A stretch of DNA of 64,000 nucleotides. Origin: Aliarcobacter lanthieri. GTDB lineage: Bacteria > Campylobacterota > Campylobacteria > Campylobacterales > Arcobacteraceae. Below the pieces are notes generated by a model. It searched no databases. It saw only the letters and a list, made by a program, of their open reading frames with translations, and was not told the origin of the DNA. The position numbers and the translations under genes are program-made. Of this stretch, positions 1 through 64,000 are shown one piece after another; the stretch's first letter is position 1; the number at the start of each line of letters is the position of its first letter. Where the stretch lies: the NCBI RefSeq assembly GCF_013201625.1, contig NZ_CP053839.1:620001-684000 (forward strand), given 5' to 3'.

Positions 1-488
1 ATACTTATACATCTTTAGAAAGTGAACATAGAAATTCACCATATATACCAACAGCTATGCTTATTTTGGTAAATGCTCATATGCAAGACGAAGAATATGC
101 TTTAGCAAACTTCTATTTAGATGAGTATATAAAAAGATTTAGTATGAGTAAAGATATTGATTATGCAAGATATCTAAAAATAAAAGCCAATTTTATGGGA
201 TTTAAACAACAATTTAGAGATCAACAACTTATAGAAGATACTTTAGTACAAATTGAAGAGTTTAAAAATAAGTATAAAAACTCTCCATATATGCCACTTA
301 TTGATACTATGAATGTTAGGCTTATGATGGCAAAAGCTTCTATGGATAAAGAAATAGCAGAACTTTATCAAAGAAGAGATAAGCCTATGGCATCGGAATA
401 TTATATGAATAAATCTCAAAATTCTTGGGAAAATCCAGAAGAGATAAACAAAGTTAAAGTACCTTTTTATAGGTCAATATTTGAATAA
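1..488 (+). CDS. bamD: Outer membrane assembly lipoprotein BamD, 3' part
   Basis: The gene runs in from the left edge. The frame is open from base 3, so the first ATG seen (57) is internal and the N-terminus, with its lipoprotein signal, lies outside the window. BamD is a TPR-repeat lipoprotein of the BAM complex that inserts beta-barrel proteins into the outer membrane. The visible residues are helical and TPR-like, with a NSPYIP segment repeated later as NSPYMP, typical of YfiO/ComL proteins. The next gene is lon, 31 bases downstream; the bamD-lon pair is also found in Campylobacter. The assignment rests on the TPR character and this synteny. Confidence 0.8.
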   Translation, partial: TYTSLESEHRNSPYIPTAMLILVNAHMQDEEYALANFYLDEYIKRFSMSKDIDYARYLKIKANFMGFKQQFRDQQLIEDTLVQIEEFKNKYKNSPYMPLIDTMNVRLMMAKASMDKEIAELYQRRDKPMASEYYMNKSQNSWENPEEINKVKVPFYRSIFE

Positions 489-519
489 GTAAAAATATTT
501 TAAGGAGAACAGTTAAAAT

Positions 520-2937
520 ATGGAATTAGCAAATTATGGTAATTTTCCACAAACTATACCATTGATTATCGAAGATGAGGTATTTTTATACCCATTTATG
601 ATTACACCACTTTTTTTAAATAAAGAGGAAAATATAAAAGCGGTTGAAAATGCGATAGAGTTTAATCGGCTTGTGATGGTTACTGTTTCAAAATCATTAA
701 AAGAGGGGAAAAGAGAGAAAGACTCTTTTTATGATGTTGGAGTTGTAGGAAATGTTATGAGAAAGATATCTTTACCTGATGGTAAAGTAAAAGTATTATT
801 TCAAGGAGTTGCTAAAGCTAAAATTATAGATTTTGTGCCAACACAAAATATTTTTGCAACTGTTGATATTCTTGCAGATGAAATATCAAATGAAGAGAGT
901 ATCAAATCTTTAATTGCAATTTTACTAGATAATATTAAAAAACTTTCAAAACTAAATAATAAGTTTCCAGTTGATTTAATAAAAGCAATAGAAGAAAATG
1001 ATGATGCAGCAAGAGTTGCAGATTTAATTTCATCTGTTTTAAAACTAAAAAAAGATGAAGCTTATAAGATTTTTTCAAATACTAATTTAGAACAAAGAAT
1101 TTTAGATATTATAGAAGTTGTAAAAAAAGAGATTGAATCATATAAAATCCAAAAAGAGATAACACAAAAAGTAAATTCTAAAATTGAAAAAACTCATAAA
1201 GATTATTTTTTAAAAGAACAAATAAAAGCTATACAAAAAGAGCTTGGTGCTGATAATCAAAAAGAAGAAGAGATAAAATCTTATAAAAAAAGATTAAAAG
1301 ATAAAAAATGTTTTATGGGTAAAGAAGCTTATAAAGAAACAAAAAAACAAATAGAAAAATTAAGTAGAATGAACCCTGATTCTCCTGATGCTTCTCTTCT
1401 TCAAACATATGTTGAACAAGTTTTAGATATACCTTTTGGAGAATATGCAAATGAAAAAATATCAGTTGCAAGTGTTGAAAAACAGTTAAATAAGGATCAC
1501 TACTCACTAGAAAAAGCAAAAGAGCGAATTGCTGAATATTTTGCAGTAAAACAACTTTTAGAACAAAGAAAAATAGAAGATTTAAAATCAAAAGGTACAG
1601 TTTTATGTTTTGTAGGACCTCCTGGTGTTGGTAAAACTTCTTTAGCAAACTCTATTTCACAAGCTCTTCAAAGACCACTTGTAAGAGTTGCTCTTGGTGG
1701 AATGGAAGATGTAAATGAACTTAGAGGACATAGAAGAACTTATGTTGGAGCAATGCCTGGAAGATTAATCAAAGGATTAATTGATGCTAAAAAGATGAAT
1801 CCAGTTATTGTTTTAGATGAGATTGATAAATTAGGAGCAAATCATAGAGGAGATCCAGCAGCCGTTATGCTTGAGATTCTTGATCCAGAACAAAATCATG
1901 AATTTAGAGATTTATATTTAAACTTTCCTATTGATTTATCACAAGTTATTTTTGTATCAACTGCAAATGATATACGAAGAATTCCAGCACCATTAAGAGA
2001 TAGAATGGAGTTTATAGAACTAAACTCTTATACTCCAAATGAAAAATATCATATTGCAAAAGATTATTTAATTCCACAAGAGCTTGAAAAACATGGGCTT
2101 CAAAAAAGTGAAGTTAGTTTAAGCAAAGCAACTATTGAATTAATTATTTCAAAATATACAAGAGAAGCTGGAGTTAGAAATTTAAGAAGAGTTTTCTCTA
2201 AAATATTTAGAAAAGTTGTAAAACTTATTTTACAAAATCCAGAGATTACAAAAGTTACAATAGGAACAAAAGATTTAAAAGAATATTTGGATAATCCTAT
2301 TTTTGAGATAGAACCAGCAGATAAAATAGATGTTGTTGGAGTTTCAAATGGTTTGGCTTGGACTAGTGTAGGTGGAGATATTTTAAAAATAGAAGCAATC
2401 AAATTAAAAGGAAAAGGTTCTTTAAATGTAACTGGAAATTTAGGTGATGTTATGAAAGAGTCATCAAGAATTTCATATTCTGTAGTAAAACATTTAATTG
2501 ATAAAAATATTCTAAAAATTGATGAAAAAATTATTCCAAAATTTGTAAAAGAAGAAGAGGAAAATTCTAAAATTGATAGTAGTGAAGTATATAAAAGATA
2601 CGATATTCACTTACATATTCCAGAAGGTGCAACACCAAAAGATGGACCAAGTGCAGGTATAACTATGGCTTTAACTTTAGCATCAGTTTTAAGTGAAAGA
2701 AAAATAAAATCTGATGTTGCAATGACTGGAGAACTAACTTTAAGTGGAAAAGTTTTACCTATTGGTGGCTTAAAAGAGAAATTAATTGCTGCATATAAAG
2801 CAAAAATTAAAAAAGTTTTAATTCCACGTAAAAATTTTGATAGAGATTTAGATGATATTCCAACAGAAGTAAAAGACTCTTTAGAAATAAAAGTAGTTGA
2901 TACAATAGAAGATGTCTTAAAAGAGGCACTTATATAG
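520..2937 (+). CDS. lon: ATP-dependent endopeptidase Lon
   Basis: Lon is a cytoplasmic AAA+ serine protease that unfolds and degrades damaged and short-lived regulatory proteins. The 805-residue length is normal for the family. An N-terminal substrate-binding domain occupies roughly residues 10-210, followed by a coiled-coil linker. The Walker A motif GPPGVGKT is at 366-373 and Walker B (VIVLDEIDK) lies about 60 residues later. The C-terminal protease domain has Ser711 in PKDGPSAG and Lys754 in GGLKEK, 43 residues apart as in the E. coli S679/K722 dyad. A ribosome binding site AAGGAG precedes the ATG. The rhomboid gene starts one base after the stop, so the two are probably co-transcribed. 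Confidence 0.97.
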   Translation: MELANYGNFPQTIPLIIEDEVFLYPFMITPLFLNKEENIKAVENAIEFNRLVMVTVSKSLKEGKREKDSFYDVGVVGNVMRKISLPDGKVKVLFQGVAKAKIIDFVPTQNIFATVDILADEISNEESIKSLIAILLDNIKKLSKLNNKFPVDLIKAIEENDDAARVADLISSVLKLKKDEAYKIFSNTNLEQRILDIIEVVKKEIESYKIQKEITQKVNSKIEKTHKDYFLKEQIKAIQKELGADNQKEEEIKSYKKRLKDKKCFMGKEAYKETKKQIEKLSRMNPDSPDASLLQTYVEQVLDIPFGEYANEKISVASVEKQLNKDHYSLEKAKERIAEYFAVKQLLEQRKIEDLKSKGTVLCFVGPPGVGKTSLANSISQALQRPLVRVALGGMEDVNELRGHRRTYVGAMPGRLIKGLIDAKKMNPVIVLDEIDKLGANHRGDPAAVMLEILDPEQNHEFRDLYLNFPIDLSQVIFVSTANDIRRIPAPLRDRMEFIELNSYTPNEKYHIAKDYLIPQELEKHGLQKSEVSLSKATIELIISKYTREAGVRNLRRVFSKIFRKVVKLILQNPEITKVTIGTKDLKEYLDNPIFEIEPADKIDVVGVSNGLAWTSVGGDILKIEAIKLKGKGSLNVTGNLGDVMKESSRISYSVVKHLIDKNILKIDEKIIPKFVKEEEENSKIDSSEVYKRYDIHLHIPEGATPKDGPSAGITMALTLASVLSERKIKSDVAMTGELTLSGKVLPIGGLKEKLIAAYKAKIKKVLIPRKNFDRDLDDIPTEVKDSLEIKVVDTIEDVLKEALI

Positions 2938-2938
2938 T

Positions 2939-3499
2939 ATGAAATTTTCAAAAAAAGATTTCACTGCTACAAATGTGATTATTTTTATCACAGTTGTGGC
3001 TTATATAATTCAAATAAATGTTTCTCAAGGGAATCTTTTATTTGGTTTAAATCTATACTTTTTAATTGGTGGATTTTACTGGCAACCACTTACTTCAATG
3101 TTTTCACATGGAGGAATAGCACACTTAGGTATGAATATGTTTGTTTTATGGCAATTTGGAAATTTAATAGAACAAGCTCGAGGTAAAAAAAGATTTATAA
3201 CTTTATATTTAGTTACTGGTATTTTGACTTCGCTTTTATCTTTTTTATATATTTTTTATATAGATATTCAAGTAAATTTAGTTGGAGCAAGTGGTGCTAT
3301 ATGTGCTATTTTAGGCTATATTGCATATTTTGATAAAAGACAAAGAAGCGGGATTATAACTTGGATTTTACTTATTTCTGTTGCTCCACTTCTAATAGGA
3401 CTTCCAATAGCTTGGTATGCTCATTTTATAGGGCTTGCTATAGGATTTATTTATGCAATTATTGAAAAAAGATTTTTTCCATTAGTAGTTTATAGATGA
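2939..3499 (+). CDS. Rhomboid family intramembrane serine protease
   Basis: Rhomboids cleave transmembrane helices within the membrane. This 186-residue protein has about six hydrophobic segments and a full catalytic set: H62 and N66 in HLGMN, Ser118 in GASGA and His162 in the last helix (WYAHFIG). It is a minimal six-helix form without an extra cytoplasmic domain. It sits one base after lon, and its stop codon overlaps the phosphatase start (ATGA at 3496-3499), so translation of the two is probably coupled. The substrate is unknown. The placement directly after lon suggests a role in membrane protein quality control, which is inference. Confidence 0.92.
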   Translation: MKFSKKDFTATNVIIFITVVAYIIQINVSQGNLLFGLNLYFLIGGFYWQPLTSMFSHGGIAHLGMNMFVLWQFGNLIEQARGKKRFITLYLVTGILTSLLSFLYIFYIDIQVNLVGASGAICAILGYIAYFDKRQRSGIITWILLISVAPLLIGLPIAWYAHFIGLAIGFIYAIIEKRFFPLVVYR

Positions 3500-3939
3500 G
3501 TAAATCAATACTTTTTGTATGTTTAGGAAACATTTGTCGTTCTCCTTTAGCTCATGGAATCGCACAAGATTATATAAATAAAAATAAACTTGATATTATT
3601 GTAGATAGTGCAGGAACAGGCTCTTGGCATATAGGTGAAGCTCCTTGTGAAAATTCTATAAAAGTAGCACATTTAAATGGTGTTAATATATCAAAACAAA
3701 GAGCAAGACAAGTAAAAAAAGATGATTTTAAAAACTTTGATTTTATTGTAGCTCTTGATGATAATAACTTAAGAGATTTAAAAAATTTAGGATATGCAAA
3801 TCCTTTAAAACTTGGTGATTATGGATATGAAGGAGATTGTGTCCCAGATCCATATTATTTTAAAAATTTTGAAGATTTCAAAAATGTTTACTCAATGATT
3901 GAAAAGTGTGTAATAAATCTAATAAAAGTTACCATTTAG
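3496..3939 (+). CDS. Low-molecular-weight protein-tyrosine phosphatase
   Basis: This cytoplasmic phosphatase removes phosphate from tyrosine through a cysteinyl-phosphate intermediate. The P-loop CX5R spans Cys9 to Arg15 (CLGNICRS) directly at the N-terminus, as the family requires, and the general acid is Asp118 in VPDPYY. The length of 147 residues is typical. The ATG overlaps the rhomboid stop by four bases. LMW phosphatases often act on tyrosine kinases of capsule synthesis, but no such kinase is nearby, so the target is unknown. A hairpin shared with the convergent chemoreceptor gene follows. Confidence 0.93.
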   Translation: MSKSILFVCLGNICRSPLAHGIAQDYINKNKLDIIVDSAGTGSWHIGEAPCENSIKVAHLNGVNISKQRARQVKKDDFKNFDFIVALDDNNLRDLKNLGYANPLKLGDYGYEGDCVPDPYYFKNFEDFKNVYSMIEKCVINLIKVTI

Positions 3940-3973
3940 AAAATTACATACAAAATAAGCAATTAAAAATACA

Positions 3974-4002
3974 AAAAGTACTTATATTAATTAAGTACTT
4001 TT
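3974..4002. terminator. Hairpin terminator between convergent genes
   Basis: Perfect 11-bp inverted repeat, AAAAGTACTTA (3974-3984) and TAAGTACTTTT (3992-4002), with a 7-base loop. It overlaps the end of the minus-strand chemoreceptor, and on that strand it is followed by a T-rich tail (TTTTTGTATTTTT). It probably terminates that gene and may also stop readthrough from the phosphatase. Confidence 0.65.
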
Positions 4003-5525
4003 AATGTATCAATAAGTCTATTTGAAACTTCTATTAGCTCATTTGAATTATCTTTTGTTTTTTCAGCTTCTTTATCTGTGCTACTTGCACTATTTGAAAC
4101 TCTTACCATATTATTTGTAATTTGATTTAGAGTTTGGCTTGTTTCTAAAGCTGTACTAGCTAATTCATTTGAGATTGTTTTTTGTTCACTCATTGAACTT
4201 GATATTTGAAATGACATAGAGCTTATTTCATCAACTTTACTATCAATATTATGTATAGAATCAAGAGAATTTCTTACTAAAGATTGTATAAATCCAATAG
4301 CAGATGTTATATCTTTTGCAGCATCATTTGATCTAGAAGCAAGATTTCTTACTTCTCCTGCAACAACAGCAAAACCTTTTCCAGCTTCTCCCGCAGTTGC
4401 TGCTTCTACTGCTGCATTTAAACTTAATATATTTGTTTGAAATGCAATTTGTGTGATAACATTTATTGTATCACCAATTTTGATTGATTCTTCATTTAGT
4501 CTATTCATAGCTATAGTAGTTTCATTTGATTGATTTTTTAATTCTGAAATTACTTTTTCACTTTCTGAAGTTGTATTAAAAATATTTGTAATTGAAGATA
4601 ACATAATTTCTATTTTATTTGATAATTCTTGAACTGCTTGATTTAATTCTTCAATTGAAACAGTTACCTCTTGAGAGCCTTCCATAGTTATTTTTGCTTC
4701 ATGTACCATTGTTAAAGAAGCATTTTTTAAATGTTGTAGAGATTTAGTAAGTTCTTCAATCTCTTTTCCTATACTAAACATTGTAGTTTTCTTCAAAGTT
4801 ATATCTGTAGCATATTGTACAACCTTAAAAGGATCACCATCTAAATCTAAAATAGGATTATAGCTTCCTTGTATCCAAACTTGTTGCCTATTTTTTGTAA
4901 TTCGTAGATATTCATTGGCATCATATTCTCCACGATTTAATTTCTTCCAGAATTCTTGATATTCATTTGATGTTTTATATTTCTCATCACAAAATGTACT
5001 ATGATTTTTACCAATAATTTCTTCAAGTGAATAACCAAAAATATCTAGGAAATTTTTATTTGCATTTAAAACTGTACCTTGCATATCAAATTCTATAACA
5101 GCTTGAGATTTATTTATAGCATTTACTTGTCCAAGGTAGAACAAATCTTTTAATCTCTTTTCTGTAATATTTTGTGCTAGTTTCATAACTTGATAAACTT
5201 TTCCACTATCATCAGCAATTGGCATATATGATGCTCTTAAAAATACAGCATCACCATCTTTTTTTATTCTTTTAAATTCAGAAGTTATAGATTTACCTCT
5301 ATTTAAAATATCCCAAGCCTCTTTGTATTGATTACTTTCAACAAATTTCTTATCACAAAACATACTATGATGTTTTCCTACAATCTCATTTAAAGTATAA
5401 CCCATTGTATCTAAGAAGATTTTATTTGCCTTTATAACAGTTCCATCATTTTTAAATACGATAGAAGCGTAATTTTGGTCAATAACTTTGAGTTGAAGTT
5501 TATCTTCTTTATTTGAAAAAAACAT
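3987..5525 (-). CDS. Soluble methyl-accepting chemotaxis protein with two PAS domains
   Basis: This receptor-type signal transducer would couple a sensed cue to CheA/CheW. The 512 residues contain no membrane helix. Two similar PAS domains come first (about 12-125 and 130-245); both carry an HSxFCD element (HSMFCD and HSTFCD) and a closing xSYxPI. A signalling coiled coil follows with the conserved hairpin tip [20 protein letters not shown]. The absence of transmembrane segments points to a cytoplasmic, energy- or redox-type receptor. No chromophore ligand can be assigned by eye. The gene stands alone between two hairpin terminators. Confidence 0.92.
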
Positions 5526-5591
5526 AAAATCTCCTAAAATAAAAATATAGAAGATTTTACCTATTATAGTTTTAAATTATAATTATTTTTT

Positions 5592-5616
5592 AAAATAGCC
5601 TTAAAAAGGCTATTTT
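5592..5616 (-). terminator. Hairpin terminator after the YceI gene
   Basis: Nine-bp inverted repeat AAAATAGCC/GGCTATTTT around a 7-base loop, one base after the stop codon of the minus-strand YceI gene. It separates that gene from the chemoreceptor downstream. Confidence 0.6.
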
Positions 5617-5617
5617 A

Positions 5618-6166
5618 TTATTTGAAAGGTATTGTAAATTCAATATTTACATCTGAATAAGATACATTTTCATGTAATGCACCACAAATTTTAGTAAATG
5701 CTTCATAAGATTTTTTCATATCAAAATCTAAAATATCTATAACTCCTTTTGCTACTATACTTTCATCATTTATTTCATAAGTCATTGTAGTAGATTTCTT
5801 TATACCATTCATAATAACATCTAAAATTAGTGTTTTATTTTTTTCATCTACACTAGATATTTCTCCTTCTATAAAATTTGCAGAAGCTAGAGAAAATAGT
5901 GTAGAAGTAATATTAGAATTTCTTGTTGGATCATTTGATTCTAATGAATTAGACTCTATTTTTACTTTTGAACTTTTTAAAAACTCAGATAAATTATCTG
6001 ATTTTTTAATATCAAAATTTATTTTATTAAATGTTCCAGAAACACCAACTTTTGAAGCTAATTTATATCCAGTCCATTTTACAATTAAATTTCCATTTAA
6101 TTCGTAAGCATTAAGGCTTGAGATTAAACCAAAAGCCAAAAGTGATAGTAAAATTTTATTTTTCAT
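5618..6166 (-). CDS. YceI family periplasmic protein
   Basis: YceI proteins are secreted lipocalin-like barrels that bind long polyisoprenoid or lipid ligands. The 182-residue protein opens with a classical signal peptide (MKNKILLSLLAFG, cleavage probably near LNA-YE). The mature part has the family pattern: a KWTGYK element, a SGTFNKINF strand, alternating beta strands and the FDMKKSYEAF region close to the end. It is transcribed alone, away from the PAS gene, and a terminator follows. The ligand is unknown. Confidence 0.85.
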   Translation of the reverse strand: MKNKILLSLLAFGLISSLNAYELNGNLIVKWTGYKLASKVGVSGTFNKINFDIKKSDNLSEFLKSSKVKIESNSLESNDPTRNSNITSTLFSLASANFIEGEISSVDEKNKTLILDVIMNGIKKSTTMTYEINDESIVAKGVIDILDFDMKKSYEAFTKICGALHENVSYSDVNIEFTIPFK

Positions 6167-6381
6167 ATACTCTCCTTTTTTATATGTAGATAAATAAATC
6201 TTTATTAAGATTAAAATTATTCTATCTAATAATTATTAAAATAATATAACTTTTTATATAACCTAATTTAATTTTTAAAATAAGTTTGTTATATGAAATT
6301 ATTTATTTTTTATCGAAATATTAGAAATTAAAATAATGATTTTTTATTAATAAAGTACCTATAAAATTGTATTTATTTAGA

Positions 6382-6387
6382 TACAAT
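6382..6387 (+). promoter_or_regulatory. Possible -10 box for the PAS/chemoreceptor pair
   Basis: TACAAT about 40 bases before the ATG of the PAS gene, in the 260-base divergent spacer with the YceI gene. The strong ribosome binding site AAAGGAGGGG follows at 6415-6424. No convincing -35 box is visible, as is usual in this phylum. Confidence 0.4.
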
Positions 6388-6426
6388 TTGTAGTGATAAC
6401 TAAAATAAATTGAAAAGGAGGGGAGA

Positions 6427-6804
6427 ATGTCAAAAGAAACAACATTTAGTAAAGAAATAATAATTGTGACTGAAACAGATGAAAAAGGAATTATTATTTT
6501 TGCAAATGATGATTTTTGTAAAGTATCAGGGTATTTGTTATGTGAATTGGTAGGAAAACCTCATAATTTAGTAAGACATGAAGATATGCCTAAAGAAGTT
6601 TTTAGGAATTTATGGGAAACCATCAAAAGTGGAAAAATTTGGAAAGGAATAGTAAAAAACAAAACTAAAGATGGTGGATTTTATTGGGTAAATGCAACTG
6701 TTTACTCATCTCAAAATGTAAATGGAGAATTAAGATATATTTCTGTTAGAGTAAAGCCAACACAAGAAGAAATATTAAATGCTACAAAATTATATTTGAA
6801 ATAG
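6427..6804 (+). CDS. Single-domain PAS protein, Aer/CetB-like sensor
   Basis: The 125 residues form a single PAS domain with the hallmarks of the Aer-type flavin-binding group: FANDDFCKVSGY, then HNLVRHEDMPKEVF, LWETIKSGKIWKG and the FYWVNATV strand. There is no transmembrane segment and no signalling domain. The next gene, 12 bases on, is a chemoreceptor signalling protein without a sensor domain, so the two probably form a two-piece energy-taxis receptor. This resembles CetA/CetB of Campylobacter, where CetB is the PAS partner. Flavin binding is inferred from the family and was not shown. Confidence 0.88.
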   Translation: MSKETTFSKEIIIVTETDEKGIIIFANDDFCKVSGYLLCELVGKPHNLVRHEDMPKEVFRNLWETIKSGKIWKGIVKNKTKDGGFYWVNATVYSSQNVNGELRYISVRVKPTQEEILNATKLYLK

Positions 6805-6816
6805 AAGGGAGCTATA

Positions 6817-8070
6817 ATGTTTTTTGATAATAAAAATAAAGATGTTTTACAACTATTAAATAAAATAGAGGCATATTTAAAGAATGAGATAAATTTTTTA
6901 AATATAGATGATTTTGAATGCAAGGGCTATAATAAAGAAATAAAAGATAAATTAGATTCAATATGTAATATTTTGAATCAAAGAAATGATGATGAATTAT
7001 TAATTTATGGTGAAATTATGCTTATTTCTGAAAAAATTGAAAAAGGTATAATTGGAGATAAAATTTTTCATACAAATACTTCAAATATAAAACTAAATTA
7101 TATAGCAAAAACTATAAACAGTTTAGTTGAAACACTTCATAACTATATAGATCAAATTATTGGTATCTTATGTGAATATAGTAAATATAACTATTTAGAT
7201 TCCCTAAACATTGATTTAGTAAATAATGATTTTAAAAAGTTATTTGTTGGAATAAATACTTTAAGGCAGACAATAACAGATATGTTGATTGAAAATAAAT
7301 CAAATGGCCTTATTTTAGAAAGTAATTCTAAAATTTTATTAGATAATGTAGATATACTAAATTTATCTTCAAGTCAAGCTGCAACAAGACTTGAAGAAAC
7401 AGCTGCAGCTTTAGATGAGATAACTTCTCATGTTAGAAGTAATACAGATAATATCTTACAAATGTGGTCTTTATCAGAAAATGTTAAAAAATCATCAAAT
7501 GATGGTGAAGAATTAGCAAATGAAACTGTTTTATCTATGGAAGAGATAAATACTCAGGTAATATTAGTTAATGAAGCAATAAGTGTAATTGATAATATTG
7601 CTTTTCAAACAAATATATTGAGTTTAAATGCAGCAGTAGAAGCAGCAACTGCTGGTGAAAGTGGAAAAGGATTTGCTGTTGTAGCACAAGAAGTAAGAAA
7701 TCTAGCAACTAGAAGTGCTGATGCTGCAAAAAGAATAAAGAGTATAGTTGAAAATGCAACACAAAAAGCACATAAAGGTAGAACTATAGCCAATAATATG
7801 ATTGTAGGTTATAAAGAACTAAATGATAGTTTATTCAAAACTATAAATTTAATAGAAGAAATTCAAAGTGTTTCAAAAGAGCAGCTTTTAAGAATAGAGC
7901 AAATAAATGATTCTATTAATAGATTGGATGAACAAACACAGCAAAATGCTAGTGTTGCTTCACAATCTCATAGTGTAGCATTAAAAACAGATTCTATTTC
8001 AAAATTAATTGTAAAAAATGCGAATACAAAGGAGTTTGAAGGAAAAGATAATATTCATGTAAATGTATAA
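6817..8070 (+). CDS. Methyl-accepting chemotaxis protein lacking sensor and membrane segments
   Basis: Four hundred and seventeen residues with no evident transmembrane helix. The N-terminal ~170 residues are helical, with a degenerate HAMP-like region ([12 protein letters not shown]). The signalling domain follows, with the hairpin tip [18 protein letters not shown]. From ENKSNGLIL to the end it is closely similar to the transmembrane receptor at 27950-29917, so the two are paralogues. The gene follows the PAS gene by 12 bases and likely receives its signal from it. It differs from Campylobacter CetA in lacking a membrane anchor. Confidence 0.9.
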
Positions 8071-8086
8071 TTAATATAGAATCTAA

Positions 8087-8092
8087 TATAAT
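8087..8092 (+). promoter_or_regulatory. Possible -10 box for the DUF2798 gene
   Basis: TATAAT 27 bases upstream of the ATG at 8120, in the 49-base spacer after the chemoreceptor. It suggests that this gene has its own promoter. Confidence 0.4.
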
Positions 8093-8119
8093 CCCTGTTT
8101 TATAGCGATAAGGATATAA

Positions 8120-8344
8120 ATGATAGATAAAAAATATGAAAAATATGTTTTTGCTATTTTAATGGGGAGTATTATGAGTTTTATAATGAGCTTTATAATA
8201 TCTTTTATTAATTTAGGATTTATTGATGGTTTTTTTCTAAAATGGATGGAAGCATTTTTTAAAGCCGCTGTTTGTGCTATCCCAATTATTTCTATTGTTG
8301 CCCCAAGAGTTAAAAAAATTGTTGAAAAAATAATAAGAGATTAA
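8120..8344 (+). CDS. DUF2798 small membrane protein
   Basis: Seventy-four residues with two hydrophobic helices (about 10-32 and 42-62) separated by GFFLKWMEAFF, and a lysine-rich tail. The pattern, including the LMGSIMSFIMS helix and KAAVCAIPI, matches the DUF2798 family, whose function is unknown. An AAGGA ribosome binding site sits upstream. It is flanked by an unrelated chemoreceptor and an exporter, so context gives no hint. Confidence 0.75.
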   Translation: MIDKKYEKYVFAILMGSIMSFIMSFIISFINLGFIDGFFLKWMEAFFKAAVCAIPIISIVAPRVKKIVEKIIRD

Positions 8345-8442
8345 ATTAATATAATCTTTCTTCTTTACAAATATCTTATCTCAAAAAAAGAATACGGAAT
8401 TATTTAATAAATATTGAAATATTATAAATTAACTATATATTG

Positions 8443-8448
8443 TATAAT
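8443..8448 (+). promoter_or_regulatory. -10 box for the EamA transporter gene
   Basis: TATAAT 21 bases upstream of the ATG at 8470. It would fall inside the coding region if translation began at the TTG at 8440, and so supports the ATG as the true start. Confidence 0.5.
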
Positions 8449-8469
8449 ACTTTAAAAATTAGGAAATAT

Positions 8470-9342
8470 ATGAAAAATCTTAGTTTTGATATAAAATTAA
8501 TAGCTTTAATTTCTATAGTTTTACTATTTTTTGCTTCAAATTCAGTTTTAGCTAGAATGGCTATATCTACACAAAATATTGATGCTTTTTCTTTTACCTT
8601 TTTACGAATAGTCTCAGCAATGTTAGTACTTTTTGTAATATTCTTTTATAAAAATAAGAATTTAAAAATATCTCTTAAAACAAACTATCTAAGTGGTTTT
8701 ATGTTTTTTTTATATGCAATTTGTTTTTCATATTCATATATAAATATGCTTGCAGGTGTTGGAACTTTGATTTTATTTGCTGTTGTTCAGCTAACTATGA
8801 TTATTTTAGCTCTATTTTTTAATGAAAAACTAACTCTTAATAAAATTATTGGAATAACGATAGCCTTTGGAGGACTTGTATATCTTTTATATCCAAAAAG
8901 TGATTTTACTATCTCATATTTTCATACTTTTTTGATGTTTTTATCTGGGTTTGGTTGGGCAGTTTTTAGTGTTCTTGGAAAGAAATCAAAAAATACAACT
9001 TTAAATGCAACAGATAGTTTTTTTAAAGCTACTATTTTTACTATAATTTTTGCTATTTTTTATATAGTTTTTATTGGGAATGATTTTAAACTAGATTTTG
9101 TTACATCTATTATGGCTATAACTTCAGGTTCAATAACAACTGCTTTTGGAGTATTCCTTTGGTATACAATTTTACCAAGAATTGAGATTGTAACTGCAAG
9201 TATAGTTCAATTAATAGTACCAATAATGGCAATATTTTTAAGTATTATATTTCTTGGTGAAAGTCTTACTTTTGAGCTTTTATTTTCAACTATTAATATA
9301 CTTGTAGGAATTTTTATAGCTTTGTACAAAAAAACAAATTAA
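8470..9342 (+). CDS. EamA/DMT family transporter
   Basis: A predicted inner-membrane drug/metabolite exporter of about 290 residues with ten hydrophobic helices in two EamA repeats. The first has SVLARMAI and FTFLRIVSAML; the second ends with the usual PIMAIFLSIIFLGESLTF. The frame extends up to a TTG at 8440, but the ATG at 8470 is preferred: it has AGGA nine bases before it, and a TATAAT promoter box lies within the extension. The substrate cannot be predicted. It overlaps the convergent AEC transporter gene by four bases. Confidence 0.88.
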   Translation: MKNLSFDIKLIALISIVLLFFASNSVLARMAISTQNIDAFSFTFLRIVSAMLVLFVIFFYKNKNLKISLKTNYLSGFMFFLYAICFSYSYINMLAGVGTLILFAVVQLTMIILALFFNEKLTLNKIIGITIAFGGLVYLLYPKSDFTISYFHTFLMFLSGFGWAVFSVLGKKSKNTTLNATDSFFKATIFTIIFAIFYIVFIGNDFKLDFVTSIMAITSGSITTAFGVFLWYTILPRIEIVTASIVQLIVPIMAIFLSIIFLGESLTFELLFSTINILVGIFIALYKKTN

Positions 9343-10262
9343 TTCATATAAAGATATAAAATTAATGGAATATAAAATAGTGAAATAACAGTTGAAATAA
9401 ACAAAGCTATACTCATCATTTGTGGTTTTACATTTAACAAAGTAGCAACTGTTACAGTATTTCCCGCAAGTGGAACAATAGAAAATAAAAACATAACAGT
9501 ATATAAACCATCATTTAAGAAGTGAATATAAGTTTTATCTATAAAAATAAAAGCAAGAACTACAGCAGGCCACAAAATAAATTTTATAAACATTGCATAA
9601 GATATAAATTTTATATCAAAAGAACCATTTGTTCTTATGTGTTCAAGTCCCATTCCAACTATCATCATACCAAAAACAGTATAAGCACCTTTTAAATATT
9701 CGTTGTAGTTTTCAAAAACTTCTGGTAATTTTATCTCTAGTAAATTACAAATAATTCCTAAAATAAATGCATATAAAACTGGAAGTTTTAACATTTTTAA
9801 AAGACTTTGTTTTGCACTAAAATTTCCTTTTGCAGTTATATAGTATCCAACAGAGTTTTGATATAAAAGTGAAGCTAAAACAGTGAATATAAAAACATCA
9901 ACCATACTTGGTTCTAAAAATAAAATAGCTAAAGGAATTCCTATATTTCCAGTATTTCCAGTTGAGGTGCTAAAAGCTAGTAAATTTGCAGTATTATCGC
10001 TATAAACTCTTTTGAAATATGCTAAAAGTAAAAAGCTTAAAATAGAACTAAATAAAAAGAAAAATATTGGTAAAAAAAGTATTGAAGCACTTAAATTTAC
10101 ATTTAAAGCTGCATTAAAAATAATTAGTGGAGATAAAAGATAAAGTAGAATTTTTGCTACAGTTTCTTTATCACATTTTAAAATATATGTACTTAGAAAC
10201 CCTAAAATAATACTTATATATAAAGGGATTATTTTCCCTAAAAGAGTAAAAAATATTGACAC
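9339..10262 (-). CDS. AEC (auxin efflux carrier) family transporter
   Basis: A 307-residue polytopic membrane protein with about ten helices, belonging to the AEC family of bacterial transporters, some of which carry malate or other organic acids. Recognisable elements are the LLSPLIIFNAAL region and the STGNTGNIGIPLAILF motif, with a matching VPLAGNTVTVATLL in the second half. It starts with GTG, preceded by AAGG. It overlaps the convergent EamA gene at the stop codons. The substrate is not predictable. Confidence 0.88.
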   Translation of the reverse strand: MSIFFTLLGKIIPLYISIILGFLSTYILKCDKETVAKILLYLLSPLIIFNAALNVNLSASILFLPIFFFLFSSILSFLLLAYFKRVYSDNTANLLAFSTSTGNTGNIGIPLAILFLEPSMVDVFIFTVLASLLYQNSVGYYITAKGNFSAKQSLLKMLKLPVLYAFILGIICNLLEIKLPEVFENYNEYLKGAYTVFGMMIVGMGLEHIRTNGSFDIKFISYAMFIKFILWPAVVLAFIFIDKTYIHFLNDGLYTVMFLFSIVPLAGNTVTVATLLNVKPQMMSIALFISTVISLFYIPLILYLYMN

Positions 10263-10327
10263 AAAATAGCCTTAGATAAATTTTTTTATAAGTATATATT
10301 ATAAAGGCTTTAATTTAGTGGTTTATT

Positions 10328-10354
10328 ACACTAAGAACTTTTAGTTCTTAGTGT
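10328..10354. terminator. Perfect 12-bp hairpin after the biotin carboxylase gene
   Basis: ACACTAAGAACT and AGTTCTTAGTGT form a perfect 12-bp stem with a 3-base loop, overlapping the biotin carboxylase stop codon. The tail on the minus strand is not T-rich (AATAAACC), so it may be a transcript-end stabilising hairpin as much as an intrinsic terminator. Confidence 0.55.
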
Positions 10355-11799
10355 CTTGTAGCAATTTTTTTAGAGTTAATAGTATCTATTAGTTTTTTAA
10401 GATTTTCAATTTTTCCTTCTTCTTCTTGAATGTTATCTTGGCTGTTTAAAGTAAAAATATCCATTTTTGTGTCAAGATAGTTTGTAGTAAATTTTCCATC
10501 TTTAAAATCTTGATCTCTTACAATTTCTCTATGTAGAGGAATATTTGTAGGGAAACCTTCAATATAGAATTCATCTAAAGCTCTTTTTGCTTTTTTTACA
10601 CAACCTTCCCAATCAATAGCCCAAACTATCAGTTTTCCTACCATTGAATCATAATTTGGTGGAACTTTATATCCAGTGTACAGTGCTGAATCAAGTCTTA
10701 CACCAGGTCCTCCTGGAGTTAAGTATTTATTTACAGTTCCAACTGATGGCATAAATCCTTTTAGAGGATTTTCAGCATTTATTCTAAATTCTATAGAGTA
10801 ACCTCTAAAGTTAATCTCTTCTTGTAAGAATATCATCTTATCACCTTCAGCAATTTGAATCATTCTTTGAATAATATCAACCCCAGTGATAGTTTCAGTT
10901 ACTGGATGCTCAACTTGAACTCTAGTATTCATTTCAATAAAATAGATATTGTCATCTGGATCTAGTAAGAATTCAACTGTTCCAACACTTTCATATCCCA
11001 GTTTGAACATAGCTTTTGTTGCAATTCTATAAAGCTCTTTTCTTGCTTCATTGTTTAGTCTTGGAGATGGAGCAATTTCGATAACTTTTTGGTGTCTTCT
11101 TTGAATAGAACAATCTCTTTCACCTAAGTGTAAAACATTTCCATATTTATCAGCAATAATTTGTATCTCAATATGTCTAGGATTTTCAACATATTTTTCT
11201 ATAAATGTTTCTCCTCTACCAAAGTATTTTAAAGCTTCATTTGAAGCACTTTCGTATAATTCTTTAAAATCTTTTTCTTCTCTAACTATTCTCATACCTC
11301 TTCCACCACCACCAAATGCAGCTTTGATGATAACAGGGAACCCAATTTCTTTTGCAATTTTAGAAGCTTCAGCTGGGTCACTAATTGGCTCATCTGTTCC
11401 TTCAAGTACAGGTACTCCAACTTTTTTCATAGCTACTTTTGAAGCCATTTTATCTCCAAAAAGTTCTATGTGTTCTGGTTTTGGTCCAATAAAAATAATA
11501 CCATTCTCTTCACAAGCTCTAGCAAAATCAGCATTTTCACTTAGAAATCCATATCCAGGGTGAATAGCATCACAATCAGATTTTTTAGCTATAGAAATAA
11601 TTTTTTCATAATCTAAATATGCTTGTACAACATCTCCCATAATTGGGTAACATTCATCAGCTTTTCTTACCCAAACACCTTCAATATCAACCTCAGAAAA
11701 AATTGCAACACTTTTTATATCAAGCTCTTTACAAGCTCTAATAATTCTTAATGCAATCTCTCCTCTATTTGCAATAAGCACTTTTTGAATCTTTTTCAT
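10348..11799 (-). CDS. Biotin carboxylase subunit (AccC/PycA family)
   Basis: This ATP-grasp enzyme carboxylates the biotin on a carrier subunit. Present are the N-terminal ILIANRGEIALRII-type motif (VLIANRGEIALRII here), the ATP loop FGGGGRGMRIV, the ERDCSIQRRHQK segment and EMNTRVQVEHPVTE. At 483 residues it is longer than typical AccC (about 445-450). The FSEVDIEGVWVRKADE stretch and the C-terminal extension are more like the separate A subunit of pyruvate or 2-oxoglutarate carboxylase. No biotin carrier or carboxyltransferase gene is nearby to decide which. It is likely monocistronic, ending in a hairpin. Confidence 0.85.
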   Translation of the reverse strand: MKKIQKVLIANRGEIALRIIRACKELDIKSVAIFSEVDIEGVWVRKADECYPIMGDVVQAYLDYEKIISIAKKSDCDAIHPGYGFLSENADFARACEENGIIFIGPKPEHIELFGDKMASKVAMKKVGVPVLEGTDEPISDPAEASKIAKEIGFPVIIKAAFGGGGRGMRIVREEKDFKELYESASNEALKYFGRGETFIEKYVENPRHIEIQIIADKYGNVLHLGERDCSIQRRHQKVIEIAPSPRLNNEARKELYRIATKAMFKLGYESVGTVEFLLDPDDNIYFIEMNTRVQVEHPVTETITGVDIIQRMIQIAEGDKMIFLQEEINFRGYSIEFRINAENPLKGFMPSVGTVNKYLTPGGPGVRLDSALYTGYKVPPNYDSMVGKLIVWAIDWEGCVKKAKRALDEFYIEGFPTNIPLHREIVRDQDFKDGKFTTNYLDTKMDIFTLNSQDNIQEEEGKIENLKKLIDTINSKKIATRH

Positions 11800-11911
11800 A
11801 ATTTTAGCCTTTTCAAAAATTTTATATATGATTGTAGAGTTTTTTTTTGATTAAATCTTCTTAATTTTTGTTAATTAAATTGTTAGAAATTGCTAATTTT
11901 GTTTTGTAGAA

Positions 11912-11949
11912 TAGAAGATTTATAGATAAAATTAAAGATAAATCTTCTA
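11912..11949 (-). terminator. Probable terminator of the suf operon
   Basis: Perfect 12-bp inverted repeat TAGAAGATTTAT (11912-11923) and ATAAATCTTCTA (11938-11949) with a 14-base loop, 25 bases after the last suf-operon gene. The tail on the minus strand is only weakly T-rich. Confidence 0.5.
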
Positions 11950-11973
11950 AATTTTTTGCTTAATAATAAAAGA

Positions 11974-12321
11974 TTAAAAAGTTATTGCAGCTCCACTTGC
12001 TCCCATAATTTCTTTTGCATCTTCACTCATCATAGTTGGTTCCCAGATAGGTTCAAATACTAAGTTTACTTTTGCTTCATCTATTTCATCAACAGCAATT
12101 GCTACATATCTTACTTGTTCAATTAAGCTATCAGCAACAGGACAAGAGGGGCTAGTAAGTGTCATATCTATTTCACAAAATAAATAGTTTTCTCTCTCTT
12201 CAAGTTCTATTTTATAAATAAGTCCTAAATTATAAATATCAACTGGAATTTCAGGGTCATAAACTTTTTTTAAATTTTCTATAACTCTCTCTTTTATTTC
12301 ATCTTTATTAAAAATTGCCAT
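11974..12321 (-). CDS. DUF59/MIP18 family Fe-S assembly factor, SufT-like
   Basis: The 115-residue protein has the DUF59 fold signature: KVYDPEIPVDIYNLGLIY near the N-terminus and the conserved cysteine in TSPSCPVADSLIEQV, followed by the FEPIWEPTMM motif. These proteins (SufT, PaaD, MIP18) help mature or deliver Fe-S clusters. It is the last gene of the suf operon, nine bases after sufE, which supports this role. Without the long SufT N-terminus it is a minimal form. Confidence 0.85.
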   Translation of the reverse strand: MAIFNKDEIKERVIENLKKVYDPEIPVDIYNLGLIYKIELEERENYLFCEIDMTLTSPSCPVADSLIEQVRYVAIAVDEIDEAKVNLVFEPIWEPTMMSEDAKEIMGASGAAITF

Positions 12322-12330
12322 AAATTTCCT

Positions 12331-12738
12331 TTAAGAGTTTAATGCATACTCTTTTATTTTTTTTATCATTCCAATAACTCCACTTTGTCTATTTGGAGTT
12401 ATAACTTCACTTAAATTCAACTCTCTTATAATATCCATATCAACTTCTTTTAACTCTGCTATAGTAGAATTTGAAAAAATATCTAAAATAATATATACTA
12501 AACCTTTTACAATAATAGCATCACTTGTGCCATAAAAAAATAGTTTATCATCTTTTTTTTCACATATTAACCAAACTTGAGAAGTACAACCATGAACTAT
12601 ATTTTGTGGAGTCTTATTTTTATCATCAAAAGGTGGAAGTTTTTTCCCTAAATCTATAATATATTCATATTTTGCTAATTCATCATCAAAAAAATCTAAA
12701 TCTTCTTTAATATCTTCTACTCTTTGTTTGATACTCAT
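12331..12738 (-). CDS. sufE: SufE family sulfur-transfer protein
   Basis: SufE takes persulfide sulfur from the SufS cysteine desulfurase, boosts its activity and passes the sulfur to SufBCD. The 135-residue protein shows the family pattern: IDLGKKLPPF, then the sulfur-accepting Cys51 in VHGCTSQVW, and a C-terminal helix. The start lies one base after the sufS stop, so translation is probably coupled. The C-terminal LTPNRQSG-type motif is present as ITPNRQSGV. Confidence 0.93.
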   Translation of the reverse strand: MSIKQRVEDIKEDLDFFDDELAKYEYIIDLGKKLPPFDDKNKTPQNIVHGCTSQVWLICEKKDDKLFFYGTSDAIIVKGLVYIILDIFSNSTIAELKEVDMDIIRELNLSEVITPNRQSGVIGMIKKIKEYALNS

Positions 12739-12739
12739 A

Positions 12740-13924
12740 TCAATCCTTTAACATACTTAAAGCTTTTTTTAAAGCTATTATTAATTTATCAATATCCTCT
12801 TTTTCATTATAAAAAGATATAGAAACTCTTACTGTTCCTTTTATTCCTAGTTTTTTCATAATTGGTTGAGTACAGTGATGTCCTACTCTTACAGCAATTC
12901 CCATTTTATCAATAAGGATTCCTATATCATCATGAATTATTCCTTTGAAGTTAAAACTTCTACTTCCACAACAATTTTCCAAATCATTGTAAAATTCAAT
13001 ATCTGGAAGTTTTTTTAACTCTTCATCTAGATATGAGAAAAGTTCATGCTCTTTTTTTTGTATTGTTTCATAACCAATATTTGATATATAGTTTAAAGCA
13101 TATTTAAATCCTATAATCCCAGCTATATTTTGAGTTCCAGCTTCAAATTTGAAAGGAGCATCGAGAAGTGTAGATTTTTCATAGCTAACTTCATGTATTG
13201 TAGCTCCTCCTGTTTGATAAGGTTTTACTTCTTTTAAAAACTTATCTTTTATATAAATTGCTCCAACTCCTGTTGGTGCTAAAGTTTTATGACCAGAAAT
13301 AGCAAAAAAATCAACATCAAGTTTTTGAACATCAATTTTTGTATGAGCCAGACTTTGTGCTCCATCAATCATTACAACAGCATTGTAAGAGTGAGCAAGT
13401 TTTATAATATTTTCTATATCATGAATTTTTCCAAAAGAGTTTGAAATATGAGTAATACTTACAAAAGAGTTTGGATTTGCTTTTAAAAGTTCTTCAAAAT
13501 GGTTCATATCGAAGTTTAAGTTGCTATCACAATTTACAACTTCAAGTCCAGCACCTAAAGTTCTTCCTTGTATGTGCCAAGGTACAATATTTGCATGGTG
13601 TTCTAAACTTGAGATAATAACTGTTTTAAAATCTGCTGCAAAAGAAGAAACTATAAAATTAATACTTTCAGTAACACCTTTTGTAAAGATAATCTCCTCT
13701 TTTTTATTAGCATTTATAAACTTTTGTAAAGTTTTTCTTGCATCTTCAAACTCTTGTGTAGCTTTATTTGCATCACCAAAATTACTTCTATGAGTATTTG
13801 AACAATATTTTGTATAAAAATCAACTGTTGCATCAACTACACTTTGTGGTTTTTGTGTTGTTGCTGCACTATCCAAATATATAGTTTTTGAGTTTTGAAA
13901 ATATGGAAAATCTTTTTTATACAT
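12740..13924 (-). CDS. sufS: Cysteine desulfurase SufS
   Basis: A PLP enzyme that converts cysteine to alanine and carries the sulfur as a persulfide for Fe-S assembly. From the ATG at 13924 it is 394 residues, with the PLP lysine Lys213 (ISGHKTLAPTGVG), His110 in LEHHAN and the catalytic Cys351 in RVGHHCTQP, matching the group II (SufS/CsdA) type. The frame extends to an ATG at 13969, but the internal ATG fits the family N-terminus (MYKKDFPYF then LDSAATTQKP), follows AAAGAGAG and overlaps the sufD end by eight bases. It lies within the sufBCDSE-sufT operon. Confidence 0.95.
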   Translation of the reverse strand: MYKKDFPYFQNSKTIYLDSAATTQKPQSVVDATVDFYTKYCSNTHRSNFGDANKATQEFEDARKTLQKFINANKKEEIIFTKGVTESINFIVSSFAADFKTVIISSLEHHANIVPWHIQGRTLGAGLEVVNCDSNLNFDMNHFEELLKANPNSFVSITHISNSFGKIHDIENIIKLAHSYNAVVMIDGAQSLAHTKIDVQKLDVDFFAISGHKTLAPTGVGAIYIKDKFLKEVKPYQTGGATIHEVSYEKSTLLDAPFKFEAGTQNIAGIIGFKYALNYISNIGYETIQKKEHELFSYLDEELKKLPDIEFYNDLENCCGSRSFNFKGIIHDDIGILIDKMGIAVRVGHHCTQPIMKKLGIKGTVRVSISFYNEKEDIDKLIIALKKALSMLKD

Positions 13925-14948
13925 AGTTCTCTCTTTTATAGTTATCAATGAATTCTTTAATTTTTTCATTTTTTAAATTATTTTTAATAGAACTTTCAAA
14001 TGCAACTAAAAGCATATCATAAGCTTTTTCTTTTGGGATACCTCTTGCACAAAGATATAAAAGTTGTTCTTTATTTAGTGTACCAGTTGTTGTTCCATGA
14101 CTAGCTTCAAGCTCATCAATATAAATTTCTAAATGTGGTTGAGCAAAAATAGTTGCATCATCACTTAATAAAATTGAGTTACAGTTTTGGAAAGCTTTTG
14201 AATATAGTGCTTCTTGATTTACAATAGATTTTATTTTTACAACAGCTCTTGAATTGTCTTTTAAACTATTTTTATAGTTTATATTACTTCTTGAACTTTT
14301 GTTATTGTGTACAGTTTTTACCAAAGTTGAAGAATTTGCTTTATCTTCTAATTTTAGTAAACCATTTAATTCATAGTTTACTTCTTGTGAATTTATTGTA
14401 TTTTCAAAACTATTTACTATAAATCCATCTCCAAATTCAAAATTTGTAAGTTCTACATTTGAGTTATCATCTTGAGAAGTTTTTAAAGAAAATATTATAG
14501 AGTTTTGAGAAACTATATCTTGAACTTTTACATATTCTAAATGTGCATTTTTACCTATAATTAAACTTCTATTTACAAAAAATGAAGAATTTGTTGATTT
14601 TGAATTGAAAACTTCAATAATTTGTGCTTTTATACCATCTTTTAATTCAATTTCTAAAGAGTTTGTAAAAGCTGTTTCATCTTCATTTAAAGTATGAATT
14701 AAGATAATTGGCTCTTTTGTATCTTCATTGATAGTTAAAACTTTTTGATTTTTATCTAAATTTTTTGTAATATCAAATAAAATACTATCATAAGAATTTT
14801 CATCTTTTTTTGATTTTAAGTCAAGACTAAAAGTAGATGTTTTAATATTTTTAAAATCATAAGAAAAAAGTGAAGAGAAGTCTATTTTTAAAAACTCTTC
14901 ATCTCTTTTTTGTGGTAGTTTTAAATCTTTAAAATTAATTACTTGCAT
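13917..14948 (-). CDS. sufD: Fe-S cluster assembly protein SufD
   Basis: SufD pairs with SufB in the SufBC2D scaffold on which Fe-S clusters are built. The 343-residue protein is divergent in its N-terminal half but has the C-terminal SufBD beta-helix core, with LSDDATIFAQPHLEIY, the HGTTTGTLNKEQL segment and the LCARGIPKEKAYDML ending. In E. coli SufD a histidine in the matching DVxCSHGA region is functional; the histidine is kept here (ASHGTT) while the neighbouring cysteine is alanine. Its start overlaps sufC by 14 bases and its stop overlaps sufS. Confidence 0.93.
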   Translation of the reverse strand: MQVINFKDLKLPQKRDEEFLKIDFSSLFSYDFKNIKTSTFSLDLKSKKDENSYDSILFDITKNLDKNQKVLTINEDTKEPIILIHTLNEDETAFTNSLEIELKDGIKAQIIEVFNSKSTNSSFFVNRSLIIGKNAHLEYVKVQDIVSQNSIIFSLKTSQDDNSNVELTNFEFGDGFIVNSFENTINSQEVNYELNGLLKLEDKANSSTLVKTVHNNKSSRSNINYKNSLKDNSRAVVKIKSIVNQEALYSKAFQNCNSILLSDDATIFAQPHLEIYIDELEASHGTTTGTLNKEQLLYLCARGIPKEKAYDMLLVAFESSIKNNLKNEKIKEFIDNYKRENYV

Positions 14949-15702
14949 TATTTATTCCTAATGCCTCAAAACCTTTCTCATCTAGTTCTAAAGCTAAACT
15001 ATAATCTCCAGTTTTAGCAATCTTTCCATCACTTAAAATATGTACAAAATCAGGTTTAATAAGTTCTAGAAGTCTATCATAGTGAGTAATCATTAAAATA
15101 GAACGCTTACCATCAAGCATAGAGTTTATTACATTTGCTACGATTTTTATTGCATCTACATCTAGTCCACTATCTATTTCATCAAGCATTATTAAATCAG
15201 GTTGAAGCATCAAAAGTTGGATTAATTCATTTCTTTTCTTCTCTCCACCACTAAAACCATCATTTAAATCTCTTTGTAAAAGTTTTCTATCTATATCAAA
15301 TTTTGAAGTTTCTTCTTTTACAAGTTTTAAAAATTGCATAGCATCAAGTTCTTCTTCACCTTTGTAAGTTCTCTTTGCATTTAAAGCTGTTCTTAAAAAA
15401 TAGCTATTGTTTACTCCAGCAACTTCAACAGGACTTTGGAAACTCATGAAAATACCTTCATTAGCTCTTGTTGAAACATCCATTTCTAATAAATCTTTAT
15501 TTTTAAATGTTACTTTTCCACCTATTACTTCACAGTCATAATGAGCTGCTAATGTTTTAACTAAAGTAGATTTTCCAGCACCATTTACTCCCATTAAAGC
15601 ATGAACTTCTCCAGGTTTTATATCTAGGTTTAAACCTTTTAAAATATTATTATTATTTATACTAACTTTTAAATCTTCAATTTTTAATAAACTATTACTC
15701 AT
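14935..15702 (-). CDS. sufC: Fe-S assembly ATPase SufC
   Basis: An ABC-type ATPase that drives the SufBCD scaffold; it is cytoplasmic and not a transporter. The 255 residues contain Walker A GVNGAGKST, a SufC-specific signature FSGGEKKRNE, Walker B LIMLDEIDSGLD and the H-loop MITHYDRLL. It sits two bases after sufB and overlaps sufD by 14 bases, so the three core subunits are tightly coupled. Length and motifs are standard. Confidence 0.97.
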   Translation of the reverse strand: MSNSLLKIEDLKVSINNNNILKGLNLDIKPGEVHALMGVNGAGKSTLVKTLAAHYDCEVIGGKVTFKNKDLLEMDVSTRANEGIFMSFQSPVEVAGVNNSYFLRTALNAKRTYKGEEELDAMQFLKLVKEETSKFDIDRKLLQRDLNDGFSGGEKKRNELIQLLMLQPDLIMLDEIDSGLDVDAIKIVANVINSMLDGKRSILMITHYDRLLELIKPDFVHILSDGKIAKTGDYSLALELDEKGFEALGINNASN

Positions 15703-15704
15703 AA

Positions 15705-17141
15705 TTAACCTACACTTCCTTCTAATGAAATATTTAATAACTCTTTTGCTTCTGCTGCAAACTCCATTGGTAACTCTTTTAAAACTTCTTTACAAAAACC
15801 ATTTACAATCATGGCTATTGCATCTTCTTCATCAATCCCTCTTTGGTTTAAGTAAAATAGTTGTTCATCAGATATTTTTGATGTTGTTGCTTCATGCTCT
15901 ATATTTGCACTACTATTTCTTATCTCATGATAAGGATAAGTATGTGCTTGACATTTGTGTCCTATTAAAAGTGAATCACATTCAGATATATTTCTAGCAT
16001 TGTCTGCATTTTTTCCAACTCGTACTAATCCTCTATAAGCATTTACACCTTTCATAGCTGAAATACCTTTTGAGATAATCGTTGATTTTGTATTTTTACC
16101 TAGATGTATCATTTTTGTACCAGTATCAGCTTGCTGAGCTTTTGAAGTAATAGCAACAGAGTAAAATTCTCCTACACTATTATCTCCTTGTAGTACACAA
16201 GATGGATATTTCCAAGTAATTGAAGAACCAGTTTCAACTTGTGTCCAAGAGATTTTAGAGTTTTCTCCTTTACATAATCCTCTTTTTGTTACAAAGTTTA
16301 AAATTCCACCTTTTCCTTCTTCATCACCAGGAAACCAATTTTGAATAGTAGAGTACTTTATATGTCCATTTTTTAATGCACATAATTCAACAACTGCTGC
16401 ATGTAGCTGTCTTTCATCTCTTGAAGGAGCAGAACAGCCTTCATTATATGAAACATAGCTTCCTTCATCACATATTATTAGTGTTCTTTCAAATTGACCT
16501 GTATTTAAAGCATTTATTCTAAAATAAGTTGATAATTCCATTGGGCATCTAGTATTTGGTGGAATATATACAAAACTTCCATCTGTAAAAACTGCACTAT
16601 TTAAACATGCAAAATAGTTGTCTGAAACTGGAACTGCACTTGCTAAATATGTTTTCACTAAATCTGGAAATCTATGCGCTGCTTCACTTATAGAGCAAAA
16701 TATAATTCCTAATTTTTCAAGCTCTTCTTGATAAGTTGTTTTTACTGAAACAGAGTCAAATACAGCATCTACTGCAACTCCAGCTAACATTTTTTGTTCT
16801 TCTAGTGGAATCCCTAGTTTTTCATAAGTTTTTAAAATCTCTGGATCAACTTCATCTAAAGAATTTAAAGCTCTTTTAGGTGCTGAAAAGTATGCATAAT
16901 CTTGGTAATCTATTTTTGGGAATTTAAGATTTGTCCAAGTAGGCTCTTCCATAGTTAACCATTTTTTATAAGCTTTTAATCTAAAGTCTAAAAGCCATTG
17001 TGGTTCTTCTTTTTTTGCACTTATCGCCCGTATAACATCTTCATTTAAACCTTTTTCGAATGTATCACTTTGAACTAAAGTTTCAAATCCCAGTTTATAA
17101 TCTTTGTTTAAAATGTCATGTATTTGTTGATTATCACTCAT
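15705..17141 (-). CDS. sufB: Fe-S cluster assembly protein SufB
   Basis: The core scaffold subunit on which the nascent cluster forms. The 478 residues show all family landmarks: [17 protein letters not shown] near the N-terminus, [40 protein letters not shown], the SKGISAMKG region and the C-terminal [15 protein letters not shown] with its conserved cysteine, ending in [16 protein letters not shown]. It is the first gene of the six-gene suf operon. A 224-base spacer separates it from the divergent nifU-like gene. Confidence 0.97.
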
Positions 17142-17181
17142 GACTTCTCCGTAAAATTTATTTGATTTTTAAATAGGACAG

Positions 17182-17201
17182 AATTTATCCTGTTTGAATA
17201 A
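17182..17201. promoter_or_regulatory. Repeat copy 1 in the sufB/nifU divergent spacer
   Basis: AATTTATCCTGTTTGAATAA lies 40 bases upstream of sufB and is nearly repeated at 17310-17330 (with ATA in place of GT) upstream of the nifU-like gene. The 20-base similarity next to both Fe-S genes suggests a shared regulator site, possibly for an Rrf2/IscR-type or Fur-type protein. The regulator is not in this window. Confidence 0.4.
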
Positions 17202-17309
17202 TATCAAAATAAGTATATAATGTAAAGGCATAAATCTAAATAAAGCGATTTTATTGCTATGCAAATATTAGTATAAGTCCTATTCTTACGAAGTTTATAA
17301 TTAAGATAA

Positions 17310-17330
17310 AATTTATCCTATATTGAATAA
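17310..17330. promoter_or_regulatory. Repeat copy 2 in the sufB/nifU divergent spacer
   Basis: AATTTATCCTATA followed by TTGAATAA, 36 bases before the nifU-like start and in the same orientation as copy 1. It agrees with copy 1 apart from a two- versus three-base spacer between TCCT and TTGAATAA. Confidence 0.4.
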
Positions 17331-17365
17331 AATACAGAAAAAATTTATTATATAATGGAAGTTTA

Positions 17366-18313
17366 ATGAAAGAAAATAGTCAAAATGAATATTCAAATAA
17401 AATTTTAGAAAGAATTGATGAACCCAAAAATTTAGGTGTAATTACAAAAGAGAAAGCAAAAGAGTTCAATTTAAAATTATTAATTGCAGATTATGAATCA
17501 AATGCTGGAGATAGTATAAGACTTTATTGGGCTGTTGATAAACAAAGCAATATTATTATGGATGCAAAATTTCAATCTTTTGGTAGTGGTATTATAATAG
17601 CTTTGAATGATATGATGACAGAATTATGTATTGGAAAAACAGTTGAAAAAGCTTCAAAAATTACAAAAACAGATGTAGAATTTGCCTTGAGAGATAGACC
17701 AGAAATGCCTGCAATGAATATCCAAGAATTATATGATAAGACTTTGAATTTTGTAGTTATTAAAAAAATTGCATTATCTAATGAAGAATTTGATGTTAGC
17801 TCTTTTGATGATGATTACTTAGTTTGTGAGTGTGCAAGAGTTAATTTAGAAGATATTAAAATTGCCATAAAGCAATTTGATTTAAAAACTATTGAAGATA
17901 TAGGAGAAATTACAAAAGCAGGAATTTTCTGTAAATCATGTCAAAAAGAGGGTGGTTTAGAAGAAAAAGAGATTTATCTAAGTGATATTTTAGAATATAC
18001 TAGAAAAGAGATAGATGAACAAAAAGAAAAAGCTCAAGAGAGAAGTCAAATAGATTTTGAAAGTTTATCAAAAGAAGAAAAATTAAAACTTATTGATGAA
18101 GTTTTAGATGAAGATGTACGACCAATGCTTGTTATGGACGGTGGAAATATGGAAATTTTAGATTTGGTTGATTCAAAACCACACTATGATTTATATATTA
18201 GGTATTTAGGTGCATGTAGTGGATGTAGTTCAGGAAGTATGGGAACCCTTTATGCTATAGAATCAATTTTACAAGATAAAGTATTTGTTGATTTAAGAGT
18301 TTTACCTATATAA
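17366..18313 (+). CDS. NifU-like protein with a degenerate scaffold domain
   Basis: NifU is the Fe-S scaffold/carrier of the NIF system used by Helicobacter and Campylobacter. The 315 residues keep the three-domain order. The N-terminal IscU-like domain (about 15-135) reads NAGDSIRLYW, FQSFGSGIII and PAMNIQELYDK where canonical NifU has CGD, FGCG and HCS. All three cluster cysteines are therefore replaced (Ala48, Ser74, about Asp124). The central Bfd-type [2Fe-2S] domain keeps C154, C156, C189 and C192, and the Nfu domain keeps C284 and C287. It faces the suf operon. Since SufBCD can act as scaffold, this protein may be a cluster carrier only. Confidence 0.88.
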   Translation: MKENSQNEYSNKILERIDEPKNLGVITKEKAKEFNLKLLIADYESNAGDSIRLYWAVDKQSNIIMDAKFQSFGSGIIIALNDMMTELCIGKTVEKASKITKTDVEFALRDRPEMPAMNIQELYDKTLNFVVIKKIALSNEEFDVSSFDDDYLVCECARVNLEDIKIAIKQFDLKTIEDIGEITKAGIFCKSCQKEGGLEEKEIYLSDILEYTRKEIDEQKEKAQERSQIDFESLSKEEKLKLIDEVLDEDVRPMLVMDGGNMEILDLVDSKPHYDLYIRYLGACSGCSSGSMGTLYAIESILQDKVFVDLRVLPI

Positions 18314-18339
18314 AAAATAGTTTTTTGAAATTATTTTGG

Positions 18340-18345
18340 TACAAT
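18340..18345 (+). promoter_or_regulatory. Possible -10 box for the CBS-domain gene
   Basis: TACAAT 27 bases before the ATG at 18372, within the 58-base gap after the nifU-like gene; it suggests a separate promoter. Confidence 0.4.
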
Positions 18346-18371
18346 AGGTAAAATAAAGAGAGGTTATTTTT

Positions 18372-18995
18372 ATGTTTGCTATTTACAATAATGGAACAGT
18401 AGGCTTTAGAAGTACAACAGATAATTTATATGAATTAAAAAATATTGATGAAGCAGAAAGTGTTAGATTTGAACCTAAAGAGGGATTGATTCAAGATTTT
18501 TCTAGTGAACTAAATAAAAATCAAAAAAATGAATTTTTAAATTCTTATAAAAAAATTGCATCTTTAGATAACTTAGAACCAGTTTATAAAATAAAAGATA
18601 TTATGACAAAAGATGTTATGTATGCTACTACAAATTTCACTATTGCAGAATTATATGAATTTATAAAAGATAAAGGTGTTTCTCAAATTCCAATAACAGC
18701 TTTTGGTAAAAAAATTATTGGAATTATAAATAAAAAAATTATTCTAACTTTAATAATGAATAATATAGATGATATAGAATCTGTATTAAAAAGAAAAATA
18801 GAAGATGTTTATTTACCAGAAGTTCTAACAGCAGACCCTGAATCAGATGTAAGACATGTTGTTAAAGTAATGTTGGATTTAAAAATTGATGCTATACCTA
18901 TTGTTGATGAAAATGATATTTTAGTAGGGATTGTATCTAAAACTGATATTTTAAAAGCTGTTGCAAATTTACCAAAATTGCAGTTATGGTCTTAA
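18372..18995 (+). CDS. CBS domain protein
   Basis: CBS pairs bind adenine nucleotides and act as regulatory modules. The 207-residue protein has a short N-terminal segment of about 75 residues (MFAIYNNGTVGFRSTTDN and beyond) and then two CBS motifs: IMTKDVMYATTNFTIAE to KKIIGIINKKIIL, and VYLPEVLTADPESDVRHV to ILVGIVSKTDIL. It has no enzymatic or membrane domain. The N-terminal part is unfamiliar to me. It lies between a NifU-like gene and a convergent diguanylate cyclase, so its target is unclear. Confidence 0.85.
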   Translation: MFAIYNNGTVGFRSTTDNLYELKNIDEAESVRFEPKEGLIQDFSSELNKNQKNEFLNSYKKIASLDNLEPVYKIKDIMTKDVMYATTNFTIAELYEFIKDKGVSQIPITAFGKKIIGIINKKIILTLIMNNIDDIESVLKRKIEDVYLPEVLTADPESDVRHVVKVMLDLKIDAIPIVDENDILVGIVSKTDILKAVANLPKLQLWS

Positions 18996-19019
18996 GAGAT
19001 ATAGTTTAAACTATATCTC
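18996..19019. terminator. Perfect palindrome between convergent genes
   Basis: A 24-bp perfect palindrome (GAGATATAGTTT and its complement) starts right after the CBS gene stop and covers the stop of the convergent diguanylate cyclase. It probably acts as a bidirectional transcript end; there is no T-run on either side. Confidence 0.55.
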
Positions 19020-20253
19020 CTGAATCAAAAATAGTCATATTTCTACCAGATTTTTTTGCTTGATAAAGTAATTCATCAGCTTTTAATTGAGCTTCTCCTA
19101 TTGAATTATAATTACTTCTAAAAGTAACTCCTGCAGAGAAAGTTATATTTATCTTATTATCTTTATATATGAAGGTACTATTTAAAAAAGCGTTTTTTAC
19201 TCTTTTTATGTACCTTTTAATTTCTATTCTATCTCTAAAATTAACTAAAGCAACAAATTCCTCTCCACCATATCTTGCAACAACATCTTCTTTTCTTGTA
19301 AGATCTTTTAAAATAGTAGCAAATGATTTTAATATTTCATCTCCACAAATATGACCAAAACTATCATTTATTCTTTTAAAATGGTCTATATCAAAAAATA
19401 CAATAGCAAAATTTGTATCAAAAATAAAATATTGTTTTTCCATTTTTTTTGCTTCATTATCATAAGCTCTTCTATTTAAAATACCAGTTAAAAAGTCAAA
19501 AAGGTATTCTTCTTTAGCAACTTTTAATTCTTTTTCTAACTCTTCTATTTGTTTTTGCAAAAGTTTAAATTTATCAATACTTGAAGCTAAAGCTTTATTA
19601 TTTTCTGATAAAGAATTTTCTAATTTATAGATTGTATCAATTAATTTTTTCTGAACAAGAATAAGCTCTCTTTTAGAGTAATCTGAAATATCTAATTTTA
19701 CTAAATCTTCTTTTATTCTTTTTATTTCTTCATTTGAACTATCACTATCTGAAAGTGTTTTATCATAGTATCTACTAATCAAAGATGTTAGTTTTATAAT
19801 ATCATTTGTTTTCTCTTTTAAAACTCTTCTATCTGCTTCTACTCTTTTATGTGCAAATTCTTTAATCTTTTTTATAGATTCTTTTGAAGTTATATTTTTT
19901 GGATTTCTAAAGCATGATAAAATAAAATCTTCAATCTCTTCTTTTAATTCGAAATTAACAGAAGGTGCTAATAAATCACTAAATGTACTTATTAAAGATT
20001 TTAATTCTTCATTTGTAGCTCTTTTTGATAAAATTTTTATAATTTGGAATATTGATTCCCCATCTAATACTTTTTTTTCATCATTTGTTAAATTCTTTAG
20101 CGCATCATTTATTATTTTTATATCGTCAAATTGATTATTAAAGACTTTTGCTTGGGCTACAAACTCTAAAAAATAATTTTCAGGTGTTGTTGGAAGTTTT
20201 TTATCTTTTAAACTAGATAAAGTATTTTTTGTAATTTCTTTTATATTTTTCAT
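19006..20253 (-). CDS. Diguanylate cyclase (GGDEF domain)
   Basis: It makes cyclic di-GMP from GTP. The C-terminal domain (about 250-412) has the active-site loop GGEEF at 329-333 in RYGGEEFVAL, the metal-binding FFDIDHFKRIND, and an inhibitory-site RxxD (Arg320 to Asp323) five residues before it, so product inhibition is likely. The N-terminal 250 residues are helical with a coiled coil near 205-250 and no recognisable sensor or membrane segment. The signal is unknown. It is monocistronic, convergent with the CBS gene. Confidence 0.92.
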   Translation of the reverse strand: MKNIKEITKNTLSSLKDKKLPTTPENYFLEFVAQAKVFNNQFDDIKIINDALKNLTNDEKKVLDGESIFQIIKILSKRATNEELKSLISTFSDLLAPSVNFELKEEIEDFILSCFRNPKNITSKESIKKIKEFAHKRVEADRRVLKEKTNDIIKLTSLISRYYDKTLSDSDSSNEEIKRIKEDLVKLDISDYSKRELILVQKKLIDTIYKLENSLSENNKALASSIDKFKLLQKQIEELEKELKVAKEEYLFDFLTGILNRRAYDNEAKKMEKQYFIFDTNFAIVFFDIDHFKRINDSFGHICGDEILKSFATILKDLTRKEDVVARYGGEEFVALVNFRDRIEIKRYIKRVKNAFLNSTFIYKDNKINITFSAGVTFRSNYNSIGEAQLKADELLYQAKKSGRNMTIFDSGDIV

Positions 20254-20303
20254 TTTATATTATTCTCAAAAATTTATATAATCAACTATTATACCACTTA
20301 TGT

Positions 20304-20309
20304 TATAAT
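20304..20309 (+). promoter_or_regulatory. -10 box for argH
   Basis: TATAAT 31 bases upstream of the argH ATG, followed by AGGAAAA as a ribosome binding site. Confidence 0.5.
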
Positions 20310-20340
20310 ATAAACTTAATAATTTTATAGGAAAAACTAA

Positions 20341-21732
20341 ATGTCAAAAGAAAATAATCAGATTTTAAAAAATACTAATGCAAAGTTATTAGATGAGTTT
20401 AATGCTTCAATAATGTTTGATAAAGAACTATATTCACAAGATATCAAAGGTTCAATAGCTCACTCTAAAATGTTAGCTTTACAAGGTATTATAAATATTG
20501 ATGAACAAAAAGTAATAGAAGAAGGATTGTTAAAAGTAAAAGATGAGATTGAAAAAGGTGATTTTAAATTTTCACTTGAATATGAAGATATACATATGGC
20601 AGTTGAAAATAGATTAACTGAAATTGTAGGAGATGCAGGAAAGAAACTACATACAGCAAGAAGTAGAAATGATCAAGTTTGTACAGATTTTACTCTTTAT
20701 GTTCAAGAAAAAACAAAATCTATTCAAAATCAAATAAAAGAATTAATATTAACTTTAACAAACATTGCTTCAAAACATACAACAACTTTAATGCCAGGAA
20801 TGACTCATTTACAACATGCGCAACCTATAAATTTTGGTTATCATATTATGGCTTATGCAAATATGTTTAAAAGAGATTTTGAAAGATTTGCTTCTTCTTA
20901 TGAAAGAAACAATTACTCTCCACTTGGAAGTGCTGCACTTGCTGGAACTCCACATAAAATTGATAGATTTAAAACATCTGAATTTTTAGGTTTCACTGCT
21001 CCAACTTCAAATGCAATGGATAGTGTTTCAAATAGAGATTTCGCTTTAGAAATTTTATTTAATATTGCTACAACAATGATGCATATTAGTAGAATTTCTG
21101 AAGAACTAATTTTATGGTCATCTTATGAGTTTAGATTTGTAAGAATGAGTGATGAGTATGCAACAACAAGTTCTATTATGCCACAAAAGAAAAATCCTGA
21201 TGTTCCAGAATTACTTAGAGGGAAAACAGGTCGTGTTTATGGAAATCTAATCTCTTTATTAACTGTTATGAAATCATTACCATTAGCTTATAATAAAGAT
21301 ACACAAGAAGATAAAGAAGGAGTTTTTGATTCTGTTTCTACTATTGAAATATCACTTAGCATTTTAAATGAAGTTATTAAAACTATGATTGTTAATGTTG
21401 AAAATATGGAAACTGCTTGTAAAATAGGTCATTTAACAGCAACAGATTTAGCAGATTATTTAGTTCAAAAACAAAATATGCCATTTCGTACAGCTTATTA
21501 CCTTACAAAAGAAGTAGTAGAAAAAGCAAATAGTTTAAATAAAGATATAAGTCAATTAAATATAGAAGAGATTAGAAACTCATCAAAAGAATTAGAAAAT
21601 ATTGATGAAGAAATAGTTTCATATTTGGATTTGAAAAATTCTATGAATAGTAGAAACTCTTATGGAGGAACATCAACAAAACAGACTGAAGTTCAAATAG
21701 AAAATATTAAAAATTGGCTTGAAAGTATTTGA
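20341..21732 (+). CDS. argH: Argininosuccinate lyase
   Basis: The last step of arginine biosynthesis, splitting argininosuccinate into arginine and fumarate. The 463-residue length is standard. Diagnostic motifs are [30 protein letters not shown] and the fumarase/aspartase-superfamily signature [14 protein letters not shown] at about residues 278-291, which contains the catalytic serine loop. It stands alone with its own promoter, and a hairpin terminator follows; other arg genes are not in the window. Confidence 0.97.
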
Positions 21733-21736
21733 AAAT

Positions 21737-21765
21737 AGTAAAAGCTAAATTTTATAGCTTTTACT
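21737..21765. terminator. Bidirectional terminator between argH and cheV
   Basis: Perfect 11-bp stem AGTAAAAGCTA (21737-21747) with TAGCTTTTACT (21755-21765) and a 7-base loop, in the short gap between these convergent genes. Confidence 0.65.
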
Positions 21766-22670
21766 TAATTAAGAAATTTTTTTGTTAGATTATATAAAGT
21801 TGAGATATCAGTTTTACCTACAAATCCATCTATTCCTATTCTATCCATTTTCCCTTTTACAGCATCTGTTGTCATAGATGAGTTCACAATTACTGGAACA
21901 TGAGAATATTTGTTACTATTTTTTATAAAAGAGGCAACTTGATATCCATCAGTTCCTGGCATTTCAATATCTGTTACAACAAGTCCTATTTCTTCTGGGC
22001 TTAGCTCTTCTAATCTACTTAATAGTAATCCCCCATTTTGGTATATTTCAAAGTTAGCACCAGCTTCTTGAAAAAATTTTGTTAAAACTTCTCTTGCTAC
22101 TGCTGAATCTTCAGCTGCTAAGATTTTTTTAGAAGAATTGATTTTAGATTCAACATATTTTTTAACATCATCTTCTCCATCATTTGTCCAGTGAATATCT
22201 CTTAAAAGTTGCTCTGCATTAAATACTGTACATAGCTCATCTTTATTATTAACTTTTACATAAGTTGTATAAGTAATTTTTGAGTTTGTTTCTTCTGTAT
22301 TTCTTAATTCTTGAGTAGTTTTTTCAACAATATCAAGCATATCTTTTACTAAAAAACCTATTTTTTTGTGGTTAAATTCACAAAAAATTATAAGCTTATA
22401 TTCACTTGTTTCAAGAGGTTTAAGACCAAGCCAAGCATCAAGATTAACTAAAGTTACAGGTTCCCCTCTGATTGTTGCAATTCCTGATATAATATTTGTA
22501 TCTTTAGGAGTGTCATTAATCACAACTTCTTCAGTTATTATAAAAGCTTTTACTTTTGCAATGTTTATTGCGTAAATATTATTATGACCAGTGTAAAATA
22601 CTGCTAATTGCTGAACATTTCGTAAATGTCCTTGTGTCATTTGTTCAACACTACCACCAATACCGCTCAT
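21765..22670 (-). CDS. cheV: Chemotaxis coupling protein CheV
   Basis: CheV joins a CheW-like coupling domain to a response-regulator receiver and links chemoreceptors to CheA. In the 301 residues the CheW domain covers about 18-165 and the receiver about 180-300, with the acidic pair E187/D188 (AAEDSAVAR), the phospho-acceptor Asp234 (VVTDIEMPGTDG) and a lysine in the GFVGKTD stretch. Campylobacterota commonly carry one or more CheV proteins. It is transcribed alone here, away from any che cluster, but fits with the four chemoreceptor or sensor genes in this window. Confidence 0.95.
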   Translation of the reverse strand: MSGIGGSVEQMTQGHLRNVQQLAVFYTGHNNIYAINIAKVKAFIITEEVVINDTPKDTNIISGIATIRGEPVTLVNLDAWLGLKPLETSEYKLIIFCEFNHKKIGFLVKDMLDIVEKTTQELRNTEETNSKITYTTYVKVNNKDELCTVFNAEQLLRDIHWTNDGEDDVKKYVESKINSSKKILAAEDSAVAREVLTKFFQEAGANFEIYQNGGLLLSRLEELSPEEIGLVVTDIEMPGTDGYQVASFIKNSNKYSHVPVIVNSSMTTDAVKGKMDRIGIDGFVGKTDISTLYNLTKKFLN

Positions 22671-22711
22671 GTAAATCCTTTTTTGTGTAAAGTAAATTAT
22701 TATATATATTT

Positions 22712-23380
22712 TTAACTTTGACTATCTTTAACCAAATTTAATTTTTTAACTATTTTTTGTACTGTAATTGAAGCCATCATCAAGCCAAAAGAAGCCGTTA
22801 CTCCTTCAAAACTACCTTTTTCAACACATAAAGGAACTTCTGATGAAAAAATCACTTTAAACTTCTTTTTAAATCCTTGTTTTTTTAACTCTTCTCTTAC
22901 TTTTTTAATAAATTTATCGTTATAAGTTTCCCAAATTGATTTATATTCAAGTTTTGTTGCATCTATTCTTTTTGCTCCTCCACTTGTACTAATTATTTTT
23001 GTAAAATGTTTTTTTATTAAGTGAACTTTTGGTGTTACATCATCAATTGCATCTAAAATATAATCATACGGAGAAAAATCAAAGTTATCAATCCATTCAG
23101 GTGTTACTTTTACACAAATAGGTGTTACTTTTGGATACTTTTCTTTTAAAACTTCAACTTTTACTCTTCCTATATTGCCATGGCTTCCTAATTGTCTATT
23201 CATATTTGAAGGTTCATATTTATCAAAATCAACTATTGTAATATCTGTAATTCCAGTATTATAAAGTGCATCAAGTGCAAAACTTCCTATTCCACCAACA
23301 CCAAAAAGTATTATTTTAGTATTTTGAAATTTTTCAAATGCTTCATCCCCAAAAAGCTTTAATGTTCTATCATATTGCAT
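22712..23380 (-). CDS. tcdA: tRNA threonylcarbamoyladenosine dehydratase, TcdA/ThiF family
   Basis: TcdA is an E1-like enzyme that cyclises the t6A37 modification of tRNA to ct6A using ATP. The 222-residue protein has the nucleotide loop GVGGIGSFALDAL, the DFDKYEPSNMNRQLG stretch and STSGGAKRID, which favour TcdA over ThiF/MoeB, and it lacks the zinc-binding CxxC pairs of those. It is shorter than E. coli TcdA (about 268 residues), lacking much of its C-terminal region, which seems usual in this phylum. It is divergent from greA. Confidence 0.85.
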   Translation of the reverse strand: MQYDRTLKLFGDEAFEKFQNTKIILFGVGGIGSFALDALYNTGITDITIVDFDKYEPSNMNRQLGSHGNIGRVKVEVLKEKYPKVTPICVKVTPEWIDNFDFSPYDYILDAIDDVTPKVHLIKKHFTKIISTSGGAKRIDATKLEYKSIWETYNDKFIKKVREELKKQGFKKKFKVIFSSEVPLCVEKGSFEGVTASFGLMMASITVQKIVKKLNLVKDSQS

Positions 23381-23441
23381 ATTTAAATCTTCTTTACTAA
23401 TTTTTCGGTATTATATCACAAAAATATTTATTGGAGAGGTT

Positions 23442-23927
23442 ATGGATAAAGAGCCAATGACACTTGCGGGGTACAATAAAGTTACTCAAGATTTGGATTT
23501 TTTAAAAAGTGTTGAACGACCAGAAACGGTAATAGCACTAGATGAAGCTAGGCAATTAGGCGATTTAAAAGAAAATGCAGAGTATCACTCAGCAAAAGAA
23601 AAATTAAAATTAATAGATGTTCAAATAGCTGAATTGAGTGATACAATATCAAAAGCTGTTATTGTTGATCCATCTGTATTACCACATGATAGAGTGAGTT
23701 TTGGATCTACGATTAATCTTGTTGATGTAGATAGTGATGAAGAATTTACTTATACTATAGTTGGTGGTGTTGAATCAAATGTAGAAAAAGGATTTATCTC
23801 TTTTAACTCTCCTTTAGCAAAGCAACTTATGGGAAAAGTTGAAGGTGATGAATTTAGTGCAAGCTTACCTGGAGGAACTAAAACTTTTGAAGTTTTAAAA
23901 GTATATTATAAAGAGTTAGAGCTATAA
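23442..23927 (+). CDS. greA: Transcription elongation factor GreA
   Basis: GreA rescues backtracked RNA polymerase by stimulating transcript cleavage. The 161 residues show the N-terminal coiled coil with the acidic tip LDEARQLGDLKENAEYHSA and the C-terminal FKBP-like domain (SPLAKQLMGKVEGDE). Length and motifs are standard. The LpxH-like gene begins one base after the stop, so co-translation is likely. Confidence 0.96.
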   Translation: MDKEPMTLAGYNKVTQDLDFLKSVERPETVIALDEARQLGDLKENAEYHSAKEKLKLIDVQIAELSDTISKAVIVDPSVLPHDRVSFGSTINLVDVDSDEEFTYTIVGGVESNVEKGFISFNSPLAKQLMGKVEGDEFSASLPGGTKTFEVLKVYYKELEL

Positions 23928-23928
23928 A

Positions 23929-24624
23929 TTGAACACAAGTTTAAAAGAAGAGGCTATATTTATAGCCGATTCTCACTACAATAAAAAAAATCAAGAGTTT
24001 TTATACTTACTAGAAAGAATTGAAAAAGATGATTTTTTTACTTCTCAAATTTTTTTAATGGGAGATAATTTTGATTTTTTATCTGTTGAATCAAAGTATT
24101 TCGTAGAACAAAATTATGAAGTTATAGATAGATTGAATCAGTTATCTTTAAAAAAAGAGATTATATATTTAGAAGGTAATCATGATTTTAACTTACAAAA
24201 ACTATTTCCTAATATTAAAGTAATAAAAAGAGAAGACCAACCTTTTTTCATAAAATATAAAAACAATATTATAGCCTTATCTCATGGGGATAATTTTATA
24301 AATTGGAAGTATGAATTATTTTGTAAAATTATAAGGAATAGTTTTTTACTTTGGTTCTTAAATTTTATAGATATAAAATTTTTTATATCAAAAAAAATTG
24401 AACAAGTATTACTAAAAAAAAATATTTGTCATAAAATCTCAAATTTTGAAAAGATTGCTAAAAAAAGATTGAAAAATTATAATAGTAATATTATCATTGA
24501 AGGACACTATCATCAAGGAAGTAGTTTTAATTTTGAAAATAAAGAGTATATAAATGTACCATCTTTATGTTGTCAAAAAAGTTTTATAAGATTTAAAGAT
24601 AATCAATTTATAGAAGAAAAATAA
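23929..24624 (+). CDS. Metallophosphoesterase, UDP-2,3-diacylglucosamine hydrolase (LpxH)-like
   Basis: The 231-residue protein has the binuclear metallophosphoesterase set: ADSHYN near the N-terminus, MGDNFD, GNHDFNL, SHGDNF and GHYHQG. The small size, the final GHxH motif and the short helical cap resemble LpxH-type enzymes, which cut UDP-diacylglucosamine to lipid X in lipid A synthesis at the inner membrane. The start is TTG at 23929, one base after greA; no better start is seen. Fit with the LpxH family is likely but was not tested against other phosphoesterases. Confidence 0.75.
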   Translation: MNTSLKEEAIFIADSHYNKKNQEFLYLLERIEKDDFFTSQIFLMGDNFDFLSVESKYFVEQNYEVIDRLNQLSLKKEIIYLEGNHDFNLQKLFPNIKVIKREDQPFFIKYKNNIIALSHGDNFINWKYELFCKIIRNSFLLWFLNFIDIKFFISKKIEQVLLKKNICHKISNFEKIAKKRLKNYNSNIIIEGHYHQGSSFNFENKEYINVPSLCCQKSFIRFKDNQFIEEK

Positions 24625-24634
24625 GGAATAAAAT

Positions 24635-26608
24635 TTGCCAGAATTCAAAGTAGTAAGTGATTATAGTCCAAGTGGAGATCAGCCAAATGCAATAGAATAT
24701 TTAAGTAGTTCGATATTACAAGGAAATCAATATAATACATTATTAGGTGTTACTGGAAGTGGAAAAACTTATACTATTGCAAAAGTTATAGAAAAGGTTC
24801 AAAAACCAACACTTATTATGACTCATAATAAAACTTTAGCAGCTCAACTTTATAGTGAATTTAAACAATTCTTTCCCAATAATCATGTTGAGTATTTTAT
24901 TTCATATTATGATTATTACCAACCTGAAGCTTATATTCCAAGAAGTGATTTGTTTATTGAAAAAGATAGTTCAATAAATGATGAGTTAGAAAGATTAAGG
25001 CTTAGTGCAACAGCATCACTTTTATCATTTGATGATGTTATAGTTATAGCTTCTGTTTCAGCAAACTATGGACTTGGAAATCCAACTGAGTATAAAGCAA
25101 TGGTTCAAAGAATTGAAGTCGGATTTGAATATTCACAAAAATCTTTTTTATTAAAATTAATTGAGATGGGTTATAAAAGAAATGATAAATTTTTTGATAG
25201 AGCAGATTTTAGAGTAAATGGTGATGTTATAGATATTTTTCCTGCATATTTTGAAGATGAATTTATAAGAGTTGAATTCTTTGGTGATGAGGTTGAAAGT
25301 ATTACTAAACATGAATATTTAACTAATACAAAAATAAAAGACTTAAATGAAGTGATTATCTATTCAGTTAATCCTTTCGTTGTAACACAAGATAATTTAA
25401 GTAAAGCTGTAAAACAAATAGAAGAAGAATTAGAAGATAGATTAGCATTCTTTCAAAAAGAAAATAAGTTAGTAGAGTATCAAAGATTAAAACAAAGAGT
25501 TGAATTTGATTTAGAAATGATTGAAGGTACTGGGATGTGTAAAGGAATAGAAAATTATGCACGACATTTAACAGGTTTAAAACCTGGTGAAACTCCATAT
25601 TCATTATTGGATTATTTTGAACAAATGGGTAAGGAATTTTTACTTGTTGTTGATGAATCTCATGTATCTTTACCTCAATTTCGTGGAATGCATGTAGCTG
25701 ATAGAAGTAGAAAAGAGGTTTTAGTTGAATATGGGTTTAGATTACCATCTGCACTTGATAATAGACCACTAAAATTTGAAGAGTTTATAAATAAAGCACC
25801 TCATTATGTTTTTGTAAGTGCAACACCAAATGAATTAGAATTAGAATTAAGTTCTGTTGTAGCGGAGCAAATTATAAGACCTACAGGACTTCTTGACCCT
25901 GTTATTGAAATTATGGATAGTCAATTTCAAGTAGAAAAACTTCATGATGAGATTAAAAAAACAATTGCTAAAAATGAGAGAGTTTTAGTTACTGTTTTAA
26001 CCAAAAAAATGGCAGAAGAATTAGCTAGTTACTATGCAGATTTAGGAATAAAAGTAAAATATATGCACTCTGAAATTGATGCAATTGAAAGGAATCAAAT
26101 AATAAGAGAGTTAAGACTTGGAACTTTTGATGTATTAATTGGGATAAATTTACTTAGAGAAGGGCTTGATATTCCAGAAACTTCTCTTGTTGCAATACTT
26201 GATGCAGATAAAGAAGGGTTTTTAAGAAGTAAAACTTCTCTTATACAAACAATAGGAAGAGCTGCAAGAAATGAAAATGGAAGAGTTATTCTTTTCGCTC
26301 AGAAAATAACAGCCTCTATGCAATTTGCTATTGATGAAACAAATAGAAGAAGAAAACTACAAGAAGAACATAATAAACTTCATAATATTACTCCAAAATC
26401 AACTACAAGAAAGCTAGATGAAAATTTAAAGCTTGAAGAGTATGATACTGTGGCATTAAAAAAACAAAGGCTTGAAAAAATGCCAGCAAGTGAGAGAAAA
26501 AAAATATTAGTTGAGTTAAATAAACAGATGAAGAAAGCAGCAAGTGATTTGAATTTTGAAGAAGCTATAAGATTAAGAGATGAAATAGCAAAAATAAAAG
26601 ATATTTAA
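24635..26608 (+). CDS. uvrB: Excinuclease ABC subunit B
   Basis: UvrB is the damage-verifying helicase-like subunit of nucleotide excision repair. The 657 residues include Walker A GVTGSGKT (38-45), the beta-hairpin region [22 protein letters not shown], helicase motifs VDESH and [22 protein letters not shown], and a C-terminal UVR domain (about 618-655) that contacts UvrC. The start is TTG with AAGGA upstream, ten bases after the phosphoesterase gene. It belongs to a greA-LpxH-like-uvrB-nth run on one strand. Confidence 0.97.
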
Positions 26609-26624
26609 TAGTTGAGAATTTAAT

Positions 26625-27269
26625 ATGAAAAAAGCAACGAAACAAGAAATAGAAATAATAAAACAAGCCTTTTTAGAACATTATAGTGATGCTGTAACTG
26701 AACTAAATTATAAAAATGACTATGAACTTTTAATAGCTATTATTCTATCTGCTCAATGTACAGATAAGAGAGTTAATATTATAACTCCAGCACTATTTGA
26801 AAAATATCCTAGTGTAAAAGAATTAGCTGTTGCAAATTTAGATGATGTTAAAAAGATCATAAACTCTTGTTCTTTTTTTAATAATAAAGCAAAAAATATT
26901 ATAAAAATGGCACAAAGTGTAATAATGGATTATGATGGAGAAATACCTCATGAGCAAAAAGAGTTGATGAAACTCGCAGGTGTTGGAAATAAAACTGCAA
27001 ATGTATTTATGATAGAGTTTGAGGGTGCAAATGTTATGGCTGTTGATACTCATGTTTTTAGAGTTTCTCATCGTTTAGGTCTTAGTGATGCTAAAAATGT
27101 AACTTTAACAGAAGCTGATTTAGTAAAAAAATTAAAAGGAGACTTACATATTTTTCATCAAGCTATGGTTTTATTTGGAAGATATATCTGTAAAGCTGTA
27201 AAACCAGAATGTGATAAGTGTTATTTTCCACAAGTTTGTAAAACTAAGAGTAGTTTTAAACCTATGTAA
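26625..27269 (+). CDS. nth: Endonuclease III
   Basis: A bifunctional DNA glycosylase/AP lyase that removes oxidised pyrimidines in base excision repair. In 214 residues it has the helix-hairpin-helix LAGVGNKTA with catalytic Lys123, catalytic Asp141 in AVDTHVFRV, and the [4Fe-4S] ligands C189-x6-C196-x2-C199-x5-C205. It follows uvrB by 16 bases, so two repair genes are probably co-transcribed. Length is typical. Confidence 0.97.
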   Translation: MKKATKQEIEIIKQAFLEHYSDAVTELNYKNDYELLIAIILSAQCTDKRVNIITPALFEKYPSVKELAVANLDDVKKIINSCSFFNNKAKNIIKMAQSVIMDYDGEIPHEQKELMKLAGVGNKTANVFMIEFEGANVMAVDTHVFRVSHRLGLSDAKNVTLTEADLVKKLKGDLHIFHQAMVLFGRYICKAVKPECDKCYFPQVCKTKSSFKPM

Positions 27270-27285
27270 AATTTATAAAGAAAAG

Positions 27286-27696
27286 TTATTTTTCAATACA
27301 CTCTTCTTTTAAATTTGCAAAATCTTTAAATACAAACTCTTTTTGTATTTTATTTATCTCAACATTATTCATTGTACACAGAAATTCTTTATCATCTTTT
27401 TTTACTATATATGTAAATTTATATATAAATTGATCTTTAGAACTAACAACTTTATTATTCAATAGTTCATAATTAAGACTTTCTATTGATAGATTTTTAG
27501 TTTTCTCGTATCTTTCTTTAAATATTTTTGGTAAATAATTTTCATTTAATTTTTCATATAAAATAGTTCCTATTGTTACAAATAAAATAGTTGATAAAAG
27601 TATAATAAACTCTCTTTTCTCAAATTGATCATTTACCTTATATATTATCACTGTTAAAATTACAATAAAAATGGCAATACCAATAATAATTTGCAT
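27286..27696 (-). CDS. Hypothetical membrane-anchored protein
   Basis: I do not recognise a family. The 136 residues have two N-terminal hydrophobic helices (about 2-19 and 31-48) followed by a soluble domain of about 85 residues rich in charged residues, with FTYIVKKDDKEFLCTMNNVE near the middle of it. It probably faces the periplasm or cytoplasm as a small domain tethered to the inner membrane. It lies between nth (convergent) and a chemoreceptor (divergent), with a 253-base spacer upstream. Confidence 0.6.
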   Translation of the reverse strand: MQIIIGIAIFIVILTVIIYKVNDQFEKREFIILLSTILFVTIGTILYEKLNENYLPKIFKERYEKTKNLSIESLNYELLNNKVVSSKDQFIYKFTYIVKKDDKEFLCTMNNVEINKIQKEFVFKDFANLKEECIEK

Positions 27697-27921
27697 ATTT
27701 TTCCTTTTTTTAGTTTTTATTATATCTAAGTATTAATTATATTTTAAAAGTATTAAATTCATAACTTTTAAAATAAATATTTTTTATGTTAATTTTAAGT
27801 AGTTAAGTTCCTTTATAAAACAACTATACCTAAGTTTTTATACAGTTATTTTCTTGTAATATTTTTTTTCTTAAAATTATAAAAATACAATAATAATTAA
27901 TTCATTTATTAGTAGTGTTTT

Positions 27922-27927
27922 TATAAT
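27922..27927 (+). promoter_or_regulatory. -10 box for the chemoreceptor at 27950
   Basis: TATAAT 22 bases before the ATG, with AAAGGA as ribosome binding site. The rest of the 253-base spacer is AT-rich and I see no other signal in it. Confidence 0.45.
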
Positions 27928-27949
27928 TAAAATAACAAAGGACGCAAAA

Positions 27950-29917
27950 ATGTTAAATAAGTTTAACACAAGAAAAAAATTGTTTTTATTTCCTATATTA
28001 TTTATATTAATAGTTGGAATAATTGTAAGTGTATATAAATACTATATGAATATATATGAAACTAGAAATGCTGCTTCAGTAGCTTCTGAAAAATTTATCT
28101 CTGATACTATTAGAACAAGATTTGTTGTTTTACAGTTTATGAGAACATCAACACCTCAAACAGAGAAAATTGTACTTGAAGATATAAAATATCTTAAAAA
28201 TAATATGAAAGAGGCAGTTTCTGGTTATACTGAAAAAAATAATATAAAACTAGCAAATGAAATTTTATCTTTATTAGATGAGTATGAGAATGAATTCTTA
28301 TTATACTCAAAAGTAAAAATTACTGATTATGAAAAAGGAATTTTAGAAGAAGATAAAAACATATCAATTTCTATAAATAATATGGCAAAAACAGGTGTTT
28401 CAATACAAGATAAAGCTGCAGAAATATCTAAAAAAGCGATAGAATTAAGAGATGAAGCAGATGATACTATGGAAAGAGTACTTATTACAGTTTTAATATC
28501 TTCTATTATATTGTTTATAATTATTTCAATAATAATATCAAATGCAGTAGTTAATTCAATAGAACGATTTAAAGATGGTTTATTAGGCTTTTTTGCATAT
28601 TTAAATAGAGAAACATCAACAACTCAATTACTTGATGACAGTGCAAATGATGAATTTGGAGAAATGTCAAAAGTCGTTAATGAAAATATAATTAAGACTA
28701 AAAAAGGGATAGAAGAAGATAGACAACTAATTGATGAAACAATAACTGTTCTTGGTGAATTTGAACAGGGTGATTTATGTCAAAGATTAAATACTGAAGT
28801 ATCTAATCCGGCTTTAACTCAACTTAAAAATGTTATAAATAATATGGGTAATGTACTTGAAACGAATATAGAAAATATTTTAGATGTATTAGAAAAATAC
28901 TCAAAATATGATTATATGAAAAGAGTTCCAACAAGTGGTATAAAAGAGCAGTTATTAGCTTTAGCAAATGGTATAAATAGTCTTGGAGATTCTATTACTC
29001 AAATGTTAGTAGAAAATAAATCAAATGGTTTAACTTTAGATAATAGTTCAATGATTTTATTAGCGAATGTAGATAAATTAAATTTATCTTCAAATGAAGC
29101 AGCAGCATCTTTAGAAGAAACAGCAGCAGCTTTAGAAGAGATAACAAGTAATATTAGAAATAATACAGAGAGTATTGCAAAAATGTCAAATCTTTCTAAT
29201 GATGTTACTAAATCAGCGAATTTAGGTGAAGAATTAGCAAATAAAACAACAATGGCAATGGATGAGATAAATGTACAAGTAAATTTAGTACATGAAGCCA
29301 TAGGAGTTATAGATAATATAGCATTCCAAACAAATATCTTAAGTTTAAATGCAGCTGTAGAAGCAGCAACAGCAGGAGAAGCAGGGAAAGGGTTCGCTGT
29401 AGTTGCACAAGAAGTGCGAAATTTAGCATCTCGTTCAGCAGAAGCAGCAAAAGAGATAAAAGATATAGTGGAAAGAGCAACAGTAAAAGCAAATGAAGGT
29501 AAAAATATAGCAACAACAATGATAGATGGCTATAAAGAATTAAATGACAATATTTCTCATACTATGAATTTAATATCTGATATTCAAAATGCTTCAAAAG
29601 AACAACTTCTAGGAATAGAACAAATTAATGATGCAGTAAATCAGTTAGATCAACAAACACAACAAAATGCGATGGTTGCTAGTCAATCTCATGATATCGC
29701 AATAGCAACTGATAATATTGCTAAGATGATTGTTGAAGATGCAAATCAAAAAAACTTTTTAGGTAAAAATGAAGTAAAAGCAAAAGATATAGGAAATCAG
29801 AGAAAAGATATAAAAAATACACAAATAATAAGTAATAAAAAAATATCAACAATACAATCAACAAAACCAGTAGTTATAAAAGATAATAGTAAAGATGATG
29901 AGTGGGAGAGCTTTTAA
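27950..29917 (+). CDS. Transmembrane methyl-accepting chemotaxis protein
   Basis: A chemoreceptor of 655 residues. A basic N-terminus is followed by a first membrane helix (about 12-32), a helical sensor region of about 145 residues, and a second membrane helix (about 178-200). HAMP-like segments come next (about 200-350), then the signalling domain with the tip [18 protein letters not shown]. The tail ends in DDEWESF, a possible tether for adaptation enzymes. The sensor region is short and all-helical (four-helix-bundle type), with no known ligand. From about residue 355 it is near-identical in layout to the receptor at 6817-8070. Confidence 0.93.
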
Positions 29918-29928
29918 GCTCTCTTTTT
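29906..29928 (+). terminator. Rho-independent terminator after the chemoreceptor
   Basis: Stem GAGAGCTT/AAGCTCTC with a 2-base apex, followed by TTTTT. It overlaps the stop codon of the chemoreceptor at 27950-29917. Confidence 0.75.
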
Positions 29929-29930
29929 AC

Positions 29931-31160
29931 TCAATCAAAATCTAAAGTAGTTTGAGTTTGTCCAGTACTTCCAAACTCTTGATCAATTTCCATAGCAATA
30001 GCTTTAAAATCAACTCCTAGAATTTCATTTAAACCTCTTAAAATTTCTTTTTTACCATTGATTAATTCTTTTGATTTAATTCCATGAGATATTGATAAAC
30101 TAGCTTCAACAAAAGCAGATAACTTATCGCACTGTTTTAGAGCTTTCCCATCAATTGCTTCATATTTATCAAGGTTATATTTACTTATATCTTCAACTTC
30201 TTGAATTTTTCCATCAATTTGCACTTTATTTGCAAATTCTTCTTTTATTCCATTATAAATTCCTAGAATGTAAGAAAATTCTTCTTGCATACTTTCAGGA
30301 ATATTAGGCAAAATATCATCTTCTATCTTTTCTACTTCATATTCAGCAATAATATTTGATAGTTCATCAACACTATATTTTACTGGGCTTATAATATCTC
30401 TTGTTAAAGCTTCTGGTAAATCATGAAAAAGTGCTGTAAAAAAGTTATTTTGTAGTCTTTTATCACAAGCTTGTACTTTTAAACTATAAAAATATGAAAA
30501 TATTGCAACAGTTAGCATATGTCCTAAAACAGAAGTTTCTGGAATCCTTGGTGTTTGAGCCCATCTTTTTTGGAATCTTAATCTTCCACTTAAATCTACA
30601 ATTTTACTAAGTTTTTTATTAAGTGCAATTTTTCTAACACCAATTAATTCATAATAATCTTCAAGTTCAGCTTCTACATTTTTTTTTACTTCCTCAATAT
30701 CATTTAAGAATTGACTAGTTTGATAAACTATTGAGAATTCCCATTTTGTAGATAAATATGAAGCAGCTTTTAGTATAAATCTTTCTTTTTTATACATACT
30801 TGGATCATTTAAAAATTCTTCAAATTTTTGTAAAAAATTTCCGTTATCTATATCTTGTAATGAAAACCTAAGTTTCTCAATAACCCAAGAGTTTATCTCT
30901 TTTGATTTTTTTTGTAAAGCTTTTCTAAAAACATCTGGTCTTATATCTGTAACAACAACTCTTCTTAAAAATTCAAAAATCCCAGCTTCTATTAGATGAG
31001 TGAAGTTTATACCATCTTCAAGTTTTGCTATAAAATATGCGATTACAAATTTATGAGCTTGTTTATCAAGTTCTACAAGTTCTACCATTCTTGGATAATC
31101 ATTCCATCTTTGAATAGAAGCACTTGAAAATATATAATCAATAATCTTTGGATTTATCAC
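29931..31160 (-). CDS. HD domain-containing protein
   Basis: The 409 residues hold an HD phosphohydrolase-type domain in the C-terminal half: a histidine in VLGHMLTVAIF, the HD pair in TALFHDLPEALTRDI and a distal aspartate in QCDKLSAF. The shape resembles YfbR-like 5'-nucleotidase HD proteins; the N-terminal half (about 200 residues) is helical and unfamiliar. Start is GTG at 31160, whose GTGA overlaps the stop of the tiny upstream gene; AAGGA lies just before it. The substrate is unknown. Confidence 0.75.
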   Translation of the reverse strand: MINPKIIDYIFSSASIQRWNDYPRMVELVELDKQAHKFVIAYFIAKLEDGINFTHLIEAGIFEFLRRVVVTDIRPDVFRKALQKKSKEINSWVIEKLRFSLQDIDNGNFLQKFEEFLNDPSMYKKERFILKAASYLSTKWEFSIVYQTSQFLNDIEEVKKNVEAELEDYYELIGVRKIALNKKLSKIVDLSGRLRFQKRWAQTPRIPETSVLGHMLTVAIFSYFYSLKVQACDKRLQNNFFTALFHDLPEALTRDIISPVKYSVDELSNIIAEYEVEKIEDDILPNIPESMQEEFSYILGIYNGIKEEFANKVQIDGKIQEVEDISKYNLDKYEAIDGKALKQCDKLSAFVEASLSISHGIKSKELINGKKEILRGLNEILGVDFKAIAMEIDQEFGSTGQTQTTLDFD

Positions 31161-31261
31161 TTCTTGTCCTTATCTTTTTTATCAAAAAACATTAATTTAT
31201 GACCAAAAAGCATTGCACCAACAATAACTGCCATAATCAAATAAACTTGCGAATCACTCAT
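31157..31261 (-). CDS. Small single-span membrane protein, 34 residues
   Basis: A very short reading frame: MSDSQVYLIMAVIVGAMLFG, then a lysine/aspartate-rich tail (KKDKDKK). It is supported by AAGGA ten bases before the ATG, a single hydrophobic helix of about 16 residues, and a four-base overlap (GTGA) with the GTG start of the HD protein, suggesting translational coupling. No family is known to me. It fills the gap between rpiB and the HD gene. Confidence 0.6.
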   Translation of the reverse strand: MSDSQVYLIMAVIVGAMLFGHKLMFFDKKDKDKK

Positions 31262-31275
31262 AATAAAATCCTTTT

Positions 31276-31731
31276 TTATACTCTACAACTTCCCATTTTT
31301 GATAAAGCATTTATTTTATCAACTCTTTGAGTATGTCTGCCACCTTCAAATTTGGCTTTATCCCAAGAATCTATGATTGCTTCAATCATACCTTGACCAC
31401 TAACTCTTTCTCCTAAACATAAAATATTTGCATCATTATGTTGACGAGCCATTGTTGCACTGTATTCATTATGACAAAGTGCTGCTCTAATCCCATCAAA
31501 TTTATTTGCAGCCATACTCATGCCAATTCCACTACCACAAATTAAAATACCCATTGAGTCATTATTTTCTAAAACTTTTGTACAAACTTTTGAAGCATAA
31601 TCAGGATAATCAACTCTTGAAGTATTAAAAGGACCTAAATCTTCAATTTCATGTCCTTTTTTTGTTAATAACTCTTTTATAAAATTTTTTACTTCAATTC
31701 CAGCATGATCAGCAGCAATAAAATATTTCAT
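31276..31731 (-). CDS. rpiB: Ribose-5-phosphate isomerase B
   Basis: It interconverts ribose 5-phosphate and ribulose 5-phosphate in the pentose phosphate pathway. The 151 residues show AADHAGIEVKNF at the N-terminus, SRVDYPDYA, and the CGSGIGMSMAANKFDG loop with the catalytic cysteine, followed by CHNEYSATMARQHNDANIL. This is the RpiB/LacAB type rather than RpiA. It directly follows lepB (overlap of one base) in a folD-lepB-rpiB run. Confidence 0.95.
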   Translation of the reverse strand: MKYFIAADHAGIEVKNFIKELLTKKGHEIEDLGPFNTSRVDYPDYASKVCTKVLENNDSMGILICGSGIGMSMAANKFDGIRAALCHNEYSATMARQHNDANILCLGERVSGQGMIEAIIDSWDKAKFEGGRHTQRVDKINALSKMGSCRV

Positions 31732-32537
31732 TAGTAGATTCCTTTACTATCTTCTTTAAAATTCATATCAAAAGTTGTTTCATCTTGTATTGTTTGAATA
31801 GTTTTAAACATCCTATCCCATCTGATTTTATAATCTTTATCCCATGAAAAATATATAAACCAAGGTTTACCAACTATATTTTTATATGGGACAGTTCCCC
31901 AAAATCTTGAATCATTTGAATAATCACGATTATCACCCATCATAAAAAATTCATCATTTGGAATTGTAATTGCTTGCATATCAAATAACTCTTGATGAAA
32001 GAATCCTCTAACTATATTTGGATTTCTTCTTATACCTTGAAACTCTTTTTCATAAGGATTTACAATAAATAGTTTTCCATCTATTTCAATCGTTTCATAA
32101 TTACTAAAATTCTCTTTTACAAACTCATTTCCTTCATTTGGATGTAAATATAGATTTTTATCTTTTAAAAATATTGTATCTCCACCAACGGCAACAGCTC
32201 TTTTTACAAAATGTGTTCCTTCTGGTAATCTTCCATCATTTAAAGCTTTTTGTGGAGCATAAAATACTACAATGTCTCCTCTTTTGGGTCTATCACCTTC
32301 TATTAAATGACTGTTGTTATTAAAGTCTGGAAGAACTTTTACATTAACCCAAGGAATTGTAGGTGTTGGTACTCCATAAGAGAATTTTTTAACAAAAAGC
32401 ATATCTCCTACTAAAAGTGTAGTTCTCATGCTTCCACTTGGGATTATGAAAGCTTGAGCAATAAAGAATATAATTGCAAGTACAATTATAATTGTTCCAG
32501 TCCAAGAAGATGACCAGTTATAAATTTTTTTTAACAT
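31731..32537 (-). CDS. lepB: Signal peptidase I
   Basis: It cleaves signal peptides from exported proteins at the outer face of the inner membrane. The 268 residues begin with one membrane helix (about 14-30), followed by the catalytic Ser36 in IPSGSMRTTLLVGD and Lys112 in HFVKRAVAVGGD, and the C-terminal FMMGDNRDYSNDSRFWG box. It lies between folD and rpiB with no spacing. Length is typical for a single-span enzyme of this phylum. Confidence 0.96.
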   Translation of the reverse strand: MLKKIYNWSSSWTGTIIIVLAIIFFIAQAFIIPSGSMRTTLLVGDMLFVKKFSYGVPTPTIPWVNVKVLPDFNNNSHLIEGDRPKRGDIVVFYAPQKALNDGRLPEGTHFVKRAVAVGGDTIFLKDKNLYLHPNEGNEFVKENFSNYETIEIDGKLFIVNPYEKEFQGIRRNPNIVRGFFHQELFDMQAITIPNDEFFMMGDNRDYSNDSRFWGTVPYKNIVGKPWFIYFSWDKDYKIRWDRMFKTIQTIQDETTFDMNFKEDSKGIY

Positions 32538-33398
32538 CTATTTTGCTTCTCTTTTTTCTCTTAAATTTGCTGCTTTTATTGTATTTTTTAAAAGCATTGC
32601 AATAGTCATAGGTCCAACTCCACCTGGAACTGGAGTTAAATATGAACATTTATCTTTAAGTCCTTCAAAATCTGCATCACCAACAAGTTTTCCAGTATCA
32701 AGTCTATTTATACCAACATCAATTACAATTGCTCCATCTTTTACCATATCGGCTTTCAATAAATAAGGAACTCCCACAGCAATAACTACAATATCAGCAT
32801 TTAGTGTATGAAATTTTAAATCTTTTGTTCTACTATTACATACTGTAACAGTTGCTTTTGCATTTATTAAAAGTGATGCCATAGGTTTTCCAACTATGTC
32901 ACTACTTCCAATAACTACAATATTTTTTCCACTTAATTCAATACTATTTTCTTCAAACATTCTCATAACACCAAATGGTGTTGCTGGTAAAAATGAATCT
33001 AAGTTTGAAACCATTCTTCCTACATTGTATGGATGAAAACCATCAACATCTTTTAGTGGATTAATAGCTTCTAAAACAGTTGTTGTATCTATATGTTTTG
33101 GTAATGGTAGTTGTACTAAGATTCCATCAAGTTTTGGATTTTTATTCATCATTTCAATAGTTTCAAGTAATTCTTGTTCTGTAATAGATGAAGGCATTTT
33201 ATGAACAACAGAATAAATTCCAGCATCTTTACAAGCTTTCTCTTTACTTGCAACATAAGTTGCACTTGCAGCATCATCTCCTACTAAAATAACAGCTAAT
33301 CCTGGAGTTATTTTTTTATCTTTAACAATTTGTTCAACTTCAACTTTTACTTCTTCTTTTATTTTTGCAGATAGGGCTTTTCCATCAAGTAGTACCAT
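32538..33398 (-). CDS. folD: Bifunctional methylenetetrahydrofolate dehydrogenase/cyclohydrolase
   Basis: FolD interconverts 5,10-methylene-, methenyl- and 10-formyl-tetrahydrofolate with NADP. In 286 residues it has the folate-site YVASKEKACKDAGI (the lysine is catalytic), DGILVQLPLPKH, NPLKDVDGFHPYNVGR, the nucleotide loop GSSDIVGKPMA, and the C-terminal PVPGGVGPMTIAMLL signature. It is the first gene of the folD-lepB-rpiB run. Confidence 0.97.
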   Translation of the reverse strand: MVLLDGKALSAKIKEEVKVEVEQIVKDKKITPGLAVILVGDDAASATYVASKEKACKDAGIYSVVHKMPSSITEQELLETIEMMNKNPKLDGILVQLPLPKHIDTTTVLEAINPLKDVDGFHPYNVGRMVSNLDSFLPATPFGVMRMFEENSIELSGKNIVVIGSSDIVGKPMASLLINAKATVTVCNSRTKDLKFHTLNADIVVIAVGVPYLLKADMVKDGAIVIDVGINRLDTGKLVGDADFEGLKDKCSYLTPVPGGVGPMTIAMLLKNTIKAANLREKREAK

Positions 33399-33502
33399 AA
33401 TTTTTTACCTTATTGTTTTTTAATTTTAGTAAAGATTTTATCAAAAAGAGTATTAATAAAATATAAATAAAACTCTTAATCAAAGATTTAGTAAAGCTTT
33501 TA

Positions 33503-33508
33503 TATAAT
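33503..33508 (+). promoter_or_regulatory. -10 box for rplY
   Basis: TATAAT 35 bases before the rplY ATG, in the 145-base divergent spacer with folD. A clear AAAGGA ribosome binding site follows at about 33533-33538. Confidence 0.5.
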
Positions 33509-33543
33509 CCCGACTCAATTTAAAATCAAAATAAAGGATCATT

Positions 33544-34080
33544 ATGTTAGAGGGTATCGTAAGAGATAGTATAACAAAATCAGCTGTTAAAGCTTTAAGA
33601 AAAGATGGATATTTAATTGCAAATATCTATGGTAAAGGACTAGAAAATATTTCTGCTGCATTTAAAAGAAATGAGTTTATTAAATATTTAAAAAATAAAT
33701 CTACTTTAGCTTTTGATGTAAAAGTAGGGGAAAACACTTTAAAAGTTGTTGTTCAAGAGTATCAAAAATGTCCTATTACTTCAGAGTTATTACACGTTGA
33801 TTTAATGGTTGCACAAAATGGAGTTAGAGCTTCTTATAAAATTCCAGTAAAAACTACAGGAATTGCAAAAGGTCTTAAAAATAAAGGTCTTTTAATACTT
33901 CATACTAGAAGAATTCCAGTTAAATGTGCAATTGAAAATTTACCAAACAATATTACATTAGATGTAACAAATTTAGATACAGGAGATAATATTTTAATTA
34001 GAGATATTACATTACCTGAAAATGTAGATTGTTATTTAGATCCTAGAGTACCAGTTGTTGGTGTTATTAAAGCTAAATAA
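33544..34080 (+). CDS. rplY: Ribosomal protein bL25, Ctc form
   Basis: A 5S rRNA-binding protein of the large subunit. At 178 residues it is the long two-domain Ctc/TL5 type: an N-terminal L25 beta-barrel (about 1-90, with [19 protein letters not shown]) and a C-terminal domain (about 95-178) ending in [13 protein letters not shown]. It leads an operon with pth and an LptF/G permease, an order shared with Campylobacter. Confidence 0.95.
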
Positions 34081-34086
34081 TTAGAT

Positions 34087-34641
34087 ATGTATTTAATAGT
34101 TGGTCTTGGAAATATTGGTGAAAAATATCAATTGACAAGACACAATATTGGATTTTTAGTTATCGATGAGATGACTAAAAATCTAAATACATCAAATATA
34201 AATAATCCAAATTTCCAATCAAATTTACAAAAATCAGCTTATAACCTATTTTCTAAACCAATTACATATATGAATAATTCAGGTGTTGCAGTTCATAGTA
34301 TAAAAGAATATTACAAAATTGATTTAGAAAATATTATTATCATTCATGATGATTTAGATTTGCCTTTTGGAACAGTAAAGTTTAAAATTGCTGGTGGACA
34401 TGGTGGACATAATGGGCTTAAGTCACTTGATAGTCATATTGGAAAAGACTATATACGAATTAGAGTTGGAATTGGAAAACCACAAGATAAAGAAGATGTA
34501 TCAAATTATGTTTTAAGTAATTTTTCTAAAGATGAATTAGAAGAACTTTATAGTAGAATTATTCCTCATATTATAAAATCAATTGATGCTTTAAAAGAGT
34601 TTGATATTGATGAAGTAAAATCTAAATATACATTGAAGTAA
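34087..34641 (+). CDS. pth: Peptidyl-tRNA hydrolase
   Basis: It frees tRNA from peptidyl-tRNAs dropped by the ribosome. The 184 residues have the catalytic histidine in LTRHNIGFLVID, KPITYMNNSG with the substrate-binding asparagine, IHDDLDLPFG with the active-site aspartate and GGHGGHNGLKSL. The start follows rplY by six bases. All hallmarks and the length are standard. Confidence 0.97.
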   Translation: MYLIVGLGNIGEKYQLTRHNIGFLVIDEMTKNLNTSNINNPNFQSNLQKSAYNLFSKPITYMNNSGVAVHSIKEYYKIDLENIIIIHDDLDLPFGTVKFKIAGGHGGHNGLKSLDSHIGKDYIRIRVGIGKPQDKEDVSNYVLSNFSKDELEELYSRIIPHIIKSIDALKEFDIDEVKSKYTLK

Positions 34642-34644
34642 AAT

Positions 34645-35712
34645 ATGAGTACATTAACAAAATATATACTTACAAAATATATAAAAAACTTTCTTATTGT
34701 ATTAATGTCATTGGAAGTATTTTTTGTCGGTATAGATTTCTTACAAAACTTTAAATCAATACCATCTTCTGCAAATTTACAACTTTTATATATTTTTTAT
34801 AATGGTTTTTTTACACTTACTTTAGCTTTACCACTTTCGATTGTTTTTGCGTTAATAGTAACTTTAATAGTATTTATAAAAAATAATGAGTTTGTAGCAT
34901 TTTATGCTTTAGGAGCAAAAAGAAAAGATATATTTGCTCCTATTGTACTTTTATCTTCATTTTTTATTATTATATTAATAGTTTTACAAATGACTCCATT
35001 GGCGTACTCTTATGAACAAAAAAGAAAGATTTTAGATAATGAATATTTTACTAGTACAAAAAGTGATATTTTTTTAAAATACAATGAGTATTTTGTTTAT
35101 TTCCAGAAATTATTTCCTTTAGAAAAAAGAGCTGAAAATATACATATTTATAAAGTTGAAGATGAAGATATAGTTGAAACAATAATAGCTCCAAAAGCAT
35201 ATTTCCAAAATAATAAATGGTATGTTATAGATGCAAATATTATTTTAAAGCCTAAAGATATTGATGAAAATTCAAAGCTTACTTTAAAAAGTGAAAAGTT
35301 TTTACATACTTTAGAAGGATTTCAACCAAAAATATTAAATAATGTGTATGAAGCAAAAAGTGAGTACTCTTTACTTGATGCTTTAAGTGCTTGGATATTG
35401 CTAGAACAGCAAGGTGTAAATACACAAAAAATAAGAACAAATATTTATAATCAGATATTTACTCCATTTTTTGTTATACCTTTACTCTTTTTGATATTTG
35501 CTTATGCCTCTTTAAATAGTAGATTCTTCCATTTAGGAAAGTTTGTATCGTTTGGTGTATTTGGAACTTTAGTAATCTGGGGATTCTTTTTCTTTTTATT
35601 TAAAATTACAAGTTCTGGAGTACTAAATCCTGAACTTTCAATTATAGTACCTTTAATACTTTGGTTTGCTATATCGTCTTATTTGTATATTAAAAAAATT
35701 CAAGATAATTAG
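34645..35712 (+). CDS. LptF/LptG family permease
   Basis: LptF and LptG are the membrane partners of LptB2 that extract lipopolysaccharide from the inner membrane. The 355-residue protein has the family layout: three N-terminal helices (about 10-35, 55-85, 95-120) with FVAFYALGAKRKDIFAP, a periplasmic beta-jellyroll domain of about 140 residues, and three C-terminal helices. It cannot be assigned to LptF or LptG from the sequence alone. It follows pth by three bases, as in Campylobacter. Confidence 0.88.
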   Translation: MSTLTKYILTKYIKNFLIVLMSLEVFFVGIDFLQNFKSIPSSANLQLLYIFYNGFFTLTLALPLSIVFALIVTLIVFIKNNEFVAFYALGAKRKDIFAPIVLLSSFFIIILIVLQMTPLAYSYEQKRKILDNEYFTSTKSDIFLKYNEYFVYFQKLFPLEKRAENIHIYKVEDEDIVETIIAPKAYFQNNKWYVIDANIILKPKDIDENSKLTLKSEKFLHTLEGFQPKILNNVYEAKSEYSLLDALSAWILLEQQGVNTQKIRTNIYNQIFTPFFVIPLLFLIFAYASLNSRFFHLGKFVSFGVFGTLVIWGFFFFLFKITSSGVLNPELSIIVPLILWFAISSYLYIKKIQDN

Positions 35713-35720
35713 GTTTTAAA

Positions 35721-36164
35721 ATGGGTAATGTCAAAACTTACGGAGTAGTTCCATACTTGGTGGACAAAAAAGATATAAAAATTCTTTTATGTTTAGGTGT
35801 TGCAAGTCAATCTAGATGGGGCTGTTTAAAAGGTAGTAAAAATAGAAATGAAAGTGCTTTTGAATGTGCTAAAAGAGAATTTTTCGAAGAGAGTTCTATT
35901 CTTGTTGATATTGCACTTTTTGAAGAATATTTTGAGCAAATAAATGAAGATAAAGATATTGGGATTTGGCTTGTAAATAGTTCAAATATTGAGTTAATTG
36001 ATAAATATTTTGATAAAGATGAACTCAAAAAAGAGTTTTTGTCTTGGGAAAATACTAAAGTAAAATTCTTTTCATTAAAGAAACTTCCAAAAATAAAGAA
36101 AAAACAACAAAACTTAATAAAAAATATTAAGGATTTTTTAGAAAGTAAGAGTCTATACCATTAG
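35721..36164 (+). CDS. NUDIX hydrolase
   Basis: It probably cleaves a nucleoside diphosphate derivative. The 147 residues carry a Nudix box (about 34-56) with G-x5-E-x7-REFFEESS; the usual last glycine is serine, but the catalytic REXXEE core is intact. The N-terminal YGVVPYLVDKKDIKILLC is like diadenosine-polyphosphate hydrolases. It lies eight bases after the permease gene, ending the rplY operon, and overlaps the convergent amidase gene by 38 bases. Confidence 0.85.
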   Translation: MGNVKTYGVVPYLVDKKDIKILLCLGVASQSRWGCLKGSKNRNESAFECAKREFFEESSILVDIALFEEYFEQINEDKDIGIWLVNSSNIELIDKYFDKDELKKEFLSWENTKVKFFSLKKLPKIKKKQQNLIKNIKDFLESKSLYH

Positions 36165-37893
36165 CAATTCCATTTGCTAAAAGTTGTTGATAGTCTTTTT
36201 CATATAATCTTTTACTCTCTTCAGGATGTGATATATAACCAAGCTCTACTAAAATAGATGGCATTTGTGCTCCAACTAAAACCCAAAATGGACCTTCCCT
36301 TACACCTGAATCTTTTACATCTTTATATTTTGATCTAGCAGCTTGCAAAATTCCAGCTTGTACATCTATTGCAAATTTATGTGAAGCAGTTATTCTAGGT
36401 CTATTTAGTGACTCTAAGAAAACATTTTTTGAACTTTCATTCATCTCTCTAATATCTGATTTATTTTCTTGTGCAGCAACTCTTTTTGCTCTTTCACTTC
36501 TTGCTGGACTTAGGAAAAATGTTTCTATCCCACTTGTAGTATTAGCTTTTTCTTTTGTGATAGAGTTAGTATGAATTGAAATAAATAGATCAGCATTCTT
36601 TTCATTTGCTAAAACAGTTCTATCCATAACTTTTATGAATTTATCAGTTGTTCTTGTAAGATAGACTTTGTATCCTCTTTGCTTCAAAATGGCTTCTAGA
36701 TATTTTGTAACAGCTAAATTTACAACTTTTTCATATCTTTTATTTGGTCCAACAGCTCCTACATCATCTCCCCCATGACCTGCATCTAAAACTATAATTT
36801 TATTTTTTGCATTTTTAGGAGTTGTATTTTGAATTTGATTTATATTAGTTTGTGTGCTATTTTGCTTATTCTCTGATTTTGTAGCAATTGCTTCAATAAC
36901 TAATTCATTATTTACTATATTATATTTTATTTGAGCAGAAGTTTTATTTATAAGTCTTAATCTTACACTATTTGTATTTTGGGTTGTAACAACTTTATCC
37001 ATACTATCTAAAGTCAATTTTATTGGATTAGCATATTTATATTGCCCAGATATATCAAAAATATATTCAAAGTTCCCATTTTGTTTTATATGAGTATATT
37101 TTATATCTTTTTGCGTAACCTTTTTATTAAATTTTATAGTTATATTATTGTTATTTGCTTCAATATATCTAATTGCATTTGTTGTATCAACTAAGTTATT
37201 ATCAACTAAAGTTGGTTGTTTAATTACATTTTGTTTTGGTGTATTATTACTTTTTGATGTAGAACTTTTTACCTCTATTATTAATTGTCTTTTTGAAACA
37301 TTATATGATGTAGTAGGTTTAGTTTTTCCTGATACAACTATTCTTAATATATCAGGTTGATTCTGTCCTATTGTTATTGTCTCCTCTCCTTCAATTGATA
37401 ATTTTGTTGCAAGAGCATCTTTAAAATAACCTTTTATATCAAAAACATTTCTATACAAAGGAGATGGCTTTAGTTCAAAAAATTTAATATCATCTTTTGT
37501 TATATCAACATTAAAATCAACAATAATTGAATTCTTTGAAGTAGTTACAGATTTTATAGAATATAAAATATTTGGTTTATTTGTTTCTTTTTGTGTTTTT
37601 ACATTTTGAATAGTTTTATTATTTTGAGAAGTAGTTTTTACTTCTACTTTTTTATTTGTGGATACATTTCTTTTTGTTAAAACTTTTAGTTTTTCTTCAT
37701 CTGGTCTTGTATCTTTACCTAACTTTTTACCTAAATTGATAATTTTCTCTAAATCTTTGATTTTCCTATCTTCATCTTTTTTTAATGAAGACTTTAAAAA
37801 ATCTATTCTTGCTTCTTTATATTGCTCTTCCAAGCTTGAAGCAAGAGATAGATTAAAAAAGAGAATTATTATAATAAAAAGTCTAAGTAATAT
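36127..37893 (-). CDS. N-acetylmuramoyl-L-alanine amidase (AmiC type)
   Basis: A periplasmic zinc amidase that splits septal peptidoglycan. The C-terminal Amidase_3 domain has VLDAGHGGDDVGAVG, a glutamate in KRYEKVVNLA, FISIHTNS and ILVELGYISHPEES. Upstream are two AMIN-like repeats (about 110-190 and 235-320). The first ordinary start is TTG at 37833, but the open frame before it encodes a good signal peptide (LLRLFIIIILFFNLSLASS). No ATG, GTG or TTG lies there. An ATA at 37891-37893, seven bases after AGGAG and two bases after the upstream stop, is my preferred start. The gene order after nitronate monooxygenase matches Campylobacter. Confidence 0.85.
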   Translation of the reverse strand: MLLRLFIIIILFFNLSLASSLEEQYKEARIDFLKSSLKKDEDRKIKDLEKIINLGKKLGKDTRPDEEKLKVLTKRNVSTNKKVEVKTTSQNNKTIQNVKTQKETNKPNILYSIKSVTTSKNSIIVDFNVDITKDDIKFFELKPSPLYRNVFDIKGYFKDALATKLSIEGEETITIGQNQPDILRIVVSGKTKPTTSYNVSKRQLIIEVKSSTSKSNNTPKQNVIKQPTLVDNNLVDTTNAIRYIEANNNNITIKFNKKVTQKDIKYTHIKQNGNFEYIFDISGQYKYANPIKLTLDSMDKVVTTQNTNSVRLRLINKTSAQIKYNIVNNELVIEAIATKSENKQNSTQTNINQIQNTTPKNAKNKIIVLDAGHGGDDVGAVGPNKRYEKVVNLAVTKYLEAILKQRGYKVYLTRTTDKFIKVMDRTVLANEKNADLFISIHTNSITKEKANTTSGIETFFLSPARSERAKRVAAQENKSDIREMNESSKNVFLESLNRPRITASHKFAIDVQAGILQAARSKYKDVKDSGVREGPFWVLVGAQMPSILVELGYISHPEESKRLYEKDYQQLLANGIANGIDSYFLKNP

Positions 37894-37895
37894 AA

Positions 37896-38975
37896 CTACT
37901 CTCCTTTAGTCAATTTTTCCATTAACTCTTTTACAGATATTATTTTATCAATTTTATAACCATTTGAACCTGAAAAGAATAATCCAGTTTCAACATCACC
38001 TTTATAAGCAGCTCCTAATCTATCAGCAATACAGTATCCTACAAGTTTAGCTTCATGTCCTCTATTACATGGTGCAACACAGTTTGAAATACATTGTACC
38101 TTTGGGGCAGTGTGATTTTCTATTGAAAATTGTAGATTTGTTTTAACTCCACGTGCTGGAAGTCCAACTGGAGATTTCATTAAAACAATATCTTCTTCTT
38201 TTGCATTTACTAAAACTTCTTTAAATTTTAAATCAGCATCACATTCATGTGTTCCTATAAATCTAGTAGCCATTTGAACGCCAACACAGCCTAAAGATAA
38301 AAATTTATCAATATCTTTTTTATCCCAAACTCCACCAGCTGCTATTATTGGAATATTACCCCAGTTTTTTGCTTCTTCTATTACAGGTGGAACAATATTT
38401 TCTAGTTGATATTCTTCTTTAAAACAATCTTCATATTTAAAACCTTGATGCCCGCCACTTAATGGACCTTCAACTATTACTGCATCAGGAATTTTATTAT
38501 ATCTTTGCCATTTTTTACAAATAAGTTTTAATGCTCTTGCACTAGAAACAATTGGGACTAATGCTACATTTGGAAAATCTTTTGTAAATTCTGGCATATT
38601 TGTAGGTATACCAGCCCCAGTAATAATAATATTTGCTCCAGCTTCACAAGCATCACGTACTACTCTCCCATAGTCGTTTATAGCATATAAAATATTACAA
38701 GCAAGTGGAAGTTTTCCACAAATTTTTCTTGCATTTGCAAAAATTTCTTTTAGTGCGTCTTTACTATAAAAATTTATAACATCTTTTGGTTTATCTTTTC
38801 TTGTAATAATATGTACATTGGGGCTTAATTTTTTGTAATAACCGGTTCCAACAGCGGAAATTACTCCTAAACCACCTTCTAAACTTACATGTCCTGCAAG
38901 TTGATCCCAACTTATTCCAACACCCATTCCACCTTGAATTATTGGATACTTTATCTCATATTTTCCTATTTTCAC
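37896..38975 (-). CDS. Nitronate monooxygenase family flavoprotein
   Basis: The 359-residue TIM-barrel flavin enzyme belongs to the 2-nitropropane dioxygenase/FabK family: IIQGGMGVGISWDQLAG, GGLGVISAVGTGYY, the catalytic-histidine region GPLSGGHQGF and the flavin phosphate-binding IIAAGGVWDK, then GVQMATRFIGTHEC. Members oxidise nitronates or act as enoyl-ACP reductase (FabK); the sequence does not decide. It lies between tyrS (11 bases) and the amidase, an order kept in Campylobacter. Confidence 0.88.
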   Translation of the reverse strand: MKIGKYEIKYPIIQGGMGVGISWDQLAGHVSLEGGLGVISAVGTGYYKKLSPNVHIITRKDKPKDVINFYSKDALKEIFANARKICGKLPLACNILYAINDYGRVVRDACEAGANIIITGAGIPTNMPEFTKDFPNVALVPIVSSARALKLICKKWQRYNKIPDAVIVEGPLSGGHQGFKYEDCFKEEYQLENIVPPVIEEAKNWGNIPIIAAGGVWDKKDIDKFLSLGCVGVQMATRFIGTHECDADLKFKEVLVNAKEEDIVLMKSPVGLPARGVKTNLQFSIENHTAPKVQCISNCVAPCNRGHEAKLVGYCIADRLGAAYKGDVETGLFFSGSNGYKIDKIISVKELMEKLTKGE

Positions 38976-38986
38976 AAAGGCCCTTT

Positions 38987-40195
38987 TTATTTTATTATTA
39001 TCTTAGCGAAACTCTTTTTACCTTTTTGTAAAATATACTCGCCTTTAGTTAAATTTAGGTTATCATCATTTATTTTTTGTTGATTTACTGATACAGCATT
39101 TGATTTTATATCTCTTCTTGCTTGAGAAGTTGAACTTACTAAATTTGAATCTACTAATGCTTGACAAATCCATATTTCATTTTCAAATATAAATTCTTCT
39201 AAATCTGTTGGGATATCTTTTTTTGCAAAAACTTTTTCAAATTCTTGTTTTGCTAAATCCCCAGCACCTATTCCATGAAATCTATCAACTAACTCTGTTG
39301 CTAAATTTTCTTTTACTTTTTTAGGGTGTAAAGTTCCATTTTCTACACCAATTTTCATATCTTCAATTTCTTTTAAAGATTTAGTAGACACTAACTCAAA
39401 ATATCTCCACATAAGTTCATCTGAAATAGATAAAACTTTTCCAAACATATCAAAAGGTTCATCTGTAACTCCAATGTAGTTACCTAAAGATTTTGACATC
39501 TTTTGAACTCCATCAAGTCCTTCTAAAATTGGCATCATTAAAACGGCTTGTTGTTTTTTACAATCATAAGCTTTTTGTAGAGTTCTTCCCATTAAAAGAT
39601 TGAATTTTTGGTCTGTTCCACCAACTTCAATATCACTATTTAATGCAATTGAGTCATATCCTTGAAGTAAAGGGTATAAAAATTCACTAACTGCTATTGG
39701 AGTATTTGAACTATATCTTTTTGAAAAGTCATCACGCTCTAACATTCTTGCAACTGTTAAGTTAGAAGCTAAAGTAATAATACCTCCACTTCCTAAATCA
39801 TTTAACCATTTACTATTAAATACAACTTGAGTTTTTGAAGCATCTAATATTTTAAATACCTGTTCCTTATATGTTTCAGCATTTTCTAAAACTTGTTCTT
39901 TACTTAAAACTTTTCTTGTTTCACTTTTTCCTGTTGGATCACCAATAGCTGCTGTAAAATCTCCAATTAAAAATTGTACAATTCCTCCAAATTTTTGGAA
40001 AGTTGCTAACTTTTGTATTAATACTGTATGTCCAACATGGATATCAGGAGCAGTTGGATCAAACCCAGCTTTTACATAAAAATTTTCACCAGTTTCAAAA
40101 TAACGTTTTACTAATTTTTCAATTGCTTCAATATCTATTATTTCAGCTGTTCCTCTTTTTATTTCATTTATTGCTTCTATAATTTTATTTTCCAT
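38987..40195 (-). CDS. tyrS: Tyrosyl-tRNA synthetase
   Basis: It charges tRNA-Tyr. The 402 residues contain the class I HIGH motif as HVGHT (in [13 protein letters not shown]), the tyrosine-pocket region, KMSKS in [11 protein letters not shown], and a C-terminal S4-like domain (about 335-400). The type is that with DIHVGH rather than the GFDPTADSLHIGH bacterial form, as usual in this phylum. It follows spoT by 14 bases. Confidence 0.97.
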
Positions 40196-40209
40196 ATTTA
40201 TTTAAACCT

Positions 40210-42354
40210 TTATTTATTATATGCATCTTTTGATGAGAATAATTCTATAACTTTTATATTTTTCTCAACTATTTTTTTTACTTCATCAATATTTGATATA
40301 TTTGTTTCAAATTCTATTTCACAATATTGGTTATAAGTATGTTTTTGTCTTCCAAATGATACATATAAAATGTAAAATTCATTTAAAGATAAATAGTTAA
40401 ATACTTTTGCTAATTGTCCTCTTGTATTTGGGATACTAATTAACATTTTATATTTAAACACACTATTTTTTGTCCAAGTACAAAATAACATTTGATGGTT
40501 TGACTTTATCTTTGAATATGCTTTATCACACATTTTATGATGAATTATTGCTTCGTTACCATTTCTAAAAGCAACAATATCATCTCCAAATTTTGGATGA
40601 CAGCAGTGTTCAAAAGATATTGAATGTATACTAAAATTTGAGTATATCAAAAGATTGTCAAATTTAAATTCTTTTATTTTACTAGTTAATATTTTAAATC
40701 TAGCCATTAAACCTTTATCTTTTGCAACTTTTTTTTCTAAAAGTAACTTTGAGTGCTTAAAATAGCTTAAAACCTGAGGAACTTTATATAAGTTTTCAAT
40801 AGGATAAACTTCAATAATATTTTCATAGTATCTTGAGAATACTGTATTTATAATATTTCTTCCTGATAATTTATCTATCTCTTTTTGTCTTTGTGTACAA
40901 ATTAGTTTTAGTTGTTTTTTTGCTCTTGGAGTTTTTAGCATATCCATCCATGAACATCTAGCAATTGTTTCTTCTCCAACTTCAATAGATACTATATCAG
41001 TACTTTTTAAAACTGTTAAAAGGGGTTTTTTTATCTTATTTATATAACATGATATAGCTTTTTCTCCTACGCTTGTATGAATAGCAAAAGCATAGTCATA
41101 GGCAGTTGAACCAATAGGAAGAATAAAAACTTCTCCTTTTGGAGAATAAACTATTATTTCATCATTAAAAAGGTTCTCTTTTGCATCTGAATAAAATTCT
41201 TCAATATTGTCATTTGAAAACTCTAATGATTTAAGCCAATTTAAGTTTATAGAATTTTTTTCTCCAGATTTATATACCCAGTGAGCAGCTATTCCATATT
41301 CTGCAACTTTATTCATTTCAAAAGAACGAATTTGAATTTCATAAATTTTCGAGTTATAAAAGACAGTTGTATGGATTGTTTGATAACCATTTTCTTTTGG
41401 AGTTGCTACATAATCTTTAAATCTTGAAACTAAAGGTTTAAACTCTAAATGAATATGTCCTAACGCTTTATAACAGTCAATGTCATTTTCAACTAAAATT
41501 CTAATGGCAAAGAGATCAAGTACTTCATCTATAGTAATACCTTTTCTTTGCATTTTTAAATATATTGAATAGTGATGTTTTATTCTTGAATAAATTTTAA
41601 TCTTATTGATATCAAAGCCATTTTTTTCTAAAAGATTTTTTGTAACAGTTATAAAATTATTAAAACTTAGTTGCATAGATTGTTGATGTTCTTTTAAAAA
41701 GTCATCAATTTTTTTATATTCTTCTGGATAAATATAAAAAAATGCTAAATCTTCTAATTCATTTTTTAATGTTGAAATACCTAAACGATTCGCGATTGGA
41801 ACATAAACAACTAAAGTTTCTTCAGCTATTCTTCTTTGTTTATGTGGTGGTAAAACTCCAAGAGTTAGCATATTATGAAGTCTATCACATAGTTTGACTA
41901 TTAAAACTCTTGGGTCATCAATAGAAGTAATAAGCATCTTTCTAAAAGTAAGTGCTGCAGATATTATTTTTGAATTTGTTGAGTCTTTTGAAGTAACAAA
42001 ATTTTCTTCTCTAATATCAGAAACTTTTGTAAGCCCCTTTACCATATTTGCTACATTACTACCCCATTTTTCTTGAACATACTCTAAAGAAAACTCTGTA
42101 TCTTCAACTACATCATGAAGTAGGGCAGTAGCTATAACATCTTCATCTTTCGAAAAGTTTGAAGTAATAGATGCAACAAGTATTGGGTGAACACTATATG
42201 GTTCACCACTCTTTCTAAATTGACCTTTATGTGCTTCAATTATAAAATTAATAATTTCATAAAGTTTATCTGAAATATCAATTTGACTTTTTAATTTATT
42301 GATAGCACCTTCAATAGTATTAATAATCTGTACATCTTTAAAAAATTGGTTCAT
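40210..42354 (-). CDS. spoT: (p)ppGpp synthetase/hydrolase, RelA/SpoT family
   Basis: It makes and degrades the stringent-response alarmone. The 714 residues hold an HD hydrolase domain (about 30-190; HPILVASI and HDVVEDTEFSLE), the synthetase domain (about 230-350; SRFKDYVATPKENGYQTIHT), a TGS domain (IVYSPKGEVFILPIGSTAYD) and a C-terminal ACT domain. Intact HD residues imply hydrolysis as well as synthesis. It is the only Rel-type gene in the window, which fits the single bifunctional enzyme of Campylobacterota. It lies between rpoZ and tyrS. Confidence 0.96.
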   Translation of the reverse strand: MNQFFKDVQIINTIEGAINKLKSQIDISDKLYEIINFIIEAHKGQFRKSGEPYSVHPILVASITSNFSKDEDVIATALLHDVVEDTEFSLEYVQEKWGSNVANMVKGLTKVSDIREENFVTSKDSTNSKIISAALTFRKMLITSIDDPRVLIVKLCDRLHNMLTLGVLPPHKQRRIAEETLVVYVPIANRLGISTLKNELEDLAFFYIYPEEYKKIDDFLKEHQQSMQLSFNNFITVTKNLLEKNGFDINKIKIYSRIKHHYSIYLKMQRKGITIDEVLDLFAIRILVENDIDCYKALGHIHLEFKPLVSRFKDYVATPKENGYQTIHTTVFYNSKIYEIQIRSFEMNKVAEYGIAAHWVYKSGEKNSINLNWLKSLEFSNDNIEEFYSDAKENLFNDEIIVYSPKGEVFILPIGSTAYDYAFAIHTSVGEKAISCYINKIKKPLLTVLKSTDIVSIEVGEETIARCSWMDMLKTPRAKKQLKLICTQRQKEIDKLSGRNIINTVFSRYYENIIEVYPIENLYKVPQVLSYFKHSKLLLEKKVAKDKGLMARFKILTSKIKEFKFDNLLIYSNFSIHSISFEHCCHPKFGDDIVAFRNGNEAIIHHKMCDKAYSKIKSNHQMLFCTWTKNSVFKYKMLISIPNTRGQLAKVFNYLSLNEFYILYVSFGRQKHTYNQYCEIEFETNISNIDEVKKIVEKNIKVIELFSSKDAYNK

Positions 42355-42382
42355 GTAGTTTTACTTAATAAATAATATATGG

Positions 42383-42601
42383 TTATTTTTTATTTACTAA
42401 ACCTTCTATTTTTAAAAGTCCATTTGCTATTTCTTCTATTGCAATATCTGTATATTTCATTTTTTGAGTATTTTGCTCTAAAAGTGGTTTTGCACCCTTA
42501 CTTAACTCATCTGCTCTTTGTCCAACAGCAATAGCTAAAATATATCTATCATTATCTACTTGTTTTAAAGCTCTTGAAATTCTTTCTTCTAATCTTTCCA
42601 T
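42383..42601 (-). CDS. rpoZ: RNA polymerase omega subunit
   Basis: A small RNA polymerase assembly subunit of 72 residues. The N-terminal RLEERISRALKQVDNDRYIL and AIAVGQRADELSKG are recognisable omega elements, followed by IAIEEIANGLLKIE. It sits between pyrH (18 bases) and spoT, as in Campylobacter. Confidence 0.93.
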   Translation of the reverse strand: MERLEERISRALKQVDNDRYILAIAVGQRADELSKGAKPLLEQNTQKMKYTDIAIEEIANGLLKIEGLVNKK

Positions 42602-42619
42602 ACAATTTTCCTTTTAAAC

Positions 42620-43327
<708 letters not shown>

Positions 43328-43387
43328 TTAGTTTTTCCTTCAATAATTTTTGGATTCTATCTAAAAAATAATTAACAAGAACTTAGG

Positions 43388-43657
43388 TTATGCTATAGGT
43401 TTTTTTGGTAAAATATTTTGTAATTTCTCTGATTTTTTATTAGATTTTTTTGGTTGATAAAGCATATGATGCCATAAAGCAAATCCACAAAAGGCAACCC
43501 CTGCAACAACATGAGTTTTTTTTGCTATAGAGTTTTTCATAAACATTGATGTTACGACTGTTGCACCTAAAGTAGCAGTCATTCCTATTTTTGCAACTTC
43601 TTTTTGAACTTCTAAATCAAATTTTATCTCTTTCATATCTTTTTTTTCTTCTTTCAT
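43388..43657 (-). CDS. Small membrane protein downstream of the ferrosome-like cluster
   Basis: Eighty-nine residues with a charged N-terminus, two hydrophobic helices (about 27-42 with MTATLGATVVTSMF, and 48-66 with VVAGVAFCGFALWHHM) and a lysine-rich tail. I recognise no family. Its start lies inside the preceding 39-codon frame (41-base overlap), and it points the same way as the P-type ATPase gene 147 bases upstream. It may be part of that operon. Confidence 0.55.
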   Translation of the reverse strand: MKEEKKDMKEIKFDLEVQKEVAKIGMTATLGATVVTSMFMKNSIAKKTHVVAGVAFCGFALWHHMLYQPKKSNKKSEKLQNILPKKPIA

Positions 43658-43736
43658 AAGTTTTTATACTTTTTTTAACTGTTTTAACTGTCAAAATAGC
43701 TGTTAAAGCTGTTGCTATTGGTAATAAGATAGGCAT
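43617..43736 (-). CDS. Tiny membrane protein, 39 residues
   Basis: A short frame that begins MPILLPIATALTAILTVKTV: one hydrophobic helix followed by a strongly basic tail (YERRKKRYERDK). AAGGA lies nine bases before the ATG. It overlaps the next gene by 41 bases. Support is modest (ribosome binding site, plausible membrane helix, position in the cluster); no family is known to me. Confidence 0.45.
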   Translation of the reverse strand: MPILLPIATALTAILTVKTVKKSIKTYERRKKRYERDKI

Positions 43737-43804
43737 TTGATAAAATCCTTTAATAATAATTCTTAGAATTTTATCAAAAAAACCTTAAATATAACTAATA
43801 ACAA

Positions 43805-45919
43805 TTATTGTTTTTTGGGTTTTACACCTTTAATTGAATTTAACAGTAATCCTATTGTTGTTCCATTATGTAACACTGCTGTTACTATTGGTGAAAATAA
43901 TCCAAATGTTGCACCAGCGAGAATACAAGAATTTATACCTACTGTTGCATTGAAGTTTGTATTTATTAAATTCATAGTTTTATTTGCATATTCTTTTGCT
44001 TCAACAACAGCTGAAATATCATCTTTTAGTAAACTAATATCGGCAGTTGCTTTTGCTATATCAGCACCTTTAAACATAGATATTCCTACATGAGCAGATA
44101 TCAATGCAGGAGCATCATTTATTCCATCTCCAATAAATGCAACTTTTTTGCCTTCATTCATTAACTCTTTTACAATCTTAGCTTTATCAGTTGGAAGAAG
44201 TTCTGCTCTTACATCTTCAATACCTAATTCTTTTGCAGTTTTTTTAGCCTTTGATTCTATATCTCCAGTTAACATAACTATATTTTTTACACCAAGCTCT
44301 TTTAATTTTTTGATAGATTCTTTTGCATTACTTCTTAATTCATCAGAAAGACCAATAGTTCCTAATAGTTTTCCATCATAACCTATGTATAATAATGTAT
44401 CACTTTTCTTTAAAGAGTTTTCAATATTTATTTTATGCATTGAAAAGTCTATTTTTTCATCATCTTCTAAAAAGTGGCGACTTCCAATAATTACAGATTT
44501 ACCATCAACTTCAGTTTTTACTCCATGAGCTACAATAAATTGAACTTCTTCGTGGTGCATATGTACAAAACCACGTTCCTTTGCTGCTTTTACAACAGCT
44601 TCTGCAACTGGATGGAAATAGTGTTCTTCTGTTGAAGCTGTAAGATTTAAAAGTTCTTCATCTGTCCAATTATCATCATAAGAATCTACACTTATAACTT
44701 CAAGTTGTCCAGCAGTCAAAGTTCCTGTTTTATCAAAAACAAAAGTATCTGCACTACTTAAAGCTTCTACTGATTTTGCACCTTTTATCATAATTCCACT
44801 ATGTCCAGCTTTTGAAATAGTAGATTTAAAAGCCACTGGAGTAGCAAGTTTTAAAGCACAAGAATAATCAGCTTGAAGTACAGATGCTACTCTTTCAAAA
44901 TCTCTTGTAAAAATATATGCAGCTGTTGCTAAACCTAAAGTTACAGGAACAAGCTTATCCGCTAATTTATTTGCTTTTAATTGTACTGATGATTTTTCAT
45001 TTAAAGAATTTTCTATATAGTGTCTAATCCTTTGTGTTGCAGTATTTGCTCCAACATGTTCAGCCCAAATTCTAAAACGTCCTTCTTCTACAATTGTTCC
45101 AGATAAAACTTTATCTCCTCTATTTCTTATAACTGGTTCAGCTTCTCCCGTCATTGAAACTTGATTAACTGTTCCTGTTCCTTCTAATATATGTCCATCA
45201 ATTGGAATAGTATTTCCAGTTCCTACAACAACAATATCACCAACTTTTATATCTTCAGTTTTTACTAAAATTTCACTTACTACTCCATCTATTTTTTGTT
45301 CAACCCAAGCTTCTTCAACATTTGGACGAGCTAGTTCTTTTAGTAAGTCATCACTTTTATGTACTGTTGTCTCTTCTATATACTCTCCAAGTTCAAGCAT
45401 AGCATTTGTAGAGTTAGCTGCTAAATAATCTTTTCTATATATTGATATTGCAACTGCTCCTGCTTCAAGGACATGAGAAGTTAAACCATCTTTGAAAAGT
45501 TCTTTAGTTCCATCAATTAAAAGTGGTACAGCTGCCGCTGTTGAAATACCAGCCTTTAAAGTATTGTTTGTAGTTAATCTTTCAGCTATCAAAGCTGTAC
45601 TAGCTAAAAGGGTTCCTTTGATTGATGGTTCCTCATTCTTTACACAAGATACACAAATACTAGAAGGATTTTTATCACAAGATTTTAAAAGTAAATCTGT
45701 ATTTAGGTTTTTTAGTATATTTTCAAGTTCTAAAAATTTATTTTCTTTTAACTCGAATATAATAGAGTAAGCTTTTTTGTTTACTCTTACTTCTTTTATA
45801 TAATCAATATTTAAAAAGTAGTTTTTTAAAATATCTTCATCAATGAAACTATCTTTTAAAAGTGATAATTTATATCTAGCTCTTAATTTTGTTTGATGAA
45901 TTTTAATAAAATTGTTCAT
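43805..45919 (-). CDS. P1B-type ATPase, FezB-like, without CPC motif
   Basis: A metal-transporting ATPase of 704 residues. An HMA-like N-terminal domain (1-75) lacks CxxC but is followed by C89-x2-C92. The actuator TGEA is at 257-260, the phosphorylated Asp396 in DKTGT, the HP pair at 436-437 and the hinge GDGIND at 598-603. In the metal-site helix the canonical CPC reads YSC (Y352, S353, C354) in SCALKLATP, so this is not a standard copper or zinc exporter. Only two or three helices precede the actuator. It ends a tightly packed six-gene run and is my best candidate for a ferrosome FezB. Confidence 0.85.
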   Translation of the reverse strand: MNNFIKIHQTKLRARYKLSLLKDSFIDEDILKNYFLNIDYIKEVRVNKKAYSIIFELKENKFLELENILKNLNTDLLLKSCDKNPSSICVSCVKNEEPSIKGTLLASTALIAERLTTNNTLKAGISTAAAVPLLIDGTKELFKDGLTSHVLEAGAVAISIYRKDYLAANSTNAMLELGEYIEETTVHKSDDLLKELARPNVEEAWVEQKIDGVVSEILVKTEDIKVGDIVVVGTGNTIPIDGHILEGTGTVNQVSMTGEAEPVIRNRGDKVLSGTIVEEGRFRIWAEHVGANTATQRIRHYIENSLNEKSSVQLKANKLADKLVPVTLGLATAAYIFTRDFERVASVLQADYSCALKLATPVAFKSTISKAGHSGIMIKGAKSVEALSSADTFVFDKTGTLTAGQLEVISVDSYDDNWTDEELLNLTASTEEHYFHPVAEAVVKAAKERGFVHMHHEEVQFIVAHGVKTEVDGKSVIIGSRHFLEDDEKIDFSMHKINIENSLKKSDTLLYIGYDGKLLGTIGLSDELRSNAKESIKKLKELGVKNIVMLTGDIESKAKKTAKELGIEDVRAELLPTDKAKIVKELMNEGKKVAFIGDGINDAPALISAHVGISMFKGADIAKATADISLLKDDISAVVEAKEYANKTMNLINTNFNATVGINSCILAGATFGLFSPIVTAVLHNGTTIGLLLNSIKGVKPKKQ

Positions 45920-46299
45920 TAGAACTCTTCTTTTGTCGCATTCATTGAAGCTTTTGCATCTTCAATTCTTTCTTTTAACTCTTCAACCCCAGCACTTAAA
46001 AATTCTTTTCCTTTTTCAAAAGCTTTAAAAATATTTTCTTGTGCATTTTTATTTGTTAATACATAAGTTAAAGCAGCACCAATTAAAGCACCTTTTACAA
46101 AATCTCCATTAAAGATTGAATTGTTTTGTTGAACTGGAGTATTTATATTTTGGGCAGTTTGATTAACATTTTGATTTAAGTATGGATTTTGATTTATATT
46201 TAATCCACTTTGATTATTGTTGTTTATTCTACTATTATTTATATTTGTATCATATGGGTTTACATTAATTTGTTGATTATTGTTTTGATTTGTTGCCAT
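45919..46299 (-). CDS. Asparagine-rich YtxH-like small protein
   Basis: The 126 residues have a disordered N-terminal half of about 60 residues that is very rich in Asn and Gln (NNNQSGLNINQNPYLNQN). A hydrophobic segment DFVKGALIGAALTYVLT follows, then an amphipathic helix (about 80-126) like YtxH proteins. The segment has a small-residue GxxxGAA pattern suited to helix packing or curved membranes. It overlaps the ATPase start by one base and follows the next gene by one base. The function is unknown; organelle membrane shaping or cargo contact is speculation. Confidence 0.65.
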   Translation of the reverse strand: MATNQNNNQQINVNPYDTNINNSRINNNNQSGLNINQNPYLNQNVNQTAQNINTPVQQNNSIFNGDFVKGALIGAALTYVLTNKNAQENIFKAFEKGKEFLSAGVEELKERIEDAKASMNATKEEF

Positions 46300-46300
46300 A

Positions 46301-46648
46301 TTATTCTCCTTCTATTTCTATGTTTTGGTTTGTTAAATATTTTTGTTCAAGTTTTTCTTCTACTAATTCTAAAGCATAAATTCCAGCAATACCTATACTT
46401 GCAGAAGTTAAAGCTTTTAGCCAACTTCCTTCACCAATATAATTTGTAGTTGCAATTGCACTTCCAGTTGCGATTGCACCTTGTGAAGTTCTTTTTGTTG
46501 TATCTTTTATTGCTTCACAGCTTTTTAATTCTCCAGCTTTGTATCTTTTATAATTTATTGCACCACTAATAACAGCACTAGCTAATGCTCCACTTATTAC
46601 ATGTCCTAAAACATTTCTTGGAGTTCCTGTATCTATTTCAAATTTCAT
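46301..46648 (-). CDS. Small Gly/Ala-rich membrane protein in the iron cluster
   Basis: One hundred and fifteen residues with two glycine/alanine-rich hydrophobic stretches, GHVISGALASAVISGAINY (about 15-33) and a second at about 78-95 with ASIGIAGIYALELVEE, joined by a polar loop with one cysteine (KSCEAI). The small-xxx-small patterns suggest two closely packed helices in a membrane. I recognise no named family. Its start overlaps the preceding gene by four bases (ATGA), so it is translationally coupled in the cluster. Confidence 0.65.
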   Translation of the reverse strand: MKFEIDTGTPRNVLGHVISGALASAVISGAINYKRYKAGELKSCEAIKDTTKRTSQGAIATGSAIATTNYIGEGSWLKALTSASIGIAGIYALELVEEKLEQKYLTNQNIEIEGE

Positions 46649-46926
46649 TTAACTTCCTTTTGTTTTCTAGTATATTTTCTTTTTGGTTTTACTTCTTCTT
46701 TTTCTACTTCTTTTTCTACTTCTTTTTCTACTTTTTTTTCAATTTTTTGATGAAGTTTATCTTCGATTTTTTCTTTTACAAGAATTGCTTTTTCTTGAAG
46801 TTCTTTTGAACTATCTTTTGCTTTTTCAAAAAGTTTCTTACTATTTTCTTTTAACTTGTCTGAGTTTTTATATGCTACTACAGCTGTAGCCCCAAGAGCT
46901 AATCCTAATATAAAAGGTAATGCCAT
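46645..46926 (-). CDS. YtxH-like small protein with Glu/Lys repeat
   Basis: Ninety-three residues: an N-terminal helix (MALPFILGLALGATAVVAY), then a charged helix (KENSKKLFEKAKDSSKELQE), a KKVEKEVEKEVEKEEV repeat and a basic end (PKRKYTRKQK). The layout matches YtxH-type membrane-anchored coiled coils. A 12-bp DNA repeat underlies the KEVE units, so copy number may vary by slippage. It starts three bases after the ferritin-like gene. The basic tail could bind DNA, acidic proteins or mineral surfaces, which is speculation. Confidence 0.65.
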   Translation of the reverse strand: MALPFILGLALGATAVVAYKNSDKLKENSKKLFEKAKDSSKELQEKAILVKEKIEDKLHQKIEKKVEKEVEKEVEKEEVKPKRKYTRKQKEVK

Positions 46927-46929
46927 TTT

Positions 46930-47607
46930 TTACTCCTCATCTTTTGAATTTTGTGTTAAAAAATTGTTTAATAGTGCAATTATTGCACCACCACTTACCA
47001 TTCCACCTATCATTGACATATTTAATTTTGAAAATAGTGAAGAGATAAGACTTTCATCTATATTTCCACTCATTACATTGTTTAATATATCTTGGTACTC
47101 TTGCATTCTTTGCATAATATCATCTTGATTTATTCCAGAAGTTGTTCCATTATTATAATGATTAAATACACAATTTCTAAAAGCTGGAAGATGATTATTA
47201 TATGAAGCTGCTTGAAGTTTAAATAAAACATCAATAATATCACTATCAACAGCAAAACTTAAAAGATTGTTGTACATTGAAATATTATTAATTTCTCCTG
47301 CAACACCAAGTTCACAACACTCAATTATTGTGTTTGGAATATTTATTATTGCTGTTGAAAAATCATTTATAGGTACTTCAATATTATATTTTTGCATAAG
47401 CTGTATCAATACACTATAATGAACTGCTTCTGCCTCTTTTATATTTATAAATGGAGTAATATTTCCAAATTTCTCAATAATTCTTGAATAAGTTTCATAG
47501 GCTTCAAACTCATCATAAACTGCAATTTGTAAAATTTGATCACGAACTGGAATAACTGAGTTTGGATCAACTTTTTTATTTGTTAAAATACTATAATCAA
47601 TTGCCAT
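46930..47607 (-). CDS. Ferritin-like protein (DUF2202 type) with hydrophobic C-terminus
   Basis: Residues 20-150 look like a four-helix ferritin-like fold with possible di-metal ligands: YDEFEAYETY (E33, E36), EAEAVHY (E60, H63 as ExxH), E105 in VAGEINNIS and H139 in ASYNNHLPAF. This matches DUF2202 proteins. Unusual is the C-terminal extension (about 165-225) with a glycine-rich hydrophobic helix, MIGGMVSGGAIIALL, which could anchor it to a membrane. Its ATG shares a base with the stop of the HMA2-like gene. A ferritin-like protein inside a ferrosome-type cluster suggests iron oxidation or loading; this is inference. Confidence 0.7.
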   Translation of the reverse strand: MAIDYSILTNKKVDPNSVIPVRDQILQIAVYDEFEAYETYSRIIEKFGNITPFINIKEAEAVHYSVLIQLMQKYNIEVPINDFSTAIINIPNTIIECCELGVAGEINNISMYNNLLSFAVDSDIIDVLFKLQAASYNNHLPAFRNCVFNHYNNGTTSGINQDDIMQRMQEYQDILNNVMSGNIDESLISSLFSKLNMSMIGGMVSGGAIIALLNNFLTQNSKDEE

Positions 47608-47921
47608 TAAATTACCTCCTTTGCAAGTTTGTTGATTAGAATTGTTAATTCATCTAAATTTTTAGATTCTATCAAATTCTCCCACAGTTTCGGACTAAAG
47701 ATTTCAGGATGATATAAGATTGTAACAGAAGCTATTAATTTATTTACTTTTATCTCTTTTATTCCATTTATCTTATTTGGAAGGTTTTCGATATCTCCTA
47801 AAGAGATATTTGAAGCCTCTTTTGTGATTTTTGGATTTACTCTTACTCTAAGTCTTCCTGGTGTATGAGCAATAATTGTAAAATAACTAGCTATTTTTAT
47901 AATATCTTCTGTTTTAATCAT
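47607..47921 (-). CDS. HMA2-like domain protein
   Basis: The 104 residues resemble the HMA2 group: IAHTPGRLRVRVNPK near the N-terminus and a ferredoxin-like fold, but without the CxxC of classical metal-binding HMA domains. The segment GIKEIKVNKLIASVTI is like IKEVRVNKKAYSIIF in the N-terminus of the P-type ATPase, so the two share a related domain. HMA-type proteins are found in ferrosome operons, where they are associated with the organelle ATPase. It is the first structural gene of the cluster, with the regulator upstream. Confidence 0.7.
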   Translation of the reverse strand: MIKTEDIIKIASYFTIIAHTPGRLRVRVNPKITKEASNISLGDIENLPNKINGIKEIKVNKLIASVTILYHPEIFSPKLWENLIESKNLDELTILINKLAKEVI

Positions 47922-47974
47922 AATATATCCTTTCTTGAAATGTATTTTTTCGTTTTTAAAATTAAATCTAACTT

Positions 47975-47980
47975 ATTATA
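47975..47980 (-). promoter_or_regulatory. -10 box for the iron cluster
   Basis: TATAAT on the minus strand about 54 bases before the start of the HMA2-like gene. It suggests a promoter between the Fur-family gene and the structural genes. It overlaps the very end of that gene by none or a few bases. No clear Fur-box palindrome is visible in this 61-base gap. Confidence 0.4.
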
Positions 47981-47982
47981 AA

Positions 47983-48450
47983 TTAAGAATTGCTATCAAG
48001 TTTCTGACATTCTTCACAAATACCATAAAGAATCATTATATGGTTTTGAAGTTTGTATCTATTGTTTTTTGCTATTAGTTGTTGTTGTTCTTCTATAAAG
48101 TCATCTGTAAATTCTTTTATAAGATTACAATTTGTACATACAAGATGATCATGATGATTTTTATGGTTAAATTCATATCTAAATGTTCCATCGCCAATAT
48201 CTAATAAAGTTATAAAATTTAATCTATGAAAAAATTTTATAGTATTATAAATAGTAACTATTCCCGTATTTAGATTGTATTTTTCTTTTATTTCTTTTAA
48301 AATATCTTCAGCAGTTAGGTGTTTTTTTGATATAAATAGAGTCTTTAAAATATAATCTTTTTGAATTGTATTTTTAAATCCAATTTTAGAGGATTGTTTT
48401 TTAAAATTATTTAAAAAGAGGTCGAACTCTTTTTCTTGATTTTTATCCAC
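47983..48450 (-). CDS. Fur family transcriptional regulator
   Basis: The 155-residue metalloregulator has the Fur N-terminal winged helix (QKDYILKTLFISKKHLTAEDI, then TGIVTIYNTIKFF) and the C-terminal HHDHLVCTNCN and CEEC pairs for a structural zinc. It could be Fur, PerR or another subtype; the histidine/glutamate sensor sites cannot be settled by eye. It is placed directly upstream of the ferrosome-like genes in the same direction, so it likely controls them in response to iron. Ferrosome operons in other bacteria are also under Fur-type control. Confidence 0.88.
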   Translation of the reverse strand: MDKNQEKEFDLFLNNFKKQSSKIGFKNTIQKDYILKTLFISKKHLTAEDILKEIKEKYNLNTGIVTIYNTIKFFHRLNFITLLDIGDGTFRYEFNHKNHHDHLVCTNCNLIKEFTDDFIEEQQQLIAKNNRYKLQNHIMILYGICEECQKLDSNS

Positions 48451-48535
48451 TTTATAATACCTTTTATCTAAGTAAAAACTAAATTATCAAAATATTCTAA
48501 CATTATATATCTTAATAATTTAGTAATTTTAATTA

Positions 48536-49765
48536 TCATTTGTATTTATTGGCTTTATTGTTTAACAAAATTAGTATTACCCCTATAATTGCTGCTGTTA
48601 TTGAACTAGCAAAAATTCCAAGTTTTACTGCACTTACAATACTCTCATCAGTAAATGCTAAGTGAGATATAAAAATTGACATTGTAAATCCAATACCACC
48701 TAAACATCCAGCTGCAATAATTTCACTCCAAGATACAGTTACAGGTTTAACAGCAATTTTTAGTTTTGTTGCTAAATATGTAAAAGTGAATATCCCAATT
48801 GGTTTCCCTATAATTAGTCCTAAAGCAACTCCTAAAACAATATATTTATGAGTTAAAACACTAGAAAAGTCTATTATCACCCCAGCATTTGCAAAAGCAA
48901 AAAGAGGCATTATAATAAATGCACTAAAGTTATGTAAAGATAAAGATAATTTATCTAAAGGAGAATTTTCAAATTCATAGTTTTTATCAAAGTTTTTTGT
49001 TTTTAATGGAATTGTAAATGCTAGTAAAACCCCAGCAATAGTTGAGTGAATTCCAGAACTATGAATACAAAACCATAAAATAATACCCAAAATTATGTAA
49101 GGCAATATTTTTCTAACACCAATATAATTTAAAAATATTAAAGCTCCATAAACTAAAGCACTATATAAAAAGAATATATAGCTAAGTTCACTTGTATAAA
49201 ATATTGCAACGACTACAATAGCTCCTAAATCGTCAACTACAGCAAGAGTAACTAAGAATAATTTTAAAGATATATTTACTCTTTTACCTAATAGCATTAA
49301 AATCCCTAATGCAAAAGCAATATCTGTTGCCATAGGAACTCCAAATCCTGTTGGATGTTCTTTATTTAAGCTTAAATATATAATAGCAGGTACAATCATC
49401 CCCCCAATAGCTGCAATTATTGGAAAAGATGCTTGTTTAACGCTTGATAGTTCACCTACTAGCATATCTTTTTTTATTTCCATTCCTACAACTAAGAAAA
49501 ATATTGCCATTAAAACATCATTTACCCAATGAAGTAAACTCATAGAAAAACTATGATTTGCAAAACTTATAGAAAGATATGATGAAAAAAATTCAAAATA
49601 AGTATTTGAATAACTAGAATTTGCAATATATACTGCAAGTACTGTAACTAAAAATAGGATTAATCCACTTAAAGTTTCAATAGAAACAAAGTTTTTTACA
49701 AAATCGTATCTACTTTTTAATTTTGCTATTTGTTGTAACTGTTTTTGAGTAAAAAATTTAGCCAT
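48536..49765 (-). CDS. nhaA: Na+/H+ antiporter NhaA
   Basis: An inner-membrane exchanger of sodium for protons, 409 residues, about 12 helices. Family marks are DVLMAIFFLVVGMEIK near the N-terminus, MATDIAFALGILMLLG and VDDLGAIVVVAIFYT with the paired aspartates of the ion site, and the C-terminal GGIGFTMSIFISHLAF. The start overlaps the upstream Fur-family gene by eight bases. Why a sodium antiporter sits between two metal regulators is unclear; shared transcription with the upstream regulator is likely. Confidence 0.95.
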   Translation of the reverse strand: MAKFFTQKQLQQIAKLKSRYDFVKNFVSIETLSGLILFLVTVLAVYIANSSYSNTYFEFFSSYLSISFANHSFSMSLLHWVNDVLMAIFFLVVGMEIKKDMLVGELSSVKQASFPIIAAIGGMIVPAIIYLSLNKEHPTGFGVPMATDIAFALGILMLLGKRVNISLKLFLVTLAVVDDLGAIVVVAIFYTSELSYIFFLYSALVYGALIFLNYIGVRKILPYIILGIILWFCIHSSGIHSTIAGVLLAFTIPLKTKNFDKNYEFENSPLDKLSLSLHNFSAFIIMPLFAFANAGVIIDFSSVLTHKYIVLGVALGLIIGKPIGIFTFTYLATKLKIAVKPVTVSWSEIIAAGCLGGIGFTMSIFISHLAFTDESIVSAVKLGIFASSITAAIIGVILILLNNKANKYK

Positions 49766-50132
49766 TTTTATTGCATTCCTTACATTTGCCTTTTAATATT
49801 ATATTTTCAATTTTATAATCTTTTAATGATAGATTTAGTTTTTCATGAATACACTCTATTTTTAAGCATTCATTACAAATAAAATGTGAGTGTTGAGTAT
49901 TTTTTATCTCAAAATATCTTTTTTTATCATTTGATTCGAAAGAATCAATAATTCCTTCTTCTTCAAAAATAGTAATATTTCTATAGAAAGTTGCTTTATC
50001 CATACAGATTTTATCTTTTATATCTTCATAAGATAAAGGTCTATTTGAGTTTATCAAAATTTCTAAAATCGATTTTCTAGCAGTTGTTAGTTTAATATTT
50101 ATAAAGTCTGAAATGTTTGTTAAATTATCCAT
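49758..50132 (-). CDS. Fur family regulator, probably Zur
   Basis: A short 124-residue Fur-type protein: helix-turn-helix region RPLSYEDIKDKICMDKATFY, and two zinc-type cysteine pairs, CNEC in HFICNECLKI and CKEC in LKGKCKECNKNG. It is divergent from a ZnuA-type zinc-binding protein gene. The 115-base spacer between them carries two copies of an almost perfect palindrome, so it is probably the zinc sensor that controls both. It overlaps nhaA by eight bases. Designation as Zur rests on this context and not on residue-level proof. Confidence 0.82.
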   Translation of the reverse strand: MDNLTNISDFINIKLTTARKSILEILINSNRPLSYEDIKDKICMDKATFYRNITIFEEEGIIDSFESNDKKRYFEIKNTQHSHFICNECLKIECIHEKLNLSLKDYKIENIILKGKCKECNKNG

Positions 50133-50168
50133 TTGGAAATTTTATCAAAATTATAGTTAAAGTAATTG

Positions 50169-50183
50169 TACAACTAAGTTGCA
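50169..50183. promoter_or_regulatory. Operator copy 1 for the Zur-like regulator
   Basis: TACAACTAAGTTGCA, one mismatch from a perfect 15-base palindrome, 37 bases upstream of the Zur-like start. Its centre is 45 bases from copy 2. Confidence 0.7.
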
Positions 50184-50213
50184 TTAAAGAAAAAAAAGCT
50201 TAATATTCTAAAC

Positions 50214-50228
50214 TGCAACTAAGTTGCA
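50214..50228. promoter_or_regulatory. Operator copy 2 for the Zur-like regulator
   Basis: TGCAACTAAGTTGCA, a perfect palindrome around a central A, 20 bases before the znuA-like ATG. The position fits repression of the zinc-binding protein gene. Confidence 0.75.
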
Positions 50229-50247
50229 TTCTAAAAAAAGGAAATAA

Positions 50248-51132
50248 ATGAAAAAAATATTAGTTTTATTTATGGTAATATCTTCATTTTTGTATGCAGA
50301 TAAACCACAGTTAACAGTAAATATTTTACCACAAAAATATTTTGTAGAAAAAATAGTAAAAGATAAATTTGATATAAATGTTATGGTAAAACCAGGTAGT
50401 TCTCCACATAATTTTGAACCAAAACCATCTCAAATGAAGGCATTGAATATTTCAAAAGCATATTTTTTAGTTGGTGATCCAAGTGAATTGGCATGGATAG
50501 ATAGATTCAAGCAAAATGCTAAGAATACTTTTTTTGTTGATACAACTATTGGAATAGAAAAAATTGCTATGGTTGAACATTCACATCATGAACATGATCA
50601 CGATGAAGATGATCCTTTCCATGAACATCATGATCATGATGAAGATGGTTTAGATCCACATACATGGCTTGATCCAATTTCTGTTAAAATTCAAGTTAAA
50701 AATATATATGAGGCGATGCTAAAAATAGATGAAAAAAATAGTGAATTTTATAGAATAAATTATGAAGAATTTATAAAAGAACTTGATACTTTAGATAATG
50801 AAATAAAAGATATTTTAGCTCCATATAAAGGTAAATCTTTTATGGTATTTCATCCATCATGGGGATATTTCGCTAAACAATATGGACTAAATCAAATTCC
50901 TATTGAAATTGAAGGTAAAGAGCCAAAACCAAATGAATTAGTGAAATTAATAAAAGAGGCAAAAGAACATGATATAAAAATAATTTTTGTTGCACCTCAA
51001 TTTTCACAAAAAAGTGCTAAAACAATATCTACAAATATTGGTGGAAGTGTAATTTCTATTGATCCTTTAAGTGAGAATTGGAAAGATAGTATGATAAAAA
51101 CAGCAAAAGAGATAGCAAATAGTTACAAATGA
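50248..51132 (+). CDS. ZnuA-type zinc ABC transporter substrate-binding protein
   Basis: A periplasmic cluster-9 metal-binding protein of 294 residues with a signal peptide (MKKILVLFMVISSFLYA). Probable metal ligands are H54 (SPHNFEP), H138 (DPHTWLDP) and H201 (MVFHPSWGYF), plus a late aspartate (SIDPLSENW). A His/Asp/Glu-rich loop (111-133, beginning HSHHEHDHDEDD) typical of zinc forms lies between. The permease and ATPase genes (znuB, znuC) do not follow; instead a NicO-type exporter gene overlaps the stop by four bases. Zinc is the likely metal because of the loop and the Zur-like operators. Confidence 0.88.
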   Translation: MKKILVLFMVISSFLYADKPQLTVNILPQKYFVEKIVKDKFDINVMVKPGSSPHNFEPKPSQMKALNISKAYFLVGDPSELAWIDRFKQNAKNTFFVDTTIGIEKIAMVEHSHHEHDHDEDDPFHEHHDHDEDGLDPHTWLDPISVKIQVKNIYEAMLKIDEKNSEFYRINYEEFIKELDTLDNEIKDILAPYKGKSFMVFHPSWGYFAKQYGLNQIPIEIEGKEPKPNELVKLIKEAKEHDIKIIFVAPQFSQKSAKTISTNIGGSVISIDPLSENWKDSMIKTAKEIANSYK

Positions 51133-52628
51133 TTAGATATATAATTTTATTTTTAATATTAAAGAGTATTCTTCTTGGATGCTCTTTATGTTCAACATTT
51201 ACTCCAAGAACACATATATCTACACATATAAAAGCTGACAATGAAAATATAAAATCAATAAATATAAAATGGGAATTTGCTGAACAATTTGGTGATGAAT
51301 TATTGAAAATTTATGATTTGAATTTAGATAATACTTTTGATGATAAAGAGTTAAAACTTATTGAAGATAGTCTAATTGACTATTTAATTAGTAGAAATTT
51401 TATAACAACTATATATTATGATAAAGTAGAAGATGCTTATGAAATACCTTTTGAAGTTAAGAAATATAAGATGTATTATAAAAATCGTATTTTAAGTTTT
51501 GAATATGATATTGAAGTAGAACAAAAGATTTATGATAAAAATATTTTAAAGATAAGAATATTTGATAAAGAAGGCTTCTTTTTTATAGTATTTGAAAATA
51601 AAAACCAAAAATTTGATATTCCTTATAATATTAAAAAGAATACAAATATAAGTGAAGTTTCATATCTTATTGATGCTCCACAATTAAGTGAGCAAAAATT
51701 TAGTCAAGGTATTATTAAATCAAATATTGAAAATGAAAATTTAGTTGAGAAATGGACTAAAAATAGTGATGAAAATAATATTGATGAAGAAGTAGATACT
51801 ATCATTGAAGAAGAAAAACCTAAAGATTTTTTAGATGAGTTTACATCAAAAGTAAAACAATATTTAGTAGATATAGAAAATGGTGATAAATTTGCTTTAT
51901 TCTTTTTAATTATTGCTTCTTTTATATATGGAGTTGTTCATTCTATTGGACCAGGTCATGGGAAATCTTTAGCATTTTCATATTTCTCATCTGCTAAAAG
52001 TACATATTTTGAAGCTCTTATCATTTCATTTTTAACAGCATTTATACATATCATAGGAGCTTTAGTTATAGTTGTAATATCTATTTTTATACTTCAAACA
52101 GTATTAAGTGGATTTATAGCAGATTCAGTTATCTATATTACAGCTTTAAGTGCTAGTATTATAATGCTTTTAGCAATATTTATTTTATATAGAAAACTAA
52201 CGAAAAAATCTTGTGGTTGTGCTTCTTGTAATATAGATTTTAAAACTACAAATTTCAATATAAAACCACAAAATAAAAATATGAATTTTATTGTTAAAAC
52301 TACCAATATACCTGTATATTTAGAAAAAAGAAGTAAAAAACAAGATTTAATATTTGTTTTAACAGCAGGAATAGTTCCTTGTCCAGGAACGGTTTTACTT
52401 TTTGTATATGCTTTTTTGCTAAAAACTTATTTTGCAGTATTTCTAGCTAGCTTAAGTATAAGTTTGGGTATGGCAGTTGTAATATTTGCTTCATCGTTTT
52501 TAGGAGTAAGTTTACATAAAGTATCTTCAAACTCTAAAAAGTTTGTAAATACTTTAGAAATTATTGCTCCCATTTTTATGTTTATTTTAGCATTTTTAAT
52601 GCTTATTAGTTCAGGAGTTTTTGTTTAA
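51129..52628 (+). CDS. DUF1007-NicO fusion, metal transporter
   Basis: The 499 residues join two parts. The N-terminal ~200 residues (after a hydrophobic leader with LLGCSLCS) resemble DUF1007, a periplasmic family often paired with nickel/cobalt exporters. The C-terminal ~250 residues are a NicO/RcnA-type membrane protein with VHSIGPGHGKSLAFSYF (G274-K279 region), a loop with CGCASC, and the ending AGIVPCPGTVLLFVYAF. An acidic linker (about 215-245) joins them. It overlaps the znuA-like gene by ATGA and so is co-translated. The substrate could be zinc, nickel or cobalt; context favours zinc. Confidence 0.8.
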   Translation: MIRYIILFLILKSILLGCSLCSTFTPRTHISTHIKADNENIKSINIKWEFAEQFGDELLKIYDLNLDNTFDDKELKLIEDSLIDYLISRNFITTIYYDKVEDAYEIPFEVKKYKMYYKNRILSFEYDIEVEQKIYDKNILKIRIFDKEGFFFIVFENKNQKFDIPYNIKKNTNISEVSYLIDAPQLSEQKFSQGIIKSNIENENLVEKWTKNSDENNIDEEVDTIIEEEKPKDFLDEFTSKVKQYLVDIENGDKFALFFLIIASFIYGVVHSIGPGHGKSLAFSYFSSAKSTYFEALIISFLTAFIHIIGALVIVVISIFILQTVLSGFIADSVIYITALSASIIMLLAIFILYRKLTKKSCGCASCNIDFKTTNFNIKPQNKNMNFIVKTTNIPVYLEKRSKKQDLIFVLTAGIVPCPGTVLLFVYAFLLKTYFAVFLASLSISLGMAVVIFASSFLGVSLHKVSSNSKKFVNTLEIIAPIFMFILAFLMLISSGVFV

Positions 52629-53179
52629 ATGTATTTAATCATATGATAAAATTGGCTACCAGATACATTTAATACAACATTGTCTTGAAAGTCTAGTTTT
52701 TCATATAAGGCTTTTGCTTTTGGATTTTCAAAATCTACCAAAAGTGAGAGCTTTTTAAATCCTTCCTCTTTTGCTTTTTTTGTAGCAAAATCAAATAACT
52801 CTTTTGCTATTCCACGACCTTGAAAACTAGGATTTACACTAACTGTATCTATATAAAATTCATCTTCAAAACACTCTTTTTCAAATGAATCTAAAAAAAT
52901 ACCTTTTGATTTTATATGTTCAAGCATTGGGAAGTCTAATTTATCTACATCATTTGAACTATATGCTAGTAATATACCAACAATATTATTATCTACTTCA
53001 TATGAATATATATTATTATAGCTGAGACGACAAATATCCATTTTTACATAATAATCCAAAGTTTCTAATATTTTTTTATCTTCATTTTCACCAGTTAATG
53101 TATTTGCTACATTGTGAATTGCATCATAAATTAGATTTGAAATATTTTCTATATTATTTTTATCTGTTCTTTTTATCAT
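52625..53179 (-). CDS. GNAT family N-acetyltransferase
   Basis: The 184 residues have the GNAT acetyl-CoA signature, VSVNPSFQGRGIAKELFDFA, and a downstream strand-helix pair LSLLVDFENPKAKALYEKLDF. The N-terminal half lacks a specific marker, so the acceptor is unknown. It overlaps the convergent NicO gene by four bases. A stretch without intact genes lies upstream. Confidence 0.85.
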   Translation of the reverse strand: MIKRTDKNNIENISNLIYDAIHNVANTLTGENEDKKILETLDYYVKMDICRLSYNNIYSYEVDNNIVGILLAYSSNDVDKLDFPMLEHIKSKGIFLDSFEKECFEDEFYIDTVSVNPSFQGRGIAKELFDFATKKAKEEGFKKLSLLVDFENPKAKALYEKLDFQDNVVLNVSGSQFYHMIKYI

Positions 53180-53233
53180 AAATAATCCTTTTAAAAAATA
53201 ATATTCTATGATGTATTTGCTAATAAGAGATTA

Positions 53234-53514
53234 ATGGTAAATATTTATTCTATTGAACTAATATCTTCACTTGATGAAGAGTTTACTAAAAAAACTTTTA
53301 CAAATCTTTGAAGATAGTTAAAATGTTTTTTTTATTACATTAATTATAACTTCAGGACTTTTTGCTTCTTATGTTATATCAATAGATATTCTATTAAAAA
53401 AAGAAAAGCAAGACTTTAAATTTTGTCTCTAACTCAAAAAAAGCTACAATAGTAAAAAATTTAATAGCTTTTATATTGGTGGGAGTTATATGGCTTTTTA
53501 GAATATTTCATTAA
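53234..53514 (+). pseudogene. Decayed small membrane protein remnant in a gene-poor gap
   Basis: The 355-base gap 53180-53534 holds no intact gene. A 25-codon frame starts at 53234. Downstream, hydrophobic peptides appear in different frames: FFITLIITSGLFASYVISID at about 53328-53387 and LIAFILVGVIWLFRIFH ending at 53514. Homopolymer T and A runs and in-frame stops separate them. This looks like a two-helix membrane protein gene broken by frameshifts. I cannot name the family. Confidence 0.4.
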
Positions 53515-53534
53515 CATATATATAATTTATGCTT

Positions 53535-54047
53535 TTAGATATATTCTTCTGCTAATATAGAATAATAGTATTCGTCCCACCAGCCAAATTTTGTTGGAAT
53601 ACACTTTTTGAAAAATCCTTCTCTTCTCATATTTAATTTTTCCATAATATACCAAGAAGCTTTATTTTCAGGTTGACAAGTAGCAATAATACGATGTAAT
53701 TTATAAATTTTAAATCCATAATCTAAAATAGCTTTTGCTGCTTCAGTAGCATAACCTTGATTATAATATTTTGGATTAAATACCCAACCAATTTCATATG
53801 TATGATCTCCAAAATAAGGAAAAAATACAATGTGTCCAATTAATTTATTTGAATTTTTCAATAAAATAGCTACTTTTTCAGCTTTTTTATCTTCATTGTC
53901 TTGCATAAATTTTTTTGCATCTTCTTGTGTAAATGTTTCTTCTGGTAAATAATACATTACTTCAGGATTTGAAGTATATTCATATACATCTTCCCAATCT
54001 GTTGATTTAAACTTTCTAATATATAATCTTTCAGTTTCTAAATTCAT
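53535..54047 (-). CDS. GNAT acetyltransferase, RimJ/RimL type
   Basis: The 170 residues show the RimJ/RimL pattern: LETERLYIRKF at the N-terminus, then WVFNPKYYNQGYATEAAKAI for acetyl-CoA binding, YKLHRIIATCQPENKASW and a C-terminal GWWDEYYYSIL. These enzymes acetylate protein N-termini or small molecules. It is not similar to the other acetyltransferase at 52625-53179 beyond the fold, and the broken region lies between them. Acceptor unknown. Confidence 0.88.
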   Translation of the reverse strand: MNLETERLYIRKFKSTDWEDVYEYTSNPEVMYYLPEETFTQEDAKKFMQDNEDKKAEKVAILLKNSNKLIGHIVFFPYFGDHTYEIGWVFNPKYYNQGYATEAAKAILDYGFKIYKLHRIIATCQPENKASWYIMEKLNMRREGFFKKCIPTKFGWWDEYYYSILAEEYI

Positions 54048-54095
54048 TTCTAATTTTTTACCTTACATAAATTCTTATTTGTATAAAAAATAAAA

Positions 54096-55592
54096 TTAAA
54101 TATTGTTTATTTTCTCAAACTCATTAATTATCTCTTCTATCTCTTCTATTCCTACTGAGATTCTCAAAAGTTCTATTGGAAGTTTAATTTTTTCTAAAAA
54201 CTCTCTTCCACTTTGGCTTGTGATTAAATCATAATGAGCAAGATATGTATAAGGCATAAGAAGTGTAAATTCTGTTCCTAAACTTGGACCTTTGGCAAAG
54301 TTTAATATATCGTAAACCTTTTGAAAATCTTTTTTAAATGTTACAGATATTATCCCACATAAGCTATCTTCATCAATCATTAATTTTTTATAATTTTCTT
54401 TATATTTTGGGCTTAAACAGTAAAAAACTTCTTTTATAAAAGGAGCATTTTCTAAATAAGAAGCTAGTTTTAAAGTATTCTGGCTTATTTTTTTCACTCT
54501 TGTTTTATAATCTTTTATTTCTAAAGCCATCCTTTGCACATCTTTTATATATGGTTCATCTGCATATTTAAAAAATTCATTTGAAATATGAGAAATTTTT
54601 GAAGCTTTATTTAAAATAATTGCACCCATTAAAACATCAGCATTTCCACATGCAAATTTTGTCAAAGATTCTATATAGATATCTGCAAATGAGTTTAAAT
54701 CTAAATTATAAGGAGTTGCAAAAGTAGAGTCTATAATTATTGGTATATTATAATAATTACAAAGATTTTTGAGTCTTTCTAAATCCACAGTTTGTAAAAG
54801 TGGATTTGTAGGTATTTCTGTAACTATAGCTGAAACTTTTAGTCCATCTTTTTTTAGAAACTCTTCAAATTTATCAAGATTTGTAACATCATGAAAAACT
54901 TTACTCTCTTCAAAATAGTGATCTACTATATTTGTTGTATCTAAATATAACCAACCAAATTGTACTAAAATAGTTCTTCCATTTTTTGCCTGAATATTTT
55001 TTATACCTTTTAAAGTACAATACATAGCATTCATTCCAGATGGATTTAAGCAGATATTTTCTAATGGTTGTTTGTAAGCACTAGATAAAGTTTCAATAAT
55101 TATTCTTTTTGCTTTATTTTTATCTTCTAGTTCCTCAATATGAAGTTTATTTATTATTCCTACTTTATATAAATAATCTTCAGCTAATCTTGAAGAAAGG
55201 TTGTATCCTACATGTTGGATAAATTTTAAAACTTTTTGATATTGTCTTCCTTTGATTACTTTTATTACTCCAAAAGGCTCATTGAAATCAAATTTATTGT
55301 GTATAAAATATCTATTACTTACAACTTTAATTGCTTTTTTACTACTTAAAAGTATAAGTTCATATTCTTGTGAAACATTATACTTTTGTTTTAAATATGT
55401 TGCTAGCTTTTTTAGATATGGATGAACTATAAATCTCGGATAAGCAACAGTTATTTTTTCCAAAATCTCTGGTGTTTGCTCTTCATAATCAATTACATCT
55501 TGCAAGTTTGGCATACTTGTAGATACTGCATGAATATTATTGGGAGGAAGAGTTTGTCCACATGGTATTGGATAAAATTGAGTTTTATTCAT
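54096..55592 (-). CDS. Cys/Met metabolism PLP enzyme with N-terminal extension
   Basis: The C-terminal ~330 residues are a cystathionine gamma-synthase-type PLP fold: LNPSGMNAMYCTLKG, TEIPTNPLLQTVDLERL, the PLP lysine in ESLTKFACGNADVLMG and a final ELLRISVGIEEIEEI. Some 170 residues precede it, making 498 in all against about 380 for standard enzymes; the extended form is reminiscent of fungal cystathionine gamma-synthase. It directly abuts a standard-size relative (stop and start adjacent), so the two may form a pair in methionine or cysteine synthesis. The reaction cannot be settled. Confidence 0.8.
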   Translation of the reverse strand: MNKTQFYPIPCGQTLPPNNIHAVSTSMPNLQDVIDYEEQTPEILEKITVAYPRFIVHPYLKKLATYLKQKYNVSQEYELILLSSKKAIKVVSNRYFIHNKFDFNEPFGVIKVIKGRQYQKVLKFIQHVGYNLSSRLAEDYLYKVGIINKLHIEELEDKNKAKRIIIETLSSAYKQPLENICLNPSGMNAMYCTLKGIKNIQAKNGRTILVQFGWLYLDTTNIVDHYFEESKVFHDVTNLDKFEEFLKKDGLKVSAIVTEIPTNPLLQTVDLERLKNLCNYYNIPIIIDSTFATPYNLDLNSFADIYIESLTKFACGNADVLMGAIILNKASKISHISNEFFKYADEPYIKDVQRMALEIKDYKTRVKKISQNTLKLASYLENAPFIKEVFYCLSPKYKENYKKLMIDEDSLCGIISVTFKKDFQKVYDILNFAKGPSLGTEFTLLMPYTYLAHYDLITSQSGREFLEKIKLPIELLRISVGIEEIEEIINEFEKINNI

Positions 55593-56744
55593 TTATTTTA
55601 CTGCTTGTTTTATATCTTCTATTAAATCTTCAACTTCTTCTAAACCAATAGAAAATCTAACTGTGCTATCACTTATTCCAATAGCTTTTAATTCCTCTTT
55701 AGAAAAACTTGCATGAGATATTTTTGCAGGTATTTCCACTCTACTATCAGCACTCCCAAATGAACATTTTTCACCAAAAATTTTGCTGTTCTCTATAAAT
55801 TTCTCTGCTAATTCTACACTTTTAAAATCAGCACAAAAAACTCCAGTCATATATTTCATTTGAGTTTTTGCTAATTCATGTTGAGGATGGCTTTCTAATG
55901 CTGGATGAGTAACTTTGTCTATGTAATCTTGAGTTTCTAAGAACTTTGCAATTTGGATAGAGTTTGCTTCGTGTTCTTTCATTCTTATTTTTAAAGTTGG
56001 AATTCCTAAAGAGATTAAATATACATCAAATGGATTTTGACTTCTTCCATAGGCATTTGCGTAGTAGTGAATTTTTTCTGCAAGTTCTTTTGTCTTAGCG
56101 ACTATTGCTCCAGCTATTACTCCACCATGACCACTGATATATTTTGTAGTTGAAAATAGACTAAAATCAGCCCCTAAATCTAAAGGTCTTTGACTTATAA
56201 AAGTTGCAAGTGAATTATCAACAGCAAATAAAGCATTGTATTTGTGAGATAAAGAAGCAATAAGTTTTAAATCAATAATTTTAAGTCCTGGATTTGTAGG
56301 ACTTTCACACAATACTAAATCAATATTATGTGTTTTTAAAATATGTTCTACCATATTTGTATCATTAAAATCTGCAAAATTTACTTGAATATTATATTTT
56401 TCTTTAAATACTTTTAAAAGTCTAAACGTACCACCATAACAATCAGCTTCAACTAATATAGATGAATTTGCTTTTAAAACAGTCTCAAATAAAAGAGAAA
56501 CGCTTGCTATTCCTGTATGAGTACAAACAGCTCCTTCTCCACCTTCGACAAAGCTGAAAAGATTTTCTAAAGTTTCTCTTGTAGGATTGTCACTTCTTGT
56601 GTAATCATAAATTTTTTCACCATTTTGTTTTTTTAAATCAAAAGTTGCAGTATTGTATATAGGGAAATGTGAAGCTCCAGCAATATCTTCAAATGGTGAG
56701 AATTGTGTTTGATGACATATTTTTGTTTGTATATTTTCTTTCAT
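55593..56744 (-). CDS. Trans-sulfuration PLP enzyme (cystathionine synthase/lyase family)
   Basis: A standard-length enzyme of 383 residues: YTRSDNPTRETLENLFSFVE at the N-terminus, CESPTNPGLKIIDL, the PLP lysine in FSTTKYISGHGGVIAG and VRFSIGLEEVEDLIEDI at the end. Members are cystathionine gamma-synthase, cystathionine lyases, methionine gamma-lyase or O-acetylhomoserine sulfhydrylase; the sequence read by eye does not separate them. It is transcribed just before the extended paralogue, with no spacing. Confidence 0.88.
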   Translation of the reverse strand: MKENIQTKICHQTQFSPFEDIAGASHFPIYNTATFDLKKQNGEKIYDYTRSDNPTRETLENLFSFVEGGEGAVCTHTGIASVSLLFETVLKANSSILVEADCYGGTFRLLKVFKEKYNIQVNFADFNDTNMVEHILKTHNIDLVLCESPTNPGLKIIDLKLIASLSHKYNALFAVDNSLATFISQRPLDLGADFSLFSTTKYISGHGGVIAGAIVAKTKELAEKIHYYANAYGRSQNPFDVYLISLGIPTLKIRMKEHEANSIQIAKFLETQDYIDKVTHPALESHPQHELAKTQMKYMTGVFCADFKSVELAEKFIENSKIFGEKCSFGSADSRVEIPAKISHASFSKEELKAIGISDSTVRFSIGLEEVEDLIEDIKQAVK

Positions 56745-56862
56745 AATTTTTTTAAATCCCTTAACTTTTTGGCAAATTGTACCTAAATTTATTTAATATA
56801 ATTTGATAGAAATTTTGGTATAAATATAGTTAAAATATTTCATGAGAATATAAGGATAAGAT

Positions 56863-57030
56863 ATGTTTAAAAGTGTGTTATTAGTTATATTTATAATTTT
56901 ACTTCAAGGTTGTGCTACTTGGAAAGGTGTAAAAGAAGATAGTAAAACAGCATGGGAAACTACAAAAGATACAACAAGTGAAGCTTATCAAGGAGTTAAA
57001 AAATCAATTCATAATGCAACAGCTGAATAA
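56863..57030 (+). CDS. Small lipoprotein, 55 residues
   Basis: It starts MFKSVLLVIFIILLQGCATW, a type II signal peptide with lipobox LQGC (lipidated Cys17). The short mature part is rich in Lys, Thr and Glu (KGVKEDSKTAWETTKDTT), like entericidin-type or YtxH-like small lipoproteins. AAGGAT lies upstream of the ATG. It ends one base before the stop of the convergent DNA ligase gene. The role is unknown. Confidence 0.75.
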   Translation: MFKSVLLVIFIILLQGCATWKGVKEDSKTAWETTKDTTSEAYQGVKKSIHNATAE

Positions 57031-57834
57031 TTACTCTACTTGCCTAATTCTTAAAAAAGAAGCGAACTTTGGTTTACCATTTTTTGTTAAATCAAAATAT
57101 TTAAAAGTTATAATACTTCCAACTTTAGGTGGATTTAATCTATCACTATTTTTAAATCCATTACCTAAATTGAACTCAACACCATTTTTTAGTCTAACTT
57201 TTAAGCTTTTAAAAGAGCCATTTTTATTTAAATTATGTGAAATTACTTCTGCCTCATCATCAAAAAACTTTTTTACTTTCAATACATTATCACTTTTTCC
57301 TGTGAAATAATCTAATGTATAGTTTTTTAATATTACACCTTCTCCATCATTCGTTAAAACTTTATTTAGAAAATCATTTAATTCTTCAATATTATTTACT
57401 TTTATTTGTGGAATTATTTTAATAAATTTATTTGGATTTTTATCTAGCCAATTTTTTAAAAAGTTAAGTCTTGTTTGAAAATCACCATTTTGATTTGGTA
57501 CTTCAAAAATATTATAACTTATATTTTCCCATTCAATTGGTTCTTTTTGGCTTAAAACTATACTTTGAATATTTTCAAAATCATTTTGCTTAGTAAAAAG
57601 TTCTCCATCTAATTCAAAAGGTGGAAAATCTTTTATAAACCATTTTGGTGCAAAAATTTTATTTCCATTCTTGGTTTGTAACTCTTCTCCACTCCAATAG
57701 GCTCTTATTCCATCTAATTTTTCACTCATGTAGTAGCTGTTAATATTGTGTTTTCTTTCATCATATATAGTTGCTTTTTGTAAATCTATTGCAAAAGAAT
57801 ATAATGAAAATATAAGAATAAGAATAAGTTTCAT
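57031..57834 (-). CDS. Secreted ATP-dependent DNA ligase, Lig E type
   Basis: The 267-residue protein is a minimal ATP-dependent ligase: motif I SEKLDGIRAYW with the adenylated Lys39, then FELDGELF (motif III), GEGVILKN (motif IV) and VLKVKKFFDDEAEV (motif V), followed by a small OB domain. It opens with a signal peptide (MKLILILIFSLYSFA), so it acts in the periplasm, as described for Lig E of Haemophilus, Neisseria and Campylobacter, where a link to DNA uptake has been proposed. It is divergent from apt. Confidence 0.93.
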   Translation of the reverse strand: MKLILILIFSLYSFAIDLQKATIYDERKHNINSYYMSEKLDGIRAYWSGEELQTKNGNKIFAPKWFIKDFPPFELDGELFTKQNDFENIQSIVLSQKEPIEWENISYNIFEVPNQNGDFQTRLNFLKNWLDKNPNKFIKIIPQIKVNNIEELNDFLNKVLTNDGEGVILKNYTLDYFTGKSDNVLKVKKFFDDEAEVISHNLNKNGSFKSLKVRLKNGVEFNLGNGFKNSDRLNPPKVGSIITFKYFDLTKNGKPKFASFLRIRQVE

Positions 57835-57953
57835 AGTAACTCTTTATATGAAATATAGGATTATATTTGCTTTATTCTTAAAAATTATCATAAAAACATA
57901 ATAATTATTTGGTTAAAATAAACCAATTTTAATAATTATACAAAGGATAGAGT

Positions 57954-58511
57954 TTGGGGCAAGATGTTGTGTTAAGTGAATTGGATAAAAATTTTTTATT
58001 AAATAGTATAAGAGATGTAAATGATTTTCCAAAACCAGGAATTATATTTAAAGATATTACAACTTTATTAAATAACAAAGATGCTTTTGAACTCTTGATG
58101 AATCACTTAGAAGAAAGATATAAATTATATAATTTAGATTTTATAGCAGGAATAGAATCAAGAGGATTCATTTTTGCAGCTGCTTTAGCAACTAGGCTTA
58201 AAATAGGTTTTGTTCCTGTTAGAAAAAAAGGAAAACTTCCTAGTACAACTGTTTGTGAGAAATATGAATTAGAATATGGTTTTGATGAAGTAGAAATACA
58301 TTTAGATGCATTTAACAATAAAGAAAATGCAAGAGTTTTATTATTAGATGATTTAATAGTAAGTGGTGGGACAGCAAAAGCAAGTGCAAGTTTGATAAAA
58401 AAATTAAATGCTAATTTAGTAGAGAGTTGCTTTTTATTAAATTTTACAGTTTTAGATGGTAAAGATAAATTAAGTAAAATTGTACCAGTTTATTCAGTTT
58501 TAGAGATTTAA
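57954..58511 (+). CDS. apt: Adenine phosphoribosyltransferase
   Basis: A purine salvage enzyme making AMP from adenine and PRPP. The 185 residues include [33 protein letters not shown] and the PRPP-binding [16 protein letters not shown]. It starts with TTG at 57954 with AAGGAT nine bases before; no better start is seen. It heads an apt-trpB-dedA-pepA series; apt, dedA and pepA are also neighbours in Campylobacter. Confidence 0.95.
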
Positions 58512-58522
58512 GGAAAATTTAT

Positions 58523-59734
58523 ATGAATGATTATATTCCAAAAAAAAGTATATTTGATCCAAATGAAAGAGGAGAATTTGGTGGGATTTTTGGTGGTCAA
58601 TATGTACCAGAAACACTGATGCCAATTTTAAAAGAGCTAGAAACTTCTTATTTTAAATATAGATTTGATAAAGATTTTTGGGCAGAAGTTAATGCTTTAT
58701 TAAAAGATTATGTAGGAAGAGAAAATCCATTATATTTTGCTAAAAATATTAGTGAAGAACTCGGAGCAAAGGTATATTTAAAAAGGGAAGATTTAAATCA
58801 TACTGGTGCTCATAAAGTAAATAATGTTATTGCTCAAGGTTTATTAGCTAAAAGAATGGGGAAAACAAAAGTAATAGCAGAAACTGGTGCAGGGCAACAT
58901 GGAGTTGCAACAGCTACTATTGCTGCACTTTTAGGTTTAGAATGTACAGTTTTTATGGGTACAAAAGATGTTCAAAGACAAGAATTGAATGTATTTAGAA
59001 TGAAACTTCTAGGAGCTAAAGTTGTATCAGTTGAAAGTGGAAGTAAAACTCTAAAAGATGCTATGAACGATGCTATAAGATATTGGGTTACTAATGCAAG
59101 AGATACTTTTTATATAATTGGAACTGTTGCTGGTCCACATCCTTATCCTATGATGGTTAGAGATTTTCAAGCAATTATTGGATATGAAGCAAGAAAACAA
59201 ATTTTAGAAAAAGAACAAAAATTACCTGATTTTGTAATTGCCTGTATTGGTGGTGGTTCAAATGCTATTGGTATATTTTCTCATTTTTTAGAGGATAAAA
59301 ATGTTAATTGTATTGGAATTGAAGCTGGAGGATTAGGACTAGATACAAATAAGCATGGTTGTTCTTTAGAAAAAGGAAATCCTGGAATACTTCATGGACA
59401 ATGTTCTTATTTATTACAAGATGAAGATGGACAAGTTTTAGAAGCACATTCAATTAGTGCAGGACTTGATTATCCAGGTATTGGACCTGAACACTCTTTT
59501 CATAGAGATAATAATAATGTTACGTATGACAATATAACAGATAAAGAAGCACTTGATGCTTTTGTATGGTTGAGTCAAAAAGAGGGAATAATACCAGCTT
59601 TTGAATCATCTCATGCTATTGCATATTTAAAAAAAGCTCAAGATAAATTAAAAGGAAAAAGTGTAATTGTATGTTTATCAGGACGGGGAGATAAAGATAT
59701 GATACAAGCAAAAAGCCTACTAAACTTTGATTAA
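58523..59734 (+). CDS. trpB: Tryptophan synthase beta subunit
   Basis: It joins indole and serine to make tryptophan using PLP. The 403 residues have [16 protein letters not shown] at the N-terminus, the PLP lysine in [24 protein letters not shown] and the [13 protein letters not shown] phosphate-binding loop, the TrpB1 type. No trpA is adjacent; instead the gene sits between apt and dedA, 11 bases after apt. Length and motifs are normal. Confidence 0.97.
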
Positions 59735-59742
59735 GGATTAAG

Positions 59743-60444
59743 ATGAAAGAACTATTTAGAAAAATTCAACCATATACAGGAAAAATTTTTGCAATAGGAT
59801 TGATAATATTTTTATCTTTTCTTGCATACAATTTATACAATGCCCCAGTTGAAGGACTAGAAGAAAAATTTATATATTTATTAAAGCAGTATGGATATGT
59901 AATACTTTTTGTTTGGAGTATGCTAGAAGGTGAAATGGGGCTTATCATGGCAGGTCTTTTAAGCCATGATGGAGTTATGAATGTTGTTTTTGCTATTTTT
60001 ATAGCTGGACTTGGTGGATTTGCTGGAGATCAAGTGTATTTTTACATTGGAAGATTTAATAAAGTTGGTGTTTTAAAAAGATTAAGAGGACAAAGAAGAA
60101 AGTTTGCTTTTGCTCATTTATTATTAAAAAAGCATGGATGGCCAATTATATTCACTCAAAGATATATGTATGGAATGAGAACAATTATTCCAATATCTAT
60201 TGGTCTTACAAGATATGATGCAAGAAAATTTGCAATTATAAATCTAATATCCGCTTGGTGTTGGGCAGCAATTACAATACTTCCTGTTTGGTATTTTGGA
60301 GAACAAATAATGGTTGTACTTCATTGGGCTAAACAACATTGGTATTTAGCAATTCCATTAGCTATAATAGTTGGTGGAGGGATAGTATACTACTTTAATA
60401 AAGCAACAAAGAAAATTGAAAAAAGGGTAATGAATGAAGATTAA
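59743..60444 (+). CDS. DedA family membrane protein
   Basis: The 233-residue protein has about five or six helices and the DedA/SNARE-associated-like signature: SMLEGEMGLIMAGLL, GGFAGDQVYFYIGRF, the FTQRYMYGMRTIIPISIG segment with the functional arginine, and AISAWCW-type (LISAWCWAAIT). DedA proteins act in lipid flipping and membrane homeostasis. It overlaps pepA by 11 bases, so the two are coupled. Confidence 0.93.
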   Translation: MKELFRKIQPYTGKIFAIGLIIFLSFLAYNLYNAPVEGLEEKFIYLLKQYGYVILFVWSMLEGEMGLIMAGLLSHDGVMNVVFAIFIAGLGGFAGDQVYFYIGRFNKVGVLKRLRGQRRKFAFAHLLLKKHGWPIIFTQRYMYGMRTIIPISIGLTRYDARKFAIINLISAWCWAAITILPVWYFGEQIMVVLHWAKQHWYLAIPLAIIVGGGIVYYFNKATKKIEKRVMNED

Positions 60445-61861
60445 TATTTTAGAACTTAGTAAAAATAAAGATTTTGATTTAGAGATAGTATTTCTAAATA
60501 GTCTAGAAGAAATTTCTAGTATTAAGGATAAAGAGAGTTTAGAACAACTTGATTTTAAAGTAAAAGATGAGATATCTGCTATTTTGGTTGAAAGTAAAAA
60601 AATTTATGTTGGTTTTGAAGAGTATAATTATGATTCTTTAGCTATTGCTATAGCAACAGCAGTTAAAAAATTTAAAACTACAAAATTTAAGAATGCAAAA
60701 ATTGTATTAACTAATGAACTTGAAGAAAATTTTAAAGCTTTGGTTGAAGGTGCTATTTTAGGAAGTTATAGTTTTGAAACTTATAAAAGTGAAAAAGACA
60801 GTAAAAAACAAGAATTATCTTTTATTGTTGAAGATAAAAAACCTTTATTAAATACTATATTAAAAGAGTCAACAACTATATCAAAAGCAGTGAATGTAGC
60901 AAGAGATATGGTAAATACTTCTCCAGCAGATTTCTATCCAGAAATATTTGTAAAAGAAGCTCAAAAAATAGCAAAAGATTTAGAATTAGAGTGTGAAGTT
61001 TTTGGAGAAAAATATCTTGAAAAAAATAAAATGATGGCAATGCATAGCGTAGGAAGAGCTTCTATTCACGAGTCACATTTAATTCACTTAAAATATAAAC
61101 CAAAAAAATCTCTTAAAAAAGTAGTTTTAGTTGGAAAAGGACTTACTTATGATAGTGGTGGATTATCTTTAAAACCAAGTGATTTTATGGTTACAATGAA
61201 AGCTGATAAATCAGGGGCTGTTGCTGTATTAAATAGTATAAAAGTAATTGCTGAATTAAAACTTCCTATTGAAGTACATGCTATTATTGGTGCAGTTGAA
61301 AATATGATAGGTGGAAATGCTTATAAACCAGATGATATTTTAAGAGCAAAAAATGGTAAAACGATAGAGGTTCGAAATACAGATGCTGAAGGAAGATTAG
61401 TACTTGCAGATTGTCTTTGTTATGCACAAGATGAAATAAAAAATATTGATTATATTTTAGATTTTGCTACATTAACAGGTGCTTGTGTAGTAGGACTTGG
61501 AGAATATACAACTGGGATTATGGGAAATAATGAAAGTTTAAAACAACAAGCTTTAGAGTCTTGCCAAAGTTCTGGTGAATATGCAACAAAATTAGATTTT
61601 AATAGATATTTAAAAAAATGTATTAAATCTGAAATAGCAGATGTTTGTAATATTTCAACTACTAGATATGGTGGAGCAATAACTGCTGGAATGTTCTTAG
61701 ATAATTTTATCTATGAAGAAAATAAAGATAAGTGGATTCATTTTGATATAGCTGGACCAGCATTTGTTGAAAAAGCTTGGGGATATAATCCGTATGGAGC
61801 TAGTGGAACGGGAGTTAGATTGGCAGTTAAATTTGTACAAGATTTAGTAAAAAGAGGGTAG
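60434..61861 (+). CDS. pepA: Leucyl aminopeptidase PepA
   Basis: A two-zinc M17 exopeptidase, 475 residues. The active-site region has GKGLTYDSGGLSLKPS with metal-binding lysine and aspartate, MKADKSGAVAVL and the family signature NTDAEGRLVLAD (about 314-325). The N-terminal ~150 residues are the usual alpha/beta domain. It ends the apt-trpB-dedA-pepA series and is followed by a hairpin terminator. Confidence 0.97.
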   Translation: MKINILELSKNKDFDLEIVFLNSLEEISSIKDKESLEQLDFKVKDEISAILVESKKIYVGFEEYNYDSLAIAIATAVKKFKTTKFKNAKIVLTNELEENFKALVEGAILGSYSFETYKSEKDSKKQELSFIVEDKKPLLNTILKESTTISKAVNVARDMVNTSPADFYPEIFVKEAQKIAKDLELECEVFGEKYLEKNKMMAMHSVGRASIHESHLIHLKYKPKKSLKKVVLVGKGLTYDSGGLSLKPSDFMVTMKADKSGAVAVLNSIKVIAELKLPIEVHAIIGAVENMIGGNAYKPDDILRAKNGKTIEVRNTDAEGRLVLADCLCYAQDEIKNIDYILDFATLTGACVVGLGEYTTGIMGNNESLKQQALESCQSSGEYATKLDFNRYLKKCIKSEIADVCNISTTRYGGAITAGMFLDNFIYEENKDKWIHFDIAGPAFVEKAWGYNPYGASGTGVRLAVKFVQDLVKRG

Positions 61862-61880
61862 TTTAAAACTACACTCTTTT
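61850..61880. terminator. Terminator between pepA and tonB
   Basis: An imperfect stem of about 14 bp (AAGAG, one mismatch, GTAGTT paired with AACTAC and CTCTTTT) in the convergent gap, followed by TTTT on the plus strand. Confidence 0.6.
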
Positions 61881-61896
61881 GTATTATTAAAAAATA

Positions 61897-62574
61897 TTAT
61901 TGAATTTGATAATCTACAGGAATAGTTATATTCCAAACTTCTCTATTTAACTCATCTGGAATTGGTTCAAATGTAGCAATTTTAATTAGTAATTCTAATG
62001 TTGCTTCATCTAATTTATCAAATTTAGATTTTTTAACTATTTTTACATTTTTTACATTACCTTTTTTCATTACATCAAAATTAACTTCAACTTTTCCCGT
62101 TTGATTTAATCTTTTTGCAACTCTTGGGTAGACTTTATTCTTTTCTACTTTTGCTTTAACTTTTGCTAAATAAGCACTTTCTAAATTATGTACTTGTGCA
62201 GGGTTTACATTTTTTACAGGAGCTTCTTCTACTGGAGCTGTTTGAGTTGGTTGTGGTGCCACAACATTTTCTACAACTTTTTCAATAGGTTTTTCTTGTA
62301 TATGTTCTTTTTTTGGTTTTTTAGGCTTTTCTGGTTTTTTTATTGGTGTTGGTTTTTCAATAATTGGTTCAGGCTCTGGCTCTGGTTCAGGCTCTGGAGG
62401 AGTTGGCTCAGGTTGTACTTGAGCCACTTCTACTGTTGATAAAGATATTGTTGTAATTTCCTCAGCTGCCTTGTCTGGGATAATTAAAGCATTCGCAAAA
62501 ACAAAGAAAGCAAAAAATCCTACTATTGCATATATCGTACTTGTAATTAGGAATGAACTTTGGTATCTATTCAT
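61897..62574 (-). CDS. tonB: TonB energy transducer
   Basis: TonB couples the proton motive force to outer membrane receptors, here likely for iron complexes. The 225 residues have one N-terminal membrane helix (about 10-32), a proline-rich periplasmic stretch with PEPEPEPEPEPI and KKPEKPKKPKK, and a C-terminal TonB domain (about 130-225; YPRVAKRLNQTGKVEVNFD). It is the last gene of exbB-exbD-tonB and lies three bases after exbD. Confidence 0.95.
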   Translation of the reverse strand: MNRYQSSFLITSTIYAIVGFFAFFVFANALIIPDKAAEEITTISLSTVEVAQVQPEPTPPEPEPEPEPEPIIEKPTPIKKPEKPKKPKKEHIQEKPIEKVVENVVAPQPTQTAPVEEAPVKNVNPAQVHNLESAYLAKVKAKVEKNKVYPRVAKRLNQTGKVEVNFDVMKKGNVKNVKIVKKSKFDKLDEATLELLIKIATFEPIPDELNREVWNITIPVDYQIQ

Positions 62575-62577
62575 TAG

Positions 62578-62955
62578 TTACTTCTTTGTTACTATTGAAA
62601 CATTTGAATAAGAATTCTTTTTTAACATATCAAGTACATTTACAAATGATTCAAATTTTGTATTTTTATCTGTATGTATATGAACTGGAGTTTCTATTGA
62701 TTTTTGTAAAATAGATTTTTCTAATTCTTCTAATACAAGAGGAGTTTCTTCTAAAAATAATTCACCATTTTCATTTATAACTATTACTATTTCTTTATCT
62801 GGTTTAAGTTGCTCTGAACTACTAGAATTTGGTAATGCAACAGGTATTATTCCTTTTGTAATAAATGTTGAAGTTAATAAAACAATTGCTAAAAGTACAA
62901 GTAAAACGTCAATAAACGGTATTACATTTATTGAATCATATTTCTGTAGCTTCAT
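62578..62955 (-). CDS. exbD: Biopolymer transport protein ExbD
   Basis: A partner of ExbB in the TonB motor. The 125 residues have one membrane helix (VIPFIDVLLVLLAIVLLTS) with the essential aspartate at Asp16, and a periplasmic domain with VPVALPNSSS-type beta strands. It overlaps the exbB end by 20 bases, so translation is coupled. Confidence 0.95.
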   Translation of the reverse strand: MKLQKYDSINVIPFIDVLLVLLAIVLLTSTFITKGIIPVALPNSSSSEQLKPDKEIVIVINENGELFLEETPLVLEELEKSILQKSIETPVHIHTDKNTKFESFVNVLDMLKKNSYSNVSIVTKK

Positions 62956-63367
62956 AATCGCTCTCCAAAACTTCTGCTGATCTTCCTAGAATATTATACA
63001 TAACCATAGAAATGATAGCAACAACAAGTCCAACAGCAGTTGCTTTAAGTGCTAAAGCTAAACTTTCCATAATTTTAGCAGCATCAATATCTCCATTCCC
63101 CATTGTCATAAATGTAAGCATAATGGCTAAAACAGTTCCAAGAAGTCCAATATAAGGAGCATTTGATGCAATAGTTCCAATAATAGTTAAATGTTTTGTT
63201 AAAGCTACATCTAAAGACTTTTTATTTTTGTAATCTTTTACGTTTATTTTTTTATAAAATAACACTCTTTCTATAAAAAAGAAAACAGCAACAAAACTCA
63301 TAATAACAAGTAGAACAATAACCCCATAGTCAACTAAATGCTTTAGCGTTTCAATATCTTCCATCAT
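62936..63367 (-). CDS. exbB: Biopolymer transport protein ExbB
   Basis: An inner-membrane motor component of the TonB system, 144 residues, three helices. GLLGTVLAIMLTFMTMGNGD and ALKATAVGLVVAIISM are the conserved MotA/TolQ/ExbB segments. The frame extends to an ATG at 63409, but the ATG at 63367 is preferred: AAGGA lies eight bases before it, and the extra 14 residues are poorly conserved. It leads the exbB-exbD-tonB operon behind a Fur box. Confidence 0.93.
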   Translation of the reverse strand: MMEDIETLKHLVDYGVIVLLVIMSFVAVFFFIERVLFYKKINVKDYKNKKSLDVALTKHLTIIGTIASNAPYIGLLGTVLAIMLTFMTMGNGDIDAAKIMESLALALKATAVGLVVAIISMVMYNILGRSAEVLESDYEATEI

Positions 63368-63425
63368 AATTTTTTTCCTTAAACTAAAAATTTTTGTAAT
63401 TATAATCAAAAAACTTTAATTTTGT

Positions 63426-63443
63426 ATTAATGATAATTATCAA
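63426..63443. promoter_or_regulatory. Fur box upstream of exbB
   Basis: ATTAATGATAATTATCAA, containing the perfect 12-base palindrome TGATAATTATCA (63431-63442), close to the Fur consensus (GATAATGATAATCATTATC). It lies 60 bases before the exbB start, in the divergent spacer with the TolC-like gene, and predicts iron repression of the TonB operon. Confidence 0.7.
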
Positions 63444-63528
63444 GATGCAAGAATGGATTAAAATTTTGTTAAAATACCGTTAAAATTTAGAACATATAAT
63501 TCCACATAAAAATTTAAGGATGAAAAAA

Positions 63529-64000
63529 TTGCGTAAAGTACTTTTATTCTCAATCATTTGTAGTATTGCAATTGCAGATACAAATAATTTAGAGATTCTA
63601 CAAAAAGATAAAAAAGAGTTAAGGGAACTTGAAAAACAATCAATAGAAACAAGCTATGAAACTTTAAAAAATGATTGGATAGGAACTATTGATATAAGTT
63701 CAAGTGTAAATAGAAATCACTCTTTTGATAAAGATAAATCAGATGATGGAAGATATGGTAAAACGGCAAGAATAGGTTTTACACAATCAGTATTTGAATC
63801 TGGTGGAATAATGCTTACAATTCAATATGCAAAAGACAAGTTAAAATATGATTTATTATCTTGGCAAAATCAAAATCAACAATTGTTACAAACTATTTAT
63901 ACTACTTTATTGGATATCAAAAAATTAAAATTACAAATTGCACAAAGTAAGTATAGATTAGAAAATAAAGATATAGAATTGATAATAAAAAAAATACAGT
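63529..64000 (+). CDS. TolC family outer membrane efflux protein, 5' part
   Basis: The gene runs off the right edge after about 157 codons. A signal peptide (MRKVLLFSIICSIAIA) is followed by a helix and beta-strand pattern typical of TolC-like outer membrane proteins: IGTIDISSSVNRNHS, IGFTQSVFESGGIML and a long helix with LLQTIYTTLLDIKKLKL. I place the start at TTG 63529, eight bases after AAGGA; an ATG at 63520 has its AAGG directly adjacent and is less likely. The operon partners (membrane fusion protein, pump) would lie beyond the window. It is divergent from the Fur-boxed exbB operon. Confidence 0.8.
   Translation, partial: MRKVLLFSIICSIAIADTNNLEILQKDKKELRELEKQSIETSYETLKNDWIGTIDISSSVNRNHSFDKDKSDDGRYGKTARIGFTQSVFESGGIMLTIQYAKDKLKYDLLSWQNQNQQLLQTIYTTLLDIKKLKLQIAQSKYRLENKDIELIIKKIQ

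Follow-up and report, generated by a model that had tools for sequence, protein, structure and literature searches.

The window (the whole 64,000-nucleotide stretch of Aliarcobacter lanthieri DNA analyzed) contains an operon that forms a single run on the minus strand (48450–43388). A Fur-family regulator gene (47983..48450; GTG start; Pfam FUR, 5.4e-29) is followed after 61 nt by a six-gene core, in which neighboring genes overlap by up to 4 nt or are at most 3 nt apart. This core encodes an HMA2-like protein (104 aa, 47607..47921), a ferritin-like (DUF2202) protein (225 aa, 46930..47607), a membrane/coil protein with an N-terminal hydrophobic stretch (93 aa, 46645..46926; KD 2.17), a MamC-like membrane protein (115 aa, 46301..46648), a YtxH-like small membrane protein (126 aa, 45919..46299), and a FezB-type P1B ATPase (704 aa, 43805..45919). 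The gene for a 39-aa membrane peptide with a basic tail (43617..43736) starts after a 68-nt gap from the ATPase gene and shares 41 nt of overlap with the gene for an 89-aa FezC-like membrane piece (43388..43657).

These coordinates confirmed the layout described in the earlier note, namely, a Fur-family gene, six tightly packed genes, and two genes for tiny membrane proteins on one strand. The family labels that it gave to the HMA2-like protein, ferritin-like protein, and P1B ATPase also agreed with matches to HMA_2 (1e-5, 26 bits, below the 30-bit cut-off), DUF2202 (3e-5, 24.4 bits, above the 22-bit cut-off), and the heavy-metal ATPase model TIGR01525 (2.5e-146). Several matches reported in the present study, those to HMA_2, MamC, and DUF4405, are below curated cut-offs.

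The ATPase and the small membrane proteins

The ATPase, which we take to be of class P1B-6, carries an HMA2-like domain at its N-terminus and the TM4 motif DYSCALKLATP. In the tree, it fell inside a clade of 38 rows (support 100/99) that also holds ATPases from Proteobacteria, Clostridia, and methanogens; its clade partners are D[YF]xC-motif ATPases encoded in similar small-gene operons. The three other P1B ATPases of the genome (CPC-type; CopA-, ZntA-, and FixI-like) fell outside this clade, and a copper or zinc exporter was set aside because these CPC-type ATPases are distant in the tree. The TM4 motif alone is non-exclusive, since the ATPase of another locus, L106, has the motif DYSCGIR yet is located outside the clade. 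ATPases of the Desulfovibrio magneticus/Clostridioides difficile type form a sister subclade of 13 rows. Experimentally proven FezB proteins are not among the rows of the tree, and Rhodopseudomonas palustris, Shewanella putrefaciens, D. magneticus, and C. difficile are not among the 80 loci listed in the genome-contig scan. The ATPase likely corresponds to the published FezB, an assignment based on the motif, tree, operon order, and lineage rather than on a comparison with proven Fez sequences.

The six-gene operon of Azospirillum brasilense shares the order HMA2, membrane/coil (weak match), MamC-like, YtxH-like, and ATPase. Therein, the three proteins that the earlier note had listed as small hydrophobic or YtxH-like all have homologues in the same order, that of the membrane/coil protein being the weak one. 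An iterated profile from the window HMA2-like protein reached the A. brasilense HMA2 protein (1.1e-29), and the MamC-like profile reached its A. brasilense counterpart (3.1e-23). The YtxH-like protein, which ends in KERxEDAKA, gave tblastn matches to the YtxH protein of A. brasilense (2e-5) and to Cereibacter (3e-13) and Rhodomicrobium (6e-13). When searched iteratively, the membrane/coil and YtxH-like proteins ran together, and the comparison for the former was redone by operon position with a profile of 37 proteins occupying that position. This profile found the counterparts in Pseudothauera (22.7 bits) and locus L241 (18.4 bits), but failed to find that in Azospirillum, for which the profile-profile comparison gave a weak match (probability of 81% over 30 columns). 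An anti-phage system was rejected; PADLOC gave one weak LmuC match (E 0.012), with the 93-aa protein only.

The 115-aa protein matched the NCBIfam model of the magnetosome protein MamC (27.3 bits, E 3.4e-6), as did 10 of its 12 aligned homologues (best 8.8e-9), with every bit score at hand far below the curated 100-bit cut-off. A composition artefact was set aside, as none of ten reversed or shuffled controls matched the MamC model and Pfam assigned no family to more than one of the 12 homologues. A single-sequence model of this protein was poor (pLDDT 64) and was left out of the analysis. Judged by these profile scores, the 115-aa protein is related to MamC, but is not a MamC. The resemblance was missing from the earlier list of genes.

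In the 89-aa protein, H49 and H63 are 14 residues apart and invariant in 18/18 members; the same spacing occurs in all four HMA2-plus-membrane proteins. The family aligned with the FezC-like membrane half in hhalign (94%), and 17 of the 18 members matched DUF4405 at E<=0.5 (best 2.9e-5; the window protein, 0.025). The 89-aa gene looks like a FezC-like (DUF4405-like) protein cut down to its two-histidine membrane half, a feature that the earlier note had missed. FezC is not known as a constant component of fez operons. According to a passage in PMC11334425, purified FezC of Desulfurispirillum indicum binds heme B.

A ferritin-like protein with a hydrophobic C-terminus

The AlphaFold model of the 225-aa protein (mean pLDDT 79) had the DUF2202 protein MJ0754 (PDB 3q4n) as its best Foldseek match (9e-5), with VIA Z values of 16.6 to MJ0754 and about 16–17 to bacterioferritins. 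The predicted fold is the ferritin-like four-helix fold, in common with MJ0754. What sets the window protein apart from MJ0754 and similar DUF2202 proteins is an additional linker with a C-terminal hydrophobic segment (pLDDT 51–67), as well as the location of its gene in a fez-like operon. Among the open-licence PMC papers searched, no mention of DUF2202 was found.

By the ferritin pattern, E33, E60, H63, E105, and H139 are candidate metal ligands. Residue 136 is a tyrosine, whereas the classical ExxH has a carboxylate at this position. Of the 21 homologues, 14, including the window protein, have the full set of five candidate ligands, which argues against a structural membrane protein of ferritin descent that takes no part in iron chemistry. 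On the other hand, the hydrophobic C-terminal segment is kept in 21/21 homologues, and five of the six f3-family homologues in the alignment have lost E60, H63, and H139 while retaining it. We regard a purely structural role as an appreciable possibility, albeit the less probable one.

The ferritin-like gene was absent from the operons read in A. brasilense, Vibrio, Cereibacter, and Hahella, and a ferritin search of the Rhodomicrobium, Hahella, Mailhella, and Rhodobacter capsulatus genomes found none. Therefore, this gene is outside the common core, and its absence from the A. brasilense operon indicates that it marks a variant operon, a point that the earlier note did not make. Pseudothauera-type operons also hold a ferritin-like (DUF2202) gene with a hydrophobic C-terminus.

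Distribution, gene neighborhood, and regulation

Of the 298 Campylobacterota genomes sampled, 101, from six families, gave a match to the ATPase (E<=1e-95). Among 40 fetched Campylobacterota loci, selected via ATPase or MamC-like matches, 36 have all four marker genes, and all 36 keep the order HMA2, ferritin-like, MamC-like, and ATPase on a single strand; this gene order is not due to chance. A homologue of the 39-aa peptide is encoded at 23 of the 40 loci, and an Arcobacter plasmid also bears the operon. In relatives, iron genes are neighbors: an iron ABC transporter adjoins the A. brasilense operon, FeoA, FeoA, and FeoB directly follow the ATPase in Pseudothauera, and TonB receptors and FeoA adjoin the Cereibacter operon.

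PF00210 bit scores formed three groups (about 113–144, 72–100, and 20–41); by score, we took the highest group to be ferritins and the middle group to be Dps. The window genome has a single PF00210 match, a 145-aa ORF read as Dps-like. Within its genus, a ferritin-class match was found in 1/23 operon-bearing and 4/8 operon-less genomes (Fisher 0.0098), a post hoc value that ignores kinship and is not general. The frequencies were 23/41 with and 14/32 without the operon in other genera (Fisher 0.35) and 24/64 and 18/40, respectively, in all 104 genomes (Fisher 0.54). Across the family, the presence of one of the two, ferritin or the operon, does not preclude that of the other.

The genome has four Fur-family genes, and the window copy scored 101 bits versus 143 bits for the best, at 1442006. 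A Fur-family gene is located 45–115 nt upstream of the HMA2 gene at 10 of the 40 loci and about 2.2 kb upstream at seven more. A candidate promoter/operator element, (AAC)TTGATAGCAATTCTT (47985..47999, minus strand), overlaps the 3' end of the Fur-family gene 78 nt ahead of the HMA2 start and has two mismatches to TTGATAATNATT. At one mismatch or fewer, TTGATAATNATT occurred in 16 of 40 upstream regions versus a mean of 0.83 in shuffles, the pattern having been picked post hoc, after the sequences had been inspected. A search for an E. coli-type Fur box around the start of the window operon gave no good match (best 14/19 at -244). The adjacent Fur-family gene suggests that the operon may be under iron control. 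In C. difficile, fezA and fezB are required for ferrosomes and are Fur-repressed, according to a review (PMC12574912).

Probable ferrosome-type iron storage and its alternatives

Six-gene fez operons are known in R. palustris and S. putrefaciens. They and the window operon each combine a P1B ATPase with several small membrane proteins; our gene-by-gene comparison was made with the A. brasilense operon rather than with these two. The window differs in its extra ferritin-like gene at position 2 and in having no HMA2-plus-membrane first gene, the counterpart of which is a gene of its own, located 3'-terminally, that retains the membrane half only. According to a passage in PMC12016538, which also gives the range of the fez locus, the ferrosomes of R. 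palustris are the product of six fez genes. The D. magneticus/C. difficile type (FezA, FezB, and FezC) shares the FezB-type ATPase and a putative FezC-like cytochrome piece with the window. In Mailhella, of the family of Desulfovibrio, the HMA2-plus-membrane gene is located after the ATPase and the upstream gene is DUF6110, which the window operon does not have. From its sequences, the window operon looks like a variant fez-type set that has a ferritin-like gene in addition and only the membrane half of FezC.

The operon probably makes a ferrosome-type iron store, with the organelle, metal, and topology all deduced from the genes. This reading rests on the ATPase clade, the order and homologies shared with A. 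brasilense, the FezC-like histidine pair, the iron-gene neighbors, and conservation. The earlier note had proposed a ferrosome, and the ATPase clade, operon order, and FezC-like membrane piece largely support it; the contrary outcomes that it named, an ATPase outside P1B-6 and small proteins without Fez homologues, are at odds with the tree clade and the ordered homologues found. The YtxH-like, membrane/coil, and MamC-like proteins may shape and line a vesicle, into which the FezB-type ATPase would pump ferrous iron from the cytoplasm. The FezC-like piece, probably a heme-binding dimer, would carry electrons across the vesicle membrane and set the redox state of the iron, while HMA2 proteins may bind metal or hand it over. 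The ferritin-like protein, presumably held at the membrane by its C-terminal segment, would bind iron on the cytoplasmic side and pass it on or oxidize it.

P1B ATPases are mostly exporters, and at 9 of the 40 loci a second P1B ATPase, with an SCPC motif, lies directly upstream, as in a metal-export island. The operon might accordingly serve efflux, the ATPase exporting iron or another metal across the cytoplasmic membrane with the small proteins as accessories and no organelle. However, the set and order of small membrane proteins match fez-like operons and not known simple exporters, and the FezC-like and MamC-like pieces better suit an internal iron compartment; we consider efflux unlikely. 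A fez-related organelle or complex for another cargo or metal, such as Mn or Zn, in which the ferritin-like protein would serve redox or peroxide defense, appears more improbable still. The TM4 motif alone does not fix metal specificity, and the entry title of MJ0754 indicates crystallization with zinc, but the iron genes adjoining the operons of relatives and the Fur-family neighbor favor iron.

Within the ferrosome-type reading, we tentatively raise a more specific and rather doubtful proposal, a hybrid iron store in Campylobacterota and some Betaproteobacteria. The tethered ferritin-like protein would capture or oxidize cytoplasmic Fe(II) and load the FezB pump, ferritin chemistry and the lipid-bounded organelle thereby acting as a single unit, and such a ferrosome would largely replace classical ferritin in the genus of the window.

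Campylobacterota include food-borne and gut species, and their iron storage is usually discussed in terms of ferritin and Dps. No co-mention of ferrosomes and Arcobacter was found among the open-licence PMC papers searched, and the ferrosome passages of a review that also mentions Campylobacter concern C. difficile (PMC12574912). If the present reading is correct, ferrosomes would count as common in Campylobacterota, 101 of the 298 genomes sampled having the ATPase, and iron-storage organelles would become testable in the Campylobacter group. Through the MamC-like protein, membranes of the ferrosome type would be linked by sequence to those of magnetosomes, and a tethered ferritin-like protein would unite two principles of iron storage that have hitherto been described separately.

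Gene content and conservation of the operon

The earlier note described a candidate ferrosome gene set on one strand, and we confirmed this set at 48450-43388 (-). The six core genes, closely packed (4-nt overlap to 3-nt gap), encode HMA2-like, ferritin-like (225 aa), membrane/coil, MamC-like and YtxH-like proteins and a P1B ATPase (704 aa). A Fur-family gene precedes them, and genes for a 39-aa protein and an 89-aa FezC-like piece follow. Family assignments in the operon were Fur, HMA_2 (under the cut-off), DUF2202 (over the cut-off) and heavy-metal P-type ATPase. A single contig of 2,276,457 bases makes up the genome. By our own reading, pyrH, rpoZ, a spoT/relA gene and tyrS adjoin the operon (38987-43327), and an nhaA-like gene lies on its other side.

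Relatives of the ATPase (E<=1e-95) turned up in six Campylobacterota families, in 101 of the 298 genomes sampled, and the MamC-like protein in 64/104 genomes of the window's family. We fetched 40 Campylobacterota regions by ATPase or MamC-like matches; the presence of these two genes, found together with HMA2 in 40/40, is thus partly by choice. The ferritin-like gene was present in 36 regions, the FezC-like gene in 35 and the 39-aa gene in 23; all five main genes were found together in 33. The one-strand order HMA2, ferritin-like, MamC-like, ATPase was kept in every region with all four (36/36). A second P1B-type ATPase gene (SCPC TM4 motif, 698-774 aa) lies directly 5' of HMA2 in 9/40 loci (L155, L157, L162, L164, L175, L179, L180, L181 and L182), and the window lacks it. 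Two Arcobacter plasmids of 133 kb, both of chicken-meat origin (CP129951.1, fetched as locus L070, and CP134847.1), carry the operon or at least the ATPase; therefore, the operon can be plasmid-borne. One holds the operon, with no Fur-family gene annotated directly upstream, and the second an ATPase match covering 88% of the query.

Relationship to fez operons

The TM4 motif of the window ATPase is DYSCALKLATP, and we take its class to be P1B-6. The genome has four P1B-type matches, the other three being CPC-type and 32-34% identical to this ATPase, and the closest named match, at 82.6% identity, was a copy on an Arcobacter plasmid. A tree was built from 64 sequences hand-picked from loci, none a proven FezB; in it, the window ATPase fell in a 38-row clade (support 100/99). 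This clade has two divisions, one of 25 rows, chiefly from Proteobacteria and Campylobacterota, and one of 13 from Clostridia, methanogens, Mailhella, one spirochaete and Atopobiaceae. Since the ATPase of locus L106 (DYSCGIR) was placed outside, the D[YF]xC-type TM4 motif is not fully exclusive to the clade. The ATPase open frames of L168 and L184 (family f6) are ~620 aa, with matches beginning near residue 120; the tree groups the L168 ATPase with Azospirillum and Pseudothauera, not with other Campylobacterota.

The fez-like operon on plasmid p3 of A. brasilense has six genes, running from HMA2-plus-membrane (159 aa) through HMA2, membrane/coil, MamC-like and YtxH-like to ATPase (712 aa). Iterated profiles matched its HMA2 (120 aa, 1.1e-29) and MamC-like (118 aa, 3.1e-23) proteins to those of the window; the YtxH-like protein (116 aa) matched at 2e-5 by tblastn, and the membrane/coil protein (118 aa) weakly, through Betaproteobacteria. 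NCBIfam MamC was matched by 10/12 MamC-like family members (best 8.8e-9) and by none of ten reversed or shuffled controls. Because the window protein scored 27 bits versus a cut-off of 100, we read these matches as relatedness.

The 89-aa protein has a histidine pair 14 residues apart, invariant in 18/18 homologues and present with identical spacing in four HMA2-plus-membrane proteins of fez-like loci. Its family profile aligned with the HMA2-plus-membrane profile at 94%, and 17/18 members matched DUF4405 (E<=0.5; best 2.9e-5, window protein 0.025). PMC11334425 describes FezC of Desulfurispirillum indicum as DUF4405-like and heme B-binding, and a homodimer model there contains the heme site. 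In three loci, the FezC-like piece is fused to another domain, or is followed by a second, fused copy: L155:3949-4599 (216 aa, the extra part SpoIIAA-like at 1.7e-15), and L180:7769-8449 and L077:8416-9018, of similar length. In some genomes of family f3, the ATPase and FezC-like genes are separated by a sodium:alanine symporter gene (L157:7035-8492, identified by Pfam in this locus only); L158, L163 and L190 have genes of similar length.

The ferritin-like protein

The 225-aa protein has a ferritin-like fold. In its model (pLDDT 79, built from three sequences), the C-terminal helices have low confidence. The top Foldseek match was MJ0754 (9e-5), and structure comparison (VIA), covering 132-150 residues, gave Z scores of 16-17 against both MJ0754 and bacterioferritins, above the warning level of Z 13 for helical bundles. 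Among 21 homologues, 14 matched Rubrerythrin and 10 DUF2202 (E<=0.1). E33, E60, H63, E105 and H139 were all retained in 14/21, and E60, H63 and H139 were lost in 5/6 f3-family members. All 21 have a hydrophobic C-terminal stretch (best 17-mer 1.25-2.19).

Beyond Campylobacterota, the equivalent operon position is taken by a ferritin-like gene in Pseudothauera, with 30% identity (2.5e-31), and in a MAG labelled Gammaproteobacteria, with 45% (5e-58). The ATPase of this MAG falls inside the Campylobacterota clade; therefore, transfer or mis-binning is possible. ATPase matches occurred in 12/300 genomes of Pseudothauera's order, from which 10 regions were fetched, leaving out genome G416 (contig ends). 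The ferritin-like gene was present in 4/4 regions with an ATPase of ~59-63% identity and absent from 6/6 with more distant ATPases. One of the four, L241, is complete, with genes for HMA2-plus-membrane, HMA2, ferritin-like, coil, MamC-like and YtxH-like proteins and the ATPase. L245-L249 represent a second, more distant fez-like type in this order, without the ferritin-like gene and with an HMA2-plus-membrane (FezC-like) gene immediately 3' of the ATPase. Since the gene also occurs outside Campylobacterota, including Pseudothauera's order, the ferritin-bearing operon is a lineage among fez-like operons, not an Arcobacter oddity.

Regulation and iron context

The genome has four Fur-family genes, and the operon-adjacent one is not top-scoring. 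Among the 40 loci, a Fur-family gene lies 45-115 nt 5' of HMA2 in 10 and ~2.2 kb 5' in 7, with the second P1B ATPase in between; in the close relatives L171 and L174, the operon directly follows an NhaA-length gene, without a Fur-family gene. An element like TTGATAATNATT, a pattern picked post hoc after viewing the sequences, lies ~72-79 nt 5' of the HMA2 start. With <=1 mismatch, it occurred in 16/40 upstream regions versus 0.83 (maximum 5) in shuffles and 8/120 in pieces farther upstream; the window copy has 2 mismatches. Across the 650 nt 5' of the window operon, the top match to an E. coli-type Fur box (14/19, at -244) lies within the Fur-family gene. By our own reading, another Fur-family gene (-) stands beside a histidine-rich ZnuA-like binding-protein gene (+) at 49758-51132, a pair probably concerned with zinc regulation.

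According to published reports, ferrosomes are iron stores that in C. difficile require fezA and fezB, genes repressed by Fur (PMC12574912), R. palustris makes them with six fez genes (PMC12016538), and ferrosomes occur in D. magneticus RS-1. FeoA, FeoA and FeoB genes adjoin the Pseudothauera operon, and iron transport genes lie beside those of Azospirillum and Cereibacter; these neighbors support a ferrosome-type iron store. The operon and a ferritin-class gene (higher-scoring PF00210 group) rarely occur together in the window's genus (1/23 operon-bearing genomes), a separation not seen elsewhere in its family.

Openly licensed literature yielded two papers that mention ferrosome with Campylobacter and none with Arcobacter. 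The FezB trees of the founding Nature papers may already include Campylobacterota; therefore, we claim a ferrosome-gene variant, not the discovery of ferrosome genes in this phylum. From homology, gene order, conservation and fold, the operon is best read as a ferrosome-type iron store, for which the vesicle, the metal, the direction of pumping, electron transfer through heme and a role for the ferritin-like protein are inferred.
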